IMG/VR virus record: IMGVR_UViG_3300027759_000219
Span: 1 to 36,419 of that record
DNA from: a virus
Reading direction: 5' to 3' (one strand)
DNA: 36,419 bases
In this document: positions 1 through 36,419 of the stretch, one piece after another
Layout: the number at the start of each line of letters is the position of its first letter
Position numbering within the stretch: the stretch's first letter is position 1
Translations under genes and position numbers: made by a program
The notes under the pieces: generated by a model
The model's database searches: none
What the model saw: only the letters and a program-made list of their open reading frames with translations
What the model was told of the DNA's origin: nothing

Positions 1-150
1 GTGCTTAAGCGTACAGTCTTCTAGCGTTGAGGGAATTGCACCCTCGGCAATTAACTTTTCCATCCCTTCTTGCACAATCAAAATATCTTGCCTAAATTTA
101 ATTTTGGCAGGCGTATTTTGAAACAGCGCGGGATCGTAAGTTACTTTCAC
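1..150 (-). CDS. Hypothetical protein, 3' end cut by window start
   Basis: A GTG-started reading frame stays open for 50 codons to the window edge, so only the N-terminus is seen; it begins MKVTYDPALF. The GTG overlaps the TGA stop of the upstream tail gene (147-509) in a GTGA junction, the coupling style used throughout this operon, and this is the main reason to accept it. No family is recognised from the visible residues. Position after the tail fibre and its small companion suggests a tail or virion-associated role, by inference only. Confidence 0.6.
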   Translation of the reverse strand, partial: MKVTYDPALFQNTPAKIKFRQDILIVQEGMEKLIAEGAIPSTLEDCTLKH

Positions 151-509
151 ACAAGCACCCAAGACAGCGTTGCCTCATCCCAAACGTATTCTTTACCGTC
201 GGTTGGGTACGGCACAGGTGATTGCCATTCCCATGTTGGTGCGCTAATCGTCCACGATGGGTAGGGTTGAGGTGCGTAAAACACATCGTTAACCGCATCA
301 TAGGTGTATCCGATACCGGCATAGTTGGCTCTCAAAGCCACGCCGCCATCCGATTTGCCGTTTTGACCGTAATGAATGCCGCCACGGGTGTTGTAGCTAG
401 TCTGCAACCATGTGCCAGGGCTTGTGTCTTTAAAAGTTTTAAAGAAGTCAGCATCGGCCACGATAACTTCAACGACCAAACCGTTTACTACTTTTGCATA
501 ATTACTCAT
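147..509 (-). CDS. Small tail-associated protein, 120 aa
   Basis: The start is the ATG at 509: a GAGGT Shine-Dalgarno sequence lies five bases upstream and overlaps the end of the preceding fibre gene. The protein begins MSNYAKVVNGLVVEVIVAD and is rich in Trp, Tyr and Pro in its C-terminal half (segments such as YPSWTISAPTWEW). Proteins with this YAKVVNG-type start are common beside tail fibre genes of aquatic phages, and I recall them only as hypothetical or tail-associated. The location directly after the glycine-rich fibre suggests a fibre-tip, fibre-assembly or adhesion role. No catalytic motif is visible. Confidence 0.75.
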   Translation of the reverse strand: MSNYAKVVNGLVVEVIVADADFFKTFKDTSPGTWLQTSYNTRGGIHYGQNGKSDGGVALRANYAGIGYTYDAVNDVFYAPQPYPSWTISAPTWEWQSPVPYPTDGKEYVWDEATLSWVLV

Positions 510-517
510 GTTTAACC

Positions 518-2029
518 TCAAGCTGTGTATGTGCCGCTGCTAGTGAATGTATGCACCCAAACTGTTGATGCGCCCGAACCGGAACTTGTGACCGTGCCGC
601 CAGTTCCGCGTTGAGTTGTATTTGTGTAGGAGATAATAACAATACCTGAACCACCTGCACCACCTGCGTAATTTGCGCCTGAGCCACCACCGCCACCGCC
701 ACCTCCGCCGGTGTTGGCTGTACCGGCAGCACCCGCTGCGGTATACCCACCTAACCCGCCACCGCCATTACCACCTGCACCGCCAGTTGCACCGCCGGTG
801 TTTAGCGTACCGCCACCACCACCACCAGCATAAAAAACAGCAGATCCACTAAGGCTGTTAGATACGCCCACGCCACCTGCGCTAGGGAGTTGATTGCTTG
901 CGTTAATTGCCGCAGCCCCCGCACCGCCACCACCACCTGACGCTTGTGTAGCACCGTTGCCGCCGTTAAAGCCTTGGCCCGAAGTACCTGTACCGCCTGT
1001 GCCTACACCACCACCACCACCAAAACCCCCGCCGCCTGAACCACCAGGGCCACCCGAGCCGCCTGAAACACCAACGCTGCCTTGACCAAAGCCACCGCCA
1101 AGAGCAGTAGCTAAGAAGACAATAGTGCTATTGTTTCCGACTGCACCATTTGCTGCGGCTGTGCCACCCGCCCCGCCCGAACCAATAGTGACGGTGTATG
1201 CAGAACCTATGGCTAAAGATGAACTTCCTGTAAGTAGACCGCCAGCACCACCACCACCTGCTGAACCTGACCCACCCCCGCCGCCTGCGGCTACGATAAG
1301 ATAATTAACCGAATAGCCGGATGCTTGGCTAAAGTTGAGCCACGCCGAAGCGGTTACGTCGTACCATTCAGGGTTACCTGTTGTGGAGTTCATGCGGATC
1401 ATGCCGGTAGTGGGCGACGCAGGTCGTTCCACGGTAGTGCCAACAACCAATTGGGAAGCGCTTGTGCGCGTCATTAACTGAAAGCGTGTGCCGTCATAAA
1501 GAATGATGTAGGCTGCACCGGCAACAATATCATTCGCCACTAATGCTACAGAACCGGCTTTGGTAATTGATTTAGCGCCTAATACGTCGATGTTTATCGT
1601 TACCGCGCCGGTGTTGTTGTTTTGAGCAACAAAGCTGTATTGTGCGCCGGTTGTGTACGTTTGGATTGTAGGTAAGCCTAAAGCCGTTAACGTATTAGTG
1701 CCTGTAACAGTTAACAAATTGTTAACGGAGGTTACATCGTTAATGGCTGGAATGTTGTCATACGAACCGATTTGAACGTACGTTGATGACTTCAGCACAA
1801 ACTTGTAAAACGATCCACCAGTTAACCAAATTTCAGACGGTGTACGCCCTGCGGCGTCCAACACAATAGGGTTGGTGTTGCTAGCAGTAGCTTCGCGTGA
1901 AGTGTAAGTTGTCACAGGCGTAGACGTACCGGCTGCGTAAACGTACAGCAAACCGCCAGTTAAGGGCGCGCCGTTACTGTCAGAGAACTGAGCACCGGCG
2001 CCCGCAAAGGCTGAAAAATTAATCGACAT
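518..2029 (-). CDS. Tail fibre with N-terminal virion-binding region and glycine-rich C-terminal domain
   Basis: A 503-residue protein of at least two parts. Residues about 1-235 resemble the N-terminal virion-attachment region of phage fibres (FSDSNGAPLTGGLLYVYAAG near residues 14-33). Residues about 243-503 form a glycine-rich adhesin domain that begins VNYLIVAAGGGGG and ends in a VHTFTSSGTYTA cap. The same domain type occurs twice in the fibre at 7193-8746. Glycine-rich distal domains of phage fibres commonly bind host surface receptors. The start overlaps the stop of the 66-residue gene by one base (TAATG), in the operon after the gp10-like gene. Low-complexity DNA makes the domain boundaries approximate. 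Confidence 0.85.
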   Translation of the reverse strand: MSINFSAFAGAGAQFSDSNGAPLTGGLLYVYAAGTSTPVTTYTSREATASNTNPIVLDAAGRTPSEIWLTGGSFYKFVLKSSTYVQIGSYDNIPAINDVTSVNNLLTVTGTNTLTALGLPTIQTYTTGAQYSFVAQNNNTGAVTINIDVLGAKSITKAGSVALVANDIVAGAAYIILYDGTRFQLMTRTSASQLVVGTTVERPASPTTGMIRMNSTTGNPEWYDVTASAWLNFSQASGYSVNYLIVAAGGGGGSGSAGGGGAGGLLTGSSSLAIGSAYTVTIGSGGAGGTAAANGAVGNNSTIVFLATALGGGFGQGSVGVSGGSGGPGGSGGGGFGGGGGVGTGGTGTSGQGFNGGNGATQASGGGGGAGAAAINASNQLPSAGGVGVSNSLSGSAVFYAGGGGGGTLNTGGATGGAGGNGGGGLGGYTAAGAAGTANTGGGGGGGGGSGANYAGGAGGSGIVIISYTNTTQRGTGGTVTSSGSGASTVWVHTFTSSGTYTA

Positions 2030-2229
2030 TAGACTATTCCTGTAATGACGCCGTTGACAACCGTCACGGTTTTAGAGTCGGCTGTAGTAAACGTACCGGA
2101 CGCAGCACCCGTACCTGCGCCTAGTTGTTCGTACATTGAATTGATAAACCTATACCACTCGCGCGAGATCAGTCCTGTTGCGGGGTCAACAAGAGGAACG
2201 CGAGGTGCAATGATTTGTGTAGGGTTCAT
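2029..2229 (-). CDS. Small tail protein, 66 aa
   Basis: The protein begins MNPTQIIAPRVPLVDPATG and contains ISREWYRFINSMYEQLG, a signature I recall from short conserved proteins near tail genes of many phages. Its N-terminus overlaps the gp10-like stop (ATGA) and its stop overlaps the fibre start (TAATG), so translation is probably coupled. It sits where P22 encodes its tail needle gp26, but it is far too short for a trimeric coiled-coil needle and shows no heptads. A connector between the tail hub and the fibre is a reasonable guess, not shown. Confidence 0.75.
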   Translation of the reverse strand: MNPTQIIAPRVPLVDPATGLISREWYRFINSMYEQLGAGTGAASGTFTTADSKTVTVVNGVITGIV

Positions 2230-3755
2230 GATTTGGTTGCCGTCACATCAAGTTCAGCCGCCATGATGGCAATCTTGACCGGATCGGTGCCTGAAATCTC
2301 ATACACCCGATCGCGCAACTTTTCAGTCATGCCAAGACGACGCCAAATGACACGTTTGCCGTACTCGCCGACTCCACCCATTGATTTCCAATGCTCGTTT
2401 GACCAAGTGTGGCCACCATCATCTGACCAGCGCAGCATGACTTGGGGTTGCACAAAGTCGTCCTCGGCAATAATGATTTCAATTTGATCGACAATTCCAA
2501 TTGAGCCCGTCACTATGAAAGGACTCAAGTACACACGCCCTGGCACCTCGGTCACGCCTGGCAGACCCACGCCGGTTTCGCAAATTAATTTAAGCGAGTG
2601 TTGAGCGGTACGCGTAAAGTTATTGGTGCCGGTGGGCAACGCCCGCCACGAACGCAACCACTTCTGAGTGCGTGGGCCGTCCGAATAGACATCTAAATCA
2701 AAAGCGTACAGATTACCGTTTTGAAAATCTCCTACGATAATCTCTTGGTTAAACGACACTTGGCAGTTGCTGCGGTGACGACTAAACGCGCCATTTGTAA
2801 AACTTGCCCGCTCATGCCACGCTTGTGCGGCGACATCAAATACCCAAGTCGCTTGCGCGGCGGGAAAGGTTAAAACGTAGAACGCATGACCGTCTTGCTG
2901 ATAAGTGTAAGCAATAGCATCTGAGATGTCGCCGTACTGCTGAATCTGCCACTCAACTGCGTGGGTGCTGATCCGCACACCGGTGTAGCCTTGCGAGCGG
3001 TAGACGATCCCGCGCCCACGATCATCCGCGCCTAACCAAAACAGCCCATTATCCAATTTGGCAACAGAAAATGTTGCAGCGCATCCAATTTCATTGAACG
3101 CGCCTTGGATTCTTTGTAAGGGAAAACCCGCACCTGCGGCTGCTGCGTTGTACCAAACCTCAACTGAATTTGTACCAAACAACCAAATTTCAGAATGGTC
3201 AGTAATAGAAGATATTAGATTGTCAGGATCGCCCTCTGCGCTTGCAAAATCAAGTGGGTCGATGGTTGTAGGGTCTAGCAGCGTAGTCGTCCAGACGCGC
3301 TGGCTATTGGGCTCTATAAACACAAAGTAGCCACCAAGGTACGACACGGTCAACGCACCAGGGAAGTCAGCGTCAACAATTTGCCCAAACGAGTCGGTAA
3401 CAGCGTTATAGACGTAACTTGGCCCGTTACACGCCACCATTAAATGAACGCCGTCGTCGGTCATTGACACGGGGCCGTCGTTTGCTACCGTGCCAAGATA
3501 CGAAATAGTGTATTGAGTGTCTAATTTGTAAAGCGTGTTGCCCGACACAACGTACATATAGTTGTCAAACGTCCACAGCCCTCGCACGGGGCCTGTGCCA
3601 ACGGTGGTCAACAAACGCAGCCCAGGCGCACGATTTAAGAACGCAGGCTCTAAACCGCCCTCGGCAATCACCTCGGGAAACAAGTTGATCATACGGTTGT
3701 CGGCAGCGTTGACGCTGCGAGCCGTATAAGCGGAGCCGAGGATAGGTGAACGCAT
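2226..3755 (-). CDS. P22 gp10-like packaged DNA stabilisation protein (tail hub)
   Basis: A 509-residue protein whose N-terminus (MRSPILGSAYTARSVNAADN, followed by a MINLFPE motif) matches the P22 gp10 family; P22 gp10 is about 470 residues. In P22, gp10 assembles as a hexamer below gp4 and, with gp26, seals the portal after DNA packaging. Repeated short beta-rich motifs (YVVSGNTLYKLD and similar) fit a beta-propeller-like fold. The gene directly follows the gp4-like gene with a TAATG overlap, the same order as in P22, which supports the call independently. The gene is complete and shows nothing anomalous. Confidence 0.93.
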   Translation of the reverse strand: MRSPILGSAYTARSVNAADNRMINLFPEVIAEGGLEPAFLNRAPGLRLLTTVGTGPVRGLWTFDNYMYVVSGNTLYKLDTQYTISYLGTVANDGPVSMTDDGVHLMVACNGPSYVYNAVTDSFGQIVDADFPGALTVSYLGGYFVFIEPNSQRVWTTTLLDPTTIDPLDFASAEGDPDNLISSITDHSEIWLFGTNSVEVWYNAAAAGAGFPLQRIQGAFNEIGCAATFSVAKLDNGLFWLGADDRGRGIVYRSQGYTGVRISTHAVEWQIQQYGDISDAIAYTYQQDGHAFYVLTFPAAQATWVFDVAAQAWHERASFTNGAFSRHRSNCQVSFNQEIIVGDFQNGNLYAFDLDVYSDGPRTQKWLRSWRALPTGTNNFTRTAQHSLKLICETGVGLPGVTEVPGRVYLSPFIVTGSIGIVDQIEIIIAEDDFVQPQVMLRWSDDGGHTWSNEHWKSMGGVGEYGKRVIWRRLGMTEKLRDRVYEISGTDPVKIAIMAAELDVTATKS

Positions 3756-4471
3756 TAATAGTTGCCCGCAAAGATATTGAAGCGCTGACGCGTTGCAACA
3801 ATTGAGTACGGCAACGACATAATATCGTCAGGGTTGTTGATGCGTTTGAGATTGCGCTTAGAGTACATTGCAATGCGCGACACTTGGGGGCTAGGCTCAA
3901 CACCAAACTCAGGTGCAATCTCACAAGCCAAGTTGTAGCGAAACGCGCGAAGGTATCCTGGTGGGAACGCCAAGGGCGTTGATAGCAACGCAGCGGTAGT
4001 CAATTCCTCGACCGACACAATGTGCCACTCCAATACCTTAGTGGGCACCGGATAGACGGTCATCGTAATGTCGGGGTAAGTCATATTGACAAACATGACT
4101 TGCGGGTAAGTTGACGTCACGGTCTTGACCGCAATGCCGTTGTACTGTTGCTGGTTGATTAGCTTGATGCCAAACGAAATGTTAGATGACGGATCACGAA
4201 AGTAAGTCGAGTCATCTATCAGAATAGGGCGGTTACCTACAAAGTCGCCCGTGGGGCCGAGAGTGCGTGTGGCAAAGCCTGGCAACCATGAGAAGATTTG
4301 ATCTTGGGTTGAAAACACCGACAAACGCTCGGTGTTCCATGAGTCAATCATCTGATTGAGTGCGACTAACGCATCATTAGCGGTCGCAGCAGACGGTTCT
4401 TCACCTTCAGCCAGTTGACCGATTAGGCGTAACGCCCCATTGATTTGATCACCGGCTGTGGTTGTAGTCAT
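3755..4471 (-). CDS. P22 gp4-like tail accessory factor (head-tail adaptor)
   Basis: A 238-residue protein with N-terminal INGALRLIGQLAEGEEPSA followed by ALVALNQMIDSWNTERLSVF, the helical region typical of the gp4 family, which forms the dodecameric ring under the portal. It is longer than P22 gp4 (166 residues); the extra C-terminal part includes LAFPPGYLRAFRYNLACEIA, as in many gp4 homologues of environmental phages. The Shine-Dalgarno GGAGTAGGG lies inside the end of the preceding 54-residue gene. P22 gp4 has been reported to have muramidase activity; nothing seen here tests that. Confidence 0.92.
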   Translation of the reverse strand: MTTTTAGDQINGALRLIGQLAEGEEPSAATANDALVALNQMIDSWNTERLSVFSTQDQIFSWLPGFATRTLGPTGDFVGNRPILIDDSTYFRDPSSNISFGIKLINQQQYNGIAVKTVTSTYPQVMFVNMTYPDITMTVYPVPTKVLEWHIVSVEELTTAALLSTPLAFPPGYLRAFRYNLACEIAPEFGVEPSPQVSRIAMYSKRNLKRINNPDDIMSLPYSIVATRQRFNIFAGNY

Positions 4472-4473
4472 CC

Positions 4474-4638
4474 CTACTCCGTTTTACGACGTCGTTTTAG
4501 CTCATTCACAGGCGCAGCCTCTACTTTAGGCGCGTCTAAATTATATACTTCCCACCCGTTTTTGACGTCATCTTCGGCTTCCACATCGGAAATTGCCACT
4601 TTGTTGCCGTGTATCGGGTGCTTAAGGTAAATGTGCAT
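4474..4638 (-). CDS. Small hypothetical protein, 54 aa
   Basis: A short complete gene with an AAGGA Shine-Dalgarno seven bases before its ATG. It begins MHIYLKHPIHGNKVAISDVE and ends in a basic tail, NELKRRRKTE. The length, the place between the coat region and gp4, and a start that reads like a short beta-strand module are typical of small phage head genes, but I cannot name a family. Its stop lies two bases before the gp4 start, so it lies within the same operon. It was found by reading the gap between annotated genes. Confidence 0.8.
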   Translation of the reverse strand: MHIYLKHPIHGNKVAISDVEAEDDVKNGWEVYNLDAPKVEAAPVNELKRRRKTE

Positions 4639-4653
4639 TCAGAATCCTTGTGC

Positions 4654-4678
4654 GAGGGGCGAGGATCGCCCGCCCCTC
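4654..4678 (-). other. Intergenic hairpin upstream of the 54-residue gene
   Basis: Perfect eight-base arms (GAGGGGCG and CGCCCCTC) are separated by nine bases in the gap between the 132-residue gene and the 54-residue gene. No T-run follows on the minus strand, so it is not a good intrinsic terminator in the operon direction. It could be an mRNA processing or stabilising hairpin. Confidence 0.55.
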
Positions 4679-4684
4679 TTTGCA

Positions 4685-5083
4685 TTAACCTGCGACGCGG
4701 TAAGCGACGTAAGTTGCTTCAGCGGTCTTGCGAACGCGCCAATTGCAAGATGTTGCAGCCGAAACAGCAGCGGTACCCACTAAAGTCACGCCGGTGTTAG
4801 CCGTGACAGTTGCAGCGTTAGTTGCGCCCGTGTTAATGATAAAAAAGTCAAAACAGCTATTGACTTTCATGCTTGGGAACGCTGCGTCCATTAACGCGCC
4901 TGTAGGCATAGTCAATGCAACAGCAGCACCCGTGTAGGTGATGATGCCGGTTGCTAATTCAGCAGCAGTCAGAGTGGCTGCGGCTGTTTTAGCTGTAGGA
5001 GTCACTTGCGTGACCATGTTGATTTCGGTTTCGTTGCCGTCGCCGAACTGATAACCGCCTGCGCCATTTGGAAGAGTTGGCAT
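4685..5083 (-). CDS. Probable head-decoration or minor structural protein, 132 aa
   Basis: A Thr/Ala/Val-rich, beta-prone protein beginning MPTLPNGAGGYQFGDGNETE, with segments such as TAAELATGIITYTGAAVALT and VTANTGVTLVGTAAVSAATS. It lies immediately downstream of the coat gene, separated by a hairpin terminator, where many phages encode decoration or head-fibre proteins. A good Shine-Dalgarno (AAAGGA) precedes the ATG. The similarity in style to the 153-residue protein at 13636-14097 (Thr/Ala beta-rich) suggests both are surface structural proteins. Assignment is by context and composition only. Confidence 0.7.
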   Translation of the reverse strand: MPTLPNGAGGYQFGDGNETEINMVTQVTPTAKTAAATLTAAELATGIITYTGAAVALTMPTGALMDAAFPSMKVNSCFDFFIINTGATNAATVTANTGVTLVGTAAVSAATSCNWRVRKTAEATYVAYRVAG

Positions 5084-5107
5084 GATGAAATTCCTTTAAA
5101 AAGTTTA

Positions 5108-5130
5108 GAAAATGGGGCTTAAAGCCCCAC
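5108..5130 (-). terminator. Likely intrinsic terminator/attenuator after the coat gene
   Basis: On the minus strand a near-perfect palindrome (TGGGGCTT, one base, AAGCCCCA) is followed by TTTTC. It lies six bases after the coat stop and before the next late gene. The short U-run suggests partial read-through, which would leave coat mRNA in excess over downstream tail genes. Confidence 0.7.
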
Positions 5131-5135
5131 TCTAT

Positions 5136-6344
5136 TTAGCCCCACAAACGAACGGCGGTGACCGGACGAACTGCGTTAAAGCCGTACAACACGTCAATAC
5201 GGCAAGGCATACGGTCGTTGTTGATGTCGTACTGACGTACGATACGCAACGAAATACCGTTATGCACTTGGCGCGAAGCCATGTCAACGCCTTGTGGCAA
5301 CAGCAAGTCAGCAGTCGCTAACGTGATCGCATCTTTGTGATAGATCAAGTTTTGCGGGTACGCTGTAGCCGATCCACCCAAGAACGTCAGCACAGCGCTA
5401 GCTGCTGGGAACGCATTGATAGTAGCCAAGGCGTTAGCTGAAGTAAACATAGGTGGTTGAACTGACAGCGTTGCGGTAGTTGTTGACGAAACAGTTACGT
5501 CAGCAGTTACGACAAACTGTTGCAGCGAGCCAGTTGTTTGACGGGTTTGTGGGTTGACTGCAAACACGTTGGCGATAGTGAACACGTCACCAATCTTGAA
5601 CGTGGGTGAGCCGCTTGTGAAGCTGATGTCAAGCGATGTTGCACCTTGGGTAGTCACAGCAGTTGCCACGATTGGGGCAGTTGGTGTAACACCGGTTGTG
5701 TGCTGAACAATCGACTGCGACATATTGATTTCGTCTAAGCCCAATACGCCTTCGCCCATCATACCGTTCTTGAACTGACGGCTGATAGTACCAGTTGGGT
5801 TAAACAGACCTTTCAAGCCCTCGACCAAACCGGCGTTGGCGGCTGGGTTAACAGTCGCATAACGTGGGCTCATGGGGGTGGCAAACTCGTTGAGTTTCTG
5901 TTGTGCTGAAAGCAAAACCGAAGACGTTGAAGGAGTTGTGCCAGGTGTACCCACCGAGTTGTAAATGCTTTTGTAGCAAGTTGCTACGTCAGCATCGACG
6001 CTTGATGCCAATTGCGACACACGGGGCTTGAGAACGCGTTCTGCAAAGTCATCCAATTGCATGGTGAGTTCGGCAGACGTGAAGTTCACGCCAATGTGCT
6101 TTTGGGTTGAAACAGTCAAAGTTGTAAACTGTTCGTTGTCGTCTTGCACTTGCAAGGCGGCACCGTCGGTCACCAAGGCGCGGTCAGGTAGACGAATACG
6201 CAGGGTTGAACCGATTTTTGCGCCTTCAATGGCGAATGAATCGTCGTACTGACGATTGACGTTGCGACTGATCACCAAGTTGTTCTCGAGGATTTCGAGG
6301 GATTTACGGGTGATCATGTCAATGGTTAGAATGCTATTGGCCAT
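5136..6344 (-). CDS. Major capsid protein, P22 coat family
   Basis: A 402-residue coat protein (P22 gp5 is 430 residues). Its N-terminus, MANSILTIDMITRKSLEILE followed by NNLVISRNVNRQYDD, and the following GSTLRIRLPDRALVTDGAAL are characteristic of the P22 coat family, which has an HK97 fold with an inserted domain. The region TTQGATSLDISFTSGSPTFK to about residue 300 probably corresponds to the inserted beta-rich domain. AGGAAATTATC precedes the ATG. It lies between the scaffold gene and a terminator-like hairpin, in P22 order. It should be the most abundant virion protein. Confidence 0.95.
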   Translation of the reverse strand: MANSILTIDMITRKSLEILENNLVISRNVNRQYDDSFAIEGAKIGSTLRIRLPDRALVTDGAALQVQDDNEQFTTLTVSTQKHIGVNFTSAELTMQLDDFAERVLKPRVSQLASSVDADVATCYKSIYNSVGTPGTTPSTSSVLLSAQQKLNEFATPMSPRYATVNPAANAGLVEGLKGLFNPTGTISRQFKNGMMGEGVLGLDEINMSQSIVQHTTGVTPTAPIVATAVTTQGATSLDISFTSGSPTFKIGDVFTIANVFAVNPQTRQTTGSLQQFVVTADVTVSSTTTATLSVQPPMFTSANALATINAFPAASAVLTFLGGSATAYPQNLIYHKDAITLATADLLLPQGVDMASRQVHNGISLRIVRQYDINNDRMPCRIDVLYGFNAVRPVTAVRLWG

Positions 6345-6363
6345 GATAATTTCCTAAAATAAG

Positions 6364-7116
6364 TTAGCGGAGGCGCGCTTCGTGCTTCTTTACCTGTCGC
6401 GCTCTTTCGGCCTCAATCCACTCAGAAGTAGACATTGACTTGATAGAGCGTGGATCAGTCGTATCGTATGCCGGTGAGCCGGTCGTACGGGCTGAAACAG
6501 GTGAAATAGGCGCTGGCGCGTTTGAAGTCTTTTTGACCGGTGGGTTTGCGGCTAACTGAGCCTCAATCTTTCCGATCTCTTTGGCTTGCATGATAGGCGA
6601 AAGACGTGAAATCCGTTCCGCTTCTCGGGGGTTTGCGCCTAAGTGGTAAGCCACTTCGGGGCCATTGTCCGAGGCCTGAATGGATTGGGCCATCACGGTA
6701 GTAATTGGCAAATTCGGGTTGTATGCGACTTGTTCAAAGTCCTCATACTTCGCACGAACTTCCTCTTCCTTGTCGTGATAGGTTTCGAGTATTTCAGCTT
6801 GCTGCTTGCGCTGCTCTCGCTCGGCTAGTTTTTGCTCCGCACGTTGTTCTGCCAAGGCTTCGACATAATCTTCGTTTGAGGCAAACTGCTCGGGCGTGAC
6901 CGGTGCTTGAGGCGCAACAGGTTGAACCGCTCTTTCCCTTTCCCACTTTCGCTGCTCGCGTGCGAGCCGCTTGCCGATGGCTGCGTCTAATTCCTCTTGT
7001 GAAAAGGATTTAGGTGCTGCTTCGGGTACTTCCGGCGCAGATACTTCAACTACCGGTTCTGCCGTAACTTCCGGTGTCGGCGCGGGCACTTCCGCTTGGC
7101 TTACTTCGTCTGACAT
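6364..7116 (-). CDS. Scaffolding protein
   Basis: A 250-residue, highly charged protein without hydrophobic core segments. The N-terminal about 55 residues are acidic and Pro/Val/Glu-rich (EVPAPTPEVTAEPVVEV); residues about 65-125 are predicted coiled coil (LAEQRAEQKLAEREQRKQQA); the C-terminus is basic (WIEAERARQVKKHEARLR). A basic C-terminal helix is what P22 gp8 uses to bind coat protein. Its position directly before coat and size near P22 gp8 (303 residues) support the role. It would direct procapsid assembly and leave before packaging. It is the first gene behind the promoter at 7159-7187. Confidence 0.9.
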   Translation of the reverse strand: MSDEVSQAEVPAPTPEVTAEPVVEVSAPEVPEAAPKSFSQEELDAAIGKRLAREQRKWERERAVQPVAPQAPVTPEQFASNEDYVEALAEQRAEQKLAEREQRKQQAEILETYHDKEEEVRAKYEDFEQVAYNPNLPITTVMAQSIQASDNGPEVAYHLGANPREAERISRLSPIMQAKEIGKIEAQLAANPPVKKTSNAPAPISPVSARTTGSPAYDTTDPRSIKSMSTSEWIEAERARQVKKHEARLR

Positions 7117-7134
7117 TTGTAACTCCGAGGAGTC

Positions 7135-7151
7135 CTGGTGGATCGCACCAG
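7135..7151 (-). other. Hairpin at the predicted 5' end of the scaffold-coat mRNA
   Basis: Perfect six-base arms (CTGGTG and CACCAG) enclose a five-base loop. If the promoter at 7159-7187 starts about seven bases after its -10 box, this stem begins at or next to the first transcribed nucleotide. A second short inverted repeat, ACTCC-TC-GGAGT, overlaps the scaffold Shine-Dalgarno. Confidence 0.6.
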
Positions 7152-7158
7152 TACGATT

Positions 7159-7187
7159 AGTATATTACTTAGATTCTTGCCTTGCAA
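7159..7187 (-). promoter_or_regulatory. Sigma70-type promoter for scaffold and coat
   Basis: On the minus strand, -35 TTGCAA (7187-7182) and -10 TATACT (7164-7159) are separated by exactly 17 bases. They lie in the only sizeable gap of this part of the late operon, pointing into the scaffold gene. The -10 box matches consensus at five of six positions and the -35 at four of six. Confidence 0.65.
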
Positions 7188-7192
7188 CATAA

Positions 7193-8746
7193 TTACGCCG
7201 TATACGATCCTGACGCGTTAAAAGTCAATATTGTGTTTGAGCCGCTAGTAGTAACGGTAGGCGAGCCTGTGGTTGTGCCGGTGTATTTAGCCGTTGGGAT
7301 GGACAGAATGACAACACCTGACCCGCCATTTCCTACCACGGTGCTTGCAGCCCCACCACCACCGCCAGTATTTGCGGTTCCTGAAACGGCATAAACACCT
7401 CCGCCGCCTGTACCACCAGTTCCGGTATTAAACCCTCCACCGCCACCAGCATACGTTACTGCGGAACCTGTAATAGAATTTGATAACCCATTTCCGCCGT
7501 TAAGGTTAGCACCTACCGCACCTGCGCCGCCGCCGCCGCCTCCGCTTGTAACGGCAACAGAATTACCGCCTGCATTACCTTGACCGCTTGTTCCACTACC
7601 ACCAAATGCAGCAGCCCCTCCCGCAGCACCGCCGCCAGACCCGCCAGCAACGCCGGTACTTCCCGCATTCCCTGAACCGCCGCCGCCGCCGCCAATTGAT
7701 GTAGCAACAGTTGAAATAACGGAATTGCTGCCATTAGTCCCTACCGCTGTACCAACTAACGATCCAGCACCCCCCGCACCAATTGTGATTGTGTATGTTG
7801 TTCCTGTAGCTAAACTTGCTGTAGAAGTAAGCAATCCCCCTGCACCCCCACCGCCGCCATAGAAAGCACCCCCACCGCCACCGCCAGCAACAACAAGGTA
7901 TGAAATGCCGTAGCCTGGGGCTAGAGTGCCCGACGAAGTAAACGTATGTATAGTGTTTCCGCTTGCAGTTGTAACTGTTCCGCCAGAAAACACTTGCGTA
8001 CCTGCGTAGGAAATAATGACAACGCCTGACCCGCCCGAGGCACCTACACCAGCTCCCGCTGCACCGCCCCCTCCGCCGCCGCCAGTATTTACCGTACCCG
8101 CAGTTCCGTTACCTACTACAGAACCACCAGCACCTCCACCTCCTGAACCCCCTGCACCGCCAGTTCCAGTAGAAGATGTAGTGTAGGCAAACCCCCCACC
8201 CCCACCTGCGTAAGTTGTTGCGGTTCCTGAAATAGAAGATGAGGAGCCATTACCGCCTACACCGCCTTGACCTACTGTGGTTGACCCATTGCCGCCGACA
8301 GCACCCGCGCCGCCACCACCACCACCTGTGTATATAGTTGCGCTATTAAATCCATTGCCCCCAGCATTACCTTGACCTGAAGTTCCTGCACCACCTGCGG
8401 TTGAATAAACTTCACCGTCAGACCCACCGCCGCCTGACCCGCCGGATGCAGCAGCTCCGTTTGAAAAACCACCACCAAAACCACCACCTATTGAAGTTAT
8501 AGTGGTTAAACCGGTGCCTGAAATTACTGAGTTATTTCCGTTTGTGCTTACCGCCCCACCTGCTCCTACCGTTACGGTATACGTTGTAGACGGGTTTAAA
8601 GAAGCTGTGCTTGTTAATAACCCACCCGCACCACCGCCGCCAGCCGCGTTGCCGCCGCCGCCACCACCACCCGCTACAACAAGATACGTTGCAATAACAG
8701 GTGCAGGGCCAAATATGGCTTGGAAGAGGGTGTGGTAAGCAAACAT
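7193..8746 (-). CDS. Tail fibre/adhesin with two glycine-rich domains
   Basis: A 517-residue protein made almost entirely of two tandem glycine-rich domains. Each starts with TYLVVAGGGGGGG or SYLVVAGGGGGGA, continues with GGLLTSTASL and a TVGAGGA/TIGAGGA motif, and ends with a short beta cap (HTFTSSGTLAPG near residue 275; TILTFNASGSYTA at the C-terminus). The boundary is near residue 280. The same domain forms the C-terminus of the fibre at 518-2029. There is no virion-binding region, so it probably attaches through the 473-residue fibre encoded just upstream (TAATG overlap) or acts as a separate adhesin. Confidence 0.85.
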   Translation of the reverse strand: MFAYHTLFQAIFGPAPVIATYLVVAGGGGGGGNAAGGGGAGGLLTSTASLNPSTTYTVTVGAGGAVSTNGNNSVISGTGLTTITSIGGGFGGGFSNGAAASGGSGGGGSDGEVYSTAGGAGTSGQGNAGGNGFNSATIYTGGGGGGAGAVGGNGSTTVGQGGVGGNGSSSSISGTATTYAGGGGGFAYTTSSTGTGGAGGSGGGGAGGSVVGNGTAGTVNTGGGGGGGAAGAGVGASGGSGVVIISYAGTQVFSGGTVTTASGNTIHTFTSSGTLAPGYGISYLVVAGGGGGGAFYGGGGGAGGLLTSTASLATGTTYTITIGAGGAGSLVGTAVGTNGSNSVISTVATSIGGGGGGSGNAGSTGVAGGSGGGAAGGAAAFGGSGTSGQGNAGGNSVAVTSGGGGGGAGAVGANLNGGNGLSNSITGSAVTYAGGGGGFNTGTGGTGGGGVYAVSGTANTGGGGGAASTVVGNGGSGVVILSIPTAKYTGTTTGSPTVTTSGSNTILTFNASGSYTA

Positions 8747-10167
8747 TAGTAGGTATACCCTTGTGATGCTGTGCCGTACCAGTTTGTACCATCTGCAATA
8801 AACGCAAGGATGTCTAACTTACCAACCGTTGCAGTAATTGTCGGCGCGCCAATTGAGCCCCACTTGACACCCGTAAAAGTTGCCGTAGTCGCTGTGCCCG
8901 ATGCGGGTTGCTTGAGCAACAAAGTAAACGATTTACCGGCGGTTGCCGTGGGCATCGTGAACGTACAAGCCGTGGCAGACGTCAGCGTTGCCGTCAAAAT
9001 CGTACCGGCGGTAATGGCTAAGGTGGCTGATGCACCGACCGTGCCGCTTGCGACAATGGTTTCGGTGTAAGCGGTAGGTACAAAACTAGTTGATGATGTG
9101 AGTGTAGTAAACGCGCCGGTGTTGGGCGTTGTAGACCCGATAGCTGGTGGTGACACCAAACTTAGTGTTCCGCCTAAAGTCAAACTGCCTGATGATGTGA
9201 CCGTACCGGTCAAGGTCAAGCCGTTAACCGTACCTGTACCGGCGACAGAAGTCACCGTACCTGTAGCCGCTGTTGTCCAAGTCGGCACAAAACCCGCACC
9301 GGCTGACGTTAACACTTGACCGGAAGTTCCCGCCAAAGTGGCTAAAGTCAGACCTGATGCAATATCTAATGTTGTGACTTTGGCTGATCCGGCGGTTGTA
9401 GCACCAAGGCTTGTGCCGTTAATTGACCCGCCGGTAATGGCAACAGAACTTGCGGCTTGGACAGCCATCGTGCCAAGACCAAGTGCAGTCCTAGCCGCAG
9501 AATCAGTCGTTGCACCGGTGCCGCCATTGGCAATAGCTAACGTACCGGCAAGAGTAATCGTGCCCGAGCCTGTGACCGGCCCACCCGAGGTGGTCAAGCC
9601 TGTTGTGCCGCCTGACACATCAATGCTTGTGACCGTACCTGAACCTGCGATGTTTTGCCAGGTTGGGGCAGACGCGCCGTTGGAGGTCAACACTTGACCT
9701 GATGTGCCCGTTGCACCGGCTAACGACAAGGTTGAATCAATGCGTAAAGTTGTGACTGTAGCGGCTGCTGGGGTCGTGCCGCCAAGAATTAAACTGTTAG
9801 CTGTACCGCCTGTAATGGCGACGGCACTAGCGTTTTGGGTAGACATCGTACCCAAACCGGTAATATCGGTATTGGGGATGGTAGCTGACGCTGTCAGGGC
9901 TGCTGTGCCTGTACCTTTGACGTAACCCGTCAAAGTTACCGCCCCCGTGCCACCAAACGGCACCGTAATAGCCGAACCATTCCACGCACCGGCAAGCACC
10001 GCACCGGTCAGCGTAATGTTACGAAAGGTTGCATCGTTTGATGCGTCTTTGACCGATAACGTGCCGTTAACAGCAGGTACGGTAATCGTAAAGTTACCGA
10101 CTGCATCAGCAGAAGATAAGGTGGTTGTGCCGCCTAATGTATCGGCATTAAAGATTAAGCGGCTCAT
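8746..10167 (-). CDS. Tail fibre protein with internal repeats, 473 aa
   Basis: A Thr/Gly/Ala-rich fibrous protein. It begins MSRLIFNADTLGGTTTLSSA and contains repeated modules: LGTMSTQNASAVAITGG recurs as LGTMAVQAASSVAITGG, SGQVLTSNGASAPTW recurs as SGQVLTSAGAGFVPTW, and IANGGTGATTDSAARTALG is a motif seen in many phage fibre proteins. The C-terminal about 90 residues (SFTLLLKQPASGTATTATFT onward) look like a compact beta domain. GAGGATTGCC precedes the ATG. Its place between portal and scaffold is unlike P22, where no fibre gene occurs there. A shaft for the glycine-rich protein encoded next is the simplest model. Confidence 0.82.
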   Translation of the reverse strand: MSRLIFNADTLGGTTTLSSADAVGNFTITVPAVNGTLSVKDASNDATFRNITLTGAVLAGAWNGSAITVPFGGTGAVTLTGYVKGTGTAALTASATIPNTDITGLGTMSTQNASAVAITGGTANSLILGGTTPAAATVTTLRIDSTLSLAGATGTSGQVLTSNGASAPTWQNIAGSGTVTSIDVSGGTTGLTTSGGPVTGSGTITLAGTLAIANGGTGATTDSAARTALGLGTMAVQAASSVAITGGSINGTSLGATTAGSAKVTTLDIASGLTLATLAGTSGQVLTSAGAGFVPTWTTAATGTVTSVAGTGTVNGLTLTGTVTSSGSLTLGGTLSLVSPPAIGSTTPNTGAFTTLTSSTSFVPTAYTETIVASGTVGASATLAITAGTILTATLTSATACTFTMPTATAGKSFTLLLKQPASGTATTATFTGVKWGSIGAPTITATVGKLDILAFIADGTNWYGTASQGYTY

Positions 10168-10176
10168 GGCAATCCT

Positions 10177-10443
10177 CTATTCGTAGATGACAGTTGCAGC
10201 AACCGTACCGCTAATCACCACGTTTAGCCCTTGGTTAAAAAAGCTGCCGTCGTAATTACCCATTGGGTAATAGGTAGCCGCAACTGGCGTAAACACACCA
10301 AACATTGTGGTAGCGGTGCCTGATTGCACGTCATAAATGGTGATTGTGGGCGTGGCAGACGCAGCACTTACAAAGATGCCTTTTAGCTTGCCTTGTCCGA
10401 CTTTGATTTGTTTAGACGCCGTGATGTAGGTGTAATTTGCCAT
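10177..10443 (-). CDS. Small beta-rich structural protein, 88 aa
   Basis: The protein begins MANYTYITASKQIKVGQGKL and consists of short beta-prone segments (ATPTITIYDVQSGTATTMFG, GLNVVISGTVAATVIYE). I recall similar small proteins near head genes of T4-like and podo-like phages, without a firm function. AAGGCATATC before the ATG is a plausible ribosome site. Between the Dps-like gene and the fibre gene, a virion decoration or fibre-attachment role is possible but unproven. Confidence 0.72.
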   Translation of the reverse strand: MANYTYITASKQIKVGQGKLKGIFVSAASATPTITIYDVQSGTATTMFGVFTPVAATYYPMGNYDGSFFNQGLNVVISGTVAATVIYE

Positions 10444-10451
10444 GATATGCC

Positions 10452-10814
10452 TTACGAAAGGAATTTGAGTCGATAAAGCGTGGAAAGATAAAGGGTAATG
10501 ATTTCGTCAATCAAATTCTGTAAAGCTGAATCTGTTTTGTCGCAAATGTCGTAGCGATATTTTTCAATATCCTCAAGTTGGTCTTCTAAGAACTCGGTCA
10601 CGTTAGCCGTCTTCTTAGAGGATTGCAAAGTAATTGCGCCAATCATGCCGTTGCGGCCTTGGTAGGCTTCGGCAAAATTGTCAGTCAAGTCAATGATATT
10701 CTCATAGAACTTTTGCAACGCTTTGTGCTTGGAATAGCTGCGTGTGTTCAGATGTACGCTATGCGTAACATCGCGCGCTAAGAAAAACATTCCTACGAAA
10801 TCTGCAACTTTCAT
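10452..10814 (-). CDS. Dps/ferritin-like helical protein of unknown function (DUF5856-like)
   Basis: A 120-residue, mostly helical protein. Residues 3-50 (FVGMFFLARDVTHSVHLNTR, then KHKALQKFYENIIDLTDNFA) follow the pattern of the first two helices of Dps proteins, where a His-containing helix is followed by an H-x-L-x-x-F-x-E motif with D-x-F-A downstream. I believe this matches DUF5856, a family frequent in T4-like and other phages. Its start overlaps the portal stop (ATGA). A ferroxidase or DNA-protecting activity is only a hypothesis; whether both metal-binding faces are complete cannot be judged by eye. Confidence 0.75.
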   Translation of the reverse strand: MKVADFVGMFFLARDVTHSVHLNTRSYSKHKALQKFYENIIDLTDNFAEAYQGRNGMIGAITLQSSKKTANVTEFLEDQLEDIEKYRYDICDKTDSALQNLIDEIITLYLSTLYRLKFLS

Positions 10815-12988
10815 TGTTGTGGTTCCATCATTGGTGGTTGCATTTGGTCGGGTAGGGGCTGCATACTTTCAGGCGGCATCATCTGCTCGGGTGGCATCAT
10901 TGGAGGTTGCTCGGGCATCTGAAACTGCTCACGCTGTGGGGCGCCGCCAATCAGATCACCCGTATCCAAGGCAGCGGCAACCGTACCCATCACGATGTCT
11001 TGGATTTGCTCAAAGGTCATGCCCGCTTGGACTGCTGAGATACGTTTGGTTTCAGCATCAAACGCTTTGATTTGCGCCTCATAGTTTTTGCGCTCAATGT
11101 CCTGTGCTTCCATAGACTTAGACACGTTTTGCAGCATCCCGTGCATCTGCTCCATCTCTTTAGCCATTGCTTGCATCTGCTGCTCGGCGGCTTGGAGTGC
11201 TGGGTCTTTGTCACCATCATCCATGAGTTTTGGATCAATGGTCTTGGCAAAGCGTTTAGCCATCTCTTGTGCGCCAGGCCAATCCATGTTCTTAATAAAC
11301 AGATCGCCAGCCACCGCCCACAGTTGGGGGTTGCCTTGGAGCAGTTGACCCATCGACTCCAACGCCTCTTGGCGTTTGGTCATGTAGCTTGGGCCGGTTG
11401 TAACCATCACGTCGTACGTTCCGACACCAGGGTTGTAAATGCGGTCAATTTCTATACCGTTTTGGTCAACTATTTTCTTAACCGGTTCTTGCTGCATGGG
11501 GTCGATCTTGGCTGAATCAGGCTCGCCGTCCTCGCCCATGATTCTAGCTACCCGCTGGGTGTCGTAGATTTTAGGCACTAAGCCAATGATTTGGCGCGTG
11601 ATGTGGCGTACCGCACGCGCAAGATTGTCAACGTAATGATAAGTGCCGGTATCAGCCTGACGCTCACGCGCCATGATAGCCTTGCCAGAACGTTCATTGG
11701 ACGTTTGCCCGAGGCTAGAGTCATATTGCCCTGTTGTACTCTTAATATCGTCGCTAGCACCCGCTTTGGCTTGCAGCAAGCCACTTGAAGCCATAGGGGG
11801 TTGTGCGCGTTGTGGTAACGGCAAAGGTGAACCCGCACCGTCGGTCACATCAGGGTTAACTTCAAGGTAAGGCCAGTTGGTCGTGTTGGCAGTCTTCCAG
11901 TTTTGTTCGTAGCCTTCAAACTGACCGCCGTAGCCGATAAACGGTGCTTTGGGCGCCAAAGCCAACATCTCCGCCTCTTGGCTCACCCAATAGTTGTACA
12001 TACGCTGTGCATCCTTGGCATTACGAACAATGCCCGACACATGAATGCGTCCGTCAATCTCAAATTCGTTGCCAACCACCCGCACAACCGGAATCCAATC
12101 ACCTGCCCAATCGTTATGCTCAAGCACTTCAAAGCCGTTAATCTTGCAATGCTTGACCTTTTTGATGTCAACCAAACGGCTCTTGATCGGCTTCATGCCC
12201 AACTGAACCATTTGCTGGTCTTCAGGCGAGCCCTTCATGGCACTCACATTGCCGTAGTAGAGGTTTAGCGTAGCTTTTTCATGCTCGACGTAGTAATAAT
12301 CAGCAATCCGAATGGTGTCTACGCTTAACCACGGTGCGTAGGATTCATTCCCCACGCTTTGCGCTTGGAGCGAGGACACGGGTTGTGCATCCGGAAACAT
12401 ACGCTCAAAGTCTTCGAGCATAAGGTCTTCGGTCACAAAACACCATTGGGCGTCCGAGCCGCACGGGTCTTGGATCGTTGGATCCATGTAGACTGAGAAT
12501 GAGTTGCGAATACGCCCAATCTTGATGTTTTGATCAAACGAATTGGGGCTTTCGTACTCGGTGAGCAGCCGGATATAGCCCTCACCATACGCCACTTGGT
12601 TCTCGCAAGCGGTGTCATACGCCACATCTGCGTCAGACATATACTCAATGTGACGCACCATGCCATTAAAAATTTCAGCCACTTCAACGTCAGCCTTGTC
12701 GTCAGCGGGGATTACTTTTCCGCTTGGTCGATTTTGACGTTGGTCGTTGGTAACCTGGCGAACGTGCTGGGGAAGCTTGTTGATGGTAAGGCAGGGGCGC
12801 GCATTGATGGTCTGACCCTGAACTGAGCCCCGAGTAGCCAAGACGTCGGCTGGCCATTGGAACTGATTATCAGGGCTTGCTGCGTAGAATCGAAGATCAT
12901 CAAGTTCATCCTCACGGCTATCAGAATAGGCGGCAATCGCCATTGTCATGCGATGCAATGCGGTTTCTATGATGTCTTTGTCTTTCAT
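10811..12988 (-). CDS. Portal protein, P22 gp1 family
   Basis: A 725-residue protein, the same length as P22 gp1. Recognisable family segments include NARPCLTINKLPQHVRQVTN, then DQRQNRPSGKVIP, the AYGEGYIRLLTEYESPNSFD region and SMQPLPDQMQPPMMEP near the end. The C-terminal third has a long helical stretch (EQQMQAMAKEMEQMHGMLQN), as expected for a barrel or crown, followed by a Met/Pro/Gln-rich tail. Portals form a dodecameric ring at one capsid vertex, through which the terminase pumps DNA. Start and stop are coupled by ATGA overlaps with the GroES-like gene upstream and the Dps-like gene downstream. Confidence 0.95.
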   Translation of the reverse strand: MKDKDIIETALHRMTMAIAAYSDSREDELDDLRFYAASPDNQFQWPADVLATRGSVQGQTINARPCLTINKLPQHVRQVTNDQRQNRPSGKVIPADDKADVEVAEIFNGMVRHIEYMSDADVAYDTACENQVAYGEGYIRLLTEYESPNSFDQNIKIGRIRNSFSVYMDPTIQDPCGSDAQWCFVTEDLMLEDFERMFPDAQPVSSLQAQSVGNESYAPWLSVDTIRIADYYYVEHEKATLNLYYGNVSAMKGSPEDQQMVQLGMKPIKSRLVDIKKVKHCKINGFEVLEHNDWAGDWIPVVRVVGNEFEIDGRIHVSGIVRNAKDAQRMYNYWVSQEAEMLALAPKAPFIGYGGQFEGYEQNWKTANTTNWPYLEVNPDVTDGAGSPLPLPQRAQPPMASSGLLQAKAGASDDIKSTTGQYDSSLGQTSNERSGKAIMARERQADTGTYHYVDNLARAVRHITRQIIGLVPKIYDTQRVARIMGEDGEPDSAKIDPMQQEPVKKIVDQNGIEIDRIYNPGVGTYDVMVTTGPSYMTKRQEALESMGQLLQGNPQLWAVAGDLFIKNMDWPGAQEMAKRFAKTIDPKLMDDGDKDPALQAAEQQMQAMAKEMEQMHGMLQNVSKSMEAQDIERKNYEAQIKAFDAETKRISAVQAGMTFEQIQDIVMGTVAAALDTGDLIGGAPQREQFQMPEQPPMMPPEQMMPPESMQPLPDQMQPPMMEPQQ

Positions 12989-13230
12989 ACCAATCCGATT
13001 ACGTCCTTGTCTTTCATCAGGATCAAATCTTCGTATTTGCGGTCAATTGTACCGCTGTACATGACGTGATCACCTACGGCAACCATCAAAGGGCGTTTAG
13101 AGTCTTTTCTGCCAGGACCCACGGCGACGACCACGCCTGTGCGGGTGTCTTCCTCGGGTAGAATTAACAACCCGCTTTGCACAAACGGGTCAGGGCGCAC
13201 CGCAATATTGTCGTGTAGAGGTTGGATCAT
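12985..13230 (-). CDS. Phage GroES-like co-chaperonin (Cpn10)
   Basis: An 81-residue protein that follows the Cpn10 pattern: IQPLHDNIAVRPDP at the N-terminus (E. coli GroES has IRPLHDRVIVKR), a shortened mobile-loop region SGLLILPEEDTRTGVVVAVG, then GPGRKDSKRPLMVAVGDHVM and the C-terminal YEDLILMKDKDVIGLV, matching the YxxxxxLxMxExDILAIV ending of GroES. Bacterial GroES is about 97 residues; T4 gp31 is 111. The protein would cap host GroEL and could adapt it for phage coat or portal folding. It overlaps the 49-residue gene upstream and the portal gene downstream by ATGA junctions. Confidence 0.88.
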   Translation of the reverse strand: MIQPLHDNIAVRPDPFVQSGLLILPEEDTRTGVVVAVGPGRKDSKRPLMVAVGDHVMYSGTIDRKYEDLILMKDKDVIGLV

Positions 13231-13376
13231 TTCTTCTTTGCAGTTTTGGCTGATTGTTTAAAGTCTTTGGCGGTCGGGGCGTTTTTTGACCCGACTTTGT
13301 TCATCTTCTCGCCCGAGCCCTCTTTGATGCGCTCGCGTTTAGCGTGGATATTTGCGTAGAGTCCAGCTTTAGCCAT
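13227..13376 (-). CDS. Small basic conserved phage protein, 49 aa
   Basis: A Lys/Ala-rich protein beginning MAKAGLYANIHAKRERIKEG and continuing SGEKMNKVGSKNAPTAKDFK, ending in AKTAKKK. I recognise this GLYANIHAKR pattern from many phage genomes, always near portal or capsid genes and without known function. The stop overlaps the GroES start (ATGA). High positive charge and small size suggest nucleic-acid or acidic-protein binding. It falls below usual ORF length cut-offs and was found by reading the gap. Confidence 0.85.
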   Translation of the reverse strand: MAKAGLYANIHAKRERIKEGSGEKMNKVGSKNAPTAKDFKQSAKTAKKK

Positions 13377-13378
13377 GA

Positions 13379-13636
13379 TTAACACTTCCACCGTTTAAGG
13401 GATGCTTTTGCACGTTCGCCGTCTTTGGCATGGGCTGCAACCGCACCCATTCTTGCACAAAAGGACGCCTTGCGCCCTTTGTCAGCATCAGTCTTAGGGT
13501 TGGGGGCGGGTGCTTTTAGGTTTGAGCCAGTTTCCGCATTGTACTTGGCTCGGCCCTTGGCAGTTAACCCCGCACCTTGAGAGGCGGGTAGTTTCTCGCC
13601 ACGCCCCACAGATAAAGATACGGATTTCTTAGCCAT
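13379..13636 (-). CDS. Small basic conserved phage protein (DUF6321-like), 85 aa
   Basis: The start is taken at the ATG at 13636 giving MAKKSVSLSVGRGEKLPASQ, because it forms a TAATG junction with the upstream stop. Conserved features are GLTAKGRAKYNAETGSNLKA, KGRKASFCARM and the terminal RAKASLKRWKC. I recall this KGR-KYN...SFCARM...LKRWKC arrangement as DUF6321, found in many myoviruses and podoviruses, of unknown function. The two conserved Cys (SFCARM and the terminal one) may pair. Net charge is strongly positive, like the 49-residue neighbour. Confidence 0.82.
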   Translation of the reverse strand: MAKKSVSLSVGRGEKLPASQGAGLTAKGRAKYNAETGSNLKAPAPNPKTDADKGRKASFCARMGAVAAHAKDGERAKASLKRWKC

Positions 13637-14097
13637 TATGCACAATGAATGATTGCAAAGTTAAGGACAACAGCCTCAGACAAAGAGCCGCCGCTAATGT
13701 TACGCAAGGTAATAGTTGCCGAACCCGCGGCCATGCTAGACACCCAACAGTTGTAAGCACCGGCAGTTGCCGCACCCGACACGTTTAGGATCAGTACGTC
13801 TTTGGCTGACAACACGCTGTTGGTCAACGTAAAGGTTACGTTAGTCACAGTCGCCAGTGAAGCGTTGTTCATCGTAATCTGACCGGCTGACGTATTTAGC
13901 GTCACACCGGTAGATTTGCTTGTAAGCTGAGTGACCGCACCTTGTGCCGGAGTTCCATAACCAATCTCTGTGTCTGCGTAAACAGTTGTACCTTCGATTG
14001 TGCTAGGTGTTGCTAAGCCAATAGGCGAATTGTCAACGGTACCGCCAGAGATAATTTGATCGCTATACGCGACACCGATTGCTTGTGTATTAGGCAT
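13636..14097 (-). CDS. Beta-rich virion protein candidate, 153 aa
   Basis: The ATG at 14097 is chosen because GGGAG lies six bases upstream, inside the end of the terminase gene; longer starts would run back into TerL. The protein starts MPNTQAIGVAYSDQIISGGT and is dominated by beta-prone Thr/Ser/Ala/Val segments (SAGQITMNNASLATVTNVTF, SATITLRNISGGSLSEAVVL). This composition is typical of capsid decoration or fibre-like proteins. I know of similar hypothetical proteins between terminase and portal genes in phages, but cannot give a function. Confidence 0.75.
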   Translation of the reverse strand: MPNTQAIGVAYSDQIISGGTVDNSPIGLATPSTIEGTTVYADTEIGYGTPAQGAVTQLTSKSTGVTLNTSAGQITMNNASLATVTNVTFTLTNSVLSAKDVLILNVSGAATAGAYNCWVSSMAAGSATITLRNISGGSLSEAVVLNFAIIHCA

Positions 14098-14098
14098 T

Positions 14099-15619
14099 TC
14101 AAGCTCCCATCCAAGAAGTTTGTAAACTATTAGTTGATTGACTACGGCGCTTTGGTTCTGCGTACTCTCGGTGCGCGACGGGGAATGCAAACGTCACGCA
14201 TATAGCATCTGCTGCATCAGGCGAGGCTAACCCCCGCGCTTTCATGTCTTTCTTAGACTCTAAAAAGATCGTACCTTTAGAGTCGGGCTTCATTACAGGT
14301 GATATTAAATCAGTTTTAAGTATCCTGTCACTAGGAATCGACGCAGTTTTGAGCCATTGACGCATATCACCCCACATCTGAGCCCTTAAATTACCATACA
14401 TAAGCGGATTTTTTGATTTATTTCCAAAATTGACCCCCCGAATCTTGTATCGCTGCTCTTTTAGGCGGTCTACAACGCCCCCGCCCACGCCGCCTTCGTC
14501 GATCACGACCAACGCGGGCTTATATTCTTCGATTGTTTCGATTACATGGCCGACTACGGTCATCGTATCGTCGCCTTTGAAGCGTTTGATGCCAATAATG
14601 TCACGCCCTTGGCGTATGGCGATTACGGTTGAGTCAGAACCAAAGCGCGCAGGGTCAACGCCCACGATAATGGGGGCGGACAGGTCTTTGAGCCGTGGCC
14701 GACGCATGGCCTCATCCACAATCAAGCTTGAAATAAACTGATCATCACCGGCAGACGGGAAGTCACCGTAGACCTCAACCGCAGCTTGTGATGAATCGGC
14801 GCCATATTCGTCGATGATCTGCTGATATACCGCTTTGTCCGTGCCCTCAACCGTCCTTGCGTCCACAATTTTGGTGTTCCAAAAGTCACGCTTGGAGTTG
14901 TGGCATTCATAGAAGTAACCGGTGTTGCGACGCGGGTTGGAGAACGCTAACCAAAAGCGGTTTGGTGTGTTCTCAGTAAAGAATCCAGCAGTCACCGCCC
15001 AAATGGCGTCGTCAATACCGGACGCCTCATCAAAGATCACCATCACGCCGTCGTAGTTGTGAACACCTGCATACGCATCAGGGTTCTCGCTTGACCACAA
15101 GCGTCCTTCCACCGACCAATAGCGTGTGCCTTTTTTTAAGTCACGCTCAACCAGTTCGGTAATCCACTTAGCGGGCATGAGTCGCGTTGCGCTGACTTCA
15201 AACCAATGTGAGTTAAGTGACATGGCGAGCCACTTAGTAATCTCTGCCCAGGTGACCGATCGTAATTGGCTCTCCGAGTTTGCCGATATGATGGTGGTCG
15301 AACCAATTCGTGTGGAGAGCATCCATAGGGTTAGCCAACTGACCAACGCCGATTTGCCAATCCCGCGACCGGATGACGTTGCCATCCTGAACGTGTCAAA
15401 GTCAATCTTGCCGCCGTTTTGCTTAATGTGGGCGGTCAGGTCAGACAAGACCTCGCGCTGCCATTTGCGTGGGCCGGAGAAGTCAGCCAAGGGTGTGCCC
15501 TTCTGACCCCAAGGGAACGCAAACAACACAAACGCTAACGGGTCATCCTTGATCTTGGGCGACCAAAGCGCCGACATTAGACGCATCTCTTCGGCGGCGC
15601 TGTACTGTGTCGTTTGCAT
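14099..15619 (-). CDS. Terminase large subunit (packaging ATPase-nuclease)
   Basis: A 506-residue TerL. The ATPase has a Walker A GRGIGKS at 84-90 and Walker B VMVIFDEAS at 192-200 with Asp197 and Glu198. The RNase H-like nuclease has IIVGVDPARFGSD (Asp322), ALVVIDEGGVG (Asp374) and the terminal acidic motif SPDAADAICVTFAF (Asp468/471). All three metal-binding acidic positions are present, so both domains look active. P22 gp2 is 499 residues. The start lies 77 bases inside the TerS gene; later in-frame ATGs at residues 12 and 15 would still overlap. With TerS and the P22-like portal this indicates headful packaging by inference. Confidence 0.95.
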   Translation of the reverse strand: MQTTQYSAAEEMRLMSALWSPKIKDDPLAFVLFAFPWGQKGTPLADFSGPRKWQREVLSDLTAHIKQNGGKIDFDTFRMATSSGRGIGKSALVSWLTLWMLSTRIGSTTIISANSESQLRSVTWAEITKWLAMSLNSHWFEVSATRLMPAKWITELVERDLKKGTRYWSVEGRLWSSENPDAYAGVHNYDGVMVIFDEASGIDDAIWAVTAGFFTENTPNRFWLAFSNPRRNTGYFYECHNSKRDFWNTKIVDARTVEGTDKAVYQQIIDEYGADSSQAAVEVYGDFPSAGDDQFISSLIVDEAMRRPRLKDLSAPIIVGVDPARFGSDSTVIAIRQGRDIIGIKRFKGDDTMTVVGHVIETIEEYKPALVVIDEGGVGGGVVDRLKEQRYKIRGVNFGNKSKNPLMYGNLRAQMWGDMRQWLKTASIPSDRILKTDLISPVMKPDSKGTIFLESKKDMKARGLASPDAADAICVTFAFPVAHREYAEPKRRSQSTNSLQTSWMGA

Positions 15620-16028
15620 CCGTGGGTTCCATATCTATAGTTAACCGTTGTTCGGCTTGCTCAAGCGCAGTAATAATGCTGATCTGTTGCGTCACATCGA
15701 CCTGCACTTGCTGCTTGGCCACCCAATCGTGCTTGTGTTTCAGAAACTCTAACGCCATCTTAGCGTCGCCGCCGACCGCTGCGTCGTACACGACTTGCGA
15801 CATTGTCGCCTCCGCTTCCGCACGGCCTTGCATCGCCGCTAACTCGACCACAGGGTCTAGCTGGCAGAGTTTACGAAACTCTTCCGGCATCATGCCAGCG
15901 CGCAGCGCAAGTGCGTCGTTAGACAAGCCTAACTTTGCGGCTTCGTAGACGCGCAACAAACGCGACTCGGTGGCGCGGACTTCGCGGGGTGTGAAGTGTA
16001 GAGATAGCATTTTGCGATTGTAGGTCAT
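15543..16028 (-). CDS. Terminase small subunit
   Basis: A 161-residue protein (P22 gp3 is 162) directly upstream of TerL. Residues about 23-50 (LRVYEAAKLGLSNDALALRA) form a likely helix-turn-helix that would recognise the packaging site. GDAKMALEFLKHKHDWV near 85-101 is a motif common to phage small terminases (ALxFLKxKxxW), followed by a Gln/Val oligomerisation segment and an Arg-rich tail (RRRRDASN). The start is uncertain: ATG at 16028 or 16010, neither with a clear Shine-Dalgarno; the first has the CCTACATGA context shared with the divergent gene at 16785. Confidence 0.85.
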   Translation of the reverse strand: MTYNRKMLSLHFTPREVRATESRLLRVYEAAKLGLSNDALALRAGMMPEEFRKLCQLDPVVELAAMQGRAEAEATMSQVVYDAAVGGDAKMALEFLKHKHDWVAKQQVQVDVTQQISIITALEQAEQRLTIDMEPTDANDTVQRRRRDASNVGALVAQDQG

Positions 16029-16039
16029 GTAGGCAATTT

Positions 16040-16045
16040 ATTATA
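16040..16045 (-). promoter_or_regulatory. Perfect -10 box before TerS (weak promoter call)
   Basis: The minus strand carries a consensus TATAAT ending only 12 bases before the TerS ATG, within AT-rich DNA. No convincing -35 box lies 16-18 bases upstream, and the leader would be about five bases. It may be an activator-dependent late promoter or a chance match. Confidence 0.3.
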
Positions 16046-16096
16046 TAAAAAAATTTTGGTGGTCGTGTTGCCATTATTTTTATAAAAAAAATTTTG
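16044..16096. repeat. Pair of A/T-tract repeats, TATA-A(7-8)-TTTTG
   Basis: Two near-identical blocks at 16044-16058 and 16081-16096 each run TATA, seven or eight A, TTTTG. A-tracts of this kind bend DNA. They flank the TerS upstream region and lie about 37 bases apart, between three and four helical turns. Confidence 0.55.
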
Positions 16097-16133
16097 AGCG
16101 TGAACCCTACGCTAGCGGCTGTGACCGGCAGGG

Positions 16134-16151
16134 CCCTCCCCCCCCTACCCC
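16134..16151 (-). other. G-rich tract with G-quadruplex potential
   Basis: The minus strand reads GGGGTAGGGGGGGGAGGG, which supplies four G-runs of three or more with loops of one to two bases. It sits between TerS and the repeat array. Whether it folds is untested, and homopolymer length in the assembly may be imprecise. Confidence 0.45.
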
Positions 16152-16187
16152 AAGGATTTGCTTTTTGGCCGAGAGCCTGGTAGCCGA

Positions 16188-16236
16188 GTTGTTGGACAAC
16201 CCACAATCTCACTAAGTCTTAGGTTGTTGGACAACC
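16188..16236. repeat. Two copies of a GTTGT-TGG-ACAAC dyad
   Basis: GTTGTTGGACAACC occurs at 16188-16201 and 16223-16236. Each is a dyad with arms GTTGT and ACAAC around TGG; the second copy extends to six-base arms (GGTTGT/ACAACC). The first CTCACTAAGTCTTAG repeat lies between them and abuts the second copy. The arrangement resembles paired operators for a dimeric regulator or an origin-binding protein. Confidence 0.7.
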
Positions 16237-16401
16237 GACAACAGCCTGGTGCAGTGCAGCATTGTGCAGTGCAACATAAAGGATTACTTAATAACACTCA
16301 CTAAGTCTTAGGACAAATACTCACTAAGTCTTAGCCACTCACTAAGTCTTAGGGCTTACAGGCTCACTAAGTCTTAGCCACCAATACTCACTAAGTCTTA
16401 G
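16208..16401. repeat. Iteron-like array: six exact copies of CTCACTAAGTCTTAG
   Basis: Identical 15-base copies begin at 16208, 16297, 16320, 16338, 16363 and 16387, all in the same orientation; the last five are spaced 18-25 bases apart. Each contains CTAAG-T-CTTAG, a perfect 11-base dyad. The spacers are unrelated and only 3-11 bases long in the tight cluster. Direct repeats with AT-rich DNA beside them are a hallmark of iteron-type replication origins; an operator cluster is the alternative. Between copies one and two lies a further direct repeat, GTGCAGTGCA at 16249-16258 and 16264-16273. Confidence 0.85.
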
Positions 16402-16450
16402 CCTTCCTAAATATAATTTAGCCGAAAAGCCAGCACACCAGGACTATTTT

Positions 16451-16472
16451 GTAGGTCATGTAGGTCATGTAG
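16451..16472. repeat. Tandem GTAGGTCAT repeat
   Basis: Two full tandem copies of the nine-base GTAGGTCAT are followed by GTAG. The related GTAGGTCATGTAGG overlaps the TerS start (16020-16033), and the reverse complement TCATGTAGGTCA overlaps the start of the divergent gene at 16777-16788. Confidence 0.65.
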
Positions 16473-16537
16473 CCATGCAGAAAAAATCGCAACGGGCTCT
16501 TCAGCGTGTGCGCCAACGCTCCGACAATTGTGTGCCC

Positions 16538-16625
16538 TAAAGTAATACTTAATATTTTACAGATTTTAAATATATATCTAATAAATGACTATCTAATACT
16601 ACAAGTCATTCAACAGACTGATTTA
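16538..16625. other. AT-rich stretch next to the repeat array
   Basis: About 90 bases contain very little G or C (for example TTTTAAATATATATCTAATA near 16564). No gene is seen. Beside an iteron-like array this is where strand opening would be expected if the region is an origin; otherwise it is simply promoter-upstream DNA. Confidence 0.45.
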
Positions 16626-16636
16626 TAAGCATTTTC

Positions 16637-16690
16637 TGTCGGTCTTTTTGTTGTTTTTGCTGACCGACCAAATAACCCACATGACCGACA
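16637..16690. repeat. TGTCGGTC / TGACCGAC inverted and direct repeats
   Basis: TGTCGGTC at 16637-16644 is the inverse of GACCGACA-like blocks at 16661-16668 and 16682-16690 (TGACCGAC both times). The first pair could form a hairpin with a 16-base T-rich loop, or all three could be protein-binding half-sites upstream of the early promoter. Confidence 0.5.
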
Positions 16691-16693
16691 AAA

Positions 16694-16713
16694 TTGTGAG
16701 CATTTGTGAGCAT
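16694..16713 (+). promoter_or_regulatory. Tandem 10-base operator-like repeat upstream of the early promoter
   Basis: TTGTGAGCAT is repeated exactly in tandem with a 10-base period, so both copies face the same side of the helix. The second copy ends one base before the -35 box at 16715. This is a typical place for an activator or repressor. Confidence 0.55.
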
Positions 16714-16714
16714 T

Positions 16715-16744
16715 TTGCTAGAAATCTCTGTACACTGCTATAAA
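16715..16744 (+). promoter_or_regulatory. Sigma70-type promoter for the rightward early genes
   Basis: -35 TTGCTA (16715-16720) and -10 TATAAA (16739-16744) are spaced by 18 bases, 40 bases before the first start codon. TGTACA occurs on both sides of the -10 box (16729 and 16749), a possible further operator. The location behind the repeat array and ahead of a coupled gene run supports it. Confidence 0.62.
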
Positions 16745-16784
16745 TTCATGTACAATAGAATCTCTTACTTAAAAGGTGACCTAC

Positions 16785-17003
16785 ATGAAAAAGTACAAAT
16801 TAGATATGACGCGCGACGTTGATTTTGACGGCGAAAGTTATATGTTTAACCTTTTACGTGGTTGGCGTTTCTATAACGACGCTGTACACGTGCGCGGTTT
16901 TGACACCTTAGCCGAGATACGCGCAGCGGCTAAAACTGACGTTATACCCTGCGCGTGTCGCGAATGTGCGCCCGCTGCCGAGCCACTTTTCGCTGCCGTT
17001 TAA
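16785..17003 (+). CDS. Early hypothetical protein, 72 aa
   Basis: The ATG at 16785 is preferred over an upstream in-frame GTG because AAAAGGTGA lies five bases before it. The protein begins MKKYKLDMTRDVDFDGESYM, has an aromatic middle (LLRGWRFYNDAVHVRGFDTL) and a Cys pair in CACRECAPAA near the C-terminus, which might bind metal together with an additional ligand. No family is recognised. As the first gene behind the strongest rightward promoter it is probably made early in infection. Confidence 0.72.
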   Translation: MKKYKLDMTRDVDFDGESYMFNLLRGWRFYNDAVHVRGFDTLAEIRAAAKTDVIPCACRECAPAAEPLFAAV

Positions 17004-17020
17004 CTTTAAAGGACTACATC

Positions 17021-17158
17021 ATGATCACACTTATGACAGAAGACGGCTACAAATTCTACTTATTAGAAGATGGCCGCATCGTTGATTCATTAGACGAAGA
17101 TACCCGCGATATCACATTTGAATCATTTGAAGAATTTGTTCGCTTAACTCAGGAGTAA
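17021..17158 (+). CDS. Small acidic early protein, 45 aa
   Basis: The ATG at 17021 is chosen because AAAGGA precedes it; the longer frame would start inside the upstream gene. The protein starts MITLMTEDGYKFYLLEDGRI. It has 13 Asp/Glu against 4 Lys/Arg in 45 residues, so its charge is about -9. Small acidic early proteins of phages often inhibit host enzymes or mimic DNA, but no specific target can be inferred. Confidence 0.72.
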   Translation: MITLMTEDGYKFYLLEDGRIVDSLDEDTRDITFESFEEFVRLTQE

Positions 17159-17163
17159 TTGCC

Positions 17164-17382
17164 ATGACCATAATTAAAACAGTAGACGATCACTTAAACC
17201 TGTTCTTTCGCGCCAAGGGCGCAAAGGTCAACACTAAGAATGGTTGGCGCAAACAACAAACCGACGCGTACATCATTCAATGGCAAGGCTCATCAGACTA
17301 CGACAGCGGGTACCATGAAGAAACATTTATGACGCTCGAGGGCGCCACCGACGCATTAAACGCAAAGGCTCACAATGAATAA
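17164..17382 (+). CDS. Early hypothetical protein, 72 aa
   Basis: Begins MTIIKTVDDHLNLFFRAKGA with a CAGGAG Shine-Dalgarno upstream. The middle contains NGWRKQQTDAYIIQWQGSSD and the C-terminus FMTLEGATDALNAKAH. A small alpha/beta protein of unknown family. It lies five bases after the acidic 45-residue gene and overlaps the next tiny membrane-peptide gene. Confidence 0.72.
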   Translation: MTIIKTVDDHLNLFFRAKGAKVNTKNGWRKQQTDAYIIQWQGSSDYDSGYHEETFMTLEGATDALNAKAHNE

Positions 17383-17446
17383 GATTCACGACACCATCGC
17401 AGCGCTGTTAATGTGCCTCGCTCTGCTACTGGCTATTTTTATGTAA
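17375..17446 (+). CDS. Tiny single-span membrane peptide, 23 aa
   Basis: A complete ATG-to-TAA frame whose start overlaps the end of the previous gene by eight bases. The product is MNKIHDTIAALLMCLALLLA followed by IFM: a short polar N-terminus and one hydrophobic helix. No clear Shine-Dalgarno is seen, but translational coupling is possible. A second similar peptide closes this operon at 18948. Too short for homology-based confidence. Confidence 0.5.
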   Translation: MNKIHDTIAALLMCLALLLAIFM

Positions 17447-17469
17447 CACCACACACTAAGGTAAACAAA

Positions 17470-18159
17470 ATGACACAAGTACACTTAACTTTAAAATCAT
17501 CAAATGTAAAAACAGGCGCGATTCCTGTATCAACTACCGGGCGCGCATCATGCCCAACGTCTTGCCCGTTTCAAGCGGCCGGATGCTACGCTGACAACTA
17601 CGGGCTGAATTTTCTGTGGAACCGTGTGACCAATGGTACAGCGGGCACCGATTGGGCGACATTCTGCAACACGATCACGACGCTGCCCGACGGCCAATTG
17701 TGGCGCCACAATCAAGCGGGCGATTTGCCACAAGACGGCCACGGCCGCATTGACGGCCATTTGATGGGTTACCTAGTCGCGGCCAATATTGGTAAGCGCG
17801 GGTTTACTTACACGCATCACGCGCCCGAATTGGGCGACAACGCCAAGTACATTAAGGGCGCCAACGATTGGGGCTTTACTGTCAATTTGAGCGCTAACAC
17901 GCCCGCACACGCTGACACGTTGGCCGCGCTCGAGATCGCGCCCGTGGTAGTCGTCTTACCATCAACGCAAACCACTAACACCACAACGCCCCAAGGGCGC
18001 CCGATTGTCATTTGCCCGGCCACCACACGCGACGACGTCACTTGTGAGTCATGCCAACTATGCGCGCGCGTCGATCGTAAAGTGATCGTAGGTTTCCCCG
18101 CGCATGGCTCGGGCGCCAAAAAGGCCGAGCAAGCGATTACCTTTTGGAGCAAAAAATGA
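17470..18159 (+). CDS. Cys-rich phage protein of the Gp88/DUF7227 type
   Basis: The start at ATG 17470 has AAGG nine bases upstream. The 229-residue protein has an N-terminal cysteine cluster ASCPTSCPFQAAGCYADNYG (Cys28, 32, 39) and a C-terminal cluster CESCQLC near 192-198 with a preceding Cys in VICPATTRDD. This arrangement and the aromatic/His-rich centre (FTYTHHAPEL) resemble the phage families Gp88 and DUF7227, which are of unknown function. The Cys pattern suggests an iron-sulfur or zinc site. The stop overlaps the next start (ATGA). Confidence 0.72.
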   Translation: MTQVHLTLKSSNVKTGAIPVSTTGRASCPTSCPFQAAGCYADNYGLNFLWNRVTNGTAGTDWATFCNTITTLPDGQLWRHNQAGDLPQDGHGRIDGHLMGYLVAANIGKRGFTYTHHAPELGDNAKYIKGANDWGFTVNLSANTPAHADTLAALEIAPVVVVLPSTQTTNTTTPQGRPIVICPATTRDDVTCESCQLCARVDRKVIVGFPAHGSGAKKAEQAITFWSKK

Positions 18160-18581
18160 CACGTTACGCGATTCTTACGGATACTTTTGTGACGGGTTGG
18201 GTGAATTGCTCGACAGGTGAAGACGGATACCCGTTGACGTTTGCTACGTTGGCCGAGGCCGAGCAAGAGTTAGCCGATCACTTAGCCAATAGTGAATTTT
18301 TAGATTTAAACCCCGACGACTATAAAATTGAGGAAATTAAAGCCATGACAAATTTAGAAAAAGCGCAGCAATTTGCCCTTGGCCAATGTTTAGGTACATA
18401 TCCCGACGATGCGACATATGAGGAAATTTGCGGGTTTATACGCGACGACACAGAAGACGAAGACGGCGACGCGCTTGTAAGCGTGTGGGAGCCCTTTGAA
18501 TACTGCGACGTGTTGCATATCATGGAAAACATGGTTAGCGCTGTTACTCGTTTGCTTGATGCGCAAGAGGTGGCCGTATGA
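18156..18581 (+). CDS. Strongly acidic two-part early protein, 141 aa
   Basis: The start at 18156 gives MTRYAILTDTFVTGWVNCST. I count 31 Asp/Glu against 6 Lys/Arg, including the run DDTEDEDGD. Residues 1-63 resemble the whole of the next protein: both begin with a YAI strand, have a FAT/FAS turn followed by an EAE/AAE helix ending LANS/LVND, and finish DYKI/DFKI. Residues 64-141 start at an in-frame ATG (18345) that has its own GAGGAA Shine-Dalgarno, so a separate 78-residue product may be made. A DNA-mimic or host-inhibitor role is possible. Confidence 0.75.
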   Translation: MTRYAILTDTFVTGWVNCSTGEDGYPLTFATLAEAEQELADHLANSEFLDLNPDDYKIEEIKAMTNLEKAQQFALGQCLGTYPDDATYEEICGFIRDDTEDEDGDALVSVWEPFEYCDVLHIMENMVSAVTRLLDAQEVAV

Positions 18582-18751
18582 ATACGATATACGCTATTTG
18601 TCACCCTGATAATGACGGCGCTTTTGTACCGTGTTTTAGTAAAACTTTTGCAAGTATTCAAGCGGCCGAGTTTTCATTAGCCGAGTTTTTGGTCAATGAT
18701 ACCGTGGGCTATGTACGCGGCGATTTTAAAATATTAGGGGTGACAGCATGA
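18578..18751 (+). CDS. Small early protein, paralogue of the preceding N-terminal half, 57 aa
   Basis: The product is MNTIYAICHPDNDGAFVPCF then SKTFASIQAAEFSLAEFLVN and a short end GDFKILGVTA. Both start and stop are in ATGA overlaps (18578 and 18748), which supports translation. It aligns by eye with residues 1-63 of the 141-residue neighbour, so the two probably arose by duplication. It is much less acidic than its paralogue. The function is unknown. Confidence 0.72.
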   Translation: MNTIYAICHPDNDGAFVPCFSKTFASIQAAEFSLAEFLVNDTVGYVRGDFKILGVTA

Positions 18752-18951
18752 AGTATAAAAATGGCCAGCCGGTCGAATGTGGCGACGTGGTGCACGTCAA
18801 GAATCGCGCCTATACCGTCTACAACATAGGTGACACGGTAACCTTGCGCTCTATGTGCGAGCGCGGGTATATCAAGCGCGTATTTCCCGCTGACATAGGC
18901 GCGTACATTCCACGCCTACATCCCGTCTTTGCGGGACTGATGCCTATATGA
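18748..18951 (+). CDS. Small beta-barrel-like early protein, 67 aa
   Basis: Begins MKYKNGQPVECGDVVHVKNR and continues AYTVYNIGDTVTLRSMCERG. The pattern G-Q-P-V-x-x-G-D-V-V-H-V followed by a Y-x-V strand suggests an SH3-like small barrel, as found in short phage DNA- or RNA-binding proteins. No name can be given. Coupled by ATGA at both ends. Confidence 0.7.
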   Translation: MKYKNGQPVECGDVVHVKNRAYTVYNIGDTVTLRSMCERGYIKRVFPADIGAYIPRLHPVFAGLMPI

Positions 18952-19010
18952 CCTATTCACTTATCGCGGCCGCTACGGTCATTCTGTTAATTCTAGTTTT
19001 TGACCTTTAA
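18948..19010 (+). CDS. Tiny single-span membrane peptide, 20 aa
   Basis: MTYSLIAAATVILLILVFDL is a nearly pure transmembrane helix. The ATG overlaps the stop of the 67-residue gene (ATGA), and the stop is followed three bases later by a strong terminator, so the frame exactly fills the end of the operon. This context is stronger evidence than the sequence itself. Confidence 0.52.
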   Translation: MTYSLIAAATVILLILVFDL

Positions 19011-19013
19011 AAC

Positions 19014-19035
19014 AACGCCCTACGGGGCGTTTTTT
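19014..19035 (+). terminator. Rho-independent terminator of the early operon
   Basis: AACGCCC and GGGCGTT form a seven-base stem around a TACG loop, followed by a T-run to 19035. It ends the rightward operon and lies across the 3' end of the convergent primase gene. On the minus strand the stem is followed by TGTTTT, so it may also stop leftward transcription weakly. Confidence 0.85.
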
Positions 19036-21332
19036 ACAGGCCTCAAATGAGTCACGGCCGCAAGTGGTGTACCTTCGCGCACAACAATACCCTCGGCCAT
19101 CGCGCGCAAGTCGCTCTTGCTGCGCCCTGTCATGTCAGGGGCACAGTAAACCTGTTTTTTAGATACATACTCGCGCGACGACACGCGCCCCATGTCTACC
19201 CATTGGCACTCCATTAGCGCGTGAAGGAGCGCGCCTTGGCTGACTTTGTAGGTGCCGGGGGCGTTGATTGATAGCGTGTCACAGATCGCATGGAAGGGCG
19301 ACGCGATCACGCCACTAGCAAACAAGCCCTTACGCTCACGGATCATATCGGCCAAAAATGACTCATTGGCACTCATACCCTGTTCGACGAGCGTCAATTT
19401 GAATTCAGTCATCGGGGGCGCGGCGCCTGGGTTAAACGCGCTCACGTCACGCGCAGCCAACCACGCAGCACACGCACTCACGCCTCCATTGTCAAACCAT
19501 TTCCACATCGCTGCCCCCGCCTCTGAAGTCATACGGGGCGCGGTCGATTTAATCGCAAACCAGCGACGGTCTTGTGAATCTAGGGTAATAGGTACGGGGT
19601 CATTAGAAAATGCCAGCACTAGCAGTCTGTTGGCCATATCGTACGGGTGCAAGCCCTTACGATTGATCGACAGGTACTCAGGGGGCGCCGCGATCACGGG
19701 TTTAAGACGATTAGCAAGCGCGCGGCGATCCTTGGCATCGGGCTCACGGAGTTCGTTCAAAATTAAAATCTCAGACTCAAGCGCGTAATTAAACTGCGAC
19801 GACATGGTGTCGGAGTCTAGCAGCCCTCGGTTAGTCGCGTTCTCACCACAAACACCCCAAATAAAGGGGTGATACATAGTGTCTTTGCCTGACCCTTGCA
19901 CACCCGTGTGTAGGATCGCGTGGTTAATCTTGCGCTGCGGGTACTGCAACTTGAACGCCATCACGTCAAATATGTGGTTAAGCGACTCGAGGTCGGGCAC
20001 CAACCGCTGGCAATGTTTAAGCCACGGGGTGACATCGCCCTTAATCGCTATGGGTCGGGCATCCCTCCATCTGTTGCCATAGACGTCACCGCCACGCGAC
20101 ACCAGTACGGTTTCACCCGCTGCGTACGTTATCCCCACAAGCGCAGGTGCGCCGCATTTTTGGCGTAACTCATCAAAGCAGACAGATGCCTCAATGTGAC
20201 GCCCCGTTCGAGCAGACTTACACACAATATGGCGGTAGAGCGCGTTAAACGTGCCACGGCTGATCTCGCGCCTATCCTGCATATCAAAGTAACTATCATC
20301 GCTTTGAATGTACGCAAACCGCCCAAACCATTCGGCCTTTTCGACCCGTCCTAATTCGCGCTGTTCGATCTCAGATTGGCGTTTTTTGACGTCATCGGGA
20401 AAAGCCGCTGTGGGCGCGATAATCGAATAGGTTTTAGCCATAACTGACGCGAGTAATTCATCACGCAAACCTGGCGCGGCACTCGGCCCGCCTTGGCCTT
20501 CCACCCATTCAAGGAAGATATGGCTATCTAACTGCAAGCAATGGCTGTGCAAGCAACAGTATGCGCGCATAGACGGGTTGTAACGCCCCTGCGGGTTGCC
20601 GTCCGTGTGTTCGTGTGCATTGGGGCAAACCACGCCCGCCCAGCCTTCGCTATTGGGGCGACTGATGACCAAGCTATTCTCGGCCAACCACGCAAAGATG
20701 TTATCGGTGCCATCATCCTCTACTTTAATCGGCCGGTACGCGTTGGATTCGACGGGGCCGGAAGTCACGCCGAAGGCACCCATAATTTGCGGCAAACTAA
20801 ACTCACGCTCGGGGTGAAATTCCGTCAGGATTGATTTAAACCCTGCGCGCTCGGGCTTGAGGTTAACGCTACCAGGTATCCTAAAATTCCGCACCGCGTT
20901 GGTGGCACCCTTATCGGTGTAACCGGCCTCGGCTATCGCTTTGATCGCTGCGCTGAACTCTTGATGCGTGGGTTGATCGTCTAACGCAAAGGTGTAGCCC
21001 CATTGAAAATTATCCGGTGAGGTTTCGATCTTCCAAGTGGGCTCAAGCGGAGGTGCTTTGGATTTGGTGCCCACGTCGTCAAGGACAAGAAAGGCAACAT
21101 GGTCGCAGTTGTGGATTGATGCGCTGGGTTTGCTTTTAAACCGATCGACAATAAAAGATGCGGTATTGGCGTACCATGCGCCGCCCTCTTTGTACTCATG
21201 GGGGTAAAAAGCTGGCCATGTCGCCTTGATCGTGCCATCGGCGTGTTGTTCTTTTCCAACAGGCTTTTGCTTGACTAATAGGCAAGTTTCACCCTCGGGA
21301 GCGACTTTTGAAATATAATCGACGAAGTCCAA
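19020..21332 (-). CDS. Primase/SF3-type helicase replication protein
   Basis: I take the TTG at 21332 as the start: AAGGAG lies seven bases upstream, whereas the longer frame would run back through a hairpin into the polymerase gene. The 770-residue product has an N-terminal archaeo-eukaryotic-primase-like region (FLVLDDVGTKSKAPPLEPTW, then NFQWGYTFALDDQ, and RNFRIPGSVNLKP), a Cys/His-bearing middle (VCPNAHEHTDG, YCCLHSHC) and a helicase with Walker A GVQGSGKDT near residue 480, then ILILNELREPDAKDRRALAN and VLAFSNDPVPI, as in DUF5906/D5-type proteins. It would prime and unwind DNA for the phage polymerase. Confidence 0.88.
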   Translation of the reverse strand: MDFVDYISKVAPEGETCLLVKQKPVGKEQHADGTIKATWPAFYPHEYKEGGAWYANTASFIVDRFKSKPSASIHNCDHVAFLVLDDVGTKSKAPPLEPTWKIETSPDNFQWGYTFALDDQPTHQEFSAAIKAIAEAGYTDKGATNAVRNFRIPGSVNLKPERAGFKSILTEFHPEREFSLPQIMGAFGVTSGPVESNAYRPIKVEDDGTDNIFAWLAENSLVISRPNSEGWAGVVCPNAHEHTDGNPQGRYNPSMRAYCCLHSHCLQLDSHIFLEWVEGQGGPSAAPGLRDELLASVMAKTYSIIAPTAAFPDDVKKRQSEIEQRELGRVEKAEWFGRFAYIQSDDSYFDMQDRREISRGTFNALYRHIVCKSARTGRHIEASVCFDELRQKCGAPALVGITYAAGETVLVSRGGDVYGNRWRDARPIAIKGDVTPWLKHCQRLVPDLESLNHIFDVMAFKLQYPQRKINHAILHTGVQGSGKDTMYHPFIWGVCGENATNRGLLDSDTMSSQFNYALESEILILNELREPDAKDRRALANRLKPVIAAPPEYLSINRKGLHPYDMANRLLVLAFSNDPVPITLDSQDRRWFAIKSTAPRMTSEAGAAMWKWFDNGGVSACAAWLAARDVSAFNPGAAPPMTEFKLTLVEQGMSANESFLADMIRERKGLFASGVIASPFHAICDTLSINAPGTYKVSQGALLHALMECQWVDMGRVSSREYVSKKQVYCAPDMTGRSKSDLRAMAEGIVVREGTPLAAVTHLRPVKNAP

Positions 21333-21356
21333 TGCAATACTCCTTAGTTGTTTTGA

Positions 21357-21384
21357 AGCCACCCTAGCCGGTGGCTTTTTTTTT
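21357..21384 (+). terminator. Plus-strand intrinsic terminator between two minus-strand genes
   Basis: AGCCACC and GGTGGCT enclose six bases and are followed by nine T on the plus strand. The surrounding genes (primase and polymerase) are both on the minus strand, where the A-run comes before the stem, so this cannot terminate their transcription. It could stop antisense transcription or serve as an mRNA hairpin. Confidence 0.7.
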
Positions 21385-23281
21385 ACTTGCCGTACCGAGT
21401 CATTGTTTGAATCTCGGCGTCTAGTGGCAGACCTTGCGCCCACGGGGGCGGCGTACACATAACTTGCTTTAACCGCTCGGTGACGGTTTCAGGCTGATCG
21501 GTTTCAATAACAATTTCGTCGTGAACGTGGAGTACAACGTCGTCAAGGGCTCGGAGAGCGTAACGTAATATGTCGTTCGCTGCGGCTTGGGTGACATTTT
21601 CACAGGCCAAGCCACGCCATAGTCGTGCGCGTGGCCACTCTTTAGCGTCAACGGCGGGCTTCCATGCTGCTTTGGCGTATGAGATACCATCTTCTTCAAG
21701 TTTGGCGTAGGGGTAACAGAGAATTCTGCCCGAGGGTAAAGCGTACCATAAGTGAACACCATCAAACAGGTATGTAACCCTACCCGCCACGATTTCTTTG
21801 CCCTTATTTCGCATCGCAATCATGTAGCCAGTTTCCAACTCTTGCCAGTACCTGACCGCCCATTGGTTAGCGCGGCGCCAGGCGTCCACGGTGCGCTGCG
21901 CGTCTGATTCGGTCATGGTTAACCCATACGCTCGACCCATTGCAGAGAACGCGCCAATACCCCCGCCAAACCCGCAAGCCAAGATTGCGACCTTACCAAT
22001 CTGACGCTGATCGGCGGTCACTTGGTCTTCAGGTATCTTGTACATGGCGGCGGCTTCTCTGACGTAGATGTCACGCCCTGACCTAAACACGTCTAGCACG
22101 TCATCGCCGCGCCCTGACAACCACGGGGTCATGCGCGCTTCGATCTGAGCCCAATCGGCTACGACCAAGGACTTACCTTTGGCGGGTATGATCGCGGGGC
22201 GCAGCATCCCTTTTAAAACGTCTGTGACCCTCTTACCAAACTCGGGAACGATGGAACGTCCGAGAACCATGCTCTCTCTAACAGACTCGGGCGCTTTGGC
22301 ACATTTTCTTGTGAAGTTGTGGACTTGAGCGCCGTAAGAAGACGCGCGGCCTGTTGCCGATCCTCCGGCAAAGACAAACGCGCCACGGACGCGACTATCT
22401 TCCACATCTGCCAAGTCGCGTAAGCGTGAGAACTTCGCAACGCTCGACGCCCAAAGATCATCGGCACATTGGATAACTTGCTCAACGTCGGGCGGTAAGT
22501 CTTCGACCGCGAGTAGGTTTGCGCGAACGCGCTTGTCAATCGAATACTTTCCATCTTCAATCTCCATTAGTTTTAAATGTTCTGTACTTAATCTTTCTTT
22601 AACCCATTCGCGCATCTTCGGCGAGCGGACTGACGTGATCGCGCCATTGGTGACGGTTCTGACAATGGACTGTATGTCCGCGAGTTCGATGGCCGCGTAA
22701 GAGATGGCTGCGCTGGCAAGATGCACATCCACCAGTACACCTCGGTCGTTGATTTTTTCGTTGACATGATAGTCCTCCAGTTCTTCATCTGATAAGGGGC
22801 GTAGGCTTTGACTGACGGCGCGCATGGCGCGCACGTCTTGCTCACAGTATTGCACCATTTCAAGCATCAGCGCAGGGTCGTCTTTAAAGGGCGGTACACA
22901 CAGCGCACGGATAAGCTGCGCGCCACGGTAATCTTTCTTCATGCTTGCACCGGCAAAGCGACCCACATCCTCAAGTGAACCAGGCGCACAGTTGGCGCGC
23001 GCTTGTGTTGCGGTGCAATAGAACTGCTCTAGCTTGAAGTTGATCTGTAAGACGTACCAAAAGATCAAACGTTCAAAGGCTGCGTTGTGGGCGTAGATCA
23101 GGCCGGTGTGATCGCGTACACGCTTGGGGAAGGGCTGCGTAGGTAACCACGTCACAACGTCTTCATCGTCAAAGGCGTAGCTCATGCACAACACGTCGGT
23201 CGTTGCGTCTTGGGCGTAGTTGTAGACACCGTGACGTTTAAGGTCACAATAGCTACGGGTTTCAAAGTCAACCCATAGCAT
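21383..23281 (-). CDS. Family A DNA polymerase with 3'-5' exonuclease
   Basis: The start at ATG 23281 gives MLWVDFETRSYCDLKRHGVY, placing exonuclease motif I (Asp5, Glu7) at the very N-terminus. Exo II is YAHNAAFERLIF and exo III YCEQDVRAM, so proofreading should be active. Polymerase motif A is VVADWAQIEARM (near residue 375), motif B RQIGKVAILACGFGGG (near 427) and motif C VLHVHDEIVIE (near 589). All catalytic Asp, Lys and Arg positions expected for family A are visible. At 632 residues it is compact, like other podovirus polymerases. No clear Shine-Dalgarno; the start overlaps the upstream gene by 14 bases, suggesting coupling. Confidence 0.93.
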   Translation of the reverse strand: MLWVDFETRSYCDLKRHGVYNYAQDATTDVLCMSYAFDDEDVVTWLPTQPFPKRVRDHTGLIYAHNAAFERLIFWYVLQINFKLEQFYCTATQARANCAPGSLEDVGRFAGASMKKDYRGAQLIRALCVPPFKDDPALMLEMVQYCEQDVRAMRAVSQSLRPLSDEELEDYHVNEKINDRGVLVDVHLASAAISYAAIELADIQSIVRTVTNGAITSVRSPKMREWVKERLSTEHLKLMEIEDGKYSIDKRVRANLLAVEDLPPDVEQVIQCADDLWASSVAKFSRLRDLADVEDSRVRGAFVFAGGSATGRASSYGAQVHNFTRKCAKAPESVRESMVLGRSIVPEFGKRVTDVLKGMLRPAIIPAKGKSLVVADWAQIEARMTPWLSGRGDDVLDVFRSGRDIYVREAAAMYKIPEDQVTADQRQIGKVAILACGFGGGIGAFSAMGRAYGLTMTESDAQRTVDAWRRANQWAVRYWQELETGYMIAMRNKGKEIVAGRVTYLFDGVHLWYALPSGRILCYPYAKLEEDGISYAKAAWKPAVDAKEWPRARLWRGLACENVTQAAANDILRYALRALDDVVLHVHDEIVIETDQPETVTERLKQVMCTPPPWAQGLPLDAEIQTMTRYGK

Positions 23282-24047
23282 ATTGCTTACGGATTTTGCC
23301 ACCCGCCCCCGCATTGATAATCGCTGCGTTTACCCATATTTTGCTGCCAGTTGGCAGACGTCTTATGTGGCCCCGACGCAAGTGTTCGCGTGGGCTGCGG
23401 TGGCTGCCCCCTGCGTGGCCGTTGCCGGTGCCCGCTGGGCGGTCGATGGTCAGCACATGGTATTCATCAAAGGGCAACGCACCAAGCGTTTTGCTAGGTT
23501 TGCGGGTAGGTAATTTTTCAGCTTTAACATTACTGCACGCCAAAGCGTTAAGAAAACCAAGCAACGTGTCAGCGCCCAAACCCGACAATAAATTCATTTC
23601 TGTTTTATATTTTTCTTCTATCAAATGCCTTTGAACGGCAAAACTTAAACTATTGTCTGCGTTAACCCGTATAAAATTTATTTTAGGTATGCTTGCAAGC
23701 ACAAAAGGCAACCACGCATTATCTGTTCCTCCCCAAACACATATCACTATACGCAATTCATCTTCAATCGCATGAATAACTATTTTTTTTAATCTTGAAC
23801 CAACTAAAACAAATTCTAAAACAATATCTTTATAAGGCAAACGTAACTCAGTAATGTCAATAAGACCTTTTAATTTTGTATCTACTATAATTTTGCCATC
23901 ATTCGGTAAAGTAAATTTAACCGCTGAATCTAAACCTTTTATTAATACATCTACAGGCATTTTTGGTAGTTCTTTTTTAATATAATCAAGTCGCCACGAT
24001 TCGGCGTACGATTTTTTAATTTGACGACAAAAATTTAATGGTTCCAT
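23268..24047 (-). CDS. Conserved phage hypothetical protein with compositional break, 259 aa
   Basis: Two regions differ. Residues 1 to about 175 (start MEPLNFCRQIKKSYAESWRL) are Lys/Ile/Leu-rich and encoded by AT-rich DNA (16 G+C in 23821-23880). The last about 65 residues, RSPREHLRRGHIRRLPTGSK followed by IWVNAAIINAG, are encoded by GC-rich DNA (44 G+C in 23401-23460). The RRGHxRRL-x-S/TG-xxxWVN tail is a motif I recall from phage hypothetical proteins, usually with an LPY-type segment like the one here near residue 70, so a mosaic gene is likelier than a new fusion. AAGG precedes the start. Next to polymerase, a replication accessory role is possible. Confidence 0.72.
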   Translation of the reverse strand: MEPLNFCRQIKKSYAESWRLDYIKKELPKMPVDVLIKGLDSAVKFTLPNDGKIIVDTKLKGLIDITELRLPYKDIVLEFVLVGSRLKKIVIHAIEDELRIVICVWGGTDNAWLPFVLASIPKINFIRVNADNSLSFAVQRHLIEEKYKTEMNLLSGLGADTLLGFLNALACSNVKAEKLPTRKPSKTLGALPFDEYHVLTIDRPAGTGNGHAGGSHRSPREHLRRGHIRRLPTGSKIWVNAAIINAGAGGKIRKQYAMG

Positions 24048-24170
24048 TTTTAATTTACCTTAATTTATAGGTGGGGGCGTTGATTTGGCCGTTACTAACT
24101 GCGCGTTGGAAGGCAAGAAAAACACGCGCTTACGACATCCTCAAATGCTTGCCTAACCGCCCCCTAAACC

Positions 24171-24305
24171 TTACTCTTTTGGCAACTGCGGTAACGCTTG
24201 CGCGCGGATTTTTGCAATCAAACCCTCAACCTGTTCGTAAGGTTGACGCCCTAGCATAGCCATGATCGAATTGACTTCTGCAACTGTAAGGTTCAAGTCA
24301 ATCAT
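24171..24305 (-). CDS. Small conserved phage protein, 44 aa
   Basis: MIDLNLTVAEVNSIMAMLGR is followed by QPYEQVEGLIAKIRAQALPQ and a short end. The pattern (LTVxEVNxIMxxLGxxPY...V..LI..I..QA..Q) is one I know from many phage genomes as an uncharacterised helical protein. The ATG overlaps the stop of the 209-residue gene (ATGA). It lies below usual length cut-offs. The remaining 120 bases up to the next gene show nothing recognisable. Confidence 0.83.
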   Translation of the reverse strand: MIDLNLTVAEVNSIMAMLGRQPYEQVEGLIAKIRAQALPQLPKE

Positions 24306-24931
24306 GTTGCGCTCCTACGACGGCGGGCGGGTGCTGCGGCCTCTTCGGCAACAGGCTCGATAGAGGCGGGTTCTTCGCCATCCATGCTGACCCACGACTG
24401 AATGTCAAAAAGCGGTGTGAAGATACGACCATAGGACTTGTGCTGGTAGTGTTCTTTTTTAAGTAACACAACAGGCACAGGTTTGGTTTGATCTTTATCC
24501 ACTTGTTCGGCAATAGCCACGGCTAAGGTCTGTACGCCACGTTTGCCACCGGCCGAGGTGGTGGTGTAACGCGCTTCCATGCCCTTGTCTTCGCCTGATA
24601 CACACTTAAGCGACATACCGACTTGCGTTTCCCAACCTTTTTTGGCTTGGGGTGGCGCGTCATCAGTTTCAGGTAATGGCTCAGATACCGACACCATCTT
24701 TTCGCCCAACACTTCCCCATCGCCCCATGCGATAAAACCATGCACAAACGAAAAGGGATTGACCGCCCAAGTTGAGTCTGCTTCGACTTCGGTTTGGTCA
24801 GCACCAAAGACCCAATGACCGGTCTTGTCCATCTTAATGATGACAACGCCAGTCGGGCCAACTTCGGCTTGAATGGTACGCAAGGCTGTAGAGAGTGACT
24901 TTACTTCGGGTAATTTAGCTAAGTTAAACAT
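24302..24931 (-). CDS. Replication-associated protein, possible ssDNA-binding, 209 aa
   Basis: Begins MFNLAKLPEVKSLSTALRTI. A compact N-terminal region with WVFGADQTEVEADSTWAVNP and a GWETQVGMSLKCVSG strand is followed by YQHKSYGRIFTPLFDIQSWV and an acidic, Glu/Ala-rich segment ending RRRRSAT. I do not recognise a named family. Being placed between the Cas4/RecB-like nuclease and polymerase, where podoviruses and siphoviruses often encode an ssDNA-binding protein, makes that a reasonable hypothesis. However, the tail is acidic then basic, not the acidic tip typical of bacterial SSB. Confidence 0.75.
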   Translation of the reverse strand: MFNLAKLPEVKSLSTALRTIQAEVGPTGVVIIKMDKTGHWVFGADQTEVEADSTWAVNPFSFVHGFIAWGDGEVLGEKMVSVSEPLPETDDAPPQAKKGWETQVGMSLKCVSGEDKGMEARYTTTSAGGKRGVQTLAVAIAEQVDKDQTKPVPVVLLKKEHYQHKSYGRIFTPLFDIQSWVSMDGEEPASIEPVAEEAAAPARRRRSAT

Positions 24932-24943
24932 TTAGAGTACCTT

Positions 24944-26026
24944 TTAGAGTAGTTTTAGGTTAGCGAGTTGCTTACCTAGATTTAAAACCGCTGGGCGCGG
25001 ATCAGATTCCGCAGCCAACGTACTGCCCGAGCTCACGCTTACAGCTACGTCAGACGGAAAGTTCTTTTTGCCAATAATTTTTTCGGCTTGAGCGACAGAG
25101 ATTAGCTTACTCTCATACGCTTTGTCACCTAGTAAATCTTTTGCTACTTGGTCATTCACCCATTGACGTGTGCCTCGTTTGGCGACCAGTTTGTAGCCTG
25201 GCACACGCACGTTGTTCTCTAACATATCGTACGCCAGTACACGCACCGAATCAATCCATTCTTCAAGCAGATCAGCTTGTGCAAGATACTCACCTATCTT
25301 CTCTGCGTCAAGGCGCACAAGCGCGGTTTTTAGCGCACGATCAACAGCACCGGTAACCATCGGGCAAGTGGGTTTGGCCGCGCACCAACGGCAATGCTCA
25401 CCTGTCTGCATCTTGGTGCGCTTACCGTTGACGGCCGCAACCAAATCAAACTCAAACTCGGCGATACGTTTAGGCGTTGTCACCCAACGCTTTACCATCG
25501 GCGGTTGAACAATGATGATTTCAATTTCCTCAACATCCTCAAACACCCATTGAGTTTCAGGCGTGTGCATTGCAGCAGCAGCGTAAAACATACCTTGGTA
25601 GTTTTCAGTTGCCTCAACAGCCACGCCATTGCCAAACTTCCAATCCAAGACAATTGCCTTCTTACCGATCCGGCCAAGTAGGTCAGCACTTCCAAACACG
25701 CCTGGCAGAAGATCACCAAAGTTGACACTACTTTCCACAACAAACTCCATCTGCTTGTCGGGATCAATTTCATCCAACGCCGCAAGCGCCACAGCAATCT
25801 TGTCATCGTAAAGTTCCTGAGTCAGCGTAATGCCTTCGTAGACCATACCTACAACGTCGGTTGCCTTGCAGTCAAGGATTTGGCTAATGGCGTCGTGTAA
25901 CAACGTGCCTTCGTCAGCGTACTTGCTAGACGGCTTTGGCGGCATTTTAGCGACCAGTTCAATTGAGGCAGGGCAAGCGATAACGCGTTTGGCAGTCGAG
26001 CCGCCGACAATAGTTGAGTGATTCAT
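24944..26026 (-). CDS. DUF2800-like Cas4/RecB-type exonuclease
   Basis: A 360-residue PD-(D/E)XK nuclease. RecB-type motifs are visible in order: GTLLHDAI (His44), GVFGSADLL (Asp115) and AIVLDWKFGNG (Asp128, Lys130). A C-terminal cluster HCRWCAAKPTC near 207-220, with Cys18 (VIACPAS) upstream, resembles the four-Cys iron-sulfur site of Cas4 and AddB. Such phage enzymes process DNA ends for recombination or host-DNA breakdown. GGAG lies nine bases before the ATG. It lies in the replication operon just after a 92-residue gene (TAAATG junction). Confidence 0.85.
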   Translation of the reverse strand: MNHSTIVGGSTAKRVIACPASIELVAKMPPKPSSKYADEGTLLHDAISQILDCKATDVVGMVYEGITLTQELYDDKIAVALAALDEIDPDKQMEFVVESSVNFGDLLPGVFGSADLLGRIGKKAIVLDWKFGNGVAVEATENYQGMFYAAAAMHTPETQWVFEDVEEIEIIIVQPPMVKRWVTTPKRIAEFEFDLVAAVNGKRTKMQTGEHCRWCAAKPTCPMVTGAVDRALKTALVRLDAEKIGEYLAQADLLEEWIDSVRVLAYDMLENNVRVPGYKLVAKRGTRQWVNDQVAKDLLGDKAYESKLISVAQAEKIIGKKNFPSDVAVSVSSGSTLAAESDPRPAVLNLGKQLANLKLL

Positions 26027-26305
26027 TTAAATTATCTCCACAGATTTCAACTTGTGTGTTTCACCGTCATAGGTAAATTTCACATTGTCTGAACCGTACC
26101 TGCAAATAGATTGCACACCTGTGTGACCGTAAGCAACTGTTAAAAATGTGCAAATGTCAGGTTTTGGTTCAGGCATTACACGATAGCGATTATGTTCATA
26201 CCATTGCGGTATAGGCAGAGGAGTCCAATTACCTTCAGGTTCTTCAACTTCAATTTGCGCGCCGTTAGCCCAAGCGACAATCATGTCGTAATGTTTGTGT
26301 TTCAT
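26027..26305 (-). CDS. Conserved small phage protein, 92 aa
   Basis: Begins MKHKHYDMIVAWANGAQIEV and has NWTPLPIPQWYEHNRYRVMP in the middle. This WxxGxxIxxxxxxxxWxxxxxPxWxxxxxYR layout is widespread among phage small proteins of unknown function, in both siphoviruses and myoviruses. It is the first gene of the leftward replication block, back to back with the PP-loop gene, so its upstream promoter must lie in 26306-26392. Confidence 0.8.
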   Translation of the reverse strand: MKHKHYDMIVAWANGAQIEVEEPEGNWTPLPIPQWYEHNRYRVMPEPKPDICTFLTVAYGHTGVQSICRYGSDNVKFTYDGETHKLKSVEII

Positions 26306-26338
26306 TTCGTGTAGTCCAATTTAGTTTAGAGAGATTTA

Positions 26339-26344
26339 ATTGTA
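26339..26344 (-). promoter_or_regulatory. Possible -10 box for the leftward replication genes
   Basis: The minus strand has TACAAT, 33 bases before the 92-residue gene, within the only intergenic space that can hold this operon's promoter. No convincing -35 box is seen. It overlaps the -35 box of the rightward promoter, so the two would compete. Confidence 0.3.
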
Positions 26345-26369
26345 CACGATTTTTTGCTTGTGCTATACT
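26340..26369 (+). promoter_or_regulatory. Promoter for the PP-loop/helicase operon
   Basis: TTGTAC (26340-26345), 18 bases and TATACT (26364-26369) lie 24 bases before the ATG of the PP-loop gene, which also has a strong AAAGGAG Shine-Dalgarno. The -10 is good (five of six), the -35 weak. Confidence 0.5.
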
Positions 26370-26392
26370 TTTTTACATCAAAGGAGAAATAA

Positions 26393-27157
26393 ATGCGAAA
26401 ACTAGTTTGGTTTAGCTGCGGCGCGGCGTCAGCGGTAGCTGCCAAGATGGCGGTTGATAAGTACCCCGACTGCGAAGTGTTGTACTGCGACACGTTGGCG
26501 TACGAACACCCCGACAATATGCGCTTTCTGAATGACGTCGCCAAGTGGATCGGCAAAGAAATTAAGCTATTGAAATCAACTAAGTACGCTGACATTTTTG
26601 ATGTGTTCGATAAGACGGGCTGGCTGATCGGCGTGGGCGGCGCGCGTTGCACAACTGAACTTAAAAAGAATGTACGCAAACTGTACGAGCGCCCAGGTGA
26701 CTTGCACATCTTTGGATTGACTAAAGACGAAGAGGCGCGCATAGAGCGCTTTGAAGACCAAAACTCAGACGTCAAAGTCGAGTGGATATTGAGCGACACC
26801 ACTAAGAAAGATTGCTACCGCATCATTCAAGAGGCCGGTATTGAACTGCCTACGATGTACAAGTTGGGATACAACAACAATAACTGCATTGGTTGTGTCA
26901 AAGGTCAGGCGGGCTACTGGAACAAGATTCGTGTGGACTTCCCCGAAGCGTTTGACCGCATGGCCAAGCAAGAACGCAAGATGGGCGTGGCCATTAACAA
27001 GTCATATGCTGGCGACAAGAAGCGCAAGCGTGTGTTCTTAGATGAACTAGACCCCAAGGCTGGGCGTGATGTGCCGTTGCCAGACATTGAGTGCGGTGCT
27101 ATTTGCATCACGCCTGAGCAAAAGTTTGAAACGGTGTCGCGCTATGAAGGAGTCTGA
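26393..27157 (+). CDS. PP-loop ATP pyrophosphatase, PAPS-reductase/DndC-like
   Basis: A 254-residue enzyme of the adenine-nucleotide alpha-hydrolase-like superfamily. The PP-loop is WFSCGAASAVAAK (residues 6-18), a variant of SGGKDS found in phage PAPS-reductase-like proteins. A second signature, GARCTTELKKNVRKLY near residue 83, matches the C-T-x-x-L-K segment of PAPS reductases and DndC. A third, NNCIGCVKGQAGYWNK near 166, supplies a C-x-x-C pair that may hold an iron-sulfur cluster. The substrate cannot be read from the sequence: sulfonucleotide, tRNA or DNA thiolation are all possible. It is first in its operon and overlaps VRR-NUC by 14 bases. Confidence 0.87.
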   Translation: MRKLVWFSCGAASAVAAKMAVDKYPDCEVLYCDTLAYEHPDNMRFLNDVAKWIGKEIKLLKSTKYADIFDVFDKTGWLIGVGGARCTTELKKNVRKLYERPGDLHIFGLTKDEEARIERFEDQNSDVKVEWILSDTTKKDCYRIIQEAGIELPTMYKLGYNNNNCIGCVKGQAGYWNKIRVDFPEAFDRMAKQERKMGVAINKSYAGDKKRKRVFLDELDPKAGRDVPLPDIECGAICITPEQKFETVSRYEGV

Positions 27158-27422
27158 GGTTGAGCATTATTTTAAATGGGCGGTCGAACGCGCAGGGGGC
27201 AAAACGTATAAGTTCACGTCGCCCAGCCACCGCGGCGTAGCTGACCGTATAGCGTGTTTGCCCAATGGGGCGACATGGTTTGTAGAGTTAAAGACCAAAG
27301 GGGGTCGATTGTCAGAATTACAAAAAATTTTTGCTGCCGACATGGCGAGATTAAATCAAAACTACACAACACTATGGACTAAGGAACAAGTAGATGCTTA
27401 CATTACGACCTTATCAAACTGA
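27144..27422 (+). CDS. VRR-NUC domain nuclease, 92 aa
   Basis: The ATG at 27144 gives MKESEVEHYFKWAVERAGGK. Asp34 in SHRGVADRIACLPNG and Glu48/Lys50 in WFVELKTKGGRLSELQ are the catalytic positions of the PD-(D/E)XK VRR-NUC family, and the protein is the usual stand-alone length. Such enzymes resolve Holliday junctions or cut branched DNA. The gene overlaps the SNF2 helicase gene by 29 bases, which agrees with their joint use in many phages. Confidence 0.9.
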   Translation: MKESEVEHYFKWAVERAGGKTYKFTSPSHRGVADRIACLPNGATWFVELKTKGGRLSELQKIFAADMARLNQNYTTLWTKEQVDAYITTLSN

Positions 27423-28710
27423 AGCCGCCGCTTTTCTCCGCGCGCATGACCGCGCAATGATACTGGCCCCCGTAGGAGCCGGTAAGACGGCGATTACGTT
27501 GACTGCTATGCAAGCCTCACCTGTGCGTCGTTGGCTAGTGCTCGCCCCCAAGCGGGTTGCCACAAGCGTATGGCCAGCCGAGGCTGTCAAGTGGGCACCC
27601 GACCTTGACATAGCCGTAGCCGTGGGCACTCCCGCGCAACGCTTGGCTGCGCTTGGCGCGCGCGTCGTTGTGACCAACTACGACAATCTGCAATGGCTAG
27701 CCGAGCAAGAGTTAGACTTTGACGGCATTGTGTTTGACGAACTGACACGGCTAAAGAACCCCTCGGGCGCGCGCTTTAAGGCGTTGTTAAAAGTCATTGA
27801 ACCTATGACCGTGCGCTGGGGCCTGACCGGATCGTTTACATCTAACGGTCTAGAAGACGTGTTTGGTCAATGCAAGATCGTTGACCAATCGTTGCTCGGG
27901 CGCAGCAAGGGCGCGTTCATGCAAACGTACTTTGTGCTGATGAACAAAGAATACGGCGAGTGGGCACCACGCCCCAAGGCGTTGCAATCGGTGATGGAGC
28001 GTATCAAGCCCGCGACCTATTTGCTTGAGCCTGGTGAGTACGTTGACAAGTTGCCGCCATGCCACACCGTTGAGATGCGCTGTGACATGGACATGGTGAG
28101 TTATAAGACAATGAAACAAGACTTTGTGTTGTTGTTTGGCGATACACACATTGAGGCAATCAACGCGGCGGTCGTGACGGGCAAACTGCAACAGATGGCG
28201 TCAGGGTTTATCTATCACACCAACACAACGGCAAGCGAAAGCCCAGGTAGGTTTGATACCGTACAGACAGCAATATGGTTAAGCCGTCACAAGTTTGATT
28301 TGCTTGATGATTTACTAGAGGAGAATCAGCGTGCCAACACCATCATCGCCTACACCTACAAAGAAGAACTTGCCGAACTCAAGCGCCAGTACCCCCACGC
28401 CGTCACCCTTGACGACAAAGACGCTATTGACCGCTGGAATAAGGGAGAAGTGGAGTTGCTACTTGTCCACCCCAAGTCAGCAGGGCATGGGCTTAACTTG
28501 CAACACGGCGGTTGCAGGATGGTCTTTCTGTCATTGCCTTGGAGCCTTGAACTCTTTGAGCAGACCGTAGGGCGTATCCACCGCTCGGGGCAGAAGAATG
28601 ACGTGTGGGTGTATGTGTTACTCACCAACAATACCGTTGATGAGAAGATTTGGGCGGCGTTGCATGACAAACGCGCCGTGTCTGATATTGCCTTGGAGGC
28701 TTTGAAATGA
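27394..28710 (+). CDS. SNF2/DEAD-type helicase
   Basis: A 438-residue superfamily 2 ATPase. It begins MLTLRPYQTEAAAFLRAHDR (Q-motif-like), then Walker A LAPVGAGKT (residues 24-32), motif II IVFDELTRLKN near 113 (DELT replacing DEAH), motif III WGLTGSF, and in the second domain VHPKSAGHGLNLQHGG with motif VI QTVGRIHRSGQ near 392. It is typical of the short phage SNF2 helicases next to VRR-NUC. It would remodel or unwind branched replication intermediates. AAGGAAC precedes the start, which lies within the VRR-NUC gene. Confidence 0.92.
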   Translation: MLTLRPYQTEAAAFLRAHDRAMILAPVGAGKTAITLTAMQASPVRRWLVLAPKRVATSVWPAEAVKWAPDLDIAVAVGTPAQRLAALGARVVVTNYDNLQWLAEQELDFDGIVFDELTRLKNPSGARFKALLKVIEPMTVRWGLTGSFTSNGLEDVFGQCKIVDQSLLGRSKGAFMQTYFVLMNKEYGEWAPRPKALQSVMERIKPATYLLEPGEYVDKLPPCHTVEMRCDMDMVSYKTMKQDFVLLFGDTHIEAINAAVVTGKLQQMASGFIYHTNTTASESPGRFDTVQTAIWLSRHKFDLLDDLLEENQRANTIIAYTYKEELAELKRQYPHAVTLDDKDAIDRWNKGEVELLLVHPKSAGHGLNLQHGGCRMVFLSLPWSLELFEQTVGRIHRSGQKNDVWVYVLLTNNTVDEKIWAALHDKRAVSDIALEALK

Positions 28711-28907
28711 CCCCCTACGAAAAAGGTTTTGAAGACTGCAAAAAGCAAGTCAAGGTTGCAATGGTTGCGGCTGTTGAAAATGCCATCTTAATGGAGCGTG
28801 AGGCTTGTGCGCGGTTGGTTGAAGAGATGGCTAGCAGGGTCGATGACATTCGCCGCGCGGTGCTTGAGGTTGCTGCCGAGGGTATTAGAGCAAGGTGGCA
28901 GAAATGA
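28707..28907 (+). CDS. Small helical protein, 66 aa
   Basis: Begins MTPYEKGFEDCKKQVKVAMV; a predicted single long helix with heptad character (ARLVEEMASRVDDIRRAVLE). Coupled to the helicase by ATGA and to the next gene by ATGA. Similar short helical proteins with an EREACARLVEEMA segment are widespread in phages; the function is unknown. Confidence 0.75.
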   Translation: MTPYEKGFEDCKKQVKVAMVAAVENAILMEREACARLVEEMASRVDDIRRAVLEVAAEGIRARWQK

Positions 28908-29104
28908 CGCCTGACAAAATACTACGCAACCTTGAACGTGGGTACTTTATGACCCATGAAGAGCAAGACGAAACGGCTAAGTACATTCGGGATTTGCAGC
29001 AATCAAACAGAGCGATGCGCGAGGAACTCATTAGGTACGCCGACGAATTGTTCGCCGTGCGCCGAGATTTAACTGAGATAAGGAAACAACTTGATGAAAA
29101 TTGA
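28904..29104 (+). CDS. Small coiled-coil protein, 66 aa
   Basis: The ATG at 28904 is chosen over an in-frame GTG nine bases upstream because AAGGTGG, which contains that GTG, serves as its Shine-Dalgarno and the ATGA overlap fits. The product starts MTPDKILRNLERGYFMTHEE and continues as a charged helix (YIRDLQQSNRAMREELIRYA). No family recognised. Confidence 0.72.
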   Translation: MTPDKILRNLERGYFMTHEEQDETAKYIRDLQQSNRAMREELIRYADELFAVRRDLTEIRKQLDEN

Positions 29105-29255
29105 TCTACTACGCGCGCAATTGTCTGCGACCAAGGACGTGTTGCGCCACAGGCAGAAGTTAATGAACGAAGCGACACGGGCCTACAACCGTGTTTTTGT
29201 AACTGTTAAAAAACTGGAGGAAAGATATGCAAATCACTTGGCGAAAACTAAATGA
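29094..29255 (+). CDS. Small basic helical protein, 53 aa
   Basis: MKIDLLRAQLSATKDVLRHR is followed by QKLMNEATRAYNRVFVTVKK and a short end. The frame overlaps the previous gene by 11 bases and the next by 29; the AAGGAAAC upstream is a usable Shine-Dalgarno. It is basic and heptad-like. It was read from the gap; the function is unknown. Confidence 0.68.
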   Translation: MKIDLLRAQLSATKDVLRHRQKLMNEATRAYNRVFVTVKKLEERYANHLAKTK

Positions 29256-29418
29256 GAACATGGCCACGCTGACTGAAGAAGAGATCATGGCTATGCTTGA
29301 GTACGAACGCACCCACGAACGTAGGGTGAAGATGTTGTTGCGCTTGCACCAGCGCGCGAACTCTCTGCGTGTGGCGCGTGAGCGTATTGAACTGTTGAAA
29401 GAGGGTCTGCGGCCATGA
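29227..29418 (+). CDS. Small helical protein, 63 aa
   Basis: Begins MQITWRKLNENMATLTEEEI with a strong GGAGGAAAGAT ribosome site. A predicted helical hairpin (MLEYERTHERRVKMLLRLHQ). Its start lies inside the preceding 53-residue gene and its stop overlaps the winged-helix gene by ATGA. No family recognised. Confidence 0.72.
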   Translation: MQITWRKLNENMATLTEEEIMAMLEYERTHERRVKMLLRLHQRANSLRVARERIELLKEGLRP

Positions 29419-29666
29419 GAACAGGCGACAAGATAATGACCTTTTGTGGCACACCTAAGACCGCGCAGCAACTTGCCGAGCATTGCAAGGTACAGCGCAG
29501 CAGCATCTACAGCGCGTTGGGTCGACTACAGATGAAAGGTCTGCTTATGCGCGTAGGTGATGGTGTAGAGCCAGCCACTTATGTACTGACCAAACCCACG
29601 AATATGCAGGTCTGCGAAAACTTGATGGTCAAACACGCCCATAACCCTTTTGGATTACGCCCATGA
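29415..29666 (+). CDS. Winged helix-turn-helix DNA-binding protein, 83 aa
   Basis: Begins MRTGDKIMTFCGTPKTAQQL. Residues about 16-47 (AQQLAEHCKVQRSSIYSALG, then RLQMKGLLMRVGDG) match a helix-turn-helix followed by a wing, the pattern of MarR/ArsR-like and replication-initiator-like small DNA-binding proteins. It is the only free-standing small DNA-binding regulator visible, so it is a candidate partner for the dyad repeats at 16188-16401; that link is pure inference. Coupled by ATGA to both neighbours. Confidence 0.78.
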   Translation: MRTGDKIMTFCGTPKTAQQLAEHCKVQRSSIYSALGRLQMKGLLMRVGDGVEPATYVLTKPTNMQVCENLMVKHAHNPFGLRP

Positions 29667-29872
29667 TTGACCGCGACACAATACAGAAAGCAATATATGC
29701 GTTGGACTTGGCGCAATCGCTGCTAGAGAAGAGTGGGCATCATCAACAGATTTTTGATGCTTACACAAACTTACGTCAAGCGTTTGCGCCTGACCTTAGT
29801 ATTGAAGCAAACCGTGTGGCATATGAAGTTGCCATGCACTACGCAAACAAGACAAAGGAAAAACTAGGATGA
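29663..29872 (+). CDS. Hypothetical helical protein, 69 aa
   Basis: Begins MIDRDTIQKAIYALDLAQSL and ends HYANKTKEKLG. Two or three helices are predicted. Both ends use ATGA overlaps. No family recognised and no motif seen. Confidence 0.72.
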   Translation: MIDRDTIQKAIYALDLAQSLLEKSGHHQQIFDAYTNLRQAFAPDLSIEANRVAYEVAMHYANKTKEKLG

Positions 29873-30501
29873 GCTACATCGTCGCATCCTTACCCCCGCT
29901 CAAGTGTTTCGTACGCCGAGAGTTTTTATACAACTTCACCAAGGGCCACGGCGAATACGAACCGGCTATTTGGGTGAGCATCAAAGCACTCAGGGGTCAG
30001 GTGTTTCGCATTGAGAGCCTTCTGCCCGCCTACAGCGCGCTCTACGACAAGTTGCCTATCCACGCCTATGTGTGGCACACCGATAGCCCTGCGGCACTTC
30101 CTATTGACGTCCTACAGCTTTGGGATTGTATGGGTTACAAGTTTACGGTCATTGAGAAGATCGGGTTGCGTAACCTGGGCGTTAAGTTTATGTCTAAAGA
30201 CAAGACGTGGGTGTACGGCAAGTACCTGTTTACGGTGGACTTCTGCGCCGATGGTCAAGACGTGGACACTGGCTTTACCGAACAGGCCGAGGAACATAAA
30301 AGTTTTAACTTTCTCAGACTCGACAATGGTCAGTTTGCTTGTCAGCCTAACAACCGGTGCCTGTGGTACGACCAAAGCCTTATCCCTGCTGACACCAAGC
30401 ACCCTGACTTTCAAGCAGCACAAACTTTTTGGACGGTAGACGGCACACGCAAGTGGACAACCGGCACCGATTGGTTTTATAACATTGAGGAGAGGACATG
30501 A
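29869..30501 (+). CDS. Conserved phage protein of unknown function, 210 aa
   Basis: Begins MSYIVASLPPLKCFVRREFL and is aromatic and Cys-containing (LQLWDCMGYKFTVIEKIGLR; FNFLRLDNGQFACQPNNRCL). Similar proteins with a PPLKCFVRREFLYD start are common in phages of many hosts; their role is unknown to me. AAAGGA precedes the ATG, which overlaps the previous stop (ATGA). It is complete. Confidence 0.82.
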   Translation: MSYIVASLPPLKCFVRREFLYNFTKGHGEYEPAIWVSIKALRGQVFRIESLLPAYSALYDKLPIHAYVWHTDSPAALPIDVLQLWDCMGYKFTVIEKIGLRNLGVKFMSKDKTWVYGKYLFTVDFCADGQDVDTGFTEQAEEHKSFNFLRLDNGQFACQPNNRCLWYDQSLIPADTKHPDFQAAQTFWTVDGTRKWTTGTDWFYNIEERT

Positions 30502-30698
30502 CCGAAAACCAAGTGTACAAACAAATCATCGAGAACCTTGCACAGATCGACGATGACATTGCACGGCTGCGCCACCAGCACTTGATGCTACGCGTGGACA
30601 TTCAAATTCTATTGGAGAAACAAAATGGTATACGACATAATAATGTGGTTCTATGCGTCGATGGCCCTGATGGTAGCGGCGCTCTTGTGGCTGTTTAA
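30498..30698 (+). CDS. Small hypothetical protein overlapping the next gene, 66 aa
   Basis: Begins MTENQVYKQIIENLAQIDDD with a GGAGAGGAC ribosome site. The first about 40 residues are a regular charged helix; the last about 24 (NGIRHNNVVLCVDGPDGSGA and the end) are encoded in the 74 bases shared with the next gene and look less protein-like. The helix part is credible; the end may be a by-product of the overlap. Confidence 0.68.
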   Translation: MTENQVYKQIIENLAQIDDDIARLRHQHLMLRVDIQILLEKQNGIRHNNVVLCVDGPDGSGALVAV

Positions 30699-30813
30699 CA
30701 CACGCGAGAAGCCCCCACCAACATTTCCGCCCGAGTTAATCTGCGACGGCTGTGGTCAAGTCTGTAGTGATCTTTTAGGAGGGTATTGTGAATACTGCAT
30801 CAAGAAATATTAA
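30625..30813 (+). CDS. Membrane-anchored zinc-ribbon protein, 62 aa
   Basis: MVYDIIMWFYASMALMVAAL forms most of one hydrophobic helix (residues about 4-24). A Pro-rich linker (KPPPTFPPE) leads to a zinc-ribbon-like end with Cys40, 43, 47, 55 and 58 (CDGCGQVC and GGYCEYC). GGAGAAACAAA precedes the ATG. The start lies in another frame inside the preceding gene. It would sit in the inner membrane with the metal site on one side. No named family. Confidence 0.75.
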   Translation: MVYDIIMWFYASMALMVAALLWLFNTREKPPPTFPPELICDGCGQVCSDLLGGYCEYCIKKY

Positions 30814-30931
30814 CCGCACTGACGCCAACTGGACAGGGCGCATCGCGCGTTCAATCCACACGGGGCGGTACGTTCGACCGTACATTCCCCTGTGGCGCCG
30901 CGCGCTTATGCGAGCATTGAATTGGCTTTGA
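30788..30931 (+). CDS. Small arginine-rich protein, 47 aa
   Basis: A GTG-started frame with a strong AGGAGG-type site (TTAGGAGGGTATT) seven bases upstream; it overlaps the previous gene by 26 bases. The product MNTASRNINRTDANWTGRIA is followed by RSIHTGRYVRPYIPLWRRAL and a short end, with nine Arg in 47 residues. The last 26 bases overlap the convergent endolysin gene. I recall similar GxxxRSIH..GRYxRP-type short proteins from podovirus genomes, without function. Confidence 0.62.
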   Translation: MNTASRNINRTDANWTGRIARSIHTGRYVRPYIPLWRRALMRALNWL

Positions 30932-31418
30932 CTTTGACGTCAGCCACACGGTTTAGCCAGCCTTTGCCAAAGGTTGCAAAGGTGCCAAGGGAGCGGTAGA
31001 AGTCTTCCTTGGCTTGGCTGAACTTCTCAATCAGTTCAACAGGATCAATGGCTTGCACAGCAGCTAACGTCATGGGGCCAAACCCACCGTCAGGTGTCAC
31101 ACCCACGGCAGATTGCAATAGCTTGATGGCGCGCCCAGGCCCCGCGTTCACCCCAAAATCAAACATTAGGTAGTCTAGCCCGACAGGAAGATCGTCGGCG
31201 CGCACGGCATCCCAATACTTTTTCTTGTACAGGGGCTCGACCTTCTCAGGCGTCAGGCTACGCATCTCGGCTTCATCACTTGCGCGGCCTACCCAGTTTT
31301 CCCAAGTAGCTTGGGTAACACCTAAGTTTGTCCGACCACCAGGGTCAGCGGGGTGGTCAACATAGCCCCCTTCCGACTTCAACATCAATTTAAAAGCATT
31401 ATCCCAATTACTTAGCAT
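30906..31418 (-). CDS. Endolysin, GH108 muramidase
   Basis: A 170-residue enzyme of the glycoside hydrolase 108 family. The catalytic Glu16 lies in LMLKSEGGYVDHPADPGGRT followed by NLGVTQATW, the family signature. Residues about 90-165 (FDFGVNAGPGRAIKLLQSAV, then GVTPDGGFGPMTLAAV) form the C-terminal peptidoglycan-binding-type domain seen with GH108. It would cut the glycan strands of the cell wall. No signal peptide is evident, so release depends on the holins encoded immediately upstream. It overlaps the 70-residue gene by 11 bases. Confidence 0.93.
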   Translation of the reverse strand: MLSNWDNAFKLMLKSEGGYVDHPADPGGRTNLGVTQATWENWVGRASDEAEMRSLTPEKVEPLYKKKYWDAVRADDLPVGLDYLMFDFGVNAGPGRAIKLLQSAVGVTPDGGFGPMTLAAVQAIDPVELIEKFSQAKEDFYRSLGTFATFGKGWLNRVADVKVKANSMLA

Positions 31419-31620
31419 CGTCTTTGCCTATTTTAATTCCGGCGATTGTTCCTACAAACGCGCCGGTGATCATATTAAACGCAGGGTTGATTAACTTAAA
31501 TATTTCAGCGTTATCGACTAATGGATCAAACAAACCAATCAGCACCACAACCACCGTGGACAACAGCACGATGGACAACGACACGCAACAGATTATGGTG
31601 ATGCGGTCGGCAACGGTCAT
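31408..31620 (-). CDS. Two-span holin-like membrane protein, 70 aa
   Basis: MTVADRITIICCVSLSIVLL begins a first membrane helix (about residues 6-30); a second lies at about 45-64 (NMITGAFVGTIAGIKIG). The short charged C-terminus KDDAK and position directly before the endolysin fit a class II holin. It overlaps the next gene by ATGA. Confidence 0.75.
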   Translation of the reverse strand: MTVADRITIICCVSLSIVLLSTVVVVLIGLFDPLVDNAEIFKLINPAFNMITGAFVGTIAGIKIGKDDAK

Positions 31621-32012
31621 TTTCTTTTCATGTCAATAATCTTCTCAAGGGTGCGCCCACCGAAGTAGAAGGACATAATAAGCATGCCCCATTGCCCAAG
31701 CAACTCAACATACTTCTCGTTTGTATCAAGATCAAACGCTGACATCATGGCGAAGATAAAGTAGCCCGCTAGGATGGCTATGAGGGTCATAGGGCGAATG
31801 TTTTTGGAGAGCCATGAGTCAGACCTCATGTCGTTCTCTTGGCGCTTGGTGAGTTCGCCTTGCTCTTGCATATCAGCTTGCATCTTGGCAAGTTCGCCAT
31901 TCTGCTGCATCTGCATGAGTTCAAGCTGGGCGCGGGCTTTCTGTTCGGGATCGGGAAAAAACTTGTCCAGCACCTTCATGCCAATGCCAAGAATATCCAT
32001 GATAGGGAACAT
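31617..32012 (-). CDS. Holin of the 3TM/gene-transfer-release type, 131 aa
   Basis: An N-terminal amphipathic region (FPIMDILGIGMKVLDKFFPD) and a charged coiled coil (QKARAQLELMQMQQNGELAK) are followed by membrane helices within residues about 75-120 (PMTLIAILAGYFIFAMMSAF; GQWGMLIMSFYFGGRTLEK). The W..SK.IRP and FYFGGRxxEK motifs match the 3TM holin family. With the adjacent two-span protein this gives two holin-like genes; one may act as antiholin. Confidence 0.8.
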   Translation of the reverse strand: MFPIMDILGIGMKVLDKFFPDPEQKARAQLELMQMQQNGELAKMQADMQEQGELTKRQENDMRSDSWLSKNIRPMTLIAILAGYFIFAMMSAFDLDTNEKYVELLGQWGMLIMSFYFGGRTLEKIIDMKRK

Positions 32013-32266
32013 TATTTGTCTGCCTTAGCTTCAAGTTTATCGAACAAGCGGTCAAGCAACATCTCAACGCGGTCAAAGCGTTTGTCCATCTCAGACTTAA
32101 TTGTGTCGATCTCGGACTTCTTGACATACGCGTCGCTGACGTGCAACTTGAGATTAGCAATGTCAGTCTTGAGTTCTTTCACAGAATCCCATAACTGACG
32201 ACAAAACCATCCACCCACCGCGAGTAGACAACCGGCACCTAAGTTGATGAAGTTCTGCCAATCCAT
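32012..32266 (-). CDS. Membrane-anchored coiled-coil protein in the lysis cassette, 84 aa
   Basis: One N-terminal membrane helix (FINLGAGCLLAVGGWFCRQL) is followed by a heptad-like coil to the C-terminus (EIDTIKSEMDKRFDRVEMLL). The layout resembles XhlA-type hemolysin-like proteins and, more loosely, inner-membrane spanins. No lipobox-bearing partner spanin gene was found nearby. TAATG junctions link it to both neighbours. Confidence 0.72.
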   Translation of the reverse strand: MDWQNFINLGAGCLLAVGGWFCRQLWDSVKELKTDIANLKLHVSDAYVKKSEIDTIKSEMDKRFDRVEMLLDRLFDKLEAKADK

Positions 32267-34791
32267 TAATCTTCCCTTAATGCGTTACGGTTGGTGCGGT
32301 TGGTGATCATGTTGTTCTGAATTGCGGTGCGCGTCTTGGGGCCTTGTTGCTTGCGTGATGCGTCAGCGCGAGGCGCCCGTAGATTTTCCTCCATCATCTC
32401 AGCAACATCAAGCATTTTCTCGCGTGAGGCTTGAGCGGCACGAATATCGGCGTCGGTCTTTGCACGTTTGGCAATCTCTTCAAACGCCCGTGCTTGCTCT
32501 CGCGCTTTGACAACGGCACCCTCGACCCACTTACGGTCCATCATGCGTTCGGCAATAGCCTTGTCGCCCAAGGCTTTAAAGCCTGGGTCAATCTCGGCAA
32601 TGTCAAACTTGGTCCTTTCCCACGCAATCTTTTCAGCGGCGGTCAAGTTAAAGGTTTGCTTGGACGTCACTTTGTCAACAGCGGTTTTAAGCGATGACAT
32701 ATAGTTTTGGAAGGTTTCGGGCGTAGCGCCGCGAATGCCTTGGCTTACTGGCGTCAGTTTGCCGCTGACAGGGTCTAGATCAAGAATCGTACCCCCGCGT
32801 GTGGGCGCACGGGCGCTAGCTTCAGCAGCCAACCCTTGGGCTTCAGCCGTTTGAGCCATACGCGCGCGCCTTGCGTCTTCTGCACGCAATCTAGCCGTAA
32901 CTTCGGGCGCCTGATCTAAACCAAGACGCAAAGCGTTGACCGGTGCGGGCGCTTGACCTTGTGCCATTGGCTGACGCGCGTCAGGTCGGTTGGGGTCAAA
33001 AGGCATCCGCACGGTTTCGCCGGAGGGGAATACAAAGTTTGGACCATTACGCGGGTCAAACGGCACAATGTTGGATTGGCCAGGCTCGACAGGGCGCAAG
33101 TTGTTGACCGGTGGACGGTAATCTGTAGGGATGGCCCGCGAGGCTTGGTAGCTTGGCGACGTCATGCGCTTGGCTGAAATACGCCCCGCAATGTCACTAC
33201 CTAGCGCGCCTATACCCATACCCGCTGCGGCGCCCACAGGCCCCGCCAAGCCACCTATTACGCTACCTACTAACCCACCTACTGTGGCGCGTGACATACG
33301 CGGTAGGATGGTTTTATTGGTTGCGTTTAAACGACTGACTTCAGGGTAGTTTGCTGCAATCAAAGCCAAGTCGCCTACTACACCTGACATGGGCTTGCCC
33401 TCGGCGGCCATCTTGCCAAGTATTGACGGGTCAACTTTACCTGTTGCAAAATTGGTTGCTGACTCTAAATCATAGATTTGCGCCATGCGCGTACGCGCGC
33501 GGTTAAAGTCGCTGCGCGCTTTAGGTGACTCAAGGCTAGACGTAATAGCGTCTTCAAGCGCGGTGGCCGCACCCATCTTAGCGTTGGCGTTGGCGCGTTG
33601 TTCAGGCGTAATTGGGTTGCCCGCTTTCTCGGCGTGGTAGATACCTTGGGCGTCTTGGCGCAAGCTGCGGATGCTATCTAGCAATTTTGTACCGTTGCCG
33701 CCTTGGGCTAAATCAGCTTTTAGCTTATCAACAAACGCGTTGGACTTTGCCGCTTGGCCTGTGTCGCCGTACAACGGCTCGACATATAGACGGTCAAGCG
33801 ATTGCAAAGTCGTTTCGGGAATAACCACCGAGGGAATGTTACGCACAGCCTCATACGGCCCCGACACTTCGGGCGCCGCGCGCGCCGTGTCAAACGCTTT
33901 CTTATCTAGTACGCTGTTCTGCCCAAGCCCCAAATCGTCTTTTACAATCGCTGCCCATTTAGGTTCGTTGTATACGGCTAGTTTGGTGTCTAAACCTGTT
34001 TCGCCCACAACCGCTGACTTCAACCGGTTGCGCGCAGTCGGGTTTGATAGCGCAGGGTCAAGCGCAATTTCGTACTTTTGGGCTAACTGAGCAGCCTCAA
34101 TCTGAGGCGCACGTTCCCAACTCTGCGCAATTCTCTTTTCGGTGGACTTTTCAATAGCTGCTTTGATTGGCGGGATGTCTTGAATCGCACTTTTAACCGT
34201 AGCCGCGCCTTCGCGAACGTAAGGCGTGGCCATCTTGACGCCTTTAGGCGCGCCAATGGCAAGTGTCTGTGCCATGTTGACAACGTCAGGCGCGGGGATG
34301 CCTGTCCTTGCAGACACCCAATCAGCGCCCTTGTTAATGTTTTCGCTGATAAACTGCATGACTTGATTACTGGCCTCGCCTTTGTATTCGGGCGTTTCAG
34401 TAACACCAAAGGCTTTACCAAAAGGCTGGTCAAGGGCGCCGGTGAGTTTGCCGGTAATCTCTTCAGCGCGTTTGGCGGGCATATTAACGCCAGGCAACAC
34501 GTTTGCCGCGCGGATAAACGGGTAGGCTACTTGACCGGCGACAAAAGGAATAACGCTGCCCACGGTCGTATCAAGCGCGGATGCTGTAGCGCGGCCAAAT
34601 TGCGTAGCCATGCTAGGCTCTTCTCGCCGAGGCGCGGGCATACCATTGCTAGGCGTTAACCCAATCTTGGTGTAAAAATCCGTTTTTGGCATATCTGCAT
34701 AGAATTTGCTATGCAATGCGTCGGCTAGCGCCGCGTCCGGCATATCTGCATATTGCGGATACTTTTCGCGAACTTCAGCAATTGTTGCCAT
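32266..34791 (-). CDS. Large internal virion (probable DNA-ejection) protein, 841 aa
   Basis: The N-terminus MATIAEVREKYPQYADMPDA is a motif seen at the start of many large phage virion proteins. The middle contains a glycine-zipper-like hydrophobic segment around residues 505-540 (VGGLVGSVIGGLAGPVGAAA). The C-terminal third is long charged helices (WVEGAVVKAREQARAFEEIA) ending in a basic tail. By position, after the tail genes and before lysis, it corresponds to P22 gp16, which is ejected and helps DNA cross the inner membrane. No sequence similarity to gp16 is claimed. The length suggests extra domains. Confidence 0.78.
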   Translation of the reverse strand: MATIAEVREKYPQYADMPDAALADALHSKFYADMPKTDFYTKIGLTPSNGMPAPRREEPSMATQFGRATASALDTTVGSVIPFVAGQVAYPFIRAANVLPGVNMPAKRAEEITGKLTGALDQPFGKAFGVTETPEYKGEASNQVMQFISENINKGADWVSARTGIPAPDVVNMAQTLAIGAPKGVKMATPYVREGAATVKSAIQDIPPIKAAIEKSTEKRIAQSWERAPQIEAAQLAQKYEIALDPALSNPTARNRLKSAVVGETGLDTKLAVYNEPKWAAIVKDDLGLGQNSVLDKKAFDTARAAPEVSGPYEAVRNIPSVVIPETTLQSLDRLYVEPLYGDTGQAAKSNAFVDKLKADLAQGGNGTKLLDSIRSLRQDAQGIYHAEKAGNPITPEQRANANAKMGAATALEDAITSSLESPKARSDFNRARTRMAQIYDLESATNFATGKVDPSILGKMAAEGKPMSGVVGDLALIAANYPEVSRLNATNKTILPRMSRATVGGLVGSVIGGLAGPVGAAAGMGIGALGSDIAGRISAKRMTSPSYQASRAIPTDYRPPVNNLRPVEPGQSNIVPFDPRNGPNFVFPSGETVRMPFDPNRPDARQPMAQGQAPAPVNALRLGLDQAPEVTARLRAEDARRARMAQTAEAQGLAAEASARAPTRGGTILDLDPVSGKLTPVSQGIRGATPETFQNYMSSLKTAVDKVTSKQTFNLTAAEKIAWERTKFDIAEIDPGFKALGDKAIAERMMDRKWVEGAVVKAREQARAFEEIAKRAKTDADIRAAQASREKMLDVAEMMEENLRAPRADASRKQQGPKTRTAIQNNMITNRTNRNALRED

Positions 34792-36245
34792 TATCTAATT
34801 CCCAATGGGTCTTCCGGTGCGCCCGCAGGGGGCGCTGTGCCTGATCGTTGCATACGGGCTCGAGCGTTCTCTACACCACGTTTTAGCACACCTTGGTATT
34901 CGCGCGCGGCGGTTATATATTCCTCTTTAGATTGTGCCAAATCCATACGGGTGCGCGCGGCCGTAGCTTTATCACCTTCTTTCTCGGTGATAGCGCCGCC
35001 GCCTTTAAGGGCTTCAAACGCATCTAAGAAAGCTTGTGACAAAACTTCTTTATGCCTAATTTCAAAGTTTTTACCTTCGGTGCCGGAGAAGAATCGCATA
35101 ACGCCGCCGCCTAAACCGGTGGCTTTGCTTAACCCTGGGTGAGGCTGGCCTTTTGCACCTTCTAACGGATTGCCTCTTGCGTCTACGCCGCCAATCATCT
35201 CATCAATTTTACGAATAGCGTCGTTGTTCATTGCAATTGCTTCAGGTACTTTTTGTATTGCGGCTTGTTCTTTTTCAACCGCAGCGCTAGGTTTACCAGC
35301 TTTAGGCACCACGCGTATGGTTTCGCCGCGTTCATTAAATTGCGTAACATCGCCAGCAGCGTTAACGGTTTCTTTCGCTACTTTTTGTGGGTTAAACGTA
35401 GTTAAAGGTTGCCGCGCAGGTGCGGGCGTTGCCGGTGGCTGTACCAAAGCGTTAGTTACAGGCGCCGCGCCCGCAGCAGGCTGAGGCGCTAAAGCGTTTA
35501 TTGGCGCCGCTCCACCACCTGTTGGCTCGGGTATGGTAGTGATAGGACCAACAGTAACCGTACCGCTTGGTTCAAGTTCAGGCATCATCGCATCTTTTAT
35601 TTCGCCGGTGCGGTTATTTACCAACACTACACGATCCCCAATAATACCTTTAGTCCAAGTACCACTTTGTTCCATTTTTAAACGTTGCCGTGCAGTTTCA
35701 GCTTGTTGATAACTTGCGCCCGAACTTACGTCCGTGTTACGACGCGACGTTTCATCTTTAAAAAAACTGTCCAACCCCATTGCGGATTTTTTAAGTACGG
35801 TATTAAACCCTGACGTTGAAATTTCTTTGTCTAAGTTTGCAAGCGCAATTTCAGGCGTTAATCCTCGCGCTTTGAGCGCAGGGCCCATTACAGGGTCGTT
35901 AAACTGGCTAACCGTGTATGCGCGTAAACTTTCAGGCGAGTTAACCATCGTAAGGGCTTCGCGAGAGTTTTTATACGCCGCGCCTAACAATTCGCTTTGT
36001 GTTTTTTGTCCGGCTAAGTATTTAGCCTCAATGTCTAACGCCATTTTAGGGTTAGCTGCGCGCAAACGCTGAACAAACGCGGGGTCGCTTAAACTGCCAC
36101 CGGATGCAAAAGCATCGCGCAATGCGTTTTGTCCTTCATACTCTTGTTGAGCGCTTCGCAATTGCATCATTTGCCCCATTTGGGCAAGCATATTAGGCTG
36201 TTCAATTGGGCGTACGCCTAGCGCAATGTTGGTATCAAGTGCCAT
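34791..36245 (-). CDS. Internal virion protein, 484 aa
   Basis: Begins MALDTNIALGVRPIEQPNML. The first about 200 residues are helical and Gln/Met/Ala-rich (MLAQMGQMMQLRSAQQEYEG); the middle has a Pro/Ala-rich linker (PEPTGGGAAPINALAPQPAA); the C-terminal part is again helical (IRKIDEMIGGVDARGNPLEG). I know this arrangement from internal or ejection proteins of podoviruses. Its length matches P22 gp20 (471 residues) and it occupies that place in the order. TAATG junctions connect it to both neighbours. Confidence 0.75.
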   Translation of the reverse strand: MALDTNIALGVRPIEQPNMLAQMGQMMQLRSAQQEYEGQNALRDAFASGGSLSDPAFVQRLRAANPKMALDIEAKYLAGQKTQSELLGAAYKNSREALTMVNSPESLRAYTVSQFNDPVMGPALKARGLTPEIALANLDKEISTSGFNTVLKKSAMGLDSFFKDETSRRNTDVSSGASYQQAETARQRLKMEQSGTWTKGIIGDRVVLVNNRTGEIKDAMMPELEPSGTVTVGPITTIPEPTGGGAAPINALAPQPAAGAAPVTNALVQPPATPAPARQPLTTFNPQKVAKETVNAAGDVTQFNERGETIRVVPKAGKPSAAVEKEQAAIQKVPEAIAMNNDAIRKIDEMIGGVDARGNPLEGAKGQPHPGLSKATGLGGGVMRFFSGTEGKNFEIRHKEVLSQAFLDAFEALKGGGAITEKEGDKATAARTRMDLAQSKEEYITAAREYQGVLKRGVENARARMQRSGTAPPAGAPEDPLGIR

Positions 36246-36419
36246 TATGGTACTCCAGTAAAGGGCGCAGACTGCGTTTGTCTATCTCTTAACAAATTAA
36301 GCATTTGGTTTTGATAGTAAGCATTGCTTACGCCGCTAATGCCTTGATTGATGGCGTTAGCTTGCCCGACATAACCTGACGCAGTTGCGTTAGCACCGCT
36401 AGTAGCTAGGTTAGTTGAC
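36245..36419 (-). CDS. C-terminus of an internal virion or tail protein, cut by window end
   Basis: Fifty-eight codons are open to the window edge and end with a TAA overlapping the next ATG (TAATG). The visible sequence (SGYVGQANAINQGISGVSNA, then YYQNQMLNLL) has the Gly/Asn/Gln helical style of P22 gp7-like ejection proteins, and its place before the gp20-position gene fits that. The N-terminus is not in the window. Confidence 0.7.
   Translation of the reverse strand, partial: STNLATSGANATASGYVGQANAINQGISGVSNAYYQNQMLNLLRDRQTQSAPFTGVP

Follow-up and report, generated by a model that had tools for sequence, protein, structure and literature searches.

What is the function of the repeat array that lies between the small terminase gene (terS) and the early genes of this freshwater phage? 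The window analyzed is an entire IMG/VR virus record of 36,419 bases, in which the leftward terS (start at 16028) and the rightward first early gene (start at 16785) are separated by 756 bp, the largest gap noticed in the list of open reading frames. The first-pass annotation had placed six identical 15-mers and two interleaved dyads in this largest noncoding region, and direct search confirmed all of them, with no other exact GTTGTTGGACAAC dyad in the window:

16188..16200, plus strand: GTTGTTGGACAAC dyad 1 (dyad search), holding on the minus strand TTGTCCAAC, which resembles the 9-mer family described below
16208..16222, plus strand: CTCACTAAGTCTTAG 15-mer, copy 1 (repeat search)
16223..16235, plus strand: GTTGTTGGACAAC dyad 2 (dyad search)
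16297..16311, plus strand: 15-mer, copy 2 (repeat search)
16320..16334, plus strand: 15-mer, copy 3 (repeat search)
16338..16352, plus strand: 15-mer, copy 4 (repeat search)
16363..16377, plus strand: 15-mer, copy 5 (repeat search)
16387..16401, plus strand: 15-mer, copy 6 (repeat search)

No further CTCACTAAGTCTTAG site with three or fewer mismatches occurs elsewhere in the 36.4 kb. Shuffled sequences contained on average 0.45 sites at this tolerance and none of 100 shuffles reached six, which rules out a chance origin of the copies, as the annotation had maintained. Their start-to-start spacings are 89, 23, 18, 25, and 24, the last four matching the 18 to 25 bases reported for the last five copies, and no helical phasing is evident among them. 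GTTGTTGGACAAC was not enriched at three or fewer mismatches (16 sites versus 13.6 expected), so the weight of this dyad falls on its two exact copies.

The distribution of the 15-mer was assessed in viral contigs with a search pattern of two CTAAGTCTTAG words no more than 33 bases apart. This retrieved 47 contigs, 45 of which contain CTCACTAAGTCTTAG; L017 and L037 matched the pattern by chance and were discarded. Thus, 45 other IMG/VR contigs carry the array in the same place, all within one podovirus family with a P22-type portal (by TerS/TerL); they were selected by the array itself, so their copy numbers are biased upwards. In all 24 whole array records, the 15-mer is confined to the terS-early gap, where 2 to 8 exact copies are separated by spacers that vary in both length and sequence. 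In one clade, the copies are of mixed orientation and one more stands alone at a distance of 520 bp, 9 bases ahead of the first early start codon. L040, a 92.9-kb contig (record G021) that is possibly a chimera, has one array only; its fuller relatives measure 37 to 39 kb. In 35 distinct loci, we counted 175 copies that match exactly and 18 that deviate at one base; none deviates at two. All but one of the 18 differ at position 9, a change that disrupts the 5-bp dyad. Fourteen of the 15 bases are therefore nearly fixed, whereas the dyad pair 9/11 is not; the CTAAG-T-CTTAG dyad highlighted by the annotation is perfect in the copies of the window but is not strictly kept in relatives, whereas CTCACTAAnTCTTAG is. 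Position 9 variation also led us to set aside an RNA-level role of the array, because it breaks the pairing; as RNA, the array folds more favorably than its shuffled versions (z of −4.7), as expected from the dyads, and no Rfam RNA or tRNA matched there. Clades with the 15-mer share 49 to 59% of TerS and 59 to 63% of the primase with the window. The 15-mer label forms one clade on the primase (88/87) and DUF2800 (100/99) trees and does not do so on the portal tree. The literature searched yielded no mention of the word.

Invariance of the 15-mer, with no two-mismatch copy in those loci, and its coincidence with one clade on the primase tree speak for the reading of the annotation, i.e., that the six copies are the iterons of the initiator and thus the origin proper. 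Iterons should be kept wherever origin and initiator are kept. We examined this in eight distinct loci that had been retrieved by way of their primase (at least 85% identical) rather than by the array, in which exact copies number 6, 4, 7, 3, 2, 6, 1, and 0. L231 (primase 85% identical) has no 15-mer within 4 mismatches but retains the C-rich block, the AT-rich stretch, and 9-mer-like words. L228 has one exact copy plus one with a single mismatch; L255 likewise has a single exact copy, and both retain the AT block. Overall, copy number ranges from 0 to 8 across relatives. The repeats are present in many related phages but absent or nearly absent in L231 and L228, which have the same core. Half of what it had named as evidence against its reading was therefore found, namely 15-mers missing from close relatives in which the origin core is conserved. 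Lost in L231 and almost lost in L228, the array is, as judged from these comparisons, not required by the family's origin, and we consider it very improbable that the 15-mers are the iterons. Other clades fill the same slot with arrays of GTTTAyGTAAAC or GTTAGTGnnCACTAACTTAG. Given these alternative words and the range of 0 to 7 copies in near relatives, we read the array as an accessory of the origin that is most likely regulatory and served by a putative binder. GC-rich GGCGGCCGAGTG-type repeats replace missing 15-mers in L231 (positions 100 to 290 of the terS-upstream region), L005, L009, and L036.

If the array is not the origin, where would replication start? The remainder of the gap and its borders hold the following elements:

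16019..16036, minus strand: 9-mers TGACCTACA and TTGCCTACA over the terS start codon (sequence and repeat search)
16450..16467, minus strand: left tandem 9-mer pair (TGACCTACA twice) of the proposed origin core (9-mer search)
16538..16597, strandless: AT-rich block (60 bp, 87% AT) that would act as unwinding element (index 509 in the region upstream of terS)
16673..16690, plus strand: right tandem 9-mer pair (TAACCCACA, TGACCGACA), the latter found by search and the former by reading the sequence
16729..16756, plus strand: candidate early promoter TGTACA-16-TACAAT, weak (2 promoter-like sites versus 2.1 expected)
16777..16785, plus strand: 9-mer TGACCTACA over the start codon of the first early gene (sequence and 9-mer search)

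A TerL scan yielded at least 594 relatives, and in most family genomes examined the top noncoding local repeat cluster lies upstream of terS and is built from a clade-specific word. The gaps follow a common plan, first noticed by eye and counted afterwards: terS, AT tract, C-rich block, array, 9-mers, AT block, 9-mers, and early promoter. Counting a fixed set of 9-mer words relative to the AT-richest 60 bp revealed that those flanking the AT block point outwards (159 minus and 20 plus on the left, 16 minus and 63 plus on the right; Fisher 3e-27, a value that overstates support, the loci being related and of overlapping ancestry). In the 15-mer clade alone, the respective counts are 53, 1, 5, and 25. 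Short repeats around an AT-rich element, as in iteron-type origins, are thus found, in the window at about 16450 to 16690. Palindromes such as ACTACTGTATACCTATACAGTAGT lie in or next to the AT block in several clades; the best palindromes near this block have arms of at least 8 in 20% of loci versus 4% of shuffles.

In the sister clade, the 9-mers are the DnaA-box words TTATCCACA (9 in gaps versus 0 elsewhere) and TTGTCCACA (41 versus 1), which likens these gaps to oriC-type origins. The 15-mer clade differs in lacking such boxes (0 TTATCCACA and 0 TTGTCCACA across 29 gaps), and no DnaA-type protein was found in the window. Some relatives encode a DnaA domain IV (PF08299) protein (L054, 31423 to 31719; records G026, G027, G028, and G034), which was not found in the 15-mer phages searched; the origin words of that clade may be its targets. 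The turning point in GC skew anticipated at the site did not appear, with no arm effect in the window (z of 0.4) and no consistent one in ten relatives; this is weak evidence either way because small lytic phages need no skew switch. Comparison thus backs the region that the annotation had suggested as a replication origin, through the AT block with its outward 9-mers, a covarying winged helix, and the DnaA-type boxes of sister phages, but shifts the probable core to the right of the array.

That winged helix belongs to the candidate initiator of the phage:

19020..21458, minus strand: primase-helicase, proposed initiator, in which an AEP primase is joined to an SF3-type helicase and a predicted winged helix at the C terminus (about residues 697 to 772)

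Its Pfam matches are DUF5906, above the cutoff, and RepB_primase, below it; the PDB sequence match is 6k9c/6k9e. Foldseek comparison of a model of moderate confidence (mean pLDDT of 68.7) retrieved NrS-1 (6k9c, E 4e-11), RepB′ (3h20, E 7e-6), and the SaPI5 primase-helicase (7ola, E 1e-3). The wing motif GRxxx pairs with the 9-mer of each clade: GRVSS with TGACCTACA, GRLAT with TTGCCTACA, GRLKS with TTGTCCACA, and GRVAS with TGACCCAAA. Scoring V/I versus L after GR against TGACC versus TTGYC 9-mers gave 13/2/2/16 in the first set and, in new contigs with the rule fixed beforehand, 12/3/0/12 (Fisher P of 3.7e-5, uncorrected for relatedness). A tree of the remaining primase places five independent switches, in which the wing is concordant in 3.6 on average and discordant in none; the corresponding sign test gives a P of 0.125, and five switches cannot give 0.05. 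The sister pair L251/L254 exemplifies such a change, with GRLKS turning into GRLAS alongside TTGTCCACA/TTGCCCACA into TGACCCAAA/TGACCTAAA. Hence, the 9-mer type seems to be matched by a few residues in the wing of the primase-helicase. The same winged helix was rejected as the binder of the 15-mer: its identity is 45 to 57% between 15-mer clades and up to 62% to a phage without the 15-mer, so it does not track this word, which further argues against the iteron reading.

Known replicons resemble this arrangement in part. SaPI-type origins (SaPIbov1, SaPI5 PriRep), reportedly described by Ubeda et al., flank an AT-rich stretch with short iterons, much as the window does with its 9-mers, and the primase-helicase model resembles that of SaPI5 (7ola/7pds, Foldseek E about 1e-3). 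Unlike SaPIs, the window is a main podovirus genome rather than a satellite, bears an added 15-mer array on one shoulder, and encodes an initiator that also has a RepB′-like primase domain. In both fold and sequence, the primase-helicase is best matched by the C-terminal region of the NrS-1 primase-polymerase, but the DNA polymerase of the window phage is a separate enzyme of family A.

The position of the array invites a different explanation, namely that the small terminase binds it as a packaging site (cosB or pac type). Two features bear on it:

15543..16028, minus strand: terS (small terminase), which opens the leftward late block and overlaps terL
16096..16165, strandless: C-rich block (GTGAACCCTACG...GGGCCCTCCCCCCCCTACCCC), candidate packaging/terS control site (identified by eye, with a counterpart in the relatives read)

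The terS product had no Pfam or PHROG match. A homolog is present in every array genome. Its AlphaFold model (mean pLDDT of 68) consists of three N-terminal helices followed by a long helix, and the best Foldseek matches include the PaP3 small terminase (6w7t) at a nonsignificant E of 0.3. The array always adjoins terS; in L045, both travel together while terL comes from another lineage; and in the unrelated phages L222/L224, a gene that overlaps terL is preceded by CACTAACTTAG-type repeats. Lambda cosB offers a precedent, with several R sites of roughly 16 bp in mixed orientation near terS, an arrangement of similar-sized sites that the arrays recall. Unlike in cosB, the 15-mer is invariant though about half of TerS has changed (TerS differs by 45 to 50% between clades with an identical 15-mer), and L231 has lost the array while keeping terS. 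TerS divergence is equal within and outside the 15-mer clades, and TerS was thus discarded as the 15-mer binder. Contig ends also cluster 0.5 to 1 kb upstream of terL, in 14 of 80 TerL loci (L055 to L134), but they spread over 400 bp rather than marking one cut, as expected for assembly breaks; these ends are either such breaks or genome ends. Furthermore, the C-rich block between terS and the array, present in the clades read, is a better candidate. We therefore deem packaging by way of the array decidedly unlikely. L207 and L214, from an unrelated phage, have TGTTTCACGTGAAACA, identical to the bacterial parS word, beside CACTAACTTAG repeats. The window encodes a DUF7227 protein at 17413 to 18159 (E 5e-86). 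In unrelated phages with CACTAACTTAG arrays, a similar Cys-rich protein lies near the array, as judged by eye.

Could the array instead serve transcription alone and take no part in replication, as an operator or titration array through which a phage or host regulator controls the two divergent promoters, those of terS and of the early genes? Sites that resemble dyads, occur in mixed orientation, and are freely spaced would suit an operator, as would the ability to be lost (L231). Phage DSL-LC05, of the proposed "Luchaoviridae" (PMC10611076), is similar in its TerL (68% identical) and in having a repeat cluster upstream of terS, but its repeat is ACCCAGTGGGTCA and, according to its record, it has a polymerase of family B and another primase. 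One copy of that repeat, as read from the sequence, is framed by hexamers of the early genes that resemble −35 and −10 elements. The master operator that the annotation offered as an alternative is thus possible, the extra copy of one clade just upstream of the early start codon being in its favor, but the window has no 15-mer so placed, and in most phages the array lies 300 to 500 bp from the early promoter. A conserved regulator was not recognized either. The 83-residue winged-helix protein (29415 to 29666) put forward as the repeat binder was found in just 5 of 11 array genomes and was rejected for not being conserved along with the array. No other DNA-binding regulator common to all 11, some of which are fragments, was recognized; proteins found in nearly all of them are packaging, portal, and replication proteins. 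A host regulon was likewise discarded: the GTDB genome collection contains CTCACTAAGTCTTAG just 31 times, one match apiece in unrelated genomes, with no pairs or arrays found in bacterial genomes. A purely transcriptional array is possible but on the unlikely side.

We lean, on moderate grounds, toward the terS-early gap being the phage replication origin combined with a divergent control region, in which AT block and 9-mers would form the core and the 15-mers an accessory array. The phage's own primase-helicase would bind the 9-mers through its C-terminal winged helix, then open the AT block at 16538 to 16597 and load the fork. The CTCACTAAGTCTTAG array would be a clade-specific set of multiple binding sites on the shoulder of this core that faces terS, where a putative sequence-specific protein may tune initiation and/or the neighboring promoters. 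A more speculative extension, which we consider unlikely, is that the shoulder array is an exchangeable "identity cassette": lineages would plug different dyad arrays, CTCACTAAGTCTTAG, GTTTAyGTAAAC, or GTTAGTGnnCACTAACTTAG, into the slot, and the site, hardly varying and read by a slowly evolving putative protein, would decide which coinfecting genomes are activated or excluded.

At least 594 environmental contigs identified by TerL share one gene order but differ in their gap words, and the origin recognition of an uncultivated phage family may therefore be readable from sequence. Within it, the 15-mer would represent an accessory array that has kept nearly every letter in phages whose proteins have half changed and that can nevertheless be dispensed with. 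Were the identity cassette true, the words in this slot would sort replicating genomes in a coinfected cell, in an abundant freshwater family.
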